64,000 bases of DNA from Spongilla lacustris (lineage: Eukaryota; Porifera; Demospongiae; Spongillida; Spongillidae). Made by a program: the position numbers and the translations under genes. The DNA lies in assembly GCA_949361645.1 (NCBI GenBank), contig OX442415.1:10705071-10769070 (forward strand). Direction: 5' to 3'. The notes beneath the pieces were generated by a model. It saw nothing but the letters and a program-made list of their open reading frames with translations. It had not been told where the DNA came from and did not search any database. This document shows, piece by piece, positions 1 through 64,000 of the stretch; position 1 is the stretch's first letter; every line of letters begins with the position of its first letter.

Positions 1-2404
1 ACTTTTAGTTGCAATAATTGATCCGGCCGGATCACTTTTGGCTGCAAAAAGTGATCCGCCTCTGCAAAAAGTGATCCGGGTACAAATTCTCGTCGATTCA
101 AGTTTGTTTTGATAATTATATACTAATCTTATAGCAATATGCTGATCGAGCTGGCTCCATTTCACCAGTTGTTGTTCACTTCTGTATAGGGACAAATCCA
201 TTGCGTATCGATCCTGACGGATAACGGCGCGCATGCATGCATGAAAAAACATCCCTTTTCTGCCAATACATGAACACAAGACAGCTAGGTCCATGTACAT
301 TTAGTGCATGCGTGGACCGCTAGTCCGCTACTGCCAAAACATAACTTTTTGCAGCCAAAACTGATCCGGGGTAATATATACGTATGAATGTATGCATAAG
401 GTACGCCCGGATCACCTTTTGCAGCCAAAACTGATCCGGGTACCGTAATATATACGTATGAATGTACGTATAAGGTACGCCCGGATCACCTTTTGCAGCC
501 AAAACTGATCCGGGTAATATATACGTATGAGCGTATGTATGAATCTATGCATGTAAGGTGCGCACCTTTAACTGCACTATCCTAATTATACATGTACATG
601 TATAATGAAATATGCATGTATATAAGGTACGCACGGATCACCTTTTGCAGTCAAAACTCATCCTGGAAATAAATACGTATAAGTACTATGTATTATATAT
701 GCCCGGATCATCCCATATATAGTGGATTATTAAATTTAAGCATACTAACTAATGCTACCAAAGCATAATATTTTGGTTCATATACACACTTATGTATGAT
801 TTTTATTTTTCCTCCAGCTTTATATTAATTATTATACACATCTTTTGTGGTTATTGATCTTTATAACCGCAAAAGGCACAGATTACACCTTATAATTATG
901 CATGTATGCCTTTCAGAAGTGTGTGCATATATAATAATAAATACTTATTTTAGAATTTGCTGTCAAATAATATCTCAGTCAATAATGGACCTATGGGTGA
1001 TACATTTATTGAAACCACAACAATTATGCATGAATATCATAGCTTCTTAACAGTTTTAAAGTGGTTGCTATATAATATTGGTATAATACAAATGGACTCG
1101 CTCTGATGTCTGTCATTAGTAAAATTAATAGGTGAATGCTTTAGCCATTTGTATAGGTTGCTCCTGATAGTGCAAAAACATACATGTATATTGTTGTTCT
1201 GAGTAAAGATGCTGCTGCAATTATTTCAAATTCTGTGCATGGCCCATGTGCCGAGCGATTGCATATTTGTACGTTTCATGTATTGCTCTACTGACTCGTT
1301 TCGAGCCAAAAAGCAGGCCAGCTTTGAAGAAGATACATTTATGTATCATGTATAGGATGTAATAAGGAGGCGGAAATCTTGGTGGTCCTGTTGGGATCCT
1401 GCAGCGGTTACAGCCAGGGCAATTGACCGAAAAAGAAAAAAAAACAATTTCCATCACCCTTGACCCTTTCTGTTACTGTTGGAGCTTGAGAGACCTTCAT
1501 AAAGGATGGATCACTATGATGAGAATGTTTGCCAACAACAAATTTGATTACTATAGCGTATGACATCTCTCCTCTTGCCAATCACTACATACCGGTATAA
1601 GTAGCTTATATTTTCCATTTCTTCATCTTTCACAATTTCCAAACACGAAGCAGTGAAGGTTTGATTTAAAAGCTGTTCTCTAAAACGCTGTAAAGTGTTC
1701 TTATTGACAGACTTATCAGTAAAGAATTTTCTTGCATCTATAGGACCCACTGGCAATAGTTATCCAGATTTAATGGTGACATAAGGTAGTAGGCATACTG
1801 CATGCGTAGCGTTTGCATATTTTGCATACTACACGGATCAGTTTTGGCTGCAAAAGGTGATCCGGGCGTACCTTATACATATACACTCATACGTATACAT
1901 GTATATTACCCGGATCAGTTTTGGCTGCAAAAGGTGATCCGGGCGTACCTTATACGTACATTCATACGTATATATTACCCGGATCAGTTTTGGCTGCAAA
2001 AAGTTATCCGGGCGTACCTTATGATCAGTTTTGGCAGTAGCGGACTAGCGGTCCACGCATGCACTAAATGTACATGGACCTAGCTGTCTTGTGTTCATGT
2101 ATTGGCAGAAAAGGGATGTTTTTTCATGCATGCATGCGTGCCGTTATCCGTCAGGATCAATACGCAATGGATTTGTCCCTATACAGAAGTGAACAACATC
2201 TGGTGAAATGGAGCCCGCTCGATCAGCATATTGCTAAGATTAGTATATAATTATCAAAAAAACTTGAATCGACGAGAATTTGTACCCGGATCACTTTTTG
2301 CAGAGGCGGATCACTTTTTGCAGCCAAAAGTGATCCGGCCGGATCAATTATTGCAACTAAAAGTGATCCGGCCGGATCACTTTTTACCCGGATCAATTTT
2401 TGCG
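1..2404. mobile_element. Foldback element with long terminal inverted repeats (left tip outside window)
   Basis: Bases 1-545 are a diverged reverse complement of about 1833-2364; base 1 pairs with 2364 and the right arm runs on to about 2404, so the left tip is cut off by the window edge. Each arm holds several copies of a roughly 70-bp unit that starts GGATCAGTTTTGGCTGCAAA and ends in a TACGTA-rich spacer (about 345-535 and 1833-2035). The outer part carries GATCCGGCCGGATC palindromes. The interior (about 546-1830) shows no recognisable gene. No transposase is visible, so it is non-autonomous. Its right edge cuts off the C-terminus of the Ginger1 gene next to it, which suggests it inserted into that element. 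Confidence 0.7.
345..535 (+). repeat. Tandem ~70-bp units in left arm of the foldback element
   Basis: Three near-identical units built on CAGCCAAAACTGATCCGGG followed by an AT-rich TACGTATGAA spacer. The same units appear inverted at about 1833-2035. Repeats just inside the ends of an element are often transposase-binding arrays; here that role is inference. Confidence 0.7.
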
Positions 2405-3213
2405 TGACAAGCCATCATTAATATGCCGGCAAATACAGTATACCGGTATATTCTTCCTGGCAGATGCCTTGGGGCGTCTACTTGCAGAAGATGGGAAGAC
2501 AGAAATCACCCTGTCCTCAATACTCTTCAAAATATGCTTCCTCATTGCATTCTGTTCATACAATAGAACCGCTGGATCTTATCCATTACAAATGGAAGTG
2601 ATATACGCCACAGCAAATAATCCACAGTCATGTGATCCTTCCTGCATTTGAACATCTATAAACTCAACAGCAAATTGGTCTTCTTGTGTTTGAAGTAGGG
2701 CACTTATAAGTTTCAGGGTAGACTTAGGAAGCTGTTTACCCCCATTGCAGTCATAAATTCGGACGCATGCTTTTTGGCAACCAACAGTGGATAGAGCAAT
2801 CCAATGATTTTTATTCACATTTACGATCTGTACAAATTGCTCCTGTGGTAGAATCATTGCCAAATTCTGGCTAAGTGCAGGTGGTAGAAAGCCACCTATG
2901 GATGGGTGCTGCTGTTTCAGCATATATATTGTGCCACGGTTATGATAAGATCATCTAGCCAGCTTTTTGAAGTTGTAAGTATTGCTTTGTGGTACATTGT
3001 CAATTTAACATGACAGATAGTAACCCAGGTATCTTTATCATCTTCATCATCTTTACTTAATTCCGGATCTGCTGTTAAATCAATATTGCACAAGGGGTTA
3101 TTGTGATCTCCATTAGTGCAAGAATGTCCTGGGTGACACACTGCCAGTGCAGGACAATTTGTTCTTCTTACAGAAGCAGTACTTAGCACTGTTGCATCTC
3201 GTTTTACATGCAC
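2405..3213 (-). pseudogene. Ginger1 C-terminal Ulp1-like (C48) protease, frameshifted and truncated
   Basis: The stretch 2917-3213 is a linker with several cysteines and an acidic patch. A frame change near 2920, in an ATATATA run, leads into a Ulp1-type protease domain at about 2579-2923. Its catalytic His lies in NKNHWIAL, the Asp in RIYDCNG and the Cys in HDCGLFAVAY. An in-frame TAA near 2580 interrupts it, but the frame stays open to about 2405, where the start of a zinc-binding tail (YCICRH) is cut by the foldback element. In Ginger1 elements this domain is fused to the integrase; what it cleaves is unknown. The locus is no longer able to make the full protein. Confidence 0.7.
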
Positions 3214-3276
3214 ATGATAATGAAGCTTGAGTATCCAAGAAAGGAGTTTTGTTGCTATTAGATGGTGTTTATAATT

Positions 3277-3463
3277 TCATTGCAGATGCAGGTGTACAAT
3301 TCTTGTTTTTTTGCAATTATCCCCTTTATGACAGTGTGAGGTGCATTCAATTTTATTCTTCTTACAAGGGCACCGTTGTGTGCTGCAGCCTGCTGTGCAC
3401 TTGCACCTATTCTTTGAAAATGCACTCCATGGTGTACTTTCTTTAGAAGCCGCTCGAAGTGAC
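3277..3463 (-). pseudogene. Ginger1 CXC-type cysteine-rich segment (3' side of LTR insertion)
   Basis: About 60 codons containing KCTAGCSTQRCPCKKNKIEC and a further CxxxCHxxxxC. This spacing matches a CXC (tesmin/TSO1-like) DNA-binding motif, which is known in some transposase-derived proteins. It lies directly beyond the 3464 end of the Gypsy insertion, in the frame that continues the 7886-8250 exon. Confidence 0.6.
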
Positions 3464-3709
3464 TGTAATATTGTCATTTATTGTGTAATTGTAATTGCCT
3501 GGTTAACCCTTGAGAACATTCTCGAAGATTCATCGGAGGTACTTAAGCTATACCGCTCAGCAGAGGAACGGCAGATCATTTGGAGGCTGGCATACCTGAC
3601 GGATGGACGGAGGCGCGAACTGATGTTAATTGTGTGCCTTCTAAGCTGATATTGATTCATAAACAGGCTGCCATTGGGTCACGAGCGCGAGGTATTCCAG
3701 TACTTCACA
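3464..3709 (+). repeat. 5' LTR of the Gypsy element
   Basis: 246 bp, bounded by TG and CA. It lacks a 25-bp segment present at about 7788-7812 of the 3' LTR. It is followed at once by GTGGCGACGAGGG, whose TGG start fits a primer-binding site; the tRNA is not assigned. Confidence 0.92.
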
Positions 3710-3731
3710 GTGGCGACGAGGGTAAAAGTTC

Positions 3732-4838
3732 ATGGCTCTCCTGGGTACAGTAGGGCCTTTTGACCCGGCGGTGGACGATTGGGTGGTCTATTGCGAACGA
3801 CTGGAGCAGTTCTTCCAGGCCAATGGCGTCGCTACCGCCGAGAAACAGCGTGCAGTTCTGCTAAGCGTATGTGGTAGCTCAACTTACCTGTTAATTCGCA
3901 ACCTAGTGTCACCGGAAAAGCCAACAGAGAAGACATATGCCCAACTTGTCAAATTGGTGCGTGAACATGTCTCTCCCCCCCCTCCTGTTTCAGTACTGAG
4001 ATTCCATTTCAACTCGCGGATATAGAAGGACGTACGCAGAGACAGTGGCACAGTTCGTGACGGAGTTGAAGCGCCTGTCCGAATACTGTTCGTTCGGAGA
4101 GACTTTAGACGATATGTTCGAGATTCTAGATTGCAACGTCGGTTGCTGACAGAGAAAGATCTCACCTTCGCCAAGGCATTCGAGCTTGCCAAGTTGGCGG
4201 AGCTAGCGGAAAGGAGTGCTGGGGAAATTCAGCCGCCTGTGGTGGACCCTGAACCTGTACACGTTGTTCAAGCTCCACAGCCGCGAGCTAATCAAGATGC
4301 CTGTTACCGATGTGGTGGCCACCACAAGGCGTCAGAATGTTGGTGCCGAAATGTTGAATGCTACCATTGTGGGAAACAAGGACACCTGGCTAGGGTATGT
4401 CGTGGAAAAAGAGTTGATGACAAGGAGCCCACACAGGGTCGAGGTCGGCAAAGGAGACCTCAGAGAACTCAACAACAACCTGAACGGGATTCTGGCCAGA
4501 AGGATACATACACCTTATTTCCAGTGCAGGACCCATCCAGGAAACCTGCTACTTTACCTGTCTTGCTGAATGACTCTCCCTTAGAGATAGAAGTGGACAC
4601 TGGGGCTGCAGCATCCGTCATTAGCGAGAAAACCTACTGGGCGCTGTGGCCAAAGCAGAGACGCCCACAACTGCAGGACACATCTATCCTTCTGTGGACG
4701 TATACTGGCGAGCAGTTGAAAGTAAAGGGGCAAGTTGCAGTCACAGTGTGTTATGGGGGCACCACTATGTCCCTGAACCTTCTGGTGGTTGCTGGGAGTG
4801 GGCCATCGCTTATGGGGAGAGATTGGCTGTATAAATAA
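3732..4838 (+). pseudogene. Gypsy gag and protease region, frameshifted
   Basis: Gag starts at 3732 (MALLGTVGPFDP) with a retrotransposon gag fold-like N-terminus. The frame stops at 4025; a neighbouring frame carries the homologous stretch up to about 4115, and the original frame resumes by 4131, so two indels bracket about 95 bp. Two zinc knuckles follow; the second (CYHCGKQGHLARVC) is a standard CCHC and the first is irregular. The aspartic protease active site is DTGAAASVIS. A TAA at 4836-4838 ends this frame before RT, which lies in the same frame further on. Confidence 0.85.
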
Positions 4839-7600
4839 AAGCCAAACCTGGGCATTTTTCACACTTCTACACATGTAGGTATGGACAACCACATTCAGAA
4901 GCTATTATCACGTCACTTGGAACTCTTCAAAGATGAACTAGGCTTGGTGAAGGGGGTGACGGTAAAGCTCTACGTGGATCCCTCTGCAACACCATGATTT
5001 TTCAGACCGCGGTCAGTACCACATGCCTTACGTGGAAGAGTTGAGCAAGAGCTGGAGAGGCTTGAGAAAACAGGTATCATTGAGGCTATCAAATTCTCTG
5101 ACTGGGCTACTCCAGTTGTACCACTGGTGAAGGGTGACGGGAGTATCAGGATATGTGGGGATTATAAAGTAACAATCAATCGGGTTGCTAATGTGGAATC
5201 TTATCCCCTGCCACGCATAGACGATTTGCTTGCAGGACTGGCAAAAGGAAAGGTTTTCTCCAAATTAGACCTGGCACATGCTTATCTACAGCTGCAACTG
5301 GATGAGGAATCCAGGAAGCTAGCTACGATTTCCACACACAAAGGTTTGTTTTGTCCTCTGCCCCAGCCATTTTTCAACGCACAATGGAGGGTATTTTGAA
5401 GGGGATACCTTATGTGCATGCGTATATTGATGACATTCTGGTAACGGGAACCTCTGAGTCAGAGCATCTACAGATACTTGAGCAGGTGTTGACAAGGCTG
5501 GAAGAAGTGGGAATGAGGCTGAAGGAGTCAAAGTGCCAATTCTTGCTGCCAAGTGTAGAGTACCTGGGGTACCGTATCTCGGGAAATGGTATTCAACCAA
5601 CGGAGGAGAAACTGAGAGCTATCAGAGATGCGCCGATTCCTCGAGATCTAAGCCAGTTGAAATCATTTTTGGGATTGTTGAACTATTATGGTAAGTTCTT
5701 ACCCCACTTGTCGAGCACTTTGGCACCCTTGTACAAGCTGCTAAGTAAGGGACAGGTATGGTGTTGGGGGAGAGAACAGGAAGAGGCTTTTTGTATAGCC
5801 AAGTCACAACTTACATCTGAAACCCTGCTGGTGCATTTTGACCCTACGTTACAGCTTGCACTTTCATGTGATGCTTCACCTTATGGGCTGTCCCATGTAT
5901 GTGAGGATGGGTCAGATAAACCCATCGCATATGCTTCCCGTTTGTTAGCTCCTGCAGAGAAAAAGTATTCTCAGTTAGAGAAAGAGGGATTAGCAATAGT
6001 CTTTGGGGTCAAGAAATTTCACCAGTACTTGTATGGGCGGAAATTTGTGGTGCATTCTGATCATAAACCTTTGCAGTTTCTCTTTAAGGAAGATAAGCCA
6101 GTACCAACGATGGCATCAGCTAGGATACAGAGGTGGGCTCTGACCTTGAGCGCGTATGACTATCGGATAGTGTTCAGGGCAGGGAAAGAAAACTCAAATG
6201 CTGATGGTCTAAGCAGACTACCACTGAGGGAAAGTCCAAGCAGTGTTCCTGTGCCAGGGGATACTGTCCTGATGATGGAGGCACTTTCAGACATGGGCTC
6301 AGCAGTGTCGGCTGCTACCATAAAGTCATGGACTGATAGGGATCCGGTTCTCTCCCGGGTGAGAAGAATGGCTCTCCATGGATGGCAACCGCAGAAGGGA
6401 GTGGATTTCCAACCGTATGAACGGCGGAAACATGAGCTAAGCGTAGAAGATGGGTGTGTCCTTTGGGGCTCACGGGTGGTGGTACCATCTGCTGGTAGAG
6501 AGGCTGTGGTTAGGTTGCTGCATGAAGGGCATCCTGGAATCTCCAGGATGAAAGCATTGGCAAGGGATGTGGTCTGGTGGCCAGCGTTAGACTCTCAACT
6601 GGAGAGTAAGGTGAAAGAATGTGTAGCCTGTCAAAGTAGTCGGAAATCTCCTCCTAAAGCCCCCTTACATCCTTGGGAGTGGCCAACTAAGCCTTGGGTA
6701 CGGTTGCATGTGGATTTTGCGGGGCCATTTTTAGGTAAAACCCTGATGGTAATTGTGGATGCACACTCAAAATGGTTAGAGGCCTCTATTGTCAGCTCAC
6801 CCTCGGCAGAACAAGCTATACGGGTCTTGCGACATGTCTTTTCAACCCATGGGCTGCCTGAAGTATTGGTCTCAGACAATGGGTCAGCTTTCACAAGTGC
6901 ACAATTCCAGACCTTTGTCAAGCTGAATGGGTTTAGGCATGTGAAAAGTGCCCCCTACCACCCAGCCAGTAATGGGTTGGCTGAGCGTGCAGTGCAAACT
7001 GTAAAGGAAGCACTTAAGAAGACCACAGGGGATTTAGAAACCAGATTAGCTCGATTCCTCTTCCAATACAGGCTGACACCACACTTGACTACTGGGCAGC
7101 CGCCAGCAGAGTTGTTAATGGGGCGTCGTCCAAGATCTCATTTGGATTTCCTTTTTCCTAGTGTGGCACAGCGGGTACAGCAGAGTCAGGAGAGGCAGAA
7201 GACACACCATGACCAACATGTCCAGTCTAGAACCTTTCAAGTTGGAGATGAGGTTTATGTGGTGAATCATAGAGGGTCCCCTAAGTGGCTTCCTGGTGTG
7301 GTGGTCAAGTTGTTAGGACCTTTAAACTTGATAGTGAAGGTTAAGGATGGACAGGAAGCACGCTATCATGTTGATCATGTGTGGGTCAGAGCAGGGGGAG
7401 TTAACAATGATGATAGTGACATAGATGATGATGATGATGACCCATTACCACTAGTGTTAGATACTCCACCAGTGCCAGCACTACCTCCAGGGGAAGTGGA
7501 TCAAGAACAGATGGTCCCAATGGATCCAGTGGAACCACCCCCACCTGCACCAGTGCTCCGACGTTCAACACGTCCTCATCGTCCCCCAGATAGATTCTAA
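4839..7600 (+). pseudogene. Gypsy pol region (RT, RNase H, integrase), broken upstream of an open 749-codon stretch
   Basis: The RT begins in the same frame as protease but carries a TGA at 4995-4997. It is readable at 5127-5345 (KGDGSIRICGDYK, then FSKLDLAHAY). Near 5345 a small deletion removes a few residues before SSAPAIFQ and shifts the frame. The downstream frame is open to 7600 and includes the RT catalytic box YIDDILV, an RNase H domain (SCDASPYG, SDHKPL), an HHCC zinc finger (HEGHPG ... CVACQ) and a DDE integrase (VDAHSKW, SDNGSAF, GLAERAVQTVKE). The C-terminal tail is rich in Asp and Pro. No env is seen. The long intact half suggests recent loss of function. Confidence 0.88.
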
Positions 7601-7611
7601 AGGGGGAGAAG
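7599..7611 (+). promoter_or_regulatory. Polypurine tract
   Basis: AAAGGGGGAGAAG lies directly before the 3' LTR and directly after the pol stop codon. This is the usual place for the plus-strand primer of reverse transcription. Confidence 0.85.
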
Positions 7612-7880
7612 TGTAGTATTGTCATTTATTGTGTAATTGTAATTGCCTGGTTAACCCTTGAGAACATTCTCGAAGATTCATCGGAGGTACTTAAGCTACC
7701 GCTCAGCAGAGGAACGGCAGATCATTTGGAGGCTGGCATACCTGACGGATGGACGGAGGCGCGAACTGATGTTAATTGTGTGCCTAGTGCTGTGTGATTC
7801 TTATCACTGCTCTAAGCTGATATTGATTCATAAACAGGCTGCCATTGGGTCATGAGCGCGGGGTATTCCAGTACTTCACA
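7612..7880 (+). repeat. 3' LTR of the Gypsy element
   Basis: 269 bp, TG...CA. It matches 3464-3709 apart from three substitutions, a 2-bp indel and the extra 25-bp segment. It is followed by the GTGAC target duplication. Confidence 0.92.
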
Positions 7881-7885
7881 GTGAC

Positions 7886-8250
7886 ACACGAGTAGACCTT
7901 TCCCATCCTTTCACAGATAGATTGTAATTCCCTTCACCCAGATCACAAGCAGAATAGCATTTGTTCAACACTCCTGATTTGCACCGCAAGTGGTACATTG
8001 CACGTGCTGTTCCAATCACCTGTACAATTATGCATGGCAGTCTATTTGGGTCAGTGGAAGCCCGATCAATGCGAGGAATTCTTACAGTAACACAATCTTC
8101 CACATGAAACTCTTTAACTTTGTGCTTAAGGTTGTATTTTACCATCATCCTATTAGCATTTTTCAAATATTCCTTATCTGCAATCTGGCGAACAGGCAAG
8201 TGCTTCTCAGTAGTAGCCAAAACCCTTGAATTGGACTTCAGTAAAGCCAC
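7886..8250 (-). pseudogene. Ginger1 integrase C-terminal region (5' side of LTR insertion)
   Basis: The exon starts after TTGTATAG and encodes about 120 residues including a small beta-rich segment (VEDCVTVRIPRIDRAS, then RLPCIIVQVIG) that corresponds to the GPY/F-type C-terminal domain of Gypsy-like integrases. It is cut at 7885 by the Gypsy element. After removing the insert and one copy of the GTGAC duplication the frame continues directly into the fragment at 3277-3463, which shows the two pieces were one exon. Confidence 0.65.
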
Positions 8251-8534
8251 CTATACAACAAAAAGAACCAGAAAGATTAACTAGGTTAAAATATATATTT
8301 AGGCACTTACATGTCCATTATTGTTATCACCCTGATCATAATCACTTTCATGACCATCACATACTTCTGAATCAGGAAGATCGCTTGCAGCAGTGGTTTA
8401 GTTTTTCTCCTCAACGTTGCATTCGGACTGACTTGCAACAGTGCCCACATACGTACCTTCCAAATCCTTTTCCACTACATTGTTCCCATCATCATCAAAA
8501 TCATCTTCCTTGTCTACATCCCCACTGTACTTTG

Positions 8535-9100
8535 CTATATTATCATCCTCTCGTCTTCCTCCTCTTCTTTCTCCTCATCCTCCTCTTCTTTCTCCTCATC
8601 CTCCTTATCTTTCTCCTCATCCTCTTCTTTCTCCTCATCCTCCTCGTCTTTCTCCTCATCCTCCTCTTCGTTCTCCTCATCCTCCTCTTCTTTCTCCTCA
8701 TCCTCCTCTTCTTTCTCCTCATCCTCCTCTTCTTTCTCCTCATCCTCCTCTTCTTTCTCCTCATCCTCCTCTTCTTTCTCCTCATCCTCCTCTTCTTTCT
8801 CCTCATCCTCCTCTTCTTTCTCCTCATCCTCCTCTTCTTTCTCCTCATCCTCCTCGTCTTTCTCCTCATCCTCCTCTTTCTCCTCATCCTCCTCTTCTTT
8901 CTCCTCATCCATCTCTTCTTTTCCCACATCATCCTCTTCTTTGTCTTTCTTCACATCCTCTGAAGGCCGCTTCAAAACATCTTCATCTAGCTGTCCCCGA
9001 AAGTTGACATCTGGAACAAAAATTGCCCTTGGAGGTTGGCCAAATACTAACTCATATGGGGTTTGTTTGGTGGTGTCATGAACTTGAGTGTTCATTGTGT
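8535..9100 (-). pseudogene. Ginger1 post-core exon with acidic EEDEEKE repeat
   Basis: The exon starts after TCTGCAG in phase 1 and completes the integrase core with the segment QTPYELVFGQPPR, conserved in Gypsy-like integrases. It then runs into a nearly pure repeat of Glu, Asp and Lys (about 8545-8930) from a 15-18-bp DNA unit (TCTTTCTCCTCATCCTCC on the plus strand). Past the repeat the open frame ends near 8535 while a neighbouring frame goes on with acidic residues, so a repeat-length change has probably caused a frameshift. The long hydrophobic plus-strand ORF here is the antisense of the repeat. Confidence 0.6.
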
Positions 9101-9154
9101 CTGCAGAGATAAATAACATTTAAAGCATATATAGAAAAACAATGGATCACTTAC

Positions 9155-9551
9155 ACACAATATGTGGAAGCCATTGAGACCATGGTGGGGAAGGATCGCT
9201 GCATTCAACAACCTTGGCACTGATCATTCTCTCAAGTGTGTAGTGTGCCTGCTCAACTAGCCCTTGTGATCGGGGATGTTGCGGACGACCACTGATTAGC
9301 TGCACATGACCTGGCCATGTTGAAACTACATCTCCAATGAGTTTGTTTACAAATTCTTTGCCATTATCACTGTGAATGATAGCAGGCAAGCCAAAAACTG
9401 GGAAAACATAGTTGTGCAATACTTTAACCACATGGTTTGCCTTCTTTTTCACAAGAGGAAATGCAAAATTAAACTTTGACCAATGATCCACAATGTGTAA
9501 TATCCAGTTGCATCCATTATGTGGCATATGCCTCATATCAATCAGATCAAT
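9155..9551 (-). pseudogene. Ginger1 integrase DDE core exon
   Basis: A 397-nt exon, entered after CTGTAG and left at GTAAGT in phase 1. It encodes an rve-type integrase core. The first aspartate lies in IVDHWSKF, the second in HSDNGKEF and the glutamate in GLVEQAHYTLE, with usual Gypsy-like spacing. All three catalytic residues are present, so this exon looks intact although the gene as a whole is not. The family cuts and joins DNA ends during transposition. Splicing to the exon ending at 9100 restores a continuous frame across phase 1. Confidence 0.75.
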
Positions 9552-9610
9552 CTACAGATATGAATAAATATTTTGTACATGTAGTAAGCATGAATAGTGA
9601 TTAAACCTAC

Positions 9611-9972
9611 CTGGATACGAGAAAATAGCCCATCAGCTATTATTGGTCTTAAAGGGGCTTTAAGGTGTGCTGTGGTTTCCTTAAGCTGCATGTTGAACAC
9701 AAGCTTACATATTTTTCAATCACAACTCTTAGTATGTAGGAGTACAATGACTGGACCTACAGTGTATAAGAAGTGACACACACGTGACTCAACTTAGCAT
9801 ATGCATGTATACGGCACTCCAATAGCAAGGAAATACTACTTACCCTAGCATAGGTTTTTCTTGAACCAGCATGCAGACAATCTTTATCATGGATCTGTTT
9901 CAAAATATGGTAGAATTCCTCTACTATAGCGACCCTTCTGTAGCCTTTCATAATTGTGCGGTCATTAGCGAT
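9611..9972 (-). pseudogene. Ginger1 integrase, zinc-binding (HHCC-like) exons
   Basis: Two exons, 9844-9972 (129 nt) and 9611-9703 (93 nt), both whole codons in phase 0 with consensus GTAAGT and GTAGGT donors. The first holds the His pair of the retroviral-type integrase zinc finger (HDKDCLHAGSRKTYA). The second should hold the Cys pair, but those cysteines are not evident, which suggests the finger has decayed or lies partly outside the exon as drawn. The second exon ends just before the DDE core. Confidence 0.55.
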
Positions 9973-10032
9973 CTATACATGTATACCAACGAACAGTAAT
10001 CAAATTGAATTTACGAACACAAGAGGAATTAC

Positions 10033-10323
10033 CTCCTTTTCCCCCTTGACTTGGACAACCAATGCATCCCTTATTCCAGCTTCAGGCAAGTCTAGCAGTT
10101 GAAATCCACTTCTTTTAATAAGTTGGCGAAAGTTTCTATCCTCAATGCAAAGAGGATTCTTTAAACAGCTGATGATCCGTTCTCCAAACTGTTGGTGAAT
10201 TACGGCACTTCTTGTTCTCTTAGCGTCTTTTGGAAATGCAGCAACAAGGTATTCTACGAACGCATCCATCGGGCGTGTAACACGTGGATAAGTGAATGTG
10301 ACACCTTGTTGGTGCATGCGCAA
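10033..10323 (-). pseudogene. Ginger1 transposase, N-terminal exon
   Basis: An open segment of about 97 codons starting at the ATG at 10323 and ending at a GTAATT donor in phase 0. It contains a basic segment and a run of charged helices but no motif I can name. It belongs to the element because it joins in phase 0 to the exon at 9844-9972, which carries the HHCC-like histidines. The true start may lie further upstream, in the CCGG-rich stretch. Confidence 0.5.
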
Positions 10324-10330
10324 GTCACTA

Positions 10331-10388
10331 TCCGGTTACATAACCGGCCGTCCGGTTGTGTATCCGGTTGTCCGGTTACGTAACCGGT
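10331..10388. repeat. CCGGTTA palindrome cluster
   Basis: Four to five copies of CCGGTT in 58 bp, including the perfect palindrome CCGGTTACGTAACCGG at 10372-10387 and a near copy at 10332-10347. It lies between the 5' end of the Ginger1 gene and the truncated edge of the micro-exon duplicate. Ginger1 elements target CCGG sites, so this could mark a terminus; that is inference. Confidence 0.5.
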
Positions 10389-10454
10389 CGATTGCTGGGC
10401 ATCCGTACGGAACATATACATGAATATGTTTTACGCAGCAGTGTTCGATTATAG

Positions 10455-11567
10455 CCAGGCTTGGTAAGTGCCACTTATATTTTGGACGATTTTAAATATC
10501 GTTTCGCAAATTGAATGTAACCAATGGCTTTGGCAGTTTGGGTGAAAAACGTAGCGTGTAAGTCATTTGTTCTATAAATATAATGTATGCACACAATAAA
10601 CAATGTATTTATTCCATCAGTGCGTAAGTATATTTAGACACCTTCTCCACGTTAAAGAGCATTTACCTCTTCTCGTTTTACGCCAATTAACAATATATTA
10701 TTCCTGCAGTGCAAAGTAAGTCCATCTGAAAGCCTTCATTTCAGCGAATTCATGCGTGCATTTATTCATGTCTGTGTTGCAAATAAACGATGCAGAAAGA
10801 CGTATGGAAAACTATTTTAACTACATATCTATATCGAACTAATGTATACCTCTACACTTTTTCAAAATGAAGAAAGTAAGTATATAGCGAGAGCGCTATA
10901 CCATGCAAAGTCGTTAATTTACCTTTTGCGTTGCTGCTGTGCTGCTCTCAAAGTGTGTAAGTATATCAATAACATCCTCCTAAACACAATGATATGTCAC
11001 ATGATGTATCCTTCAAATGATCGATCGCAAAACTATAACTATTACCAGTGTGTAAGTTCCTTAGCGGTGCATTTGATTACACTATGCCACTTACACAATA
11101 CCTGTTTACGACTGGCATTTCTACAGTGGGTAAGTGCATATTGCTCCATCGCTAGCTCATTCTACTTTGTACTGCTTTTCTCTTTACTATACGTGTTGCA
11201 TAATTCAGTTAATAGGAGTAAGTTCCTGTTTTTATTTTATTTATAATTATATTTATTATTATACTTGTTGTTGGTGACTTATATTCTTATGCGACACATC
11301 GATCGTTGCGAATGAAAATCAATAAGATGGGCGTAAGTGCTTTTAGGCCTACATGTACGGTTTACACTGACTAACACATATATGGGTTTTGCTCTGGCGT
11401 GATGGAATGCTCAGCCCGTAAGTGCTGGTATTGCATTTTAGCGTGATCATTACAATGAATTCTATCAATTCTTTAAGTGCGCCGTAAGTTTCGTTTTATC
11501 GGACTGATCCAATGAAAGCATTAAAACCTTTCACCATGCATTGCCACAGCTCGGCTAAACAGAACGG
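10455..11567 (+). pseudogene. 5'-truncated duplicate of the micro-exon gene
   Basis: Fourteen candidate exons match exons 13-26 of the minus-strand gene at 16668-19146: 10455-10463, 10555-10557, 10621-10623, 10710-10715, 10796-10801, 10873-10875, 10954-10956, 11049-11051, 11127-11129, 11209-11217, 11327-11332, 11415-11417, 11478-11483 and 11550-11567 (stop at 11556-11558). The first thirteen are 3, 6 or 9 nt after AG. Twelve of them precede GTAAGT; the fifth has GTATGG. The last is terminal and the donor-like site after it has decayed to GTGTTT. All six cysteine codons of the equivalent part of the other copy are kept, while several other codons differ. Homology stops near 10420, so promoter, signal peptide and the first twelve exons are missing. 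It may be non-functional or use an unseen upstream exon. Confidence 0.6.
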
Positions 11568-11593
11568 GTGTTTAAATGATTAATTTGTGTAAC

Positions 11594-11739
11594 TGTCTAG
11601 CATACTTGCATCTGAACAGCAATCAGCAATGGGTAGGCCAGGCCCATGCAGTGATGTGGCTAACACTATCACCAGCCCTTCTGTACAACCAAAGACATCC
11701 AAACAGATTGCTTCAATTGGACAACATATAGGTGCATGA
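11594..11739 (+). other. Conserved open stretch downstream of the truncated ladder
   Basis: An open frame of about 48 codons shared with the inverted copy (about 16488-16638, minus strand). The two copies differ by two silent and one amino-acid change before an indel near the stop. It could be an alternative last exon or simply 3' untranslated sequence. In the main micro-exon phase it reads a stop after four codons, so its use would need a phase change. Confidence 0.3.
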
Positions 11740-12262
11740 TTGAGCTGTTATAATTTTGAGCTGATTTTATTGTATGGAATTTCAAATAACGCGTACAGAG
11801 CGCGCAGTGCTGAAAACTTCAATTATACACCAATTACACGATAAACTCTATCGTATAGACGTCAGCATACGCGGTAGCATGCGACTCCCTGCAAATTGGG
11901 TCATCATGCATTTACGGTAAATTAAATTCTGAAGTGACGCCTCATTATAGCCACCCAATTTTAAATGACACAGCAGAAGCAGCAAATCAAAACCCCAAGC
12001 ACTGCACTCAATTTCTAGGCATGCACTAGCTCTGTAAGCGGTACAAGTACATCTTGAGTGTGGTTAATTTACTTACAATTATTCATTGACGATGAAATAC
12101 TGTATTTGTATTTGGAGTTTCGTCCAAACGTACGAGGCTACCCCAGTCCATCCATTATTGGATATAAGATGCCCCATCATATTCCAATGGATTTTCATCA
12201 CCTTGACATACCTGAGCAAGAGGAATACATATGGCTTTGGCCCCTCCCACTTTAGGACCGTC

Positions 12263-13467
12263 ATTAAGTCCCTTATTTTAATGGCTTAATATTCCATGAC
12301 AGGGTGTTTCATGCACAACACAAATAAACCAATATGAGATGCAGTAAATCATTCTGCATGACAGAGACATCACTCAATATCCACTATGAGACTTAACATA
12401 TCTGAGCTTCAGGTATGTATGGCGTTGGCCCCACCCACTTTAGGTCCAGCCTCGGTGACTTATTTATTACTTTAATTCCATTAGAAAACATATCACAAGA
12501 TTACCGTTGATGCCGGTATGAGCGATTTCTGCATGGATATGGCTTACCTTGCATTCTTGATCTCCATTCTTGTGTTGCCACTAAATGCACATTTGAGATG
12601 CACTCGTTTCTTGATGGCACGGATAGTTTTCTCAGGAAATTATGCCGCTCACAATTCAATTCAAAGCGACCGTATTTCCTAAGGAAATTCTGTCGTCAGG
12701 AAAAACTGTCGCTCGACATAGCCGATCGGTCCGAATACAACGTACACTACTGCTAGCTTTCTGCTGTAACCAAACCTATATCCTCCTCTTTGTAATAAGA
12801 ACGAAACATTGAGCATCAGTATACATAAATGGTTTTATTCAGCAAAGCCGGAGAGCTGCTGCAATTGTTTGGCCCAATTTAAAACACCCTGCATACAGAC
12901 TCTGTATCTTAGATCGCTTTATGTATACTGCTCCATACTCTCATCAAAGGAGGAAACACATGCACTGAGGTATCATATATTAATGTGTATGTATAGTTAT
13001 AAGTAGACACAGTTCTTGATGAAACTCTTGACTCAGATCCTGTTACAATAAGTGAGATACACAGTTTCCATCAGCTGCAATTCTCTTTGTTGCTGCAGCA
13101 TGCCCTTATCATTGCCTGCATGTGAATATGTACAGATACTAGCATTTATCAGTTAAATACCTGAATTTTATTTCAAAGATTGCTGTTCATGTCATAAGAT
13201 TCTGGACACAAGCTTGCTTTCATATTGAATTCAATGGGCAAATGAACATGTCTGCCATATACCAAAAAAAAAAAAAGGGGGGAGGGGGGGGGGGGGGGGG
13301 GAGAATATTTGGTTGGAAAAACGATATGATATAGCATCAAGATATTGATCAGTCTCAATTTCTTTGCTGTAACTGATGCTGAAGTGTTTGGTTGGGATCA
13401 CTCATCCAAACCACTACTCTGAGGATGATATGCACTCGCAGGAGAAGCTCCAGAATGTGAATGTGAA
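12263..13467. other. No gene recognised
   Basis: This is spacer inside the nested inverted repeat. It has a shorter box related to 12228-12260 near 12415-12450 and an A-run/G-run at 13265-13303. No supported exon was found. Confidence 0.5.
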
Positions 13468-14201
13468 AAATCGTACAAAGTTCAAGAGTCAGGTGGCAAA
13501 GGTGTTTACAAGGTAAATGGCTCTCCACTGCATGCAGCAAATATGTCTGACACATGAAGCATGTTTTTTTGTGATATCATAGCTGCATAGTACCAATCAT
13601 TATTTTATGACCTCACGCGGACAAGCTAAATCATACTTGCATGTACATGAATTTTCATACGATTTACATTTGTAAACATTATGCCTTTCCTTGAAATGAG
13701 AATAACTAATTAGCTGCTCTGCACACAACGTAACTACCCTTGTACACTTGTACCAATCAGATCAAATCTTTCACATGCATGCGCAAGGACTCGACGAGCG
13801 GGCACGCAGACGCATGTACATGTATTAAGATATATCATGGCATGCATGACGTTTGCTAATACATGCACGTAAGAAACGACTAACGTATTATATCGATCCG
13901 ATTTGGTTGTATTATACATATGCTTGTACATTCCAGGCCTGTATTTAAAGTGTAGTACATTCTATTCTATAGGCACCAGTGTCCCCCATGGGGGGACACT
14001 GGCGCCTAAGGTAGGACAATTATGCCTAGGCATAAATGTCCCCTGCGGACATAAATGCCTAGGCATAATTGTCCGGGGGACAATGGTGCCTAGGAACGAG
14101 GGTCCGGGGGACAGCGGTGCCTAGGCATGAATGTTCGGGGGGACATTTTGCGGGGGAGACAACCATGCCTACGACACCGGACATTTTTTCCTAGGCACAC
14201 T

Positions 14202-14205
<4 letters not shown>
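13468..14205 (+). repeat. Direct repeat copy 1 of a ~0.65-kb unit
   Basis: It matches 15106-15715 in the same orientation, from AAAATCGTA through TTGCACACAACG to the CCTAGG hairpin array. Several small indels separate the copies. Its first part is open for about 35 codons and ends at a possible donor (AAGGTAAATG), so it may hold an old exon. Confidence 0.75.
13960..14205. repeat. Array of GTCC-CCTAGG-GGAC palindromes, copy 1
   Basis: A run of short palindromic modules alternates GGACA or TGTCC with the core GCCTAGGCA, for example TTATGCCTAGGCATAA. It ends in a poly-C tract. Copies lie at about 15475-15715 and 19960-20095. No reading frame explains it. Confidence 0.75.
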
Positions 14206-14232
<27 letters not shown>

Positions 14233-14359
14233 AGTTGGGCGTAGCCCGACCTTCGGATTTGCGCCCATCTGATAGCGTATGTGGGCTATACTATTATCAC
14301 ATACAGCCCACATACACTATTAGATGCATGGGTATGGTACGGTCGGGCTACGCCCAACT
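14233..14359. mobile_element. Small MITE with AGTTGGGCGTAGCCCGACC ends, copy 1
   Basis: The terminal inverted repeats start AGTTGGGCGTAGCCCGACC and end in the reverse complement. The interior is an inverted pair around GCGTATGTGGGCT. A longer, better-preserved copy is at 19765-19949. Confidence 0.7.
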
Positions 14360-14510
14360 AGCCCCCCTCCACGTTTTCTCGTTTACCATAAAAGTTCAAC
14401 CAAACACTTAGCCTTCGAATCCTCGTAACTGCTCTGCCTCATGCGTGTATAAACTGATGTGCGCACGCGTTCGTGGAGGTTTCCTTTTAGAATAGCGAGT
14501 GTTGCTGGCC

Positions 14511-14741
14511 ATGGACGACGAAATCGTTTTGAACTCAGTTCTTGTTAAAAGGAAGGTATCCAGGCCAGTTGGATGTTCAAAAGATCAGAAACGCTCATTT
14601 AGACGAAAGCGCGTGGAAATTACAAGGTTGACAATGGCGCTCTTTATTTACAAATTGTTCCAAGATATGAGTGGCATCAAATCGAAAGAAGAGCAGGAAA
14701 GAATAATGATAGCTTGCATGCCACGCTTCACCAGAAGGTAA
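14511..14741 (+). CDS. Unrecognised short ORF, inverted copy at 19400-19620
   Basis: Begins MDDEIVLNSVLVKRKV and is rich in Lys and Arg. A nearly identical protein is encoded on the minus strand at 19400-19620, where a ten-codon segment is inserted after DMSG. The reading frame is kept in both copies over about 55 codons and most differences fall at the 3' end. It could be the first exon of a gene or a transposon fragment. No domain is recognised. Confidence 0.35.
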   Translation: MDDEIVLNSVLVKRKVSRPVGCSKDQKRSFRRKRVEITRLTMALFIYKLFQDMSGIKSKEEQERIMIACMPRFTRR

Positions 14742-14769
14742 ATCGTCAGGCCTGGCGCGTATCCAGAAT

Positions 14770-15000
14770 TTCAAACCAATTAACATTGTACGTCAATCGA
14801 GGGGGGGATCATGCACCCTTGCGATAGGCCAAATACGAGCGGAGAGGGGAGGGAGGGTAGGCCAAATTAATACAAGTGAAGTGGGGAGAGGAGGGAAGGT
14901 TAGTATCAATTAAGTTTAGTAAATATTATTCTATTGGGGGGGGGGGGGGGGGGGGGGGTGGGAGGGGGGGGGGGGGGCGTTCAGGTAACACGGAAACCTC
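14770..15000. repeat. G-rich tracts
   Basis: Several G runs, including a tract of more than 20 at about 14935-14958 and another at 14966-14977. They follow a piece (GATAGGCCAAATACGAGCGG) related to 25305-25330. No gene. Confidence 0.6.
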
Positions 15001-15105
15001 TATGGATATGCTCCTGATCGTTGTATAGATATATGCATGCGACCACCAAGTATAGAAGCATGGCTGTAACTTTGATATTGGGTGTTCACTTACTTCCAGC
15101 AAAGA

Positions 15106-15715
15106 AAAATCGTATACAAAGTTCAAGAGTCAGTTGGCAAAGGTGTTTACAAGGTAAATGGCTCTGCACTGCATGCAGCAAATATCTGTCTGACACATGA
15201 AGCATGTTTTTTTGTGATATCATGGTACCAATCATTATTTTATAACCACACGCGGACAAGCTAAATCATACGATTGAGAGCCTTTAGTAATAACTAATTA
15301 GCTGCTTTGCACACAACGTAACTACCCTTGTATACTTGTACCAATCAGATCAAATCTTTCACATGCATGCGCAAGGACTCCACGAGCGGGCACGCAGACG
15401 CATGTACATGTATCCGATTTGGTTGTATTATACTTATGCTTGTACATTCCAGGCCTGTATTTAAAGTGTAGGACATTCTATCCTAGGCACCAGTGTCCCC
15501 CCATGGGGGGAGACTGGTGCCTAGGGTAGGACAATTATGCCTAGGCATAAATGTCCCCTGCGGACATATATGCCTACGCATAATTGTCCGGGGGACAATG
15601 GTGCCTAGGAACGAGTGTCCGGGGGACAGCGGTGCCTAGGCATGAATGTCCGGGGGGACATTATGCGGGGCGGGGGGGGGGGGGGGGGGGGGGGGGACAA
15701 CCATGCCTACGACAC
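15106..15715 (+). repeat. Direct repeat copy 2 of the ~0.65-kb unit
   Basis: The partner of 13468-14205, carrying its own CCTAGG palindrome array (about 15475-15715) and a G-tract at 15668-15697. Confidence 0.75.
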
Positions 15716-15849
15716 CGGTTCTAAAGTGGGAGTGGCCTACGCCATACCTCTTGCTCAGATGTGTCATGTGGGTCTTGCGTGATGTCTCTGTCAGGTGCAC
15801 TGGCATATTGGTTTAAACAACCTATACTAAGTCATTGAGAGTCACAGTC

Positions 15850-17785
15850 ATGGTCCTAAAGCGGAAGGGGCCAAAGCCATATATGTATTCCTCTTGCTCA
15901 GATATGTCAAGGTGATGTCTCTGTCATGTAGTTGCACTGGCATTTCGCTTTGTTTGTATTGTGCCTGAAACACCATGCATGTTTTCAATTTAGAATACAA
16001 CGGAGAATCCATTGGAATATGATGGGGCATCATATCCAATAATGGATGGACTGGGGTAGCCACGTATACGTTTGAACGAAACTCCAAATACAAATACAGT
16101 ATGATTAGCCATGATTTGCGTGGGAATTTATGTGCGTCTGATGAATTTTCAAGATGTAATTCAAGATGTACCTGTACATACAGAGCTAGTGCATGCCTAA
16201 AAATTGAGTGCAGTGCTTGATTTTTGATGTGCTGTTTCTGCTGTGTCATTTAACATTGGGTGGCTGTATAATGAGGAGGCGTCACTTCAGAATTACCGTA
16301 AATGCACGATGACCCAATTTGCATGGTCGCATACTATACCGCGTATATTGACGTCTGTATACATGTAAGATCGAGTTTATCATGTAATTGGTATAATTGA
16401 AATTTTCAGCACTGCGCGCTCGGTACGCGTTATTTGAAATTCCATACAATAAAATCAGCTCAAAATTATAACAGCTCAATCATGCACTTATATGCGCTTA
16501 GCATGTTGTCCAATTGAAGCAATCTGTTTGGATGTCTTTGGTTGTACAGAAGGACTGGTGATAGTGTTAGCTACATCACTGCATGGGCTTGGCCTACCCA
16601 TTGCTGATTGCTGTTCAGATGCAAGTATGCTAGACAGTTACACAAATTAATCATTTAAACATCTTACCCGTTCTGTTTAGCCGAGCTGTGGCAATGCATG
16701 GTGAAAGGTTTTAATGCTTTCATTGGATCAGTCCGATAAAACGAAACTTACGGCGCACTTAAAGAATTAATAGAATTCATTGTAATGATCACGCTAAAAT
16801 GCAATACCAGCACTTACGGGCTGAGCATTCCATCACGCCAGAGCAAAACCCATATATGTGTTAGTCAGTGTAAACCGTACATGTAGGCCTAAAAGCACTT
16901 ACGCCCAGCTTTTTGATTTTCATTCGCAACGATCGATGTGTCGCATAAGAATATAAGTCACCAACAACAAGTATAATAATAAATATAATTATAAATAAAA
17001 TAAAAACAGGAACTTACTCCTATTAACTGAATAATGCAACACGTACAGCAATGAGTAAAGCAGTACAGAGTAGTATGAGCTAGCGATGGAGCAATATATG
17101 CACTTACCCACTGTAGAAATGCCAGTCGTGCACACGTAGTATAGTTAGGTGGTGCAGAGATATGGAAGTGGCATAGTGGAATCAAATGCACCGCTAAGGA
17201 ACTTACACACTGGTAATAGTTATAGTTTGTGATCAATCATTTGAAGGATGCATCATGTGAAATCTCATGGTGTTTATGAGCAATTGATAATTCTTACACA
17301 CTTTGTGAGCAGCAAAGCAGCAACGCAAAAGTTAAATTAACGACTTTGCATGGTATAGCGCACCCGCGATATACTTACGTTCTTCATTTTGAAAAGTGTA
17401 GAGGTATACGTTAGTTCGATATAGGTATGTAGTTAAAATAGATTTCCTTACGTCTTTCTGCATCGTTTATTTGCAACACATGTATAAATGCACGCATGAA
17501 TTCGCTGAAATGCAGGCTTCTCAGATGGACTTACGCGGCACTGCAGGAAGTGTTAATTGGCGTAGATGGAGAAGAGGTAAATGCTCCTTAACATGGAGAA
17601 GTTGTCTAAATATACTTACGCACTGACGATGGAATAAATACATTTTTTATTATTTGCATACATTATATTTTACTTACGAGCTTCGTTTTTCACCCAAAGC
17701 CATTGGTTATTGGGAGGTTTATGTCACGATATTTTAAATCGTCCAAATATGAGTGGAACTTACGGTGGGCTAAAATCGAACACTG
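15850..17785 (-). repeat. Right arm of the ~1.85-kb inverted duplication
   Basis: Reverse complement of 10420-12262. It has an extra piece of about 130 bp near 15920-16010. It contains the 3' two-thirds of the micro-exon gene and continues into unique sequence carrying that gene's 5' exons. Confidence 0.9.
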
Positions 17786-18739
17786 GTGCGTAAAACATAT
17801 ATGCAATAAAAACGTAACTACTTGGACATACAAGCTATATGTTGCCATTAAAGGTAGTGTACTAAAGTGAAATACTCCGCAGTCACGCATATATATATAT
17901 ATACATACCGGCTGTGTAGCAGTGGAAATACGGGTATGAAGTACAGAAATTCACTATGCAACGCGTGTACTTACACAGTTGAATCCCTTTGTCATTGAAC
18001 ATATCCATGACGCACCCAAATCGGAAATGTATATAGTGTGACGCAGAAGCATTTATATACATTTCATCCATATACTTACAAGCTATAACAAGTTGTTTGA
18101 ATTGAGCACAAACAATGAATAAATTGGTTAAACGAAGGCACACAATGCGATCTGCAAAGGCCCTTACAAACTGCATCACATCAGTGCATGTGCGCCATGC
18201 GAAGGTGGAATTTGCATGAGCAACGTACTTAACCGATATTAATATAACGTACGCACTTCGCGAAGTTACGAACAATGAAGTGCATGGAAGTGAGAAAAAG
18301 AGTGACATGAAGCATAATATTAATTGCGCAAAGTTTACTTACTTTCTATATTTTGTAGAACAGATCGACGAAAATTTGAAAGTGCATATTTACGTATACG
18401 GTTCAATATGCGCTGATCCAAGCACAATGTCGACCCTTACTAGACACTTCGATGCAACGCGCATGTACATGTAAGATGAATTTAAACAGAGAGCACATGC
18501 ATACATAATGCAACATAGTACCTGCTGGCTTTTAACTGTCCCACTGTAAGTGATTTCAACGAAAGTATTTGAAAATATATGGGAGGCGGCAAATTGCTTA
18601 CTCTGAACCAGCTGTACCTATAATAAAATAAAATTGATATATACACGATATAAAGTAGGTAAGTGTATTTCGCAAAAGCACCAGCACTTAAGTACTCCTA
18701 AACAATTCGCTAGACAAGTATATCAGTACGAAATTGCAC

Positions 18740-18805
<66 letters not shown>

Positions 18806-19146
18806 GCGCAGTTAATACCCGCTTCATGCCCTAACTTCCCACGTACGTATCTGGGCTTGGCCATCAGCTGCAATAGTGATGTAGTCTTGGGGCATGCGGA
18901 ATTGTGAGGATCATGCATGGAGCGAACGATGATACTGGAACGTACTGCCTTTTTGTTCCAGCATGTCCTGAAATTTAAGTAGATATAGTTACGTGAAAAT
19001 GCGCATGCATGCATGCATGCATGCCCACGTGCACGCGCGCAGGTTCTCACTGTTTCAGTGGCTTCGTTCCCATCCATATTCATTATCTCTCGGGCCTCGA
19101 GAGAGACTAACATCAGAACGGCAACAACTATCAGTATCTTGATCAT
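16668..19146 (-). CDS. Predicted micro-exon gene for a secreted cysteine-rich peptide (26 exons, about 86 aa)
   Basis: Exon 1 (19051-19146) encodes 32 residues starting MIKILIVVAVLMLVSLEA, a clear signal peptide, and ends at GTGAGA in phase 0. Exons 2-4 (18946-18967, 18602-18617, 18522-18543; 22, 16 and 22 nt) have good splice sites and together return to phase 0 with no stop. Then come 21 exons of 3-12 nt, thirteen of them one codon long, starting at 18441, 18343, 18253, 18168, 18081, 17975, 17909, 17832, 17764, 17678, 17620, 17535, 17452, 17379, 17298, 17207, 17108, 17018, 16903, 16818 and 16752. Exon 26 (16668-16685) has the stop at 16677-16679. Each micro-exon follows AG and precedes GTAAG, GTATGT or GTACGT; all are multiples of three. 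Introns are 55-109 bp except intron 2. Eight cysteines fall in eight micro-exons. The shape suggests a signal peptide, a pro-region and a disulfide-rich mature peptide. Function is unknown. The 12-nt exon and exons 7 and 14 have weak acceptors. Confidence 0.62.
18739..18801. repeat. (TA)n microsatellite
   Basis: About 30 TA units inside predicted intron 2 of the micro-exon gene. It accounts for part of that intron's unusual length (328 bp). Confidence 0.95.
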
Positions 19147-19197
19147 TTCGGTAGGTGTAATTCTTCGGCTGATAGAGCAAGTGTTACAACCACTTGC

Positions 19198-19205
19198 TTT
19201 ATATA
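19198..19205 (-). promoter_or_regulatory. TATA box of the micro-exon gene
   Basis: TATATAAA on the minus strand, 52 bp upstream of the ATG at 19146. This spacing would give a 5' leader of about 25 nt. It supports the short start rather than the longer frame opening at 19227. Confidence 0.6.
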
Positions 19206-19399
19206 TGCATTCGTGTGCTTTAATCAAAGCACGTGAAACTATCTATTGCTTACTACACTATTGTCCCTATACACAAAGGCGCTTCCTGTTACATTATTTG
19301 GTTCACACAAAGTACTACGTCTGCATGGCCTGAGACCATACATTAATTAGTACTTTGTGTGAACAAAATAATGAAAATGTGCTAGCAATGTGGCAAGCT

Positions 19400-19620
19400 A
19401 TCCTTATTCTTTCCTGCTCTTCTTTCGATTTGATCACACGCTTCCACTGTTGATCGCCACTCATATCTTGGAACAATTTGTAAATAAAGAGCGCCATTGT
19501 CAACCTTGTAATTTCCACGCGCTTTCGTCTAAAAGAACGTTTCTGATCTTTTGAACATCCAACTGGCCTGGATACCTTCCTTTTAACAAGAACTGAGTTC
19601 AAAACGCTTTCGTCGTCCAT
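19400..19620 (-). CDS. Unrecognised short ORF, inverted copy of 14511-14741
   Basis: Begins MDDESVLNSVLVKRKV. It continues past DMSG with DQQWKRV, a segment missing in the other copy, then KSKEEQERI. It lies within about 350 bp that mirror 14400-14742. A GT near the missing segment could mark an exon edge, which would explain the difference. No domain recognised. Confidence 0.35.
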
Positions 19621-19764
19621 GGCCAGCAACACTCGCTATTCTAAACGGAAACCTCCACGTACGCGTGCGCACATCAGTTTATACACGCATGAGGCAGAGC
19701 AGTTACGAGGATTCGAAGGCTAAGTGTTTGGTTGAACTTTTATGTGAAAACGTGGAGGGGGGCT

Positions 19765-19949
19765 AGTTGGGCGTAGCCCGACCTTCGCGTATTGGCGGAA
19801 GGTCGGGTATACCTGGATTTGTACCCATGCATCTAATAGCGTATGTGGGCTGTATGTGATAATAGTATAGCCCACATACGCTATCAGATGGGTACAAATC
19901 CAGGTATAGGCTAGATATCCAATATGCGAAGGTCGGGCTACGCCCAACT
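19765..19949. mobile_element. MITE with AGTTGGGCGTAGCCCGACC ends, copy 2
   Basis: Both ends read AGTTGGGCGTAGCCCGACC in inverted orientation. The inside is itself an inverted repeat (TACCTGGATTTGTACCCATG and its complement), so nearly the whole 185 bp can fold on itself. Confidence 0.8.
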
Positions 19950-19959
19950 AGGGGAGGGG

Positions 19960-20095
19960 GGTACAACTGTGCCTAGGAAAAAATGTCCGGCATGAGGGGG
20001 GGGGGGGGGGACACAATAATGCCTAGAGGGGACATTCATTCCTAGGCACCAGTGTCCGGGGGGACAGTCGTGCCTAGGTGCCTCTGACACCGGCT
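19960..20095. repeat. CCTAGG palindrome array, copy 3
   Basis: The same module family as 13960-14205, with GTCC/GGAC boxes and GTGCCTAGG cores plus a G-tract at about 19996-20010. Confidence 0.7.
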
Positions 20096-22105
20096 TTCCT
20101 TTACCGAGTAGTAAATATAGGACTATATATGTAGTAGAGGAAGACTTCATTGAATTAACTTGCTTTTGTATATCTGCCGAGTATTGAATTGTGCATTGTG
20201 CCGAATGTTGCATTGTGCATTGCCACAGCAGCTTTTGTGGCTTTCTCAGTTGTGCATTGTAAACTCATGCATGCAGATGGATTTAAACTGTACATCACAT
20301 CTAGAAGGAGATTGCTGATGTTTACGCGTTGCATCAATAAGACCAACAAGTGCCAGTTTGGCATGAAGCAGTATATAGAATTAGCAAGGTGCATGACGGC
20401 TGACGTATAGTTCAATTAAAGGCGCTTATGGAGATAGTTGAACAGTATGTTGTGTTCACTGTACTGTTCGGAATGGAAGTTATATTATAAATGATTATTG
20501 AATAATAATTCGTTAGCAGTGCAGATGAAACATTTTCATCTTTATGACAAGATTCAGGTTCGTAGGCTATATTAAGGGAAATAAATAAAGGTGGAACTAA
20601 CTAGTATAACAGGGAGGGACACTGTATGAAGTGGGTATAAGCTTCCCATCGAGGGATCTGGTCAGAGCCTCAGCAGACGTCAATCTTAGGAATTTCAGTA
20701 CTGACTCAATTGCAAATCATTTGCGACACTCGTTGAGTCCTATATGGCATTGGCCAGATTTCGTATTTTGTATGAACCAAATAATGAAAATGTGTTACCG
20801 GTCTTCCTTTACCAAGTAGTAAATAGGACTATGAAGTAGAGGAAGACAATGTTGCATTGTGCATTGCCCCAGCATGCAGCCTTTGTTGCATTCTTGTATA
20901 TTGTAAAGCCTGACGTATATATATATTGCTTTCATAGAGTCATTGTTTACTACTCCCGGAGAATTGTTCCAGTTTATAGTAATGCCTTTAAGTCTCAGTG
21001 GAGCCCTCGCTTCGTTGGACCAGCTGATTTGCTCAGTGATGTTTACGCGTTGCATCAATAAGACCAACAAGTGCCAGATTGGCATGAAGCAGTATATAGA
21101 GTTAGCAAGGTGCATGACGGCTGACGTAGTTCAAAGGCGCCTCATTCCATGCCACTGCATGATGCACACATACTGCATGCAATGGCGCTGCAACCACACA
21201 CATGCATGCATGAACCCTCTAACTTTATGCTTAGTCCCCAAATCTTTTGCACAGCTCTGAGTGCGAGTCATCAATGTGAATAATCGGCATAGTTCAATCA
21301 TAGATATTAATATCTATGGTTTAATCGCAGCCTGCCCATCACATATTAATTGTACCGGATTTTCTGAACGTCTGAATATCGTCTTCAGCATCGCCTTACC
21401 TCCCTATACAATCACCACTCCTCTCTAAACGATCTATGCCCTTATCATCATTCATTGGTTTGATGTGCATTGTAGCTGGTTTACTTCCTTATGGAGATAG
21501 TTGAACAGTCAGTCACTGTGTTGTGTTCACTGGAATGGAAGTTATTATTGAATAGAAATTCGGCGTTAGCAATTAATGCAGTTGAAACTTTTTAATCTTT
21601 ATGACAATATTCAGGTTCGTAGGCTATAGGAAGGGAAATCAATAAATGTGGAACTAACTAGTAACAGGGAGGGACACTGTATGAAGTGGGTATAAGCTCC
21701 CTCATCGAGGGGTCTGGTCAGAGCCTCAGTAGCTTTGTAAGTCAATCTTACGATTTTCAGTACTGACTCAATTGCAAATCATTTGCCACACTCGTTGAGT
21801 CCTATACGGCATTGGCCAGATTTCGTACCGGCTTTGTATGAACCAAATAATGAAAATGTGTTACCGGTCTTCCTTTACCAAGTAGTAAATAGGACTATAT
21901 GTAGGAGAGGAAGACAATGTTGCATTGTGCATTGCCCCAGCATGCAGCTTTTGTTGCATTCTTGTATATTGTAAAGCCTGACGTATATATATTGCTTTCA
22001 TTAAGTCATTGTTTACTACTTCCGGAGAATTGTTCCAGTTTATAGTAATGCCATTAAGTCTCAGTGGAGCCCTCGCTTTGATTCGTAGGACCAGCTGATA
22101 AAAGG
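20095..22105 (+). repeat. Tandemly duplicated ~1-kb unit
   Basis: The block about 20430-21080 recurs at about 21490-22095, and its second half has a diverged third copy at 20095-20420. Landmarks include AACTAACTAGTATAACAGGGAGGG, split by a small indel in the second copy, and GTTGCATTGTGCATTGCC. Short open frames here (for example around 20189-20410) are shared among copies but show no domain, so no gene is called. Confidence 0.75.
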
Positions 22106-23400
22106 CTGTAAGGAGTTTGCTGCATCATCGATACCTGTGGCGGAGCCCCAGGAATTAACCAATGCTTTTTTTGATACGTAAATCCTACAAAAACTACACA
22201 ACAAAGTGGGTGTCAGTGTTACACGCTAAGTATTCGTTATTGCTATGAGTCGCAAGAAACAAATAACGTACCACGGTATGTATACGGTACGCGTGTATAA
22301 TTGGACGGTACTTTAACACGTTCTCATGCATGAGCTTCTAAAGCCATTCAAGAATGGAACGATTGCAGGTGGTTGCATATTCATCGTTGTCGCTCGACCG
22401 TTTCCAATAGGCAATCATAACCATTCATAATTTCAATTGTTCTGGTTAAAAACCGGTCCGACCATGGCTGGACCGGCCAGACTGGATGCTGTGGCCCTGC
22501 TATAGTTGTGCATTTGTACAAATACCGGGGTGATTGGCAGAGCTTAAACATATTACAGCTCCACAAATGCATTGCTGTTCATTAAATAGTGCCTATGTCA
22601 CCCTTCACCTTGCTAACTCTACATCCTGCATGCTTCGTGCCAAACAGACACTTGTTGGTCTTGTTGATGCAACGAGATCATCCAAATAATCAGTGCTCAC
22701 CCGGTCCCAATGGTATTACTATAAACTGCAACAATTCTTCGGAGTAGTTAACGATGAATATGACTCATGAATCTGTCACGGCTGGTTTTGTTCTACAGTT
22801 GAAACCGTGGTACTTGTCCATAATTTGTTTTTCAGTACTTCTATGTTTGGCATAGGTTTTTGGAGAAATGGTAAATGATATCAAAAATCTGATTGCAAAG
22901 TAATGTTGGTAAACTACATGACAACACATATCGAAAGTGTAAAGTTGTCACGTGACTTCGTAGTTATTCAGCATTTTCGTTTCTGTAAGCTGTTTAGTAA
23001 ACACATTTCTAGATGTTTTCTCCACCGGTACACCACGGGTTGTACTGATAAGCGCCATATATATACTATGTCAACGGCTCTATCGATTGTCCGAGTCGAA
23101 ATTTCAACGCGGTAAACCGTTACACTTTTAAACCCGAATAAGTGCTGTTTAGAGGTATAAAGGTTTCTAGATACAAAAGCCAACAAGAATGCCTTTTGGG
23201 CATCACATTTAGCTGTTATAGATAGAAGAAAGGTGTCTGCACTAGAATAACACAACTAACATGTATAGTGTTTTACCCGTTCGCTAAAACACTCATCCAA
23301 ACTTCAGGCTGTTTTTGCCGTCCATTTGTATATGAATAACATTTTTATAATTTACGTTATTAATGAGTTTGTTCGCTAAATGGCTGAAACTCTGAGCCCT
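22106..23400. other. No gene recognised
   Basis: Unique sequence without a supported exon. A short GGCGGAGCCCCAGGA box at about 22138 resembles boxes near 25450 and 43397. Confidence 0.45.
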
Positions 23401-23439
23401 CCGTCGGATCGACCTACATGTACATGTACAACCCGGTCA

Positions 23440-23660
23440 ACTCCCCCCCCCCCCCCCCCGATCGTTGAATCGGCCGAAAGCGGACAGCACCCTCCCCCCC
23501 CCCCCCCCCCCGCTCGTTGAATCGGCCGAAAGCGGACAGCACCCCCCACGACACCCCCCGCTCGTTGAATCGGCCGAAGGTGGACAGCACCACCTCCCCC
23601 CCACCCCCCCACCCCCCGCTCGTCTTTCATTAACAACCCCCCCTATTCTGAAATCCTGTA
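23440..23660. repeat. C-tract minisatellite with CGCTCGTTGAATCGGCCGAA unit
   Basis: Three units of poly-C plus CGCTCGTTGAATCGGCCGAA plus GCGGACAGCACC. Relatives occur at about 32295-32385 and 49340-49432. The block ends in GAAATCCTGTATTCGCCCCTG, the same ending as the MITE at 49220-49486. Confidence 0.8.
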
Positions 23661-23744
23661 TTCGCCCCTGCTCCCTTATGCTTAAAAGCTTTCCAAGCAT
23701 CCGGCGCTGCAACGCTAGCTCTTCTTGTACGTGTACGTGTAGGT

Positions 23745-24190
23745 TGATCCGACGGAGGGCCGGGCGCAGGGGTTTAGGGGCGCCAAAATTAACAAGTTGC
23801 ACAGATAATTATCGCGCTAACGCGAACGGGCCCGGGGGCACCTCTTGAGTCTTGTTAACAAACATCTGCACTCGATCTGCACGCAAACTTTCTAATCACC
23901 GACATTGAAGATACGGTATCCAATCGTCTGCATGCAACTCCGTAATCTATTGAATAAACCCAAGTTCCAACTTCAGGGTTATCGCTCGCTGCCATTGTGA
24001 GCCTGTTATGCACAGGCTCACAATGGCAGCGAGCGGTTAGCCATTATCGTACAGACAGGTACACATAGCGCCAGTCATAGCGCGAGGGTAGTTTTGCGGA
24101 GGCGGATACTTCCCCAAATTAAATTTCCTAATGTAAACGATTGAATGAACATGCGAAGGCATAGGTTGCTTGCGGAAGCAAATGCAGTGT
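23745..24190 (-). mobile_element. Partial copy, inverted, of the 37043-37796 MITE
   Basis: Matches 37325-37745 in reverse complement, including a central hairpin CGCTCGCTGCCATTGTGAGC and its complement at about 23980-24037. It runs toward the assembly gap, so one end is lost. Confidence 0.8.
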
Positions 24191-24214
24191 ATTTAATTAT
24201 TGTCTGTTAATACG

Positions 24215-24414
24215 NNNNNNNNNNNNNNNNNNNNNNNNNNNNNNNNNNNNNNNNNNNNNNNNNNNNNNNNNNNNNNNNNNNNNNNNNNNNNNNNNNNNNN
24301 NNNNNNNNNNNNNNNNNNNNNNNNNNNNNNNNNNNNNNNNNNNNNNNNNNNNNNNNNNNNNNNNNNNNNNNNNNNNNNNNNNNNNNNNNNNNNNNNNNNN
24401 NNNNNNNNNNNNNN
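24215..24414. other. Assembly gap (200 N)
   Basis: Exactly 200 unknown bases, a conventional placeholder size. It lies next to a hairpin-rich MITE copy, which may have broken the assembly. Confidence 0.99.
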
Positions 24415-25180
24415 CGTCGAGTCATTATTTAGACGAATATTCATAGCTCATTATATCGTCGATACGCGAGCCTAATCGACGATCTAATAAAAAAATGGCT
24501 ACATATGGCAGTGGCAATAGCAGTGCAAGGAATTTGTCTAGTAAACACTAAGCAGTAAGCTTATAAATAATTGCACTGCAACTGTATCTGTTGCAAAAAG
24601 ATGTATGATGCTGTATAAATGCATGGCTCAACTGAGGTGCACGCGCGCACAGACCACGCGTATACTAGAAATAAACGAGTTGTTAACATTGATCTCTTAG
24701 GATGAAATTTTGTGACTTTCAAAAGGTCTCATAAGTCTTCTAAATTGGCACGATTGTGTCGTAGTCAGCCAAAACAACCTTGTGGTGAAGATGTTAATTA
24801 ATATGCATGCCCCTAGCTTGCATGTACATGTATGCTGTACATCACAAAACTGGGTAAAAAAGATACTTAAAAAATGTAAGAAAACAAAGACACAAAAAGG
24901 TCCATATTGCTGTTTTGCTCAAGTTGTCATTGGTGATTGCAATAAAGATACGGATGAAATGAATTCTTCTTAAGATTTGTACTGATGTACACAAGCAGTG
25001 ATTGTAGCCCTGTGGATTAGTCTGATGATGCCAGGATGGACACGGTAGCGGGTGACTAATTCAATCTGAAGACATGGATCCATTATTTCATTTTTACAAA
25101 TGTGCAGCAATCTATGTACATGTATATGTATTTATTTACGTCACATTCCGCTTTGGATTATTTTGGTCATTGTGCTTTGC
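24415..25180. other. No gene recognised
   Basis: A 63-codon frame at 24782-24973 ends in a short cysteine-containing stretch but has no splice or promoter context I can support. Nothing else is evident. Confidence 0.4.
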
Positions 25181-25183
25181 ATA

Positions 25184-25207
25184 TAGGCGGCGGAAGGTAA
25201 ATTAACC

Positions 25208-25243
<36 letters not shown>

Positions 25244-26043
25244 GTAATCCATCCGCAGCTGTGGGAATCAGGGTCTGGGACCGACTATAGGGGGTTCCCT
25301 TGCGATTCGATTAGCCAAATACGAACGCGGGTGGGAGGGTGGGAGGGGGGTGCAGGGGGTCCCCACATTCACTACTGGACGGCTCTTCTACTACGGCGTT
25401 TCCACCCGGCACTCTCGTCTAGCGGCCGGGGCTGTAAGCTTCCCAATCGGGGTCTGGGGCGGAGCCCCAGAAGCTTTCACACTTTACGCTTCAAATCCCG
25501 TTAAAAATTAGTCGGCTGCCGTGCGAATATAAGTACATGCACCCGCACCAAAAAAAAAAAAAAGGCCCCTGTTAATCATGTTTTTAAAAACGAGCGTTTC
25601 TTCTTCGTACTTGTTAACGCTTCAATTCCATGCATGTACCTATTTTAACATTTCAGCGGGAAAGAACTGGTACTCCAACAGGATTTTAAAGAGATAACAC
25701 GCAGCTGAGTTCACAATTACGTCGATACGCGGCTCGCTTAAACACTGGCCATTTTTTTCGGTGGGCGGAGGGGGGCGATGGACATCATTGCGACAACCAA
25801 GCCCGATGTAGCAAAGCGGTTTATGACCGGTTTATGGTTTATGCTATATTGTTGCGCGTGCGTTACTTATAACGCGCGCGCATCAGTATACCATTAATAA
25901 CTCATGCATGCTCACAGAATTTAATGTAATAAAATAGCTATACTACCAAAAATCTGGAGGGGCTAATGATTCTTCCGCCCCCCCCCCCCCCATGGCATAA
26001 GTGGCCCCCCCCCCCCCCCCTTCCCCCCCGTCTCCGCCGCCTA
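25184..26043. mobile_element. Putative hAT-like MITE with ATAGGCGGCGGA ends and internal G/C tracts
   Basis: ATAGGCGGCGGA at the left mirrors TCCGCCGCCTAT at the right. A G34 tract follows the left end and two C tracts precede the right end. CTTTG occurs just outside both ends, but a perfect 8-bp target duplication is not present. The interior has a TCTGGGGCGGAGCCCCAGAA hairpin (about 25451) but no transposase. Confidence 0.5.
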
Positions 26044-26281
26044 TGACTTTGTCCTGTAAGAATGGATCTGACGTGGTTTCTTGCGTAAACGAACTTTTCA
26101 GGTTAAGTTCTGAGCCTGAAGTCAGAAGCTCAACATAGTCTCTAGGACTGGTCATTAGACTGAGGCTGCCTAAGTCCATCAGTATAAGCCACATCAATGG
26201 CAGAGAGCCAACTCAAGGGCCATTCATGTCCAAGAGTATGTGTTTCACTTTTATGTAATACTAATATATTGTGTACATCAG

Positions 26282-27020
26282 CAGTGCTGCCGCGATATGG
26301 TCTTTAGCCGATATCGCCTATATCGCGATATGTCGCGATATGAGTAAAATATCGCGATATAGTATCGCGATATTTTTAAGTATATTCATCGAGCAGTTAT
26401 TTATCAATAACCATACCATTTTCATGCAAGTTGAGGTTGCGTTGTTGTGGTGGTGACACAAGAACAAAAACATAAAATGGCACAGTATCACATGCAGGAA
26501 AAGAGTTTAAGAGAGGATTAAATCACTGCGTGAATGAACATATATGCTTTCCGATCACATAATGATTCCAAAATGATTTTGTGGCCCCATTCATCTTCCT
26601 CATCGAAAAAAAAAAAAGACTCGTGTTTAACGATATTATAATTATCTCCATAAACGTGAACTCTTCCGTGACAATAATTCAGGAAATAATACATGTCAGT
26701 ATAATATGGTGTTATTATAAGCGTTCGCGGTTACACTTTTAAATACTTACACGGGCGGCTGAATTTCAATGGGCGCGGATAATTTACAGTATATATGTAA
26801 GCAGCACCGCAGCTGAATTCGAATGTATGTGCATGTGTGGCCCAACATTAGTTGCATCTGCTAAATGACTAATTCGTATATTTCCGTCTTTCTCCATCTA
26901 TTCTTCTGGCTATCTCCGTATATCCATGTACGTTTGTATCGCGATATGACCAAAAAAGTATCGCGATATATCGCATATCGCGATATATAAAAAATATCGC
27001 GATATATCGCGGCAGCCCTG
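26282..27020. mobile_element. Non-autonomous hAT-like element made of TATCGCGATA palindromes
   Basis: It starts CAGTGCTGCCGCGATAT and ends with the complement of CAGGGCTGCCGCGATAT. The CAGGGCTGCC end is typical of hAT elements. TGTACAT flanks both sides, offset by a few bases. Inside each end are four to six copies of TATCGCGATA. No coding capacity. Confidence 0.7.
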
Positions 27021-27109
27021 TGTACATGTATACCGGTATCATGATATGTTATTTATGAATTATTTTTTCACTATTTTTTTTTTTTTTTTAGCAGCGTGAA
27101 GTGGGACAG

Positions 27110-27330
27110 AGCGGAGGCTTAGTCCACCAAATTTCAGTCCAAGCTGTGCCTGGCACCATGCCCCATTGTGAACTTCAATGGCTGTGCATATACCGGTATA
27201 GTGCAAAGCACATTTGGACCTCCTCTCAAAATGAAGGACATTAGAGTGTATGAAGCCAGGCTAGGTGCGGTGACCCTTCCTATGTGGACCATCCTGCAGA
27301 AGCTACCACACATGTGCAACAAAGTAACTG
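27110..27330 (-). pseudogene. LINE remnant (same family as 46335-47575)
   Basis: On the minus strand, VAVTLLHMCGSFCRMVHIGR matches VALSLLRLCGSYCRLVHLAR encoded by the larger remnant at 46335. The segment is about 40 residues and the flanks are not similar. Confidence 0.6.
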
Positions 27331-27692
27331 CTACCTGGAGATTGACTGCATGCAGCCACATCCACCAGCCCACACAGCAACTTCCTGGACTCTGCACACT
27401 GAATTACCAGCAGTATTATTATCAAAAACAGAACTACATTACATACAGACAAAACCAAAAAAAAAAGAAAAAACAAACCATATAGCATTAGTAAAACGTT
27501 TTGTGGACCTTACATATGTGTATGCACAACACTAATATTTGTTATTAAGTATTGTTTCAACTATAGATGAATAATGCTGCGTACTGTAATCTTATTCTGC
27601 AAGTATACTCTCGAATGTCTCACTAAGCTCAGTAACACTAGTAAAGTAATGACATGGAGATACTGTCGTTCCTTTGACACATGTCATTATTG

Positions 27693-29221
27693 TTACACAC
27701 TGATCTCTATATTAGCTACAAGGGGACTATGGTTGGAGACTTTCATGCAATAGTCTTTGTAGCTTATCTTGCCTGTCAGGTATTTATCCCTATCTTTTAA
27801 ATATTGTTCCTTTTTGCCTTGATCTGATATATCTTGTGTCACATCTCGACCTGGTATCACCATATTTTTAGCTTCCACTGATATTTTGCAAGATGGATTC
27901 CGAAAAATAATGTAATCAATACAATTAACTCCATAAAGATTGTCATATTTTTTCACAGTGTACTTTGAAAGAATCACTTCCAGCCTTTTGCTTGTCGTAA
28001 TGTCTTCATTGAAATCCCCACATATGAGGACAGCCAGATATGGCAGTGCAATACAGAGCTTTTCAATTAAATTGAATAACAAGTCATTCAATCCCTTCGA
28101 ATTTCTCATCTCATGAAAGCTGTGAAATGATATTGCTAGAAGTATAGTATCTTGACCTTTCACTTTAAGGAAACCCATTGCAGCTCTTCCCTTTAATAAT
28201 TCTTTTGCATCCTTTGTCTCCATGTCATCCGCTTCCCTAACAAAGCGTTTCCTACATTCAGCATAACCATTTTCTTGAAGGCATTCAGTGCGAATTGAAG
28301 CTCCTCAATACATCTCTTCACCTGCTGATCGCTATCAGGCAGCCTGCATTGTCTTATAATTTCATCTAAAGTAATCATGTTTTTTGTAAGCTTATTTTTT
28401 CTGCTGTCTTTGCCTGATTCAATCCAATCAATGACTTGCTTTTGATAGTTCATCAACTGAAAGGCCTTTTCAAGACACGAATCAAAATCATTTGTTTCGG
28501 TAAACTTTTCTTTACAGTAAAGAAGTTGGTTATGTGGCCCGCTTATTGCTTCAGTAACCTCAAAGTATCCATGTCGATGATGATTTGTACCGATGGGAAT
28601 GCGCCGTTTGAAATAATCGCTTGGTTCAACGGCATTTTGTGTACGACCCCCGTATTTGGCCGTATTTTCCTGGAGGCAAAGGATGTCCCATTTTAGGGTC
28701 TTTAAGGTCGCGCTCACTACAGCTTCCCTTCTTGCCACCGGACCTGGACCATTGATATTCCTACATACGACATCGATAACAGATGTTGGTGAAGCAGTTG
28801 ATCTATCCGGCTTAGGGGTTGCAAGTATCACTGTTTGCAGAATACTGGAGCTGTTCGGAGTGGGATTCTTATTTCTGCAGTTAATAGATTGACATACTGT
28901 ACATATGCGCTTAGTCTTAGAACAAACACAATCGCTACAGTCTCCAACGGTACATCTGCAACACCTGCGATTATTTGGCGATCCTTTTCCCCAACATACT
29001 ACATCTATATCAGATTTCGGTGAAGCATTTGGTCCATCCGTCTTAGGGGACGCTTGACTGACCGCAAGTATCATTTGCAGAATACTGGCTTTTCGGCTGC
29101 TGTTAATAGAGCGACATGCTGTACATATGCCATTATTCTTAGAACAAACACAGTCGCTACAGTCACCAACGGTACATCTACAACAGCTGCGGCTATTTGG
29201 CGATCCTTGTTTCCACATCAC
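27693..29221 (-). pseudogene. EEP-family (endonuclease/exonuclease/phosphatase) protein with doubled cysteine motif, frameshifted
   Basis: The first frame (29221 down to about 28260) carries two copies of a cysteine motif, CCRCTVGDCSDCVCSK followed by CTxCxSIN, near residues 13-40 and 85-115. These look like metal-binding repeats. From about residue 155 it enters an EEP fold (CRNINGPG, then WDILCLQENTA). Near 28250 the frame changes, and the rest (28223-27693) carries the later EEP motifs: HSFHEMRN, CGDFNED, IDYIIF and NHSPL. EEP enzymes cut phosphodiester bonds in nucleic acids or signalling lipids; which one applies here is unclear. No reverse transcriptase lies beside it, so it is not obviously a LINE. 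A short unrecognised intron near 28250 is the alternative to a frameshift. Confidence 0.6.
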
Positions 29222-29259
29222 TTAAGCCAGCACAGCAAAGTGATTAAGCCAAAACAGGC

Positions 29260-32200
29260 TGCCTAATTTGGGCTAAAGCTTACATTGGTTCTATAATAGG
29301 CAATGCTGCAAACTGCCTATTTTAGTAGCTACATTTAGAATTCATGTGTAATTATGAAGAGTATTCATTGAAAATTGCATAATCATACAATTAGACGAAT
29401 TTAAGTACATATGATTGTATTCACTGAAGCCGAGGGATCTACGAGATTCCATTTATTTTGCGCTCAGTTATATACCCCCCCCCCCCCCCCCCCTTCCCCC
29501 TTGTGCATGTACTGTAGGTCCACGAAGTCAAATGTGTCCACACACAGTTCAAGTTCATCAGTTCAAATCAATGTCAAATCTGTTGAGCCACTTTTGTCAA
29601 AAAGTGAATGCTACAAGGTCCGAGACCCATTGACTGTAACTGGTTGATTGTTTTAATGATCCTTATACTACTGACACAGTTTTTATATTTGTTAGTTGTA
29701 GACAAAGTAAATATTCCAATGAAGCAAATGCATTTCTGCTGTTTGCACTTTGGCAAGTCTCACCAAATGAGCAACAAAATTTAATACTTTGGATGGATCT
29801 GTTAAAAGAATAAGTTCCATGTATGTTGGAGGTAGTCTATACTCTGGCCACAACAGTGAATCATGCAACTATCAGATAAGGGAATTTCTAAGTGACCTGC
29901 ACATTCCATGCTAGAATGATAGCTCACAGGCACACACACACACACACACACACAAAAAAAAAGAATCTAGCAATGATATAATTTTTAAATGACAAATTGT
30001 GCATGATTGAAGTCAATAGTAGCAGTTTCCTTTTCAAGAACAGGAAAACCTGCTGATGTATTAAGATTTGCATCAAAGCTCATTGCTCTAAAGTTATCAA
30101 CTTTGGATAACTGACATGAGCCAATTAAAATTTGTTTTAGGCTTTATATGAAAGATAAGCACGCTTATAATAGTAAATTTCTTTATATTTCAGCATTTAC
30201 CAGTGCATGCATTCTCCTCCAGACATTTGTTGCTTTGTTGAATCAATTTTCATATAACAAAAAAATTGATACAGCATTATATTTTGCCCTAGATCAAATG
30301 CCACCCAAAATTATTGGCATCAATTGTCAATTATAAGAATCATAATATGGTGAGGGGAGGAGGAGGTTGTGGTGGTAATGGTGGAGGAAGAGGAGGAGGA
30401 GGCAAAGTGATGACACAGTTTACACTTGGCTTGAGGGAGTCTTTCCTTCGCAGCAGGCTGCCGTTCTATTGTGAAGTGCTTTCACGCCCAGCTTTGCGCA
30501 TTCCTTGTGGTCGTACTGTTACATGTACAACACTCACTCTCCACACTCCCTTCCGAAATTAAATTTGTGAGTATCAATGATACCTAATTATAAACATCAC
30601 CAATCGATACTGGATGCGATATACAGGATATGCATCAAAGTCGTTTCCGGATCGCGGCAGCACTGCATATTACAGTCTGAGAAAGACTTACACAGGTAAA
30701 AAAACATTTAGAAAAACAGAACTACCCCAGGCCAAGCCCAAGGGACATCTAATCCTCTGGCAATGCATTGTTACGACACTTTTAATCGTATATAATATGA
30801 GGTTGCTTTACAATCGTTATTTGGCGGACATTATTTTATTAATATACTGAGCACTTTTAACCCATAGATGGCCTAACATGGAGTAACATGGTAACAACCA
30901 GCTCCAGTGTGTCCCCTGCATGTTGTAATAATTGGTGATTTATGCCGCTGTAGCCTAGGATAATGTCCTTGCGTTAAAAATGCATTTGTGAGTCTTACAC
31001 AAACATATACTTTATACATAGTGGATGAATGATGTGACTGCATGTACAAGTTTGAAATACACACATTAATTTTTTTTTCCATAGGCTGTATTTTAATTTG
31101 TTCATACTAGCATCCATGGTGACAGGAATAAGCAAGCAGCAATGTGAAATGGAGCATCATCCAGTGATACATACATCGTGCATTGTTCATAACAGTATCT
31201 GTGGTAAGAAATGAATCTTATTATGATACAGGCAACTATTGGGAGAACATAAAACATATTGAAAATTCAAACACAAACTCTAAATGAAATTACAAACTCT
31301 AAATGAAATTGAAAACTCAACATCATTGATAAATTCATGTTGAACTGTGATATGTATGCCTATCAATTTCAATTGTAATTAGAGCATTTAAATCTGCTGA
31401 TTCAGTCACATGCCTAGTTAGTATGTTGCATTTCCCATTCAACAGTATAGTATAAAAAAGCATCTGGCAGATGCCATATATATATATTTAGCTCTTTGGG
31501 TGCCAAGGGCATATTTATATGTATCATAAGTACACTCAGTATGAGTTCCAACATCCATGATATAGAATATACATGTAGAAGCATGGAAGTACAACAACTC
31601 GATTCTGTTCTTGACGATGGAAGGAGGAGTATTCTATGTAAACCAATTATACGAAGTAGTACAACTCTTCAAATTTATACAAACTGTTACCGAGGTCATA
31701 TGCTAGGTATGCACATTTTGATGTGGGAGAAACGATAAAATAATTGACAGTTTACTTTGTGGAGTAAATCATACATGTACAGTACTAGAGTGATGTGCAA
31801 ACATGTACATTGTACATGTAAATGCACAAGGTACCATGTACATAATTACATCATTATTGTACACATATGGCGCCCAAAGAGTTAGGGTATGGGTGGTTTT
31901 CCATGATATTGTTTTGGACTGGAGAAATGTGTGGGTGTGGCAGATGAGCTCAAGCATGTACTTGTGCTCCATTAATGGCCAGCAGATCTGATTGTGCACA
32001 TGGAGCAGCCTGCTGGCTTGCCATTGTATTTGTGTCCTGATCTACATGCAGCATTTAATTTTCTGCTTGATCAATACCCAGTGTATAGCAAAAAGAATAT
32101 TGCAAGTATACGAAAATCAGAGAAAATCAAATAGAGCATTTTGTCGAACCCTGATCAAAACGTTGAGACCCAACATGCAGTGTATTTTTTTCCCCCACCA

Positions 32201-32270
32201 CATGATTTGATATAATTATGTCATTAATTAACCAGCTGTATCAGCCTGCATGGAAGTGATAAAGCGCAAT
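29260..32270. other. Gene-free stretch with simple repeats
   Basis: It includes a C-tract at 29477-29493, a (CA)n run at 29932-29953 and a GGN-rich run at 30350-30405. No exon with supporting splice signals and homology was seen. Confidence 0.45.
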
Positions 32271-32289
32271 AGCTAGGATAGGGGTGGAG

Positions 32290-32322
32290 GGGAGGGGGGA
32301 GGGAATCGGCCGAACGCGGAGA

Positions 32323-32353
<31 letters not shown>

Positions 32354-32385
32354 TTGGTTGAATCGGGCGAATGCGGACAGCACCC
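32290..32385. repeat. C-tract/GAATCGG unit
   Basis: GAATCGGCCGAACGCGGA, a C-tract of about 26, then GTTGAATCGGGCGAATGCGG. Same family as 23440-23660. Confidence 0.75.
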
Positions 32386-32909
32386 CCATAAGTAGGACAA
32401 CATTGAGATACTTACCCCTTCGATTCAGTATCCATAAAGTATATGTATATATGACATATCCATATGGTACGTGGTAAAGGAATAGGTAGGCTAGCAAGGA
32501 AAGATGAGGAAATGGAACTTTAGAAGCTGAATATCAGTACAGATGTAATACTTACATTCTGCAGTCCAGAGACCAATAGCCATAATAAACAATCCTGAGC
32601 ACACGGTACGGTACGTAGTGTGACGTGTGAACTTGTACACAGGTATTAATCAACTTGCACAAAAGGTACGAAACCTTACCGACAATAGGACCGGTCATAC
32701 CGCAGTCGACACAAAGCGCCTCCTCAGCGCAGTGGGAAGCCGCAGGTAGCTGCACTGCGCGTGCGCTGATCATGCAGGCCATGTACCAGGCAGGCCACGT
32801 CACTATATATGAATCTGCCAGCGGAAATTTTCTCCCACGGACATAATCCGCTACCAGCCTTTTCATCGCGTGAGCAATGACATTCATTGAAATCAAAATT
32901 ATTTGTTTT

Positions 32910-33149
32910 CCGCCATCTTGGTGTTCAAGTTACTATAGGACGGTATGGGCAAAACAAAGCTTTTGGTTATTACACTACGTTCACAGTAAGTGATTATCGG
33001 TTTGGTTTAATTTTTTTACAGTGGACACTAACATCATTCCATCGTAAGAATATAAAAGTATTACGAGACCCAAAACAGGCATAAATAAATTTAAAAAAAC
33101 TGTAAATTGCCCATACCGTTCTATAGCAACTTGAGCACCAAGATGGCGG
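32910..33149. mobile_element. 240-bp MITE with CCGCCATCTTGGTG ends
   Basis: The first about 45 bp (CCGCCATCTTGGTGTTCAAG...) are the reverse complement of the last about 45 bp, with two to three mismatches. No coding capacity and no clear target duplication. Confidence 0.75.
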
Positions 33150-33305
33150 ACAGCATTGAATATGAATTGAATTAACGTCAAATGAATTCATTAAATTAAT
33201 TTTCCTGTGATTGTTGACGTCATATGAAAGGGGAATAGACCCCCCCCCCCTCCCCCTTTCCTAATGCAGTGTCCACAAGTTCTCCACCTTTCCTAATACA
33301 TATAG

Positions 33306-33401
33306 CCTTTCCTGTACACTGTAGGTGTAAACAAGAGGTGATCGATACTCCGCCTTTCCTGTACACTGTAGGTGTAAACAAGAGGTGATCGATACTCCGC
33401 C
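33306..33401 (+). repeat. 49-bp tandem duplication
   Basis: The segment TTTCCTGTACACTGTAGGTG through CGATACTCCGCC occurs twice in direct succession and is almost perfect, so it is recent. Confidence 0.9.
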
Positions 33402-33944
33402 TTTCCTAATACATGTACGTATGTATTCTGACAAACCTGATTTGCCAGGCAAGCTCTCTGATTGCGCATCGATCGCTGTGATATTGCAGTTTATTGCTGT
33501 ATTGGGGATGAATTTAGTTAACACTTTTCTATCATTCTTTTATTGCGTCATTTGTTTCTTGTTTTGTTCTGTGCTGCTTGTTGTAGTGGTTTTTTTATTG
33601 TTCATTTATATATGTTGCACACTAAAAAATTTTTTGATTAAATTTCTGTTTATCGCTGACAATGCATGGTCTGTTTAAAATTATTCAGTGGTATTATCTG
33701 CAATAACTGCATAAAGGTGAACACTGTACCTGTGTACTGTTGATGATATGTTGGAGACTGATTTGTGTGATTACATTTGTTACAACAGCCAAGTTAGAAA
33801 TGCTCTGGTCCACCACAAGTATAGCTTGGGACAGAGCACATCACTTTTTCCACATCTACATGCAGATATATATGTGTCTATATTAACAGCTTGACAGTCC
33901 CTCAGTTTGTTATATCCTATTGAGCGTGCAACAAGTGACCTCAA

Positions 33945-34190
33945 CTGATTATGAGTGGTTTGCATGAGTACAACAACTGGAGTCCCTTAATTGGTTTCAG
34001 AAGCACGCAAGGAGATGAGCAGACTAATGGGCATAGCTCATTGCACTTGAGGTCATTTGCAATGTGTTTTCTTAGTTCTGCTGCATAAGCTGCAGACCCA
34101 GCTGTCACACTCGCTTCAGGTAAAATTTCTGCATTGAGTGACAGTAAGATCAAGTGCAGCTGGCTTGCCTTATGAATCAGAACATCAACT
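33945..34190 (-). pseudogene. LINE remnant (C-terminal piece)
   Basis: On the minus strand, ELRKHIANDLKCNELCPLVC matches ESRKHVANDPKCFELGWICV in the remnant at 46335-47575. The frame soon breaks. Confidence 0.55.
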
Positions 34191-35091
34191 GGAAAAATTC
34201 AAGTAAAATGTCCCAACCACTTCAAGGTCATTTTTCATGGTGCTGGTTAGTTCCATGCAGCCAGATGATCTTTCAAATCTTTACAAAGCATTTTGTAAGC
34301 ACACATTCACACAAGTGAATACATGTACATATGTACCACAACCATGAATAGGAAAACCGTACAGTTTCAGTTTACCGTAACCATCATCGATGTCCAACAC
34401 CATTGCATGAGGCCTCTAACAAATGGAGGCAATGTGGAATAACCTTTTCTAACCCTACTCTATTTGAATATATATAATTGTACTCAGTCTTCTGAGCCGG
34501 GATCCATGCATCGCAAATAGCATCATTGATGTAGAGCTGAAACCCATAAATAATTAAAGAAAACACAAGCTCACACGTGATATCTTTTTTTCGTGTAGCC
34601 ATATTTGGTTTCGAGGACCCTCCGCATTACTCATGCAGTACCCCAGCAACTGAACCGTTTGATGTCTTAATTTGCAATATTCCTTATAAGCCTACTAGTA
34701 CAATGTTGTGACTAAAAAAATTTAACCGGCATTTTACGCCGGATGAAGTTCTGTTATGAGGTGCGAATATATGTACAGTACATGTACAAAAGAAGTGATG
34801 CCAATCAAATATTTGGCCCGGCGGCATGGACTGTGATGTCAATTACGTAATCGTTCCGTACTTTGGGTATCGGTACGGGTCTTTTGCGTTTTTTGTTATT
34901 AGCCCCCCAGGTTTTCAAATGTAGGTAGTTAAGCAGTTTATAAGTGCATATTGTCTAACTTTTATAAATTACATCAGTTGGAAATAAAAGCCGCGGCACA
35001 GCATAGACGAGTAGTATATTCCTTTGCCTACTTAAACGGTATACCGTTTCTTGTATATTAATTTAATTTCTTGATAGAATTAAAAGATTGA
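34191..35091. other. No gene recognised
   Basis: A 72-codon minus-strand frame at 34384-34602 has no recognised domain or exon context. Otherwise nothing is evident. Confidence 0.4.
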
Positions 35092-35420
35092 GTCCCCTGC
35101 ATTCTTATTTAAAAGCAAGATGTGAAATGGAGGAAACGTCACAAACAAAACGCTATAAAAATGCAACAAACAGTATGGGATCAGGAATGCAATGAACTCT
35201 ATACTGATTATAGACTGTAGTCTCAGGCACACTGACATGTGAATGCGATTAGCAAATTGAAATGGCTGCATGGAGAACTGCTGAAGTAAAATAAATCTGT
35301 ACAGAGTTCATTGCATTTCGGATCCCATATTTTTTGTTGCAATTTTATAGCGTTTTGTTTGTGACGTTTCCTCCATTTCACCTCTTGCTTTTAAAAACAA
35401 ATATTAAGAATGCAGGGGAC
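35092..35420. mobile_element. Foldback MITE (~330 bp)
   Basis: GTCCCCTGCATTCTTA at the left and its complement at the right begin two imperfect inverted arms of roughly 110 bp around a unique centre. Confidence 0.8.
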
Positions 35421-35899
35421 GCAATAAAGATAGCCTACACGAGGGCTACATCATGTGTATGCTCACAGTATAAAGGTTAAACTGATTTCATGAATCCCTT
35501 TTATACTTGCATACATAGGTACAACGGTCAGTGCATGTGACTAGTTCCTGCTTACCTCGCTTTTATGTTTTCGTATCATCGTGACTGGTGCACGAGCCTA
35601 CGTATACCGTATAGCAAGCATTCACAAAATTCTGGACCTCACATACATGTATTTAGCTTTCAGGGGTATCAGGGGTATCTTGCATACAAGCATACACTTA
35701 CATGTATGCATGGATCGTCAGATCAGCGAGAGAGCTCTCATGTCTTAGCATGCAGATTTTGATACTGACCAGGTCATAACGTTAATTTGTTGTTATAATT
35801 ACTTTTTTAAATTGCGCCATTGTACACTTGTGTGACCTTAGGCGCGCCATGTGCTGCGTGTACAATTTTTTAAAATTATTATTATTACTATTATTTGCA

Positions 35900-35905
35900 T
35901 ATAAG
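35900..35905 (+). promoter_or_regulatory. Putative TATA box of ferritin
   Basis: TATAAG lies about 30 bp before the iron-responsive element. That would start the transcript just before the hairpin, as in cap-proximal ferritin IREs. Confidence 0.45.
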
Positions 35906-35932
35906 GATGTCCTAAAATATTCAGACTCCCAG

Positions 35933-35964
35933 TTGTCAAGCTGTAGCAGTGACTGCACTGGCAA
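35933..35964 (+). promoter_or_regulatory. Candidate iron-responsive element in ferritin 5' UTR
   Basis: The loop CAGTGA (35947-35952) is flanked by a five-pair upper stem (TGTAG with CTGCA, one wobble), an unpaired C at 35941 and a lower stem TTGTCAAG with CTGGCAA containing one bulged A. This is the IRE consensus: bulged C, five pairs, CAGUGN loop. Known IREs let iron-regulatory proteins block ferritin translation when iron is low. Confidence 0.7.
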
Positions 35965-36010
35965 TTCTATATCGAATTTTATTCCGTTTTGATTTTTAGA
36001 GAAGAAGAAA

Positions 36011-36681
36011 ATGAGTCGATGCAGGCATAACTACCATGAGGAATGCGAAGCTGGAATCAACAAGCAGATCAACCTGGAGCTGTACGCCATGTACACCTAC
36101 ACGTCCCTGGTGGGTGAAATCTGTTGGACGCAAATTTTTTTAGTTACCGCTCTGCTGTTAATGCATGTGAACATTTGTATCATGCGTGACATGCATGTGT
36201 ACAGGCCTCATATTTCGAGCGTGACGATGTGGACCTTGCGGGGTTCACCAAGTTTTTCCGCGACTCTGCCAAGGAGGAGTGGGATCACGCCCAGAAGTTT
36301 ATGAAATTCCAGAGCGATCGTGGTGGAAGAGTCGTTCTCCAGGATATCAAGAAACCGGAAAAGGACGAGTGGGGCACTGGCCTGGACGCCATGGAGACCG
36401 CACTGGCGCTGGAGAAGACCGTGAACCAGGCTCTCCTGGACCTGCACAAGGTCTCGGACAAGCACAATGACTACCACGTGCGTTGATACTGCATGGCGAT
36501 AGCAATTGAATTCACTACGCTTGTATATTTTATATGGCAGATGTCTGACTACATCGAGACGGAGTTCCTTGGTGAGCAGGTGGAATCCATCAGGAAGATT
36601 GCTGGCTACATCGCCAACCTGAAGCGTGTTGGGCCTGGTCACGGTGAATACCACTTCGATCGCGAAACCCTGGACCATTGA
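36011..36681 (+). CDS. Ferritin, H-type (three exons, 170 aa)
   Basis: Exons 36011-36109, 36205-36477 and 36541-36681 join in phase 0, with GTGGGT and GTGCGT donors and ACAG and GCAG acceptors. The product begins [20 protein letters not shown] and is a full-length four-helix ferritin. Ferroxidase-type residues are present: Glu in LELYAMY, the Glu pair and His in [11 protein letters not shown], and Gln in LGEQVESI. So it should oxidise Fe(II) and store it in a 24-subunit shell. No signal peptide is seen, which suggests a cytosolic protein. The [13 protein letters not shown] loop is typical of animal H-type and soft-tissue ferritins. The candidate IRE upstream indicates translational control by iron. 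Nothing in the gene appears broken. Confidence 0.93.
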
Positions 36682-37042
36682 GAGCAAAACTTTAGACTCT
36701 ATAGTGCAAGTTCAACAGCTGTACATGTAATTATTTCCCCTGTGCAATCAGCCGCGGTCACGATTGTACCGATCGGGTACTGAAACCCTAGTATGCGTCT
36801 ATACATGCATGCATGTACATGTACAACATGTAGGTACATTAGCGACCTTGGGTCTGACTAGGTCGTGACACGATGATCTAAAATACTCTTGTTTACCATA
36901 AATGTATAGACCAAATGACATGTACACCGGACCACCAATGATACTAAATGGACGCGGGCTAATTGACCCTAGTCTCGCGTGCCACGAGTCCATGACGTAA
37001 AACAATATTACGTTACGCCAACATTCCGTGTGCTAATTTGGC

Positions 37043-37796
37043 CAGTGGCGTAGTGTGGCTGTTGAGCGCCCGGGGACATAATGCAATAATGGCGCCGCCC
37101 CCCCCCCCCCCCCCCTACAAATAAAGGGGCGGATCTAGGATTTTGCAGCGAGGGTTGGTAGGCAGGCGCAAGGGCGGAGAGGGATATGCCGGGCCTCGAT
37201 CTTCCCAGCAAGGGGGTATGCCGAGCTCACCCAAAGGGGGTCTGGGGCTCTGCCCCAGCCGCTTTGCAACTTTCGCACTTTTTAAGCCACAAAAACATGA
37301 TACTTTAGTACAATTTAATACACTGCATTTGCTTCCGCAAGCAACCTATGCCTTTGCACGTACATTCAATCGTTTACATCAGTTTGGGGAAGTATCCGCC
37401 CCCGCAAAACTACCCTCGCGCTATGACTGGCGCTATGTGTACCTGTCTGTACGATAATGGCTAACCGCTCGCTGCCATTGTGAGCCTGTGCATAACAGGC
37501 TCACAATGGCAGCGAGCGATAACCCTGAAGTTGGAACTGCAATGTGTCTATTCAACAGATTATGGAGGTGACGATTGGATACCGTATCTTCAATGCGGTG
37601 ATTATAGAAATAAATTTAAAAGTTTGCGTGCAGATCGAGTGCAGATATTTGTTTAATAACAAGACTCAAGGTGTGCCCGCGGGCCCGTTCGCGTTAACGC
37701 GATGCAAATTGTGTATTTTGGCGCCCCTAAACCCCTGCGCCAGGGGACATATGTCCCCCCCCCCCCCCCCCCCCCCCCCCCCTCGCTACGCCACTT
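37043..37796. mobile_element. hAT-like non-autonomous element with 8-bp TSD
   Basis: The ends read CAGTGGCGTAG and CTACGCCACTT. AATTTGGC occurs immediately outside both (37035-37042 and 37797-37804), a perfect 8-bp target duplication as expected for hAT. C-tracts lie just inside both ends (about 37099 and 37755). The centre holds a hairpin of about 60 bp (37467-37517). A reversed partial copy lies at 23745-24190. No transposase. Confidence 0.88.
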
Positions 37797-37804
37797 AATT
37801 TGGC

Positions 37805-39005
37805 CGCTACCAATTAGATTGCAGCGGTCACATGACTAGCTGTGTGTGTGTGTGCAGCTGTAGATAAGATATACTATTGCCTTTGCCATGAACTATTAAG
37901 CTGGATTACATCTTGAGTACTAAATACATTCTTGACGTGTGACTGGAATGTTGGCCGGCGAAAGTCTCCAGACGCAATATCTCATTTATTACGCAGTGGC
38001 CCGCGAAACTAAATTGACTTATCTCCAGCTCATTTGGCGGCAAAAAAAAAGCATTAATTCAGTATAACCAATGAATTGAATCCGATCACATTACCGGGTG
38101 CCATAGCTGATGGCACACTGCGCACATGACTGATATAATTGTGGGTGCATATCGTCGTCACTGCATGTGAAATGGCAGACTATGCAATTAGGGCGGATAG
38201 TATAGTAAGTACTAGGACACAATGTTAACGGAACGGATAAAACGGATAGTCCTATACTTAGCCTGCATGTGCTAAATATAGGACTATTAGGACTATTTCG
38301 TTTTTTCTTATCATAAATCCTATTTACCACCAACTTTCTAATAGAGAATGTTTTTGTATAGTTGTATCATTGCTTTATATTCATAACTGGATGCACTGAT
38401 ATGCTTTCAAAAAATACATGTATTAACTGAATTTTATAACTCATGTTGCAACAGACATTTTTACACTGATCACATATAGAATATCCTTTATATACATGTG
38501 TAATATAAAAGTAGTGATACCAGAGAAACTTTTTTCTTCTCATATACGGGTAAGTCTGTTTTCTTATTGATATGACAGCAACAGGTGTCAACTGAACTTC
38601 ACCTCATTCCGTGCACCAGATGATACATTCAGCATGCTTAAATGTACTTAACACGACAATGCTTGTGCCCATCCACAAAAACAGTTTTTTAGTGACAATG
38701 CATACTGTATGCATGCATCTGACAACTGCTCAACATTTACGTGTATAGATTGATCATCCAGATTTTCATACATGTACATCTAATTCATTTCCTGAAGTTT
38801 ATGTACATATATGGCTAACTTTAAGGCATTACGTCAACCAATGTTTGCCCCACAACCTGAATTTTAGTTGGAACGTCGTTCAAAATTATGAACAGCTCAG
38901 GGTCAGGCAATGTTTAAAATTTCTGTTTAACTGAATTGGACTTCAGATAATGTCTCCAATGTTTGTTAATGGTAGGTGTGTAGTGGCAGAGCATATAGGC
39001 ATGAC
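37805..39005. other. No gene recognised
   Basis: AT-rich sequence with no exon I can support. Confidence 0.45.
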
Positions 39006-39009
39006 AGAA

Positions 39010-39460
39010 TCATGTGACAAATAGAAATACGCAAATGAGTGTCGGCTGCTTACTATTGGTAAAATAGAAGTCATAGTAAGTAAGGGGAGGGGTAGGGGTA
39101 GTGGTATGGAGGGGTAGGGGTAAGGGTAGTGGTAGGTAAGGGGAGGGGTAGGGATAGTAGTAGGCATAGTGACAGGAGAGGTCTTCACTGATTATGGCAT
39201 GCTCTGGTGCTGCACCTTCCTCGCTGAATAGCTCAGGTAAGTTATCCTTCAAACGAAGGCACTCTATCAGTTCATCAACACTGCCATTAGAAAGCATTGC
39301 ATCAATAGTTTGCCATGTGTTATATGTCTACAGAATAAAGTTTCCAAAGGAAACTCCTTAGCACAGGATGGTGAGGTGCAGCTGCCCTTATTACCCTCAG
39401 TGGACTGGAGCATGTTGGGAACTGACAGGAAATAGGGTCCCCATGCCACTCACTAAAGCA
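39010..39460 (-). pseudogene. Unrecognised coding fragment, frameshifted, with GGGGTA repeat
   Basis: Two minus-strand frames overlap around 39270-39300. The upstream one contains QSTEGNKGSCTSPSC, the downstream one VDELIECLRLKDNLPELF, and together they look like one disrupted protein. The downstream part runs into a GGGGTAGGGGTAGTGGTA simple repeat (39080-39165). I cannot assign a family. Confidence 0.3.
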
Positions 39461-40197
39461 CAAGTCTGATTGCCAAGTGTTATCATGATGCACATAACCA
39501 CACTCAAATGTACACTCCTTCCCTTACGTCATTATGCCACATACCTTTTGTAAGCTGGTCCATTTAGCTCACTCCACTCCACCTGCCCTTGTGTCAGAAT
39601 GCCTAGAATTGTTTGATGTGGAGGTTCCTCTTCACTTTTGTGAAATTGATGCTACAGTAAGTCCATGGCAACCTTTGAACTCTTAAAATTTCCTTGATGA
39701 GGACAAAATCTATAGCAATGTTATCTAGGTCCTAGATTATGTTATTTTATGTATTTCATGATAGCCATGCTATTCTGCACATTTTGATTTTAGTAGGAAA
39801 TATTTTTCAAACATTTAATTAAAATAACAAGCACGCATCGAAAACTCCCCTTCAATAGACTCTTCTTGCATGTGTCACTGACCCATGGCCAAGCCCTAGC
39901 TGTTGACCTTACACATCAGGTGGTTCTACCAGCCTCCACCATTCTCTATTGTTGAAGGTGAGAGGGTGGCTAGGGTCTGAGCGAACATATCGGTCGGCAA
40001 GCATTGTACCATCAAACCCTTGCTTAGAATCTACATCACTTAGCCACAGCTGCTATATTTATTAAGTACCTATAATTGTACTGTTCTATGTATTTCAAAG
40101 CTAGTGCTAGTTATAAAAACTGTACAGAAGACCCAACTACCATAATCCTTCAAAAGTTCCACATTGAGCACAGGAGGTGGTTCAGTGAGTGAGTGCA

Positions 40198-40380
40198 TGT
40201 GTGTGTGTGTGTGTGTATTGAGTGTGCATGAGAATATGTGCATGCACATGCATCTGTTCTTGTTTGTGAATGTTGCAGGTACCAGACTGCGTGCTCCCTT
40301 ACCCACCTTTCACTGCACACTCCCCTCCCACCTTTCACTGCACACTCCCCTCCCACCTTTCACTGCACACTCCCCTGCAC
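40198..40380 (+). repeat. (GT)n run and 25-bp tandem repeat
   Basis: A GT run at 40198-40217, then three copies of CCCACCTTTCACTGCACACTCCCCT at about 40299-40375. No gene; flanking sequence 39461-41260 shows no supported exon. Confidence 0.8.
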
Positions 40381-41267
40381 TATCCCCTCTCACTCCATAG
40401 TTTATTGTCCAATATGCCAATGCATGTGAAATTCTAGGCAGCTGTTATCAGAAGCTATATGCTTGAGTGTGTGCATTGTAAAACTATCATGATAAGTGTG
40501 TTTGATTCTTCATCAAGACATACTAGCTTGTATATTCAGTTGTAATTGCACACTAAAAGTCCATTTTGGTGCTGCACTTAAGTATTTTCACTGCTTTATA
40601 TGTACCAAGTCTGATAACCCGCTAGAGCGAAGAGTTTTGTAGCGTCCTTCTCTATGACAACCTTTAACAAAGTTCATTTATTGATGCTGAGTGTAAGTGC
40701 AATTGTCACGCACTTACCTGCAGTTTCTGTTCCTCTTATCCCGATAAAATATCTAATTCTGCTACAAAACTCTTAGCTCTTTTTCTACTTGCAAACACAA
40801 CAAAACGCCACCAACACCTTATACTCATGCAGGTCCATGCTAAAAAACGCCAGCACCTCGGCAGCGTGTGGTAGAACTGCATGAGCACTTGATGCGTGCG
40901 ACAGAATTTCCTGGAAGCGACAGAATTTCGGTCGCTTCGTAAACCCGGCCTAGCAGGCCGACCTGTCAGGCCGGGTTGGCCTTCGGCAACCCTGGGCGGG
41001 AGATACTTCTCAATTCAATTCACCCGCCGAGTATTCTTCAGCACCATTTTATTGACACGTGTCTGGAATCTGCCGTTTACGTGCGTGGGTGTATGACTAT
41101 TAATACTGCATTTATGTATATTGTATGAATATGCAATGTAATTCAAAATGCAATGTAATTCAAAATGGATATATTTACGAAGCAAAGGTGAGGGCGTGTC
41201 CATTAGCTTCGCTACTGACTTCACGCAAGGCCGTTACTTATAAAGCCACGTATAACCTTTTTTCAGC

Positions 41268-41452
41268 TGGTTTCTTGGAGAGCTGACGGCTGATGAAGCC
41301 ATCAATGTTATAAAAGAAAGGGTTGAGATAAAGACGTTCGTGGTGTACAAAAACTTGGACAACAATACATGTACGTACGTATTAGTTTCTAAATCTATTG
41401 ACTCTACTATTGAAATGAGAGAGATAAACAGCTGTGATTATCAGCGGTGAGG
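41268..41452 (+). pseudogene. Possible degenerate SH2-like exon
   Basis: After TTTTTTCAG an open segment begins WFLGELTADEAINVI and continues TFVVYKNLDNNTCTYVLVSK. This resembles the start of an SH2 domain (W-F-G then F-L-V-R then Y-x-L-S). The key FLVR arginine is replaced by Tyr, so phosphotyrosine binding would be lost. It stands alone and is probably a relic; chance resemblance cannot be excluded. Confidence 0.3.
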
Positions 41453-42068
41453 TTAGTCGCTTTAAAAAGCACCTTAAATAGAATGTACACCGTGTTGGAA
41501 AACATTTGTGTAACGATTCAACCGTGCACTTCCATTATTCCATTACAAATGTATACAAAATTAATGTCATACAATCAAGCGTTTTCGCAACGGCAAATGG
41601 TAGGATAGCTTTAGCATAGTACATGTACTGTATGTATATTGTGTATTATGACTCAGGGGCATGCCAAGATCTGCGTGCATGTACATATACTCCCCATGTA
41701 CACCGGCCAAACGACTTAATTCTACAGGTACCAATATTAATATGTAGCTGCAGTGCATATAGGCTAGCTTGAGCTGCATGCATGACAGAACAAAGAGATT
41801 CTGCTTTAATCTACTTTTAAAGTGATTTGGAGTGTAGCACCCTCATACTGATCAGAAATCCAGAATTCTTGTCATTCAAGATTAATTGACAAGTTATCAA
41901 TTGAATGATTTTGACTTCGCCACCAAACGATCGGCTGGCCTGCTTATATACGTCTGATAATGCTGAAAGTTACGTTGCCTGATCATGAGGTGGTGTGTGT
42001 AAGAACTGTTGCGATGTAAATGCACATGCAGAATTTGCGGTCACATTCGTGTTTGTATTTCCATGCAG

Positions 42069-42445
42069 CCTGATCGACTTCGCACCATTACCCTCAATAA
42101 ATGAAGCCGAGCTCATTGCGTCACCGGAAGGTACGTTATACGAACCATGTACTGAACCATGTACCTATATAATTGTAATTATATATATATTGAAGTGTCC
42201 ATACATGCACAGACGTCTGCATACACATGTATGGACAATTCAATGGCGGTGTATATAATGATTATTATCATAATTATTATCATATTATATATTCTGCAGG
42301 GCTGCCGCGGAATAGCACACAAGAAAATTCCCAAAGCTTACAAAATCTCCATCGACCACGAAATCGTACATGTACATGTGCATGTATACGCAACTGCTGC
42401 AGCAATTGTCTATATGAGCGTTGTCGCGACAGCTACTGTCTATAA
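42069..42445 (+). CDS. Cysteine-rich protein, last two exons (copy 1)
   Basis: Exon 42069-42130 ends at GTACGT in phase 1 and encodes APLPSINEAELIASPEG, an acidic pro-region-like segment. Exon 42300-42445 starts after ATTCTGCAG and ends in TAA. It encodes about 48 residues with a basic LHRPRNR stretch followed by eight cysteines in the last 24 residues. The same two-exon arrangement with matching first-exon sequence lies at 62061-62402 in opposite orientation, which supports real exons. No signal-peptide exon was found; upstream sequence is also shared by both loci (about 41860-41960). A secreted disulfide-rich peptide is likely but not shown. Part of the cysteine run comes from ACATGT simple sequence, so some of it may be repeat-derived. 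Confidence 0.55.
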
Positions 42446-44070
42446 GTCCTTTACATTTGTTTGCTGCGGGCCTTGTATGTACTGTTACATACTTTGCGAT
42501 TGGATGAAGTAAAAATATACATGTGTATAGGGCTTGAACTGTTAACAGTTTTAGACTTGTGCATGTATTTGTGCATGTATATCGACACAAGTACAGTGCC
42601 AGAAAGGAGTTTTACAGCTATGTATATATGTATATTGCATGCATAAACGCGTTTTACGTTTATCGTAAACATACTGCTTAGACCGCGGTGGATAACGACA
42701 TAACGTACAACTTGGTACAAGGCTACATGTATATATATATAGGAAGGAGGCTGCCATACGCACGGGTGTAATTTTGGTGGATGCGCCTACATGTACATAC
42801 ACATGTATGTGTCTTTTGCCGTACGTCATGTTTGGTGGCCAAGCGTGTACAATTTCCACTACACATTACGACACATATGCATTACGTACTGCTTGTATGG
42901 CCACGCCCTGTGGAAAGAAATTTTTTTTTTTTTTTTCTTCTTGCTTCTTGCATGTTGCCTATTGTGTTGTTGTTACATGTATGCTCTCTATGCAGAGATG
43001 CTAGATGAAAAAAGTATTTACGTAGTTGCTATAATATACCACGTTGATTTGTTGTTTTGCAGAGGGCCGGCTCATGGGGCGGGGGCTTAACTTTAATCTA
43101 TAAGCGTTTTGTAGTTTTGTGTGTAGATCAATGGACTATACATCTTCAGACTGTAAAAATGCACGCATGCGCACATGATCATCCTGCGCAAACCCTGGAT
43201 CCATGGTAGTGTTGTCCCCAGCCTGATATGCGCTACTGCCATATGTGGGTCTGGGAAAGAGATGAGATCCATGGTTTGTTTGCACAATCTCGAGATTGCC
43301 CTTATATTTATATGGGACAGTATCCGCGAAAACTTCCTATGTTTTGTAACATTATAAAATAATCGTGTTGTAACGTTTGAGTCGCTATATCGTCCGATGC
43401 GGAGCCCCAGAAGCCAACAGTTTTTGCGTTGTAAACCCTCCAAAAGTATACGTAAAAACTGCACCAAAAACGATAAACTCTATTATCTTTGCGTGACGTG
43501 ACACCAAAGTTGACCGGTGGTGTTATCAGCATTGTGTACAAACGATCTTTAATATAATGCATACAATGGCAAACCTTTGCTTGGTCACTTTCGACTCCGA
43601 GGCCCCATCTGGTCAGTCCAGAGTATAACTTCAACGTCAGAAGAACCAGTGAACTATAATATTGTTACGCGCGATCGATGGATTTGCGCGATTCATCGAT
43701 TGCGCTGCGCCATCGATGGATCCATTGATCGCGCTATAGAATCGGCGCAATCTCTAGATTACCTGCGTAGTATTACAAGCCACCTCGCTACATGCCTGCA
43801 GTTAGTCTCAAGGTACTACGGCTTTCTCCTACACATGTTTTACTTATTATTGGGTTATACAGACCTGCAAATGGACTTTTAAAGTATATTCGTATGTTAA
43901 AAACTGTTGTGTACAACTCAACCAGAGTACATAGAGATACGTTAGTAAATGAACTGAGCTATAGTTAATCAAAGAGCTTGTATGTACACTGATCATCAAA
44001 AATTATGAATACTTACATGAATCAACCACACTATACAAGAAAAATCATTGAAGCATGCACATGAATCAAA
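42446..44070. other. No gene recognised
   Basis: Contains many ACATGTACAT-type words, a T-run at 42921-42936 and ATCGAT/GCGCGATC palindromic words at 43670-43740. No supported exon. Confidence 0.45.
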
Positions 44071-44074
44071 GCGC

Positions 44075-46338
44075 TTAAGTGCAAGTGGGACACTTCCACT
44101 TGTCAGTTCGTGTTCCAACTCCAATGCATTCGGGGTGGAAGCACTGCCTACAAGCACAGCAACGGATCATTGGTTTGCCATTGTCAGGAGCTCGGCATTT
44201 GTATGCAGTATATACCCTTTTCCTAATCTCTTGTACAACACGTGCACGTGGCTGATGGCTTACGACAGTGGAAGGAAATGGGGTTATACTGTATGTGTCA
44301 ACACAGTTCTTGAAGTGGCTATGCAATTCCTTGTAGTGCAGTTGTGTTGGAACTTCCCCATGGATCAATGATGTTGCAAAGGCCACAGCTAATTCCCCAC
44401 ATGCATATCCATTGTCTTGCAGCTGAACATTCATGACTTTGATTGTGATGTGAGAATCTGGACATTGCACATATCTAGCAACAAGTGACATGCATTCCCC
44501 ATCAGGTCTATTTAGCATTGAGTCATAGATGCAAACAGTATCCATTTCTTCCCGAATGTTAGATATTACCAGCCAGTGGTTTTTGTTAACCAGAATAAAC
44601 TGCACAAATTCAAAGCTAGGGACACTGAAGGACATGTTCTGTTGAAGGATAGGATTTTGGAGCCCATCAACTGCAGGAAATGCTTCTCTGGGTAGTACAG
44701 TAGCAGCCTCCATATGCATATCACTCAATCATTCAGTTTTGTCAAGTATTGCTCTATCACCTGGTGACAATAATGGTGCTCTTGATACCTGTGTTGGCAC
44801 TTGAGTGTTTGTGCAAACTGCAGCATTATGACAGAATGAGGAGCACTGTATTCCGTTTTTTTTACAGATGCACCGATTTTTCTGCACCCACTTGAACATT
44901 TGAAGCAGGATTTGGTGAACTTATTACATGGATTGAATTTCAGGGCTGCCTCACAAAGCGACAACGTAATGTCTCCATGCACAACAGTGGCTACACTACC
45001 ATCATAACTCTGCAGGTCTCCACCACAGCACATTCCCTTAATAGTTCAAAACTTTGTTCCAAGCATGTACGTCATTACTTTGTCTCCAAATACTGCAGTT
45101 ATTTCGCAAGGAAGTCTTGGCATGTCTGTTTTGGCCCGATCCATCTTGGGGATACCAATAGTTACTTTGTCACCTACACTGAACACCTGTGTCTTAACTC
45201 CCTTCTTCTTATTGTACTTCACTGCCATATATGTAGCTGACAAATATGTGTTGTCACGAACTTTCTCTCTTATTGCTGTGTGGATTGTTGATTTAGAATC
45301 ACCATCATCTTCCTCCTGCTGTTTGTCACGTGCTTCTGACACCTGTGATGGCAGTTTCAATGTACTAGTGTGCTCTACTTCACCATCTGCATCTACTTCA
45401 TCTTTTGGGCTTGATACTGATTGTGGAGCAACACAGGAGCCAGGAGATTCTAAATTCCCCCATCCTTCAGCATTATTTCCATTATCTCTGACAGTTGGAG
45501 ATGATTGTCTATTTTGTGTTGCTGTGTCAGTAGATGTTTCTGTGTGCGATGTAGCTGTATGAGGATCGTCACAAGTTGATGTTATTGGTAGGTCTTCTTC
45601 ATCTACACAATGTTTTTCAACTCCAGGAAAGATACCAACCGGAGGGTATCTACCAAATACAACACGATAGGGCAAGTCCTTTATGCCTTCATGTCGTTCA
45701 CAATTCATGGAGAACATGATGCGAGGTAACCATGAAACCCAAGGATATTTATTTTCTCCGTGTCACTCATCTTGTTTCATGGCTGCTATCTTATGCTCTA
45801 CAGTGCGATTTCCTCTTTCTACTAGACCCTGTGACTGGGAGTGACGTGGACGACCACTGACAAAGGTCAAATCACCACCCACTTCTCGAACGTAGCACAA
45901 ATCAGATTGTTGACAAATTCTTGTCCATTGTCAGAGTGAAATATTTATGGTGAGCCCAAATACGCCAATACATGTTCTTGTAACATGTATGACACTTCTT
46001 CTGCGGTCTTCCTCTTCAAGGGAAAAAGCACATGAGATTTGGAGAAATGGTCCATAAAATGACCTATGCAGTTATAATCATTGTCGGGACTGTGTCTCAT
46101 ATCTATGAGATCTACTTGAACGCTATCCAGAAAGTCCTTCTCAATTATTGGATGTAATGGAGGCCTTGTGTTTTATGGCTGACTTAGCTGGCAGACAGGA
46201 CAGTGTGTGCAAAACTCCTGCAAAAAGCCTCTTGTTATTCCAAAGTAATGATATTGCACCTTCATAAGGAAAAATAATGCATGCCATAATGAAATCCAAA
46301 TTCAGATCAAAGCTGTTGTGAAGCTTACTAGGTCTCAA
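44075..46338 (-). pseudogene. Second Ginger1-type transposase copy, degenerate
   Basis: Reading the minus strand: the integrase core lies at about 45720-46140 and keeps HSDNGQEFVNNL but carries several stops. The acidic and linker region plus C-terminal domain (FSVGDKVTIGIPKMDR) form an open frame at 45046-45717. A cysteine cluster with a frameshift lies at 44725-45033. A long open C-terminus at 44075-44728 holds a Ulp1-like protease (NKNHWLVIS, CIYDSM, YACGELAVA) followed by a PHD-type zinc finger (RCCACRQCFHPECIGV ... WKCPTC). It therefore preserves the tail that is missing at 2405. Its integrase is dead, but the protease-PHD frame is intact. Confidence 0.72.
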
Positions 46339-47575
46339 TTGGAAGTGTGCCGATGCCAGGAAACTTCTGTCTTCCTTGGTAGATGTAGCAGCAGTTGACC
46401 CACATGTGGCCTTGTCTCTCTTGCGTTTGTGTGGCAGCTATTGCAGATTGGTCCACCTTGCTAGGGCCACTCCATCAAGTCTGGCAGGTTCTTTGAAGCT
46501 GTTTGATGAAGAAGTAAGAAGGTGCTTCTCATCTTGCTTTTCCATCGACACAACGGACACAGCCTGGACACAGGCCCAGCTTAGCTTAGGTTTTGGGGGA
46601 CTTGGTTTGCGCTCTCTATCCCACCACTCATGTGCAGCATTTATAGCTTCATTATCAACATCAGGTTGTAGCAATGCTGATAATGTACATCTGCAACAGG
46701 CAATCATTCAGTTCAACAATCAGGTCTCTACATCAGATGCAATCACAGCAGAAGGAGTATCATCAACACCTGTTACTCAGCGTTCTCTGTCTAAGAAATT
46801 GGAATGCCACCTTTTTAATTCTTTGTTAGGGGCTTCCTCTATAGCAGACAGAGCTCGCCTATTATCTGTTTCGGCTTCTCATGCTGCATCATGGTTGTCC
46901 ATGACTCCATCTCTGGCCTTGGGTTTGCACCTTGAACCTTATGAACTTCATGCCTCTATAAGGTGGTGGTTAGGGTTGGACACCTCTGGTGGTTCTCTGT
47001 GTCCTGTCTGCTCTCAGAAAGGCCTGAACCCACTTGGGCACCACGCTACCACATGTACTCATGGAGGTGATGTAGTGACCCAACATAACCTGTTACGGGA
47101 TGTTGTGGCTAACCTTTTTCGTCAGGCTCACATGGGAGTCACAGTAGAGGCGGGCTATGGCCTTACAAATGATAATAGCCGTTCACGCCCAGCAGATGAC
47201 CTGGTAACAAGATGGGAAAAGGGTTTGCCTGCAGCTTTGGATATAACAGGGACATCCCCACTTAATCCTGCCATCCTTGATGAGTCTTGTTCAACAGCTG
47301 GAGTAGCTGTAGTAGCCGCAGAGTCCCGCAAACATGTTGCTAATGACCCTAAGTGCTTTGAGCTGGGGTGGATCTGTGTTCCATTGGCTGTAGAAACCTA
47401 TGGGAATTGGGGGGTGGAGGCCCAAGAGACATTTTCCCGCCTAGCCTCTCTACTTGCTGCAAGCCACAGTGTGTCAAAATCAAAGGCAACAGCTGACATT
47501 TATGGTTGCTTAAACCTGACCCTGACCAGGTCTGTGGCCAGGGCTATCCTGGCCAGGGGTCTAAGGCCAAAATAG
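46335..47575 (+). pseudogene. 5'-truncated LINE with restriction-like endonuclease domain
   Basis: An open frame of about 400 codons starts after the Ginger1 tail and ends at a stop at 47573-47575. The first 150 residues correspond to the region after the RT palm. Near residue 225 a zinc finger CPVCSQKGLNPLGHHATTC is followed by HNLLRDVV, then RPADDLVTRW and AALDITGTSPL. The CCHC, RPxD and xxD order matches the restriction-like endonuclease of R2/CRE-type LINEs, which nick target DNA. The RT itself is missing here, as expected from 5' truncation. Relatives occur at 27110, 33945, 47955 and 62765. Confidence 0.65.
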
Positions 47576-47954
47576 ATGTTATGGTGCTCAAAATTAGTAT
47601 TAGTATTATAATAATGATTATGTGTGATGTATATTATATTTATTATGTCCTTTACCAATAGTCCCCTCACATGCACATTATAAATACTTTATGCAATTAT
47701 TGAAGAACTAATCAACATTATACTGCAAGTAAATCCAGTGTAAGGAAAATGTTATGTTCTCCAGTAACTATACTACTCTCTCCTGTCAGGTGTAACACTA
47801 TGGCTCGAATGTTACCTACCATATATCAACGTGGTATTGTTTATATTTTACCCTCCCTCAGTCAACCTAATCTAAAAATACGTATAGATCTAAGTCTGAA
47901 GGGACAGATGAAAGTCATCCTAACATATTAATACTTTGGCATCCACTGGGCAGT

Positions 47955-48130
47955 CTGTCATCCACCTCAGGTGTTCAGCAAGGTGATCCACTTGGCTCCC
48001 TTCTATTTTCTCTCGTTATTCACCTGTCATCATTGGAATCGAGAATGCTTGTGAGTCCCTATTTTTCAACAAATGGTACTTGGACGATGGTGCTCTGGCT
48101 GGGTCCAAGACTAGCATCGATCAGGCCCTA
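47955..48130 (+). pseudogene. LINE reverse transcriptase fragment
   Basis: Encodes SGVQQGDPLGSLLFSLVIH and, after a frame change, YLDDGALAG, which are RT motifs including the catalytic DD pair. It probably belongs to the same LINE family as 46335-47575 but lies downstream of it, so it is a separate insertion or a rearranged piece. Confidence 0.65.
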
Positions 48131-48139
48131 TCTATCTCG

Positions 48140-49035
48140 AATAATCAGGGTCCCCCCCCCCCCCCCCCCCCTTGGTAGAGGCGCCATTACACGTACAGCT
48201 GCAGCTGTTAGTTACCGCTTACCTTTCAACTAAAAACCAACACTCCAGTCGTAGCTCTATGCCCCGAGCGCTGTTTGGTGCACAAAGAGCGTAACCATGC
48301 GACACAGATTGGGTTTTCTAATACGTGTGCACATAAATGTGCACTTGGCGGTGAAAGCGGAGTTCCATTATTGTACTTAAAAAATAACAATGCACAGAAA
48401 GAAGCCATGTGAAAACTGTTAATGGACCTATTGACGAAAGGGCAAAGTCATGCTATCAGATGACCACTAACAGTTTTAATTTCACAAATCACAACTATCA
48501 CATACATGTATAGGATAGCCCTAGCTATTAGGCTTAAAAACGTTCCCTTTTCCTCTTGAGAGGCAAAGGACCCTTGCAGATATAGTCTATGCCTGCTGCA
48601 CGTTTCTTCTGGCGAAGAGGTCGCCATTATACGAACATGTGATCCACAGTTAACTAAGTGTTATTAATTTCAGACTGTGCAACGTGCAACGCAAATGGTA
48701 TATCATTGCGTGATATAATATATGTGTGGAACTCGTGTGTGACAAGCATCCAGACCATCATAATATATGGTGCCACCATTTTAATTTTAAAACAGCCGCA
48801 CGGCCGGTTGAAATTTTTGGATCCACTCTCCTTTTATACGCCAACTCCTCCTTTACATCCTTAACACACGCATTCTAGAGCCAACCTTCCTGGATCCTAA
48901 CCTTGAACCATGCCGCTTAAGTGCTACAGGAAGGTCGGTTGAGGGCGCTAAGGACGTCGTGCCACTGGTGCGTGTATACATGCATGTATATATTCACGTA
49001 CGTTCACGCTCGTCTATCTGTTTCGTTTTAGATGA
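48140..49035. other. No gene recognised
   Basis: C-tract at 48151-48170; otherwise unique sequence without a supported exon. Confidence 0.4.
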
Positions 49036-49039
49036 TATT

Positions 49040-49089
49040 ACAAGTCGCAATTGCGCAGCAACCATGGTTGCTGCGCAATTGCGACTTGT
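49040..49089. repeat. Perfect 50-bp palindrome
   Basis: ACAAGTCGCAATTGCGCAGC is followed by AACC and then the exact reverse complement, with CCATGG at the centre and no mismatch. It could extrude as a cruciform. Confidence 0.95.
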
Positions 49090-49219
49090 TTGAAAGAACT
49101 GATGACAACGACTCCATGGAGTAAGGTACTAGATAATCATTCAAAATTAGCAGCTGTTCATTGTATATACATGTATATAGGTATAGATGTGTATGCATGC
49201 TTAATCTTGTATACATATT

Positions 49220-49486
49220 CAGGGGCGGATACAGGGGGGGCAACCCCCCTATTTGTCCAAATTCCTTTTTTTTGCACGCAGTTTTAGGGGGTTTTGGGGT
49301 TTACAACCCCCTCTTTTGTCCAAAAACCTTGTTTTTTGCACGCACGCGGACAGCACCCCCCCCCTCCCCCCCCCACCCCCCCGCTCGTAGAATCGGCCGA
49401 AGCGGACAGCACCCTCCCCCCCCCCCCCCCCCGTCTTATTATTCATTAACAACCCCCCCTTGCCTGAAATCCTGTATCCGCCCCTG
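49220..49486. mobile_element. MITE with CAGGGGCGGATACAGG ends
   Basis: Starts CAGGGGCGGATACAGG and ends with its exact complement. ATATT flanks both sides. The inside has the GAATCGGCCGAAGCGGACAG unit and C-tracts shared with 23440-23660. CAGGGGCGGAT ends are common in hAT-like MITEs; the 5-bp flank is shorter than usual for hAT. Confidence 0.8.
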
Positions 49487-49522
49487 ATATTCAACACCCC
49501 GCATGCCGTGGACTGAACGACT

Positions 49523-50378
49523 TCATGACCGTTGAACAGGGTAGTTGCATTGTAGGTCAAATGTACAGCCGTCATCTGTTGCTAAGGCTTTTACAAAGGC
49601 AGTTGTAATTTGCAGTGTATCTCTGTCAAAATAAAGGTGCACTCTGTAACTAGCATTCAGGCCATTCCCATAATTTGATACACAAATACGATCCTTTCCT
49701 TTTGTTATCACAGCTGCACGGTTTCCTTGTCTTGTGCTGCAATATGCGTACATTGCTTGTAGATGCGCCACTGTCTGCGGTATGGTCCATGCAGTTGGAA
49801 AGAAGCACAAATCATAAGGCCGCTTTTCTTTAGTCACCCACTCATTCCTATAGATAGTTCATAATTTGTGTGTAGCAATTCTTGCAACACAGCACTCCTG
49901 TGTGTTTATTATCTGCAGAGGTGAATTGGAGGTATTTGCGACTGAATTGAACGCATGCATGCACTGCTCACACCCTGCGAAGTATTTCGCATTACCTTCA
50001 AGAACGCCTAGGCTCCTTTGGTCGGAGGCGATAAGACGGGCGCACGAGGGCAATGCATGCACCATTGGTAAGGGCGTGAAATCAATCCGCTGTCCTTTCT
50101 CCCTTTTCGCTATGAGACAGAGCCCCGTGTACTTGTCCGCAGAATATGTGCATGTGTTAAAGGAATTATGGCCGCATTTCTTGTATTACTCCCCTCGGAA
50201 AGCGTTGGACTGCCCATGCATGTCACAACGGAAAGTGCTGGGATCCTGAAATGAATGCAACACTACATGCCATATCAAATTGAGAATTTCCAATGATATA
50301 TACCGTAGGCGTAAGCGGCGTAACTGCTTGCAAGCAACTGAGAAAGACGCAAATAACTGTAAACCACACAACGTTCAT
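49523..50378 (-). CDS. Predicted secreted protein gene with one in-frame stop (three exons, about 223 codons)
   Basis: Exon 1 (50304-50378) encodes MNVVWFTVICVFLSCLQA, a typical signal peptide, and ends at GTATAT in phase 0. Exon 2 (49974-50245, after TTTCAG) has a TAA at 50186-50188 but otherwise stays open. A GTGTGA donor leaves phase 2. Exon 3 (49523-49847, after CTATAG) restores the frame and ends at a stop. The mature part would have about ten cysteines and one NAS glycosylation site. No family is recognised. The TAA could be a true mutation, an assembly error or an unrecognised splice, so the gene may be a recent pseudogene. The exon 2 donor is the least certain junction. Confidence 0.5.
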
Positions 50379-50420
50379 TTTCCACGCTCATCGCACTGTA
50401 TATCTTCCGTGAATGCTTTC

Positions 50421-50428
50421 CTTTTATA
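50421..50428 (-). promoter_or_regulatory. TATA box of the secreted-protein gene
   Basis: TATAAAAG, followed by G, on the minus strand about 43 bp before the ATG at 50378. A near-ideal TATA at the right distance supports the gene call. Confidence 0.65.
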
Positions 50429-50456
50429 GACCGTTTTGGGTGACAATTTATTCATA

Positions 50457-51017
50457 AGGATCTGCTGCCATTTTGACGAGCAAGTCAATACATGCATGTA
50501 TTTGGTTTCTGCTGTTTTCTGCTCAAAATGACTGCAGGGACAACGGAACCGCTACGGCCCCGTATACCATGCACTTATATATGAAGCTAAGGTGGATGAT
50601 TATGTTTGTTTGAAGGTGATGGGCACGCATGTGCAATGTTGCTTACAGGATATGTTTCCTTTTCCTAGTTTCATTGCGTGTATTAACATTACAAATTTAC
50701 AATTGGCACCTTAATTTTTTTCTATGACAAGTCAACGAAGTATGGGGGCTTGTGTAGTGTCTGGATCTGCTGCCATCTATGCATGCAGGGGCGACGGAAC
50801 CGCTACGTATACGGCTCCGTATACCATGCATTTATACAATTATTTATTATGAAGCTAAGGTGGTAGTGGTGATGATGAATATGTTTGTTTGAAGGTGATG
50901 GGCACGCGTGTGCAATGTTGCTTACAGGATATGTATCCTTTTCCTAGTTTCATTGCGTGTATTAACATTTACAAATTTACAATTGGCACCTTAATTTTTT
51001 TCTATGACAACAAGTCC
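50457..51017 (+). repeat. Tandem duplication of ~270 bp
   Basis: 50457-50732 and 50761-51017 share CGGAACCGCTACG through AATTGGCACCTTAATTTTTT with small indels. Confidence 0.85.
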
Positions 51018-52415
51018 TACCAAACCTCACTTTAACATACAGTAACTTGTTTCCTTTATTTTTACACCACCAATCCTACATGCCACCAGTCACTTTCACG
51101 ATAGAGAAGTTTTTGATTTACTTGTCCCCCTAATATTTTTTTCTCTGCCAGGAGTGTTCAGTCAATATAATATATGGTTTAGTGTATTCGTTGCAATGCT
51201 TAGATTCCTCTTATTAGTATCGGTTAATCCGAATAACCCTCTTCTTAACTTTATTGATAGGCCTACCTTTGTTATTCGGATATCTCTTAATCTGCCTGTA
51301 GGAGTTCTAGCTCCAACCCATCTTCCTCTACTTGGTTGTTATCCACTTGTACACCGGCTTCTTCCAGTTGGCATTGACTCATGCAATGCTGTCAGTAACC
51401 ATCACTCAGCATCTGCAGTCATCCAGCGCTGTTCACCACTCCAGCTTTGACATGTCTAATAATTCAGTTCATTGCGTGTTTATTGTTGTAGTGCCTGTTT
51501 TATTTTTGTAATGCCCGCTATTGTTATCATTTCTAACAGCGGAGCAACTAGCTATATAGGTTATGATATTAGTGTGGACAGTTCACATTGAACATATGTG
51601 ATGCTAATAGAAGGTTGTTAGTATCTTATTCAGTCACATGTATGTGCAGGTAATTGGTAGTCTTATACCTAGACTATGCTTCCCACAGCTGTAGATGGAT
51701 TACATCATTGATATGGTCTTTCCATGTACACATGTAGTGGTGATGTAATTAATCAGCAGCTTGGTAATCAATGTCTAGGTATGAGACCACTCCCTATTTA
51801 CATGTGGTACAATTCCCATCACTAGCGATTGACAGAAATCCATAGAGGATAATTAACCTTAATATTACCTTTCCCCCCTAGACAGACACTTAACACCGCG
51901 TCCGTGAAATTCGAATGTTTTTTGGTCGAACTCAACTTTTTAAAAATTAGTCGGAACGCCCCAATTGTCTGGAAAAGCATATTTTTATACAGTTCAACTA
52001 TCGACAATACATTTGGCGTTGTTGTCTGCCTTATATATATCATGGACACGGACCTGTATGTGTTCAAAGTGACGCGGTTGGATAATTTTCGGTTACGAGT
52101 TGATTTTCGGTTACGAGTTGATTGCAGTTTGCTTGTACAATGTATAACAAAGCATGCAGTACTAGTTGCAATGTATATATACACCTCCATGTACATACAT
52201 ACAACTCCGCCGCATAAATTTCTACCCGTCAAATATCTGCATTTCACTCCCGATATTGGTCCACAATTTACCACTATAAGCACGCATCTGCATTCTAGTC
52301 CTCATGCTAAGCATTCGACCTGGTCCCGATATGTATCCCGATACGAACATTGCTGCATACTGATGTATAAGCATATGGTATCATATGCAGAGTCTGCATA
52401 GTTCTGCATACGATA
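51018..52415. other. No gene recognised; small inverted repeat
   Basis: TACCTAGAC near 51667 and GTCTAGGTA near 51776 bracket about 118 bp that may be a tiny MITE. Two direct copies of TTTTCGGTTACGAGTTGA lie at 52087-52120. No exon is supported. Confidence 0.4.
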
Positions 52416-52418
52416 CAC

Positions 52419-52900
52419 CACAGGAAAAAATGTTGCCGTACCAATATTGGGAAATGGGTTGGGAAATCATCGTTTCCCACCCTAAAATTACCAAGGTCCG
52501 GAACATCGAACAAAATCCAAGTTAGTGAATTTTCTTTTCCCATTATTGGTATTAAATCTTTCAACCTCCGGAACATTAAGCAATTCCAATGTATGGTTTT
52601 TAATTTCCCAGATTGGTTATCGAGGGATTCCTAGGTTGGTAATATAGCGAATTCCGTACATCGAACAATTTTCCAATGTGGGATTTTTTCATTCCTGAGA
52701 TTGGAATTTTTGCATTGGAAATACCAACATCCAAGCTTCAAAATGAAGCTAATTATAAGGAATATTTTTAAGTCCCACATTGTAAATTGCAACTTACAAT
52801 TTGGATTTTTCCTAAGGTCAGAGTAAATACTATATATATAAGTACACATAGATATAGGTACCTGCAACGGTTGGAATAAATGCATGTAATGAATTGAAGC
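52419..52900. repeat. Left terminal inverted repeat and subterminal repeats
   Basis: The TIR occupies 52419-52455. It is followed by repeated TTGGGAAAT, CCAATGT and AGATTGG words with roughly 30-60 bp spacing up to about 52730. Confidence 0.75.
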
Positions 52901-52944
52901 AACCCGCAAAAAGTACTAGCAAGTGCACAACTGTAACGTTATCT

Positions 52945-55900
52945 CTACATGTAGTTGGTCTTCACATCCTCCGATCTTATGTTATACAATTTGGCTTTGG
53001 GTTTCAATGTCACAGCTCCATGATGAAGAAGGGTGGTTGCTATGGGCTTCATGGCCTCTACTTTAGGAAGTCGCATTATTTTCTGACACTCAGAGGCAGA
53101 CAATAAAGGTTTGAGGGCTGCTTTGATTGAAGTTGAAGAGATTTCCTTCAAATGTTTGACTTGAAAGTACTTCATATTTATCACTTCTGCTGATCGCTGT
53201 GATAGATCTAGACCTGAATGTGTAAAACCACATAAGCATTATGTAAATAATTTCATTCAAACTTACTGCCATCTTCATCTTCATTAATTGATGCCACTTC
53301 TGACACTTTGTCCACATCTGACACTTTGTCCACTTTCGACACTTTGTCCACTTTCGACACTTTGTCCACTTTCGACACTTTGTCCACTTTCGACACTTTG
53401 TCCACTTTCGACACTTTGTCCACTTCTGACACTTTGTCCACTTTTGACACTTTGTCCACTTTCGACACTTTGTCCACTTTCGACACTTTGTCCACTTTCG
53501 ACACTTTGTCCACTTTCGACACTTTGTCCACTTCTGGCACTTTGTCCACTTCTGACACTTTGTCCACTTCTGACACTTTGTCCACTTCTGACACTTCCGA
53601 CACTTTGTCCTCTTCTGACACTTTGTCCACTTTCGACACTTTGTCCACTTTCGACACTTTGTCCACTTTTGACACTTTGTCCACTTTCGACACTTTGCCC
53701 ACTTCCGACACTTTGTCCACTTCTGGCACTTTGTCCACTTCTGGCACTTTGTCCACTTCTGACACTTTGTCCACTTCTGACACTTTGTCCACTTCTGACA
53801 CTTCCGACACTTTGTCCTCTTCTGACACTTTGTCCATGTCTGACACTATGTCCACTTCTGACATTTTGTCCTCGTCTGACACTTCGTCCACTTCTGACAT
53901 TTTGTCCTCGTCTGACGATTTGTCCACTAAGTGTATAATGCCATATAAAAATAACATTGCAGATAACATTAATTATTAAGTAACAGATACTGGAAGGGAT
54001 TTCTGTCTAGTCTTTACACACCAAACGTTTCTTCAGACCCATGAGTACTGCCAATGCACAGCCCAACTCACTAAATTATAATTACTAACCACCTTTCCAA
54101 ACACCCATTCTCTTCATTCTGTTCTTTGAATATAAAATTATCACATACTGTAGTTATTTGGCTTATCACAATCACAAACTTGTTTCTGCATTGTAGCGTA
54201 TATTGTTATAATAGCTTATAATTAGCAGTATTGATAGCTCTTAAAAAAACAGTACCTTCAAGCAGTGTAGTGTTGCCAAGTGTTCTTTCCTCATTTTTTT
54301 CCCCTTTGTAGTTTTGCACATGGATAAAAATAATTATTATAAAAATTGATAACCCAGGATGATATACTAATTTCAAGCTGCTTACAACATACAAACTTCA
54401 AAGTTGAGAATTTATGATTGGATAACAGTGTCTAGCTAGCTAGTTATCCCAAATAATATACTGTTTACCTTTGTCAGGTACCTTGCTTGCATGCCGTCCA
54501 CTCTTCTAAAATGGTATAAATAAAGCAGGTGAATTTAATTCATTAAAGTATTCCCCTTCAATACATACCTTGCCATAATCATGCCCTTTTCTTACTTGCC
54601 TACGGCGTTCTGCCAAAGTGTCAAGGATGTGGCTTCTTATGGCACGCTTCCCAAAATACTCACATGATGAGCTTTGTACCAAAGACTCCACAAGTTATTC
54701 CAATTGCTGCATTTCTGATGACCCTTTACGGAAAGTAGGAATACAATTGCCAGGCCATGTTTCACATGCAGCAATCTTGATTTTCTTTCTCCTAAAAATA
54801 AAAAATAAATTCAAACTGCATGTTACTAGCACAGTGCAGAACATACATCAATAAGTATCCTCTCTTCTTCTCAGGTGCCAAAGATTGAAGCTGCTTCATT
54901 CTTAGCTTTCCTGAACTTTTCAAATCGCTGCTGGAGCTGCTCAGGCTGTTACTACTGGTGCTGGCACTGCAACTGCTGTCGTTGGGACCACCAACAACCA
55001 ACATTCGGAATTTCATTTGGTCATGAACTGTATCAAGACCACAGGCTTTGTACTGGTCAACTGCTCCACACGTTGCCAACATTATGGCACTCATTCCATC
55101 CATTTTTTGTTCTGAGCAAGTGAAATAGATTTGCAGTTGAGTTTACAATTCACTGCATGAGATTCTATGCAATGGCAATGTGAATAGAATGAAATTACCA
55201 CTCTACCTAATGTGGCTTCTAAAATAATCTGACATCAGCTAGGAATTTTTATGATACCTTTTTCTTATCAGACCTCAGATATGGCCATAAAAAACTTCCT
55301 ATATTCAAAAGGATGGGCCAATATCAAGCAAGAATAAACAATTCCCTATAAATACATGTAACAGTTAGTATTCTAACACATAGTGCTCACAATCACACCC
55401 ACAAAGACAGTACAACCTACACGTTCATTTTCAGAAGTCTAAAATAGCTGATACTAGAGAACCAACAACTGTAAATAATTTGATTGAAACTTTACTACTG
55501 TTTGGAGCTACCATTGTTCATTAATAGCAATACTGTTTAATTGTACCCTTGATGTAAATACAAATCAAAAAGTCAATAAACCATTTAAAGGAAGCCTAGA
55601 AGTCATATAAACAAGGTGCCATTTCTCTGTCATTTGCACTTGGTTCACCTTAACCTAGCAAGTTGTTTTAGTAGTTGCACATGAGCATGGGCCTAATTTA
55701 TTTTGCATTGCATGTTTTTTTTTAAATCAGTTTGAGGGATTTAATGTCCTGGGCGTGTTTCGCGGTGTACATTTTACATGGTGCAGGGGTACGCAAAACA
55801 AAGTTTTTTTGCGTGCCTTCCGCCATTTCAGCATATTGTAGTCAGTGAAGTTTGAATGTTTTGCTATGTTGTATAAGCCTTATCTGTTTGGATCGACGCT

Positions 55901-56726
55901 TTGAAGGCCTATAGCTATTGCCTTTCGCTGCTCTTACACAGCGCTAGCGGAAGTACGTAGGCGTTCCGGTACACAGCTTAATTATACCACCGCTGTAAAA
56001 GCATGGAATGGTGTTAGGCCTTCAAAGCTTTGGCCCAAACAGATAAAGGCTCATACAACGAGGCAAAACAGTCAAACAGGTGATTTTGCCATGCATTCCC
56101 TCCCCCCCCCCCCCCGGACTTTATTAGCGTAAATTAATTCATATGGTTATACCGGTACATGTATACACATGCATATAGACTGAGTTTGGATTTTTCTATG
56201 TATGAGTTATAAATAGGCTTCTTTGTTCGCACCATAGACTAGCTTTTTCACGTTAGAAAAAACAAGGGGATGGAGAATACATGTACCAGTACTCCTGATG
56301 CTATCGCAGCCGGTGGCGATCACTACTTAAACATGTATGCTATATGCTGAAACGGCACTGGAACGGAAAGACTTTGTTTTGCGTACTCCGCGATGTACAA
56401 ACGTGCACCGCAGATGAGCACACCCAGGACATTAGATAGCGCTCGATGTGTTAATTTACATTTACTCAGTTGCTAATTGATATAAATTGTAACATATATA
56501 TAGGCGTAAAAAAGCAGCATTTTAATACACTGAACGTATACGTACCTTCAAACTTGCTTGATACTTCGATGCCAAACATTTTATCAGTCCATTCTATTGT
56601 TTCCTTTGTGTCCCAGCTTTTCATATCGTCCAGAGACACAGCTTCTTTTTCCAAGAAATCTACTTCTGGACACGGTTCATAATCACTAACCCGATCGATT
56701 CGATCTGCATGTACATGTGCCGCCAT
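52945..56726 (-). CDS. SAM-domain protein with 18-bp repeat exon, gene A of the CACTA-like element (one in-frame stop)
   Basis: Seven exons join in frame: 56546-56726, 54847-55111, 54569-54791, 54469-54505, 54256-54303, 53267-53926 and 52945-53213 (561 codons). All have GT donors and AG acceptors, and five phase changes match. The first two exons together form a SAM-like domain (SLDDMKSWDTKETIEW, then EQKMDGMSAIMLAT and DQYKACGLDTVHDQMKF). A Ser-rich stretch and a basic coil follow. The sixth exon is almost all a repeat of DKVSEV/DKVSKV. The last exon is a folded-looking basic segment. A TAA at 54695-54697 interrupts exon 3, so this copy would make a truncated protein unless the stop is read through or an error. 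CACTA elements carry a second protein that binds the ends; that role here is inference. Confidence 0.65.
53300..53935. repeat. 18-bp coding minisatellite
   Basis: About 33 units of GACACTTTGTCCACTTTC (plus strand) with variants. The length is a multiple of three and no stop occurs on the minus strand, so the repeat is translated in gene A. The long plus-strand frames here are antisense shadows. Confidence 0.92.
55742..56434. mobile_element. Foldback MITE in the first intron of gene A
   Basis: Starts TAATGTCCTGGGCGTG and ends with the complement of TAATGTCCTGGGTGTG. Inner parts such as GTACGCAAAACAAAG and TTTCAGCATAT also repeat inverted, plus a second inner pair around AGGCCTTCAAAG. It accounts for nearly half of the 1.4-kb intron. 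Confidence 0.75.
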
Positions 56727-56780
56727 ATCATGTCCGTCCGGTCACTCACGTGATCCGAGAGGCACGTGCGCACTTAATAT
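56727..56780. promoter_or_regulatory. Divergent promoter region of the element's two genes
   Basis: Only 54 bp (81 if the second ATG of gene B is used) separate the two start codons. No TATA box is clear. The two genes most likely share a bidirectional promoter and overlap in their leaders. Confidence 0.4.
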
Positions 56781-57724
56781 TTGCATACCTACATGTATAT
56801 GCATTCGATGTCGTCGTCGTCTCCGGCGGCACCAGCTGTAGTAAAAGAAAATCGCGATCATTCCACTTTATGGAGGCGTACACAGGTGTGCTACTGCGAT
56901 TGCCAAGCCGTAGACTATGTTCACACGCACTGCCCATGCGTCGATTGCAAGGGAAAGGCAGTATCTCGCTCTACTGAATACCGTCACTGGGAAGATCATA
57001 ATACATTACTTGCCGAAAAATGTCATGACGACGTTCAAAACTCTGAAGCAGCAGATCTAGAACCTTGGGAATTTGACGCTACTGAAGAATCTGCGGAGGA
57101 CGACGTTAAAGTTGAAGAATCTGAAGACGACGTTGAATTTGAAGACGACGTTGAAGTTGAAGAATCTGAGGACGGCGTCGAATTTGAAGACGAAATAATT
57201 CGAGGTTGCTATCAGAATGCAGCCATTTCGCCTCAAGTTAGTGACTCACTTGAAGAACGCGATGAGAATGATGATATTTCTAGCATGCTGTCTTCGCAAT
57301 CTGACAGTGTTGATGCACATTTATGTTGTACTTCTTCAAACGATGATGGAGGTGCCACTGCCATGTCTAACAGCACAAGCAATCCACTTGGCCCCAGCTC
57401 TCATGAGGATATTATCACTAAAGCAGTTATTGAAGCTATGATGATCCAGGAATTTTCACAAAGAAATTTTATGAATGTCTTGAGCTTTGGAAAAAAGTTG
57501 TATCTATTGTGTAAAGATCATCAGCAGAATGAAAAATACTGGCCAACCACTTGGCATGCTTGTATGAGATTGCTTAAAAAGAAAGGTTATAAAGATCCAA
57601 TTGAGTACAGCATATGTTTAAATGGTAAACATTATTGCACTTATGATGTACTCGTATCCAAGAGTGATGCTTGCAGGTATGTGGAATTTTTTTTACAATG
57701 TGCATGCAATATTACACCTCTATG

Positions 57725-57764
<40 letters not shown>

Positions 57765-60700
57765 CGATTTTCATAGGTACTGTGGCCAGAAAGGACAAAT
57801 ACCTTACTTTTACCTACCACTTCGTCATAAAATTGAACAGTGGTGTCAAGACAAAAATCAATGCATTAAAATGACTGCACATTGGAATGAAAAGGAGCAC
57901 TGGTTAGGTGTTTTAGGTGGATGGAATCCAAAAAAAGAGATCTGGGATGGGAAGAGATTCGGAGAAATGTCGTGGTTTTGGGATCCGAACGCTAAATGGA
58001 CCCTGCCATGCCGATGTTTACAATGCAGTATGATTGTAAGTGCAGCCACTATTGATGAAGCAATTTCACATTGCAGGGCAGCCAAAAGTTGTGTGGAAAT
58101 TCAGTGCCAAGAATGTCACCATATATTTGACCATGAACCAAAATTTGCACATGGTGATCCACGGAACATAGCATTAATTGGTCATTGGGATGGCTGGCAA
58201 CCATTTAGCACTTCTGGAAAGCATGGGTGTGGTAAGCTATCAGTACTAATTTTTATTTTATTTGTATTAGTGTATGTAATCCTATCCCATCTGCAAGGGG
58301 CAATTGAAGTTTCAATAGCCACCATGAAAAAAGCTGATAGGTGCAAAGTGGATGAAGTGTATGTTGTTGGATTTGTACCAAGTTATATTCTTCCAAAAAA
58401 ACGTCCTATAACTCTTGATCCTTTTCTCCATCCACTTATGGAAGAGATAGAAGATCTATTTATTAATGGTAAGTACAAAGTTGTGGTATTTGTGTAACAT
58501 ACAGTGATGATATAAAAGGTTTAGAAGTGAACTATACTGCAACAATTGCTGGTATATCACCCGGAAAGGCTACCATTAGGTGCTGCATACTTCTTTGGAC
58601 TGGGGATTATCCAGCACAGTGTGAAGTGGGGAAATTTATTAAGAATGGCATAAGTCCTTGCAGAAGATGTGAAGTAAAAGGTGAGCTTTGCACTAATTTT
58701 GCAATATGTTAATTATAACTGCTTGCTTTCAGGAAGTCCAAGTGTTAACAGTACACAATATTACTATGGAGATTATCGTTATCACTGTCGTCATCCCTGG
58801 CCAAAGCGAGAACTGAGAAGCTGTGTTGAACAAATGAGATCTATTGATGCTGAAGATCGTCCTTCAAAACGTTCAGATATGGCTAAATTAAGTGGATTTA
58901 CAGGCCTTTCTATCCTGCATCGTTTATTTTCTTTGTATGGATTTAATGTCCTCTCTCATTTAGTACTTGATGCTATGCACATCATTCCTCTAAATGTTAT
59001 CAGTCATCATCTTCATCATTACTTTGATGACAAAATAGTAAGAATGGATGATGTTGAACTAAGATTGAAACACATGTCTTGGACACAAGGTGAGTGCGCT
59101 GTCATAGGCATGCAGCATGCAAATTATACCATAATTTTGTCCACACTATAATGCAAACCTTTCATACCAGCATAACTCAGGATTGAAATAAATAACTTTA
59201 TGGTAAATAATAAGAATGTACCTATAGGGTTTGTAATTATGTCAAAGCCTTCGGCACAAAGCCAACACATTCAAAGCAACATTATTCAAGATTTGAATCA
59301 AACCTGAATATGCAATTTAAAAGCACAATAGTGAGTTATTACATATTTTGCTTAAAGTTGAAGATGTTGACACCTTTTTCGCATAACACATTAAATGAAG
59401 TAAGAACCACTATTTTTTCTATTTCATAATTCTCAATATTAAACAGTGTTGCATTCCTTTGTGGTATCAGTTATAATACATCAAATTGCAGAGATGAAGG
59501 ATGGAAGATTACCGATGGCTATTACTAAAAACCTAGGATATTGGAAAGCAGAGGAATTCGTTGAATTTGCTTATCCTGCTTCAGAATATGTCTTAGGAGG
59601 GTTGCTTCCAGATGCTGAGTATCATATTTGGATTCTGATATGTCGCATCACTGAACTGCTATTTAATACAGGACGAAGTGGTTTTAGTGATCAAGATAGT
59701 GAACTTTTGTCACATTTTATTGCAAGACACAATATACTTACTGAAGAAGTTCAGGGCAGTAAAAGTTGTGTTGTATCACTGCATCACTTAATGCACATTG
59801 TTGATGACATTGAAGAGTTTTCAACAGTTGACAACTACTGGTGTTTTTCTTTTGAAAGGGCTGTAAGTAAGTATGTTTCAAAGTCTAGTAACAAGAAGAA
59901 TTTGGAATTAACTTATGCTAAGTCAGAGTGTCGTAGAGAGTTTCTGAAGTTTTATAGTGGAGGAGGGACAAGTATATTTGAAAGGATAATAGATAATCTG
60001 GTATGTGGCTTCGCAATGATATTCAGTGTTATAACCCATGTGCAACATCCCTTGCAGTTCCATGTCAACAAGATTGCAGAGGCCCATAGGTTAAATGAAC
60101 AAGGACTTGGACAGGGTGGAATTCTTATTGGGAAAAAGCGGCATGATATACTAGAGGCAAGGGAAGCAATATTGCTACAAGAAACACTTCATCTACCAAC
60201 TGTTCAGGACCACATTGTTCGTGCAAGAAGTATTTTTATGCCAAAACACCAATACAGTGGTACAGTTTATCGACTAGGAGAGCTAGTCCTAATTACTGAT
60301 CCTAAATGCGATGACAGTGTTGAAGTTATCGTAATAACAAGCATATTTTCGACCCAAGGTATGAACAGTGCATTGGTGATGGGTGATCTCTATTCTAAAA
60401 TGACTAATACTACTGGACATGTGCATCTACATGAGTATAGTGGAAACCCGTATGTGAAACCAACTTCAATCAAAAGGATTGTACCTTGCTGTTGCATCAA
60501 AAGAAAGATTATGCTGTTTCCTGAACATGAAAACTTAGAGGATCCCAAATGTTTTATTGTTATTGATTATCAAAGGCCATCCATTCCAATTTCTGTTAAT
60601 GATATCATTATTCCTTTCTTCCCCATTGCTGGAGATATGATAAAAGTGAAAGGTACTTTGGAAGAGGACATATGGTTGGCACATGTTCAAAATGTTCACA

Positions 60701-60873
60701 TTGGTGATCACACTTGCAAGGTCCACTTTTATGTGCAAGATATGTCCTACTCTGGTGTAGGTGTCAAATTCAAACAAGAATGTACAAGAATGGAAGAAAT
60801 TCATTGGGCTTCTATCTTAGGAGCTGCAACAGGAACCTGGATGGGGAAGTACTGGATGCAGGACAGTATATGA
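56781..60873 (+). CDS. Tnp2-like transposase, gene B of the CACTA-like element (seven exons, 1128 aa)
   Basis: Exons 56781-57676, 57777-58231, 58298-58468, 58519-58680, 58733-59089, 59471-60000 and 60058-60873 join in one frame without a stop. Start could also be 56808. The N-terminus has a zinc cluster CYCDCQAVDYVHTHCPCVDC followed by an acidic region (about residues 95-140). A cysteine-rich middle includes CRCLQCSM and CQECHHIFDH. The later half has DAMHIIPLNV, LGYWKAEEF and GLLPDAEYHIWIL, arranged as in Tnp2-type transposases of CACTA and related elements. The first intron holds a (TG)n run. The acceptor of exon 4 is weak and exon 6 could start about 24 nt later. The intact frame and matching termini suggest the element may still encode active transposase. 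Confidence 0.7.
57726..57761. repeat. (TG)n microsatellite in gene B intron 1
   Basis: About 17 TG units directly before the 3' splice site at 57776. Confidence 0.95.
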
Positions 60874-61039
60874 ATTTAAATATTCAAAATACCGAGTTAA
60901 ATGCAGTTTATTTGTCAGCAATAAAAAAACTTTATCACACCTACCACACATTAAGTTTTCAATTTAGTTTTTTTGTCAGGGTATCTGTTTTGACATAGAA
61001 AAATATAAGTTGCAGCATTTATAATTAATGGTTTCACTC

Positions 61040-61769
61040 CAAGATTGGCAAATGAAACACAGCACTTTTTCATACATTCAATTTAGGATATCCAGTTGAT
61101 GTTGTATATATGCATTCCAGCTTATATTAAGATTAATGTTTTCCAAAAATACAATATAGTTTTTAAAATCCCAACACATCCCAATATTGGATATCCAATT
61201 CCCCACTTTGGGTATTCATTGCAAAAAATTATACAATATTAATTGCTTATACATCCCAATATTATATTACATACATTCATTCAACTTAGAAACACAGTAT
61301 GATTTTAAAATCTCAATCTTGGATATACGGGTAGAAATTAAATATTCCATCTTTGGATTAATGATCGGGAAGCACAGTTCTGTTTATAAATCCCAATACA
61401 GGATATTCAGTTCCCATTATTGTAAATAAATTCCGGCCTAGCTAATACATCATTGGGATAACGTATTCCAATATTGTAAACTACTTTCCCAAGGTCAAGC
61501 TTTATTGTTCCAATATTGGATCACATGTTTTCCAAGATGAGATTAAATCATCCATCTTTAGGACTGCCCCAAACAGCATACTGGTTTTGAATCCTTACTG
61601 AAACCATTCATAAAGTAATGTGAGTCACACTTGCACGAATTAGTCATTGTGATGTGAAACTTTTCTTTTCCGTAGGTTGGGAAATTCTGTACAATCCCGA
61701 GTTTGGAATGCATTATGGGGTGGGAAAACATGATTTCCCAATATTGGTACGGCAACATTTTTTCCTGTG
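61040..61769. repeat. Right terminal inverted repeat and subterminal repeats
   Basis: The TIR occupies 61733-61769. At least eight CCCAATATTGG or CCAATATTG words lie at about 61170-61530. They are more regular than on the left. Confidence 0.8.
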
Positions 61770-62060
61770 CACTCCCGCGCAGTGGAAAGATTTTGGTATA
61801 AAAATCATGCAGGATATCTGCACTGGAAATATAGCAAATCATACTTAGTGGGTGTAGGCGTGTTGGTGTGGTTATATTGGTGGGTTTAGGGGCGTGGTTA
61901 TTAATGGGTCTATGGATGTGGTTATTATAATTATATTTAGGTGAATGTACAGGTGCATGCTGAATTACATCAGGTGACAGTTTGAGGTCTTACAGGTTTG
62001 CTTCATTCAAGATCATTACATACATACATTGTACATTGAAAAATTGCAAGTCTAAAGATA

Positions 62061-62402
62061 TTAACAATTATTGCAAGCCCTACATAAACATAAACAAGGC
62101 CAGCAAAATGTTAGCCCACAACACAAGAATAGTGTATTTTTATCGAAACATTTCCCAATACAGTACAAGAAACACCGGCCACAGGTAGTGATGAAGCAGT
62201 TTTGTAGACATGTACATATGCATGTATGTGTACATGTACATCTACGTGGTCGCTGATTTTGTAAGCTGTTCCGTGGTACCCCTGCATGACAATAAAATTA
62301 AATAATACATGCATGCATTTACATGTACAGTATATGTAACGTACCTTCAGGTGACGCAATGAGTTCGGCTTCATTTATTGAAAGTAATGGTGCGACGTCA
62401 GG
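62061..62402 (-). CDS. Cysteine-rich protein, last two exons (copy 2)
   Basis: Exon 62345-62402 (58 nt) encodes VAPLLSINEAELIASPEG and ends at GTACGT in phase 1. Exon 62061-62281 starts after CATGCAG and ends in TAA. It shares the start VPRNSLQNQRPRR with copy 1 and then has about 18 cysteines in 60 residues, far more than copy 1. The frame is open throughout and conserved with copy 1 in the first exon and at the start of the second, while the cysteine region diverges completely. The first exon is 4 nt shorter than in copy 1, so the entering phase differs and at least one copy may be broken upstream. No signal-peptide exon was found. Confidence 0.5.
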
Positions 62403-62764
62403 CTGCATGAAAATACATGTATGTGACAGCCGTAATTTATAGACAGCAAAAAATTATGCATATGCATTCTTGTTCATTACATCATGCACACTTAATGATT
62501 GTGTAACGTAACATTTCATCATATAAGCAGGCCAGCTGATCATTTGGTGGCGAGGTCAAAATAATTCAATTGGCAACTTCATTGCCAGTTGATCTCAAAT
62601 GGCAAGAATTCTGAATTTTTGTTGTCAGCGATTTTTTAAAAAGTAAATGGCAGCTTCTTGTCAATATGAAGATGACATTTGGTGCACATGGAGTCCATGA
62701 CGTACACCTATATAACACAAATTTTATACACATTGTGAAAAAATAAATATAAAAGCAATATCCT

Positions 62765-63598
62765 TAGCACAGGATGGTATCTTTGGTAAGGCATGCCAAG
62801 TACTGGTGTCACCTGGGTTAGCATCTAACAATGCTGAAACATGGAAACTTTTAGTGGCTAAACATCCTGAGTGTCCTTGTCCTTCTGTTCTTCAATATGG
62901 TCTCACGGGGGGCTATCCTATCAGAGTGTAGCAAACACTTCCCTGAGCTGCTTCCTTGGGCCACCTGGTGTTACAGTCAGCACCCCTTTCTGTGGCATCC
63001 TTTGGGCACCTTACATTCGGAACAAGGGGTTCAGCAGGGTGATCCTCTGGTCCCCTGCTTTTCTCCCTGGTTTTAAATAGTTAGTGTCTGAAATCACCAC
63101 TAATACTGCATGTGCTGATTTGTCCTACCATGCCTGATACCTGGATGATGGTGTGTTGGCCGGTCCCAGGCCTGCTGTTCTTGAAGCTCTCTCCATCATA
63201 CAAAAGCTAGGTCCTAGTCTTGGTCTCATTGTGAATGTTCCAAAATGTGAAATTTTTAGCACACATGATGTCAGCCCATTTCCAACAGAAATGAAAAGAT
63301 CAACACACCGGCCCTAATATCGTCATCTTGGGCTTCCCCATTGGTGACAAGGCATTTTGCTCCTCTTTCATTTTCATGAAAAGGCCAAAGCTCTCCTGCT
63401 CAAACTGGAGGAAGTGAGTGCAGTCGACCCGCATGTGGCCTTTTCCCTTCTACGTCAATGTGCGGGATTCTGCAAGCTGACCCACCTTGCTCGCGGCACA
63501 CCACCCTCCCAAGCCATGTCAGCCCTTGAGGCCTTTGATTATGACATGCGGACAGCATTTACCAAGTGCACAGCAGTTGACACCTCCAATCAGGCCTG
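62765..63598 (+). pseudogene. LINE reverse transcriptase remnant
   Basis: Broken frames encode RT motifs (GVQQGDPLVPCFSP near 63020-63070, then LDDGVLAG after a frame change near 63140) and end with AVDPHVAFSLLRQCAGFCKL, matching the start of the 46335 remnant. It covers the RT part missing there. Many frameshifts. Confidence 0.65.
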
Positions 63599-64000
63599 AC
63601 GATGTTTTCCACCGCAAAGTGTAAGGTAACCGCTGCAAATAACACGTTACCTGTGTTTAAGGAGGGTTTTACTTATTGTACACCGAATTTCCGCGGTTGG
63701 ATACGAGCGGTTCAAAAGATATGGCTGTCCCGAACCAGGTAAGTTATCTGACCTTGTCAAAAGTAATTCCTGTCAATGCGATGCCAAACAGGGTCTTTTT
63801 CTAGGAAAGAAATGGTAGTCCTACAAAATTTTGAAAAAGGTAAGCGCTAGCGTATATGGTTACTGAGATACGGTGATTTTAAAAAGTAATCTTTTTCAAT
63901 CTCTCGCGTTGGGGGCGGAGGGAGGGGGGGGTTGTAATAAGGATTCTACGGTATATATTTAAATGGTGTTTGCAGTATCATAGGACATAAACATGGGATA
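63599..64000. other. No gene recognised
   Basis: Unique sequence to the window end with a short G-tract near 63924. Nothing supported. Confidence 0.4.

Follow-up and report, generated by a model that had tools for sequence, protein, structure and literature searches.

Runs of single-codon exons that very probably encode a superfamily of secreted peptides in the freshwater sponge Spongilla lacustris

The best explanation of the sequences described here, and one that we hold to be very probable, is that Spongilla lacustris has a superfamily of spliced genes for secreted peptides whose mature part lies mostly in single-codon exons. Its plan is a signal-peptide-like leader, a conserved propeptide and then an array of mostly single-codon, phase-0 exons; that is, most likely, about one residue per exon. 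The gene with which we begin lies in the window, by which we mean the whole stretch of 64,000 nucleotides that was analyzed. As predicted from the DNA, splicing of its 26 exons likely yields a secreted peptide with eight cysteines, each exon of the mature part holding between one and four codons (Table 1).

On the minus strand, from 19146 to 16677, 21 successive AG-(3n)-GT modules of 3–12 nt keep phase 0, and 13 of the 21 are exactly 3 nt. All of the in-phase modules that the initial annotation had reported, running from a predicted signal-peptide exon to a stop codon, were found again, as was the TATA box that it had placed ahead of that exon (signal peptides here and below are predicted by hydrophobicity only). 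Exons 2–4 (22, 16 and 22 nt), which it had taken to make up whole codons jointly and without a stop, do total 60 nt and are stop-free. The introns of the array measure 55–109 nt, and just two short simple repeats are called inside the gene (16972–17003 and 18741–18802). Splice sites are weaker for 2 of the 21 micro-exons (TGTCTA at 18441–18446 and TGC at 18253–18255), both of which have counterparts in the paralogue described below.

Could such a layout be accidental? A stretch of 1,870 bases holds 21 GTAAG or GTATGT donors with an AG at most 12 nt upstream, of which 18 stand at a multiple of three by the nearest-AG rule; in 2,000 first-order Markov shuffles of the same bases, these two counts had means of 1.05 and 0.35 and maxima of 5 and 4. 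The shuffles thus stay far below the observed module counts, and the earlier view that chance was unlikely holds.

Table 1. Exon map of the window gene, with its TATA box and the second copy of its 3' part (positions are those of the window)
Feature	Position	Strand	Remark
TATA box TATATAAAG	19197..19205	-	59 bp 5' of ATG
Exon 1, 96 nt, MIKILIVVAVLMLVSLEAREIMNMDGNEATET	19051..19146	-	predicted signal peptide and propeptide start; donor gtgaga
Exon 2, 22 nt	18946..18967	-	
Exon 3, 16 nt	18602..18617	-	
Exon 4, 22 nt	18522..18543	-	ends ...VKSQQ, phase 0 regained
Micro-exon 5 TGTCTA (Cys-Leu)	18441..18446	-	weak acceptor cgaag; L061 counterpart by order, SCT
Micro-exon 6 AAA (Lys)	18343..18345	-	
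Micro-exon 7 TGC (Cys)	18253..18255	-	acceptor gcgaag, donor gtacgt; L061 counterpart by order, CG
Micro-exon 8 TTT (Phe)	18168..18170	-	
Micro-exon 9 CTT (Leu)	18080..18082	-	
Micro-exon 10 GGATTCAACTGT (Gly-Phe-Asn-Cys)	17975..17986	-	
Micro-exon 11 CCG (Pro)	17909..17911	-	
Micro-exon 12 CTT (Leu)	17832..17834	-	
Micro-exon 13 CCCACC (Pro-Thr)	17764..17769	-	
Micro-exon 14 CTC (Leu)	17678..17680	-	
Micro-exon 15 TGC (Cys)	17620..17622	-	
Micro-exon 16 TGCCGC (Cys-Arg)	17535..17540	-	
Micro-exon 17 AAAGAC (Lys-Asp)	17452..17457	-	
Micro-exon 18 AAC (Asn)	17379..17381	-	
Micro-exon 19 TGT (Cys)	17298..17300	-	
Micro-exon 20 TGT (Cys)	17207..17209	-	
Micro-exon 21 TGG (Trp)	17108..17110	-	
Micro-exon 22 TTAATAGGA (Leu-Ile-Gly)	17018..17026	-	
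Micro-exon 23 CTGGGC (Leu-Gly)	16903..16908	-	
Micro-exon 24 CCC (Pro)	16818..16820	-	
Micro-exon 25 TGCGCC (Cys-Ala)	16752..16757	-	
Exon 26, coding part CTCGGCTAA (Leu-Gly-stop)	16677..16685	-	identical sequence in second copy
Second copy of 3' part, 5'-truncated	10424..12196	+	86.4% identical

Two relatives lie nearby. The truncated copy, some 5 kb from the window gene, has 13 micro-exons at 10455–11483 and then the same stop exon at about 11550–11558; neither this copy nor the occurrence of such arrays throughout the genome had been noticed in the initial annotation. The paralogue L061, 0.14 Mb away, has a leader 78% identical to that of the window gene; all 21 exons correspond when paired by order, with lengths equal or differing by a multiple of three, and the chain of L061 counts 23 micro-exons, the final two of which resemble an over-run. 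Corresponding introns of the two genes share an identity of 0.79 and non-corresponding introns 0.57, and the same eight cysteine exons are retained while other codons have changed. Loss of phase in the AG/GT pairs of homologous loci was one of several findings that would have counted against the initial annotation, and the pairs do stay in phase, in 21 of 21 exons against L061 and in 13 of 13 exons of the truncated copy. These in-phase homologues, together with the plan found genome-wide, support its proposal of a gene of single-codon micro-exons for a small, cysteine-rich and secreted peptide.

Across the 248.6-Mb genome of Spongilla lacustris, the common leader exon has 60 matches (E < 0.01 in 46, above 0.01 in 14), and 59 of the 60 are stop-free. 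A strict pattern of three array modules has 37 matches, against none for its reversed control, and 27 of the 37 lie on the same strand as a leader, 0–10 kb downstream of it. We scored 40 of 165 candidate places, set the array spans by hand following an initial scan and chained 33 of them, which hold 759 micro-exons in total, with 47 in the longest array and single-codon exons following one another in runs of up to about 40. (The chains leave out the arrays or array remnants of loci L071, L073 and L084, as well as further runs in L066, L069, L072 and L079.) A phase-free model, run within the limits set by the 3n chains, finds 752 of 762 micro-exons divisible by three, against 21 of 84 on the opposite strand; 693 of the 762 are exactly 3 nt, in a set of loci mostly fetched with patterns that require 3-nt exons and so favour them. 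Per-array median intron lengths run from 75 to 89 nt, and the longest intron is 199 nt under a model limit of 200 nt. Chance as the origin of the arrays is ruled out by the shuffles, the opposite strand and the reversed-pattern control. The array pattern also matched 44 stretches of viral contigs, a lead that we rejected: of the 10 listed by the module scan, L031 and L044 (the double matches) look by eye like ordinary repeats.

Is all of this coding, or might it be a satellite? In the young arrays, introns of 88 nt are tiled with 3-nt gaps and share one master sequence, near-identical across chromosomes and up to 100% identical. One could suppose, then, that 91-bp units form a non-coding tandem repeat, that their splice-site-like ends are fortuitous and that the leaders belong to short genes ending before the arrays, a supposition with which the array-less gene models of Ephydatia muelleri (see below) would agree. 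We consider it very improbable. Stop codons in the array micro-exons are depleted (5 observed against 43.6 expected, p = 7e-14), so the inter-repeat triplets are far from random. One TGA does stand in mid-array, in L058. Exons 1–3 deliver phase 0: in all 11 genes that could be resolved, out of 12 tried, they total a multiple of three, even with an exon 2 of anything between 67 and 241 nt and an exon 3 of 38, 50 or 53 nt. The paralogue keeps its cysteine exons while other codons change, and old arrays such as that of the window, the introns of which are down to about 0.58 identity and vary in length, keep AG-3n-GT all the same. Head-to-tail, near-identical, non-coding units are thus not what the array of the window gene consists of, and the young arrays, repetitive as they are, have gaps that look like coding triplets. 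The earlier statement that the introns differ in sequence is right for the old array of the window and wrong for the young arrays.

The master intron raises a second alternative. Introners are introns found in many near-identical copies that trace to one master sequence, and the near-identical sponge introns do likewise, occurring at non-homologous positions and star-like to their master. Might copies of it have invaded an ordinary coding sequence, one at each junction of two codons, so that the codons are simply what was there before? Introns are as alike between arrays as within them, as one would expect of copies of one master, and the codons between copies differ, being unrelated even between identical introns. 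The last 16 nt of the master have 374 exact matches in the genome; of the 100 that are listed, several (C3:4080530, C3:15708283, C5:2534150 and C10:4756944 among them) stand more than 10 kb from any other on the list. Insertion, however, leaves unexplained why the introns sit between codons, and the copies seen keep close to this family: of the 627 BLAST matches that the master has in the fetched loci and the window, 565 fall in chained spans, nearly all of the 60 listed among the other 62 are further runs of the same loci and, among the listed matches in the fetched loci, isolated partial copies occur only in L073 and L082. In these loci, which were picked for their arrays, none of the copies seen forms an ordinary intron in a gene of a different type. 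Furthermore, codons and introns have been duplicated together in blocks (L067, L072 and L075), and when each unit of an array is compared with the one whose flanks resemble its own most closely, the two share their codon in 0.240 of cases, against 0.118 when permuted. Invasion of a pre-existing sequence is in our judgment unlikely. Unlike introners, the sponge copies in the fetched loci lie in the arrays of this one family, between codons, and are at least partly block-duplicated with them.

How, then, would the arrays grow and change? As read from these alignments, they gain codon-plus-intron units in blocks. Tandem duplication of single units is rejected as the sole origin because introns of one array resemble each other no more than they resemble those of other arrays. 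Between paralogues, codons have been gained, lost and replaced (that is, the variation is between genes), and the predicted codons outpace the introns in most of the paralogues compared. Pooled over four pairs, 31 of 100 codons have changed against 459 of 2,493 intron triplets (p = 0.003, a rough value because the window gene is used in two of the four pairs), and non-synonymous and synonymous codon changes number 7:2, 4:0 and 4:0 in three paralogue pairs. Two pairs stand outside this pool: L054/L055, with 25 intron changes and 0 codon changes, and L056/L057, with nearly equal rates. L080a/b was also aligned, is no true pair and was left out of the results.

With the superfamily of spliced, secreted peptides as the preferred reading, we can outline how its genes might work. 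Acting by intron definition, the spliceosome would take out the short introns (mostly 80–90 nt) singly and probably in order, each step lengthening the growing 5' exon by one codon; with the mature part split into mostly one-codon exons, almost every amino acid would be spliced in separately. The leader would route the precursor into the secretory pathway, and removal of the propeptide would take place there. As the units are all frame-neutral, gain, loss or replacement of one would alter one residue with the frame intact, and the mature peptides could thereby diversify rapidly under selection, with defence or the handling of microbes and algal partners as their most likely use. Would one gene also yield many peptides, the main role of an expressed array being combinatorial alternative splicing by the skipping of single residues? 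The initial annotation had raised the making of variants by exon skipping as a possibility, and the frame neutrality of 752 of 762 micro-exons would allow it, since skipping alters only the encoded residues, but the eight cysteine exons kept between the window gene and L061 suggest one defined product rather than random skipping, and we think such a role somewhat unlikely. A broader proposal seems to us about evenly balanced between true and false: that freshwater sponges have a codon-cassette system, with interchangeable units of one codon and one master intron, in which single residues of secreted peptides are added, lost or exchanged in frame through recombination, the replacement of units and perhaps the skipping of exons. 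If so, these genes would have an architecture geared to the evolution of small peptides and possibly to their somatic variation.

Other systems share parts of this plan. The initial annotation had likened the window gene to the micro-exon genes (MEGs) of schistosomes, and the likeness is sound for the general plan and fails for the sizes of exons and introns. A published account (PMC10526429) describes 35 MEGs with 10–20 exons, micro-exons of 3–81 bp according to its abstract and of 6–81 bp, mostly 15 bp, according to its main text, and introns of 0.1–5 kb. MEGs have in common with the sponge genes secreted products (predicted in our case), a conserved signal peptide, tiny and mostly symmetric exons and poor automatic annotation; set against that account, the sponge genes differ in having micro-exons of 3 nt in 693 of 762 cases, introns of about 88 nt that are often near-identical, arrays of up to 47 micro-exons and a conserved propeptide. 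In any event, the sponge genes do have a predicted signal-peptide exon and, downstream of it, symmetric (3n) micro-exons in a run.

A frame-keeping exon of 3 nt is common to the sponge arrays, Drosophila homothorax (which has a single one; PMC7392893) and vertebrate microexons (PMC13149111). As far as is known, the microexons of Drosophila and vertebrates are isolated, lying between longer exons. The sponge exons, unlike these, follow one another up to about 40 at a time and together would form the mature peptide. If they are spliced as predicted, the usual lower limit on exon size is broken on a grand scale, and some 40 consecutive 3-nt exons recognized in order would be a natural test of intron definition, of stepwise (ratchet-like) splicing and of U1/U2 spacing limits. 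Precursors of the conotoxin type have a conserved leader and propeptide and a fast-changing mature part with conserved cysteines, a precursor plan like that of the sponge family (we compare by plan alone, without a sequence link); to our knowledge, their mature regions are not encoded one residue per exon. The sponge genes would be an animal peptide superfamily that evolves exon-wise, residue by residue, and they lend themselves well to the question of how codons come to differ when the introns around them are nearly the same.

No report of a layout with runs of one-codon exons was found among the titles and abstract openings listed for a mostly open-access literature, exclusive of bioRxiv preprints; for microexons in spongillid sponges, the sole paper listed was about Xenopus Src. 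Pfam matched no family to four precursors, the PDB gave no match for four queries from three genes, and comparison of the spliced mature peptide of L063 with 5.8 billion predicted proteins yielded no relative. Nor does that peptide occur contiguously (e.g., as a retro-copy) in the genome, although an empty search alone proves nothing. In arrays inspected by eye, no clear terminal exon could be made out, and inspection by eye did not establish an amidation signal (GKR) behind the ...Gly-Lys with which arrays frequently end.

The array-encoded mature part is absent from the 27 related proteins examined of the 38 found, and the Ephydatia muelleri gene models examined have the leader and propeptide of the superfamily, some with exon 3, and no array. 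Standard gene annotation would thus seem to miss this class of predicted secreted peptides. In one of these models, P0003, leader, propeptide and exon 3 are joined, and two others, P0005 and P0027, continue through one codon into an array-type intron.

The predicted minus-strand gene encodes its mature peptide, of 34 residues with eight cysteines, in 21 micro-exons of 6, 3, 3, 3, 3, 12, 3, 3, 6, 3, 3, 6, 6, 3, 3, 3, 3, 9, 6, 3 and 6 nt, separated by introns of 55-109 nt and followed by a final exon that starts CTC GGC TAA. The initial annotation had proposed just such a plan: 21 in-phase micro-exons, thirteen of them single codons, running from a signal-peptide exon with a TATA box to a stop codon, and three earlier exons that are individually out of phase and together make whole codons. 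The minus-strand map and the exon lengths agree with all of this, and exons 2-4 (22, 16 and 22 nt, each shifting the phase) add up to 60 stop-free nucleotides. When a region of 1,870 bases was scanned, 21 donors were preceded by an AG within 12 nt, at a multiple of three in 18 cases by the nearest-AG rule, vs means of 1.05 and 0.35 in 2,000 first-order Markov shuffles.

Features of the window, by position
Feature	Position	Strand	Remarks
Gypsy-type retrotransposon, two ORFs	4131-7600	+	Second ORF: RT, RNase H, integrase zinc finger, integrase core (Pfam)
Partial second copy of the micro-exon gene	10424-12196	+	86.4% identity to 16003-17800
Perfect (TA)31 microsatellite	18741-18802		Within the second intron of the micro-exon gene, flanked by exons 2 and 3
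Exon 1 of the micro-exon gene, 96 nt	ATG at 19146	-	Reads MIKILIVVAVLMLVSLEAREIMNMDGNEATET
TATA box	19197-19205	-	Upstream of the ATG of the micro-exon gene
ORF containing a near-identical pair of Cys-rich stretches (CCRCTVGDCSDCVCSK)	28193-29221	-
Apparent module cluster of the first scan	39075-39160	+	Overlaps G-rich AGGGGT repeat; probably no true micro-exon array

Is this gene alone? The genome searched comprises 248,560,934 bases in 51 contigs, with the window at 10,705,071-10,769,070 of contig C1 (a 28,044-base contig of this genome carries a COX1 gene, which reads through with table 4). A strict pattern of three modules (GTAAGTA, gap, CAG-NNN-GTAAGT, gap, CAG-NNN-GTAAGT) occurs at 37 places on 12 contigs and nowhere in the reversed control; a looser pattern gave 1,791 matches vs 440, both numbers being raised by G-rich repeats. 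The 88-nt consensus intron of young arrays, the master intron, has at least 776 matches (40 of 165 candidate places scored), and those listed include exact copies on C12 and C17, several of them exactly 3 nt apart. From a chosen sample of 33 fetched stretches (loci numbered L0xx), we chained 33 spans, 31 in 30 stretches and two in the window, including L055, a near-duplicate of L054, and leaving out L071, L073 and L084. The chains total 759 micro-exons and 846 codons, among them 120 for Cys, 117 for Gly and 113 for Pro.

A model that ignores phase and allows exons of 1-12 nt, applied within the limits of the first chains, made 752 of 762 exons multiples of three (693 of exactly 3 nt), vs 21 of 84 when the same spans were read on the opposite strand; most loci had been found through 3-nt-exon patterns, which biases toward such loci, and the window array was found otherwise. 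Across 29 spans, the nearest AG lies at 3 nt for 533 of 631 GTAAGT donors, and for 1 of 23 antisense donors and 1 of 35 window background donors. Stop codons number 5 in the 846 codons vs 43.6 expected from base use per codon position (p=7e-14); four sit at or near the 3' ends of L061 and L075, where the chains probably overshoot the true array end. The fifth is a TGA micro-exon in mid-array at L058 (G000:C1:8997500-9004500, minus strand), which also has a 241-nt propeptide exon of repeated EVEENSD units and is possibly a broken gene or one with a skipped unit. A phase-0 stop occurs in 564 of 726 introns, so an unspliced array could mostly not be read through. At or close to the end of the L073 and L075 arrays, a single-codon exon seems to consist of a stop codon alone (TGA, TAA).

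Upstream of most fetched arrays lies a common signal-peptide-like exon, which reads MLKELSLLVTLLALFADARPQPYK or a variant of it (signal peptides being called by hydrophobicity only), and a TATA box is often found 47-103 bp ahead of its ATG. A leader search, with all 60 candidates scored, gave 60 matches on 17 contigs, 59 of them stop-free, with E from 1.6e-8 to 0.84 (46 below 0.01). A same-strand leader stands 0-10 kb upstream of 27 of the 37 strict matches, and a weaker one precedes three of the other ten (at L060 and in the first L080 array). We tried 12 genes and resolved all except L074. In these 11 the second exon is 67-241 nt long and the third 38, 50 or 53 nt, and in every case exons 1-3 sum to a multiple of three, putting the array in phase 0; exon boundaries were set by eye, with phase taken into account for exon 3. 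The same three parts are connected independently in an Ephydatia muelleri gene model, P0003 (...NDILE-EMIVSYLRAKNAGSLKA...). The window gene and its paralogue L061 have a second leader type of similar plan. In 8 of the 12 main-subfamily genes tabulated, the first intron opens GTTTGC or GTTTGT, not the GTAAGT of the arrays.

A search with a profile built from ten leaders yielded 38 proteins at E<=0.1, of which we read 27. The five that carry an NCBI name come from Ephydatia muelleri, and so do the EukProt identifiers starting with Em, because two proteins carry both kinds of name. P0028 matches L062 by eye, so some of the ENA proteins may be from Spongilla itself, whereas P0001 reaches 57% identity with its best match in this genome. 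In two E. muelleri models, P0005 and P0027, the propeptide or exon 3 is followed by one codon and then by the tails ...VSITNVMLPNAP and ...VSINDIAFPMARNHAYLFLDVSMNT..., which resemble a translated Spongilla array intron (VSINDVTFPIAP, stop, HAYLFLVTMDT); the arrays are thus probably older than the divergence of the two genera. These identifiers are presumably those of the AUGUSTUS models of PMC7385117, and models of that type are no proof of splicing.

The array peptides vary widely, from Cys-rich (L062, L063, L064, L085) to collagen-like (L072), Gly-rich (L069) and Pro-rich (L067). L061, about 0.14 Mb from the window gene on C1, shows what is kept: 21 exons pair with 21 by order (the last two of its 23 chained exons are probably over-run), paired lengths are equal or differ by multiples of three (6/9, 3/6, 12/9, 6/12), and corresponding introns are 0.79 identical vs 0.57 for non-corresponding ones. 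The same eight exons encode Cys in both genes, a chance of 1 in 203,490 under random placement, and 6 of the 13 others encode the same residues. In the base-level alignment, start-to-start alignment failed for three of the 21 exons (TGTCTA, TGC, TTAATAGGA).

Codon and intron differences between paired arrays
Pair	Codons same/synonymous/non-synonymous	Introns	Exons
L063/L064	30, 2, 7	4.7%	11.1%
L059/L060	13, 0, 4	4.3%	13.7%
Window pair	14, 0, 4	8.9%	16.7%
Window gene/L061 (aligned codons)	11, 2, 7	18.1%	32.1%
L056/L057	4, 2, 2	15.8%	16.7%
L054/L055	20, 0, 0	1.6%	0%

Pooling the first four pairs, 31 of 100 codons changed vs 459 of 2,493 intron triplets (p=0.003), and the changes involved two or three bases in 19 of the 31 codons vs 109 of the 459 triplets (p=2e-5), p-values that are rough because two of these pairs share the window gene. 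Flanks differ by 8.6% around changed codons and 5.8% around unchanged ones. The pattern fits diversifying selection or the replacement of whole codons.

The second copy in the window keeps, in order, 13 counterparts of micro-exons 9-21 of the 21-member window array, with one length change (CCCACC to CCAGGCTTG) and codon replacements between conserved flanks, such as CGC to AAA. When 15901-20600 was compared with the entire window, the leader exon matched nowhere else; the copy lacks the 5' part and, being truncated, may be a pseudogene.

How did the arrays arise? Neighbouring introns have median identities per array of 0.57 to 0.99, and between adjacent codons the fraction of identical bases is 0.15-0.60 regardless of array age, except in the homopolymer-rich L053 (0.86) and L069 (0.75). 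In 18 arrays compared, introns are as alike between arrays as within them, a star around one master (L066-L067, 0.95 vs 0.92 within L067; L063-L066, 0.90 vs 0.85 within L063). Near-identical introns across chromosomes, with differing codons, could be master-intron copies, the product of intron homogenisation with codon selection, or both. Blocks of codon plus intron have been duplicated directly (seven units in L075, six in L072, three in L067), and units with the most similar flanks share codons more than permuted ones do within arrays (0.240 vs 0.118, sd 0.013), with a weak excess between arrays (0.100 vs 0.065, sd 0.015). Single-codon Pro exons are CCT in 101 of 108 cases and never CCA, and those for Gly are GGA in 74 of 101, so the units may derive from few founders. 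Exact matches to the master-intron end at G000:C3:4080530, C3:15708283, C5:2534150 and C10:4756944 have no other nearby among the matches listed; these are possible solitary copies and, if truly so, would bear on the introner model.

Because exon-definition complexes hardly fit on both ends of a 3-nt exon simultaneously, the micro-exons would likely be joined by ordered splicing across introns. The plan resembles that of fast-evolving secreted peptide families such as conotoxins, in which leader and propeptide are conserved and the mature part varies around fixed cysteines; in the sponge genes the mature part would be encoded at about one residue per exon. Four queries, taken from three genes, found no relative in PDB, and four precursors found none in Pfam. 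Our guess at function is defence or keeping microbes and algae under control. Gly and Lys single-codon exons close several arrays (L054, L055, L063, L067, L068, L069, L081), as if they were a fixed C-terminal processing signal. Elsewhere in the window, the first ORF of the gypsy-type element looks by eye like its gag/protease part.
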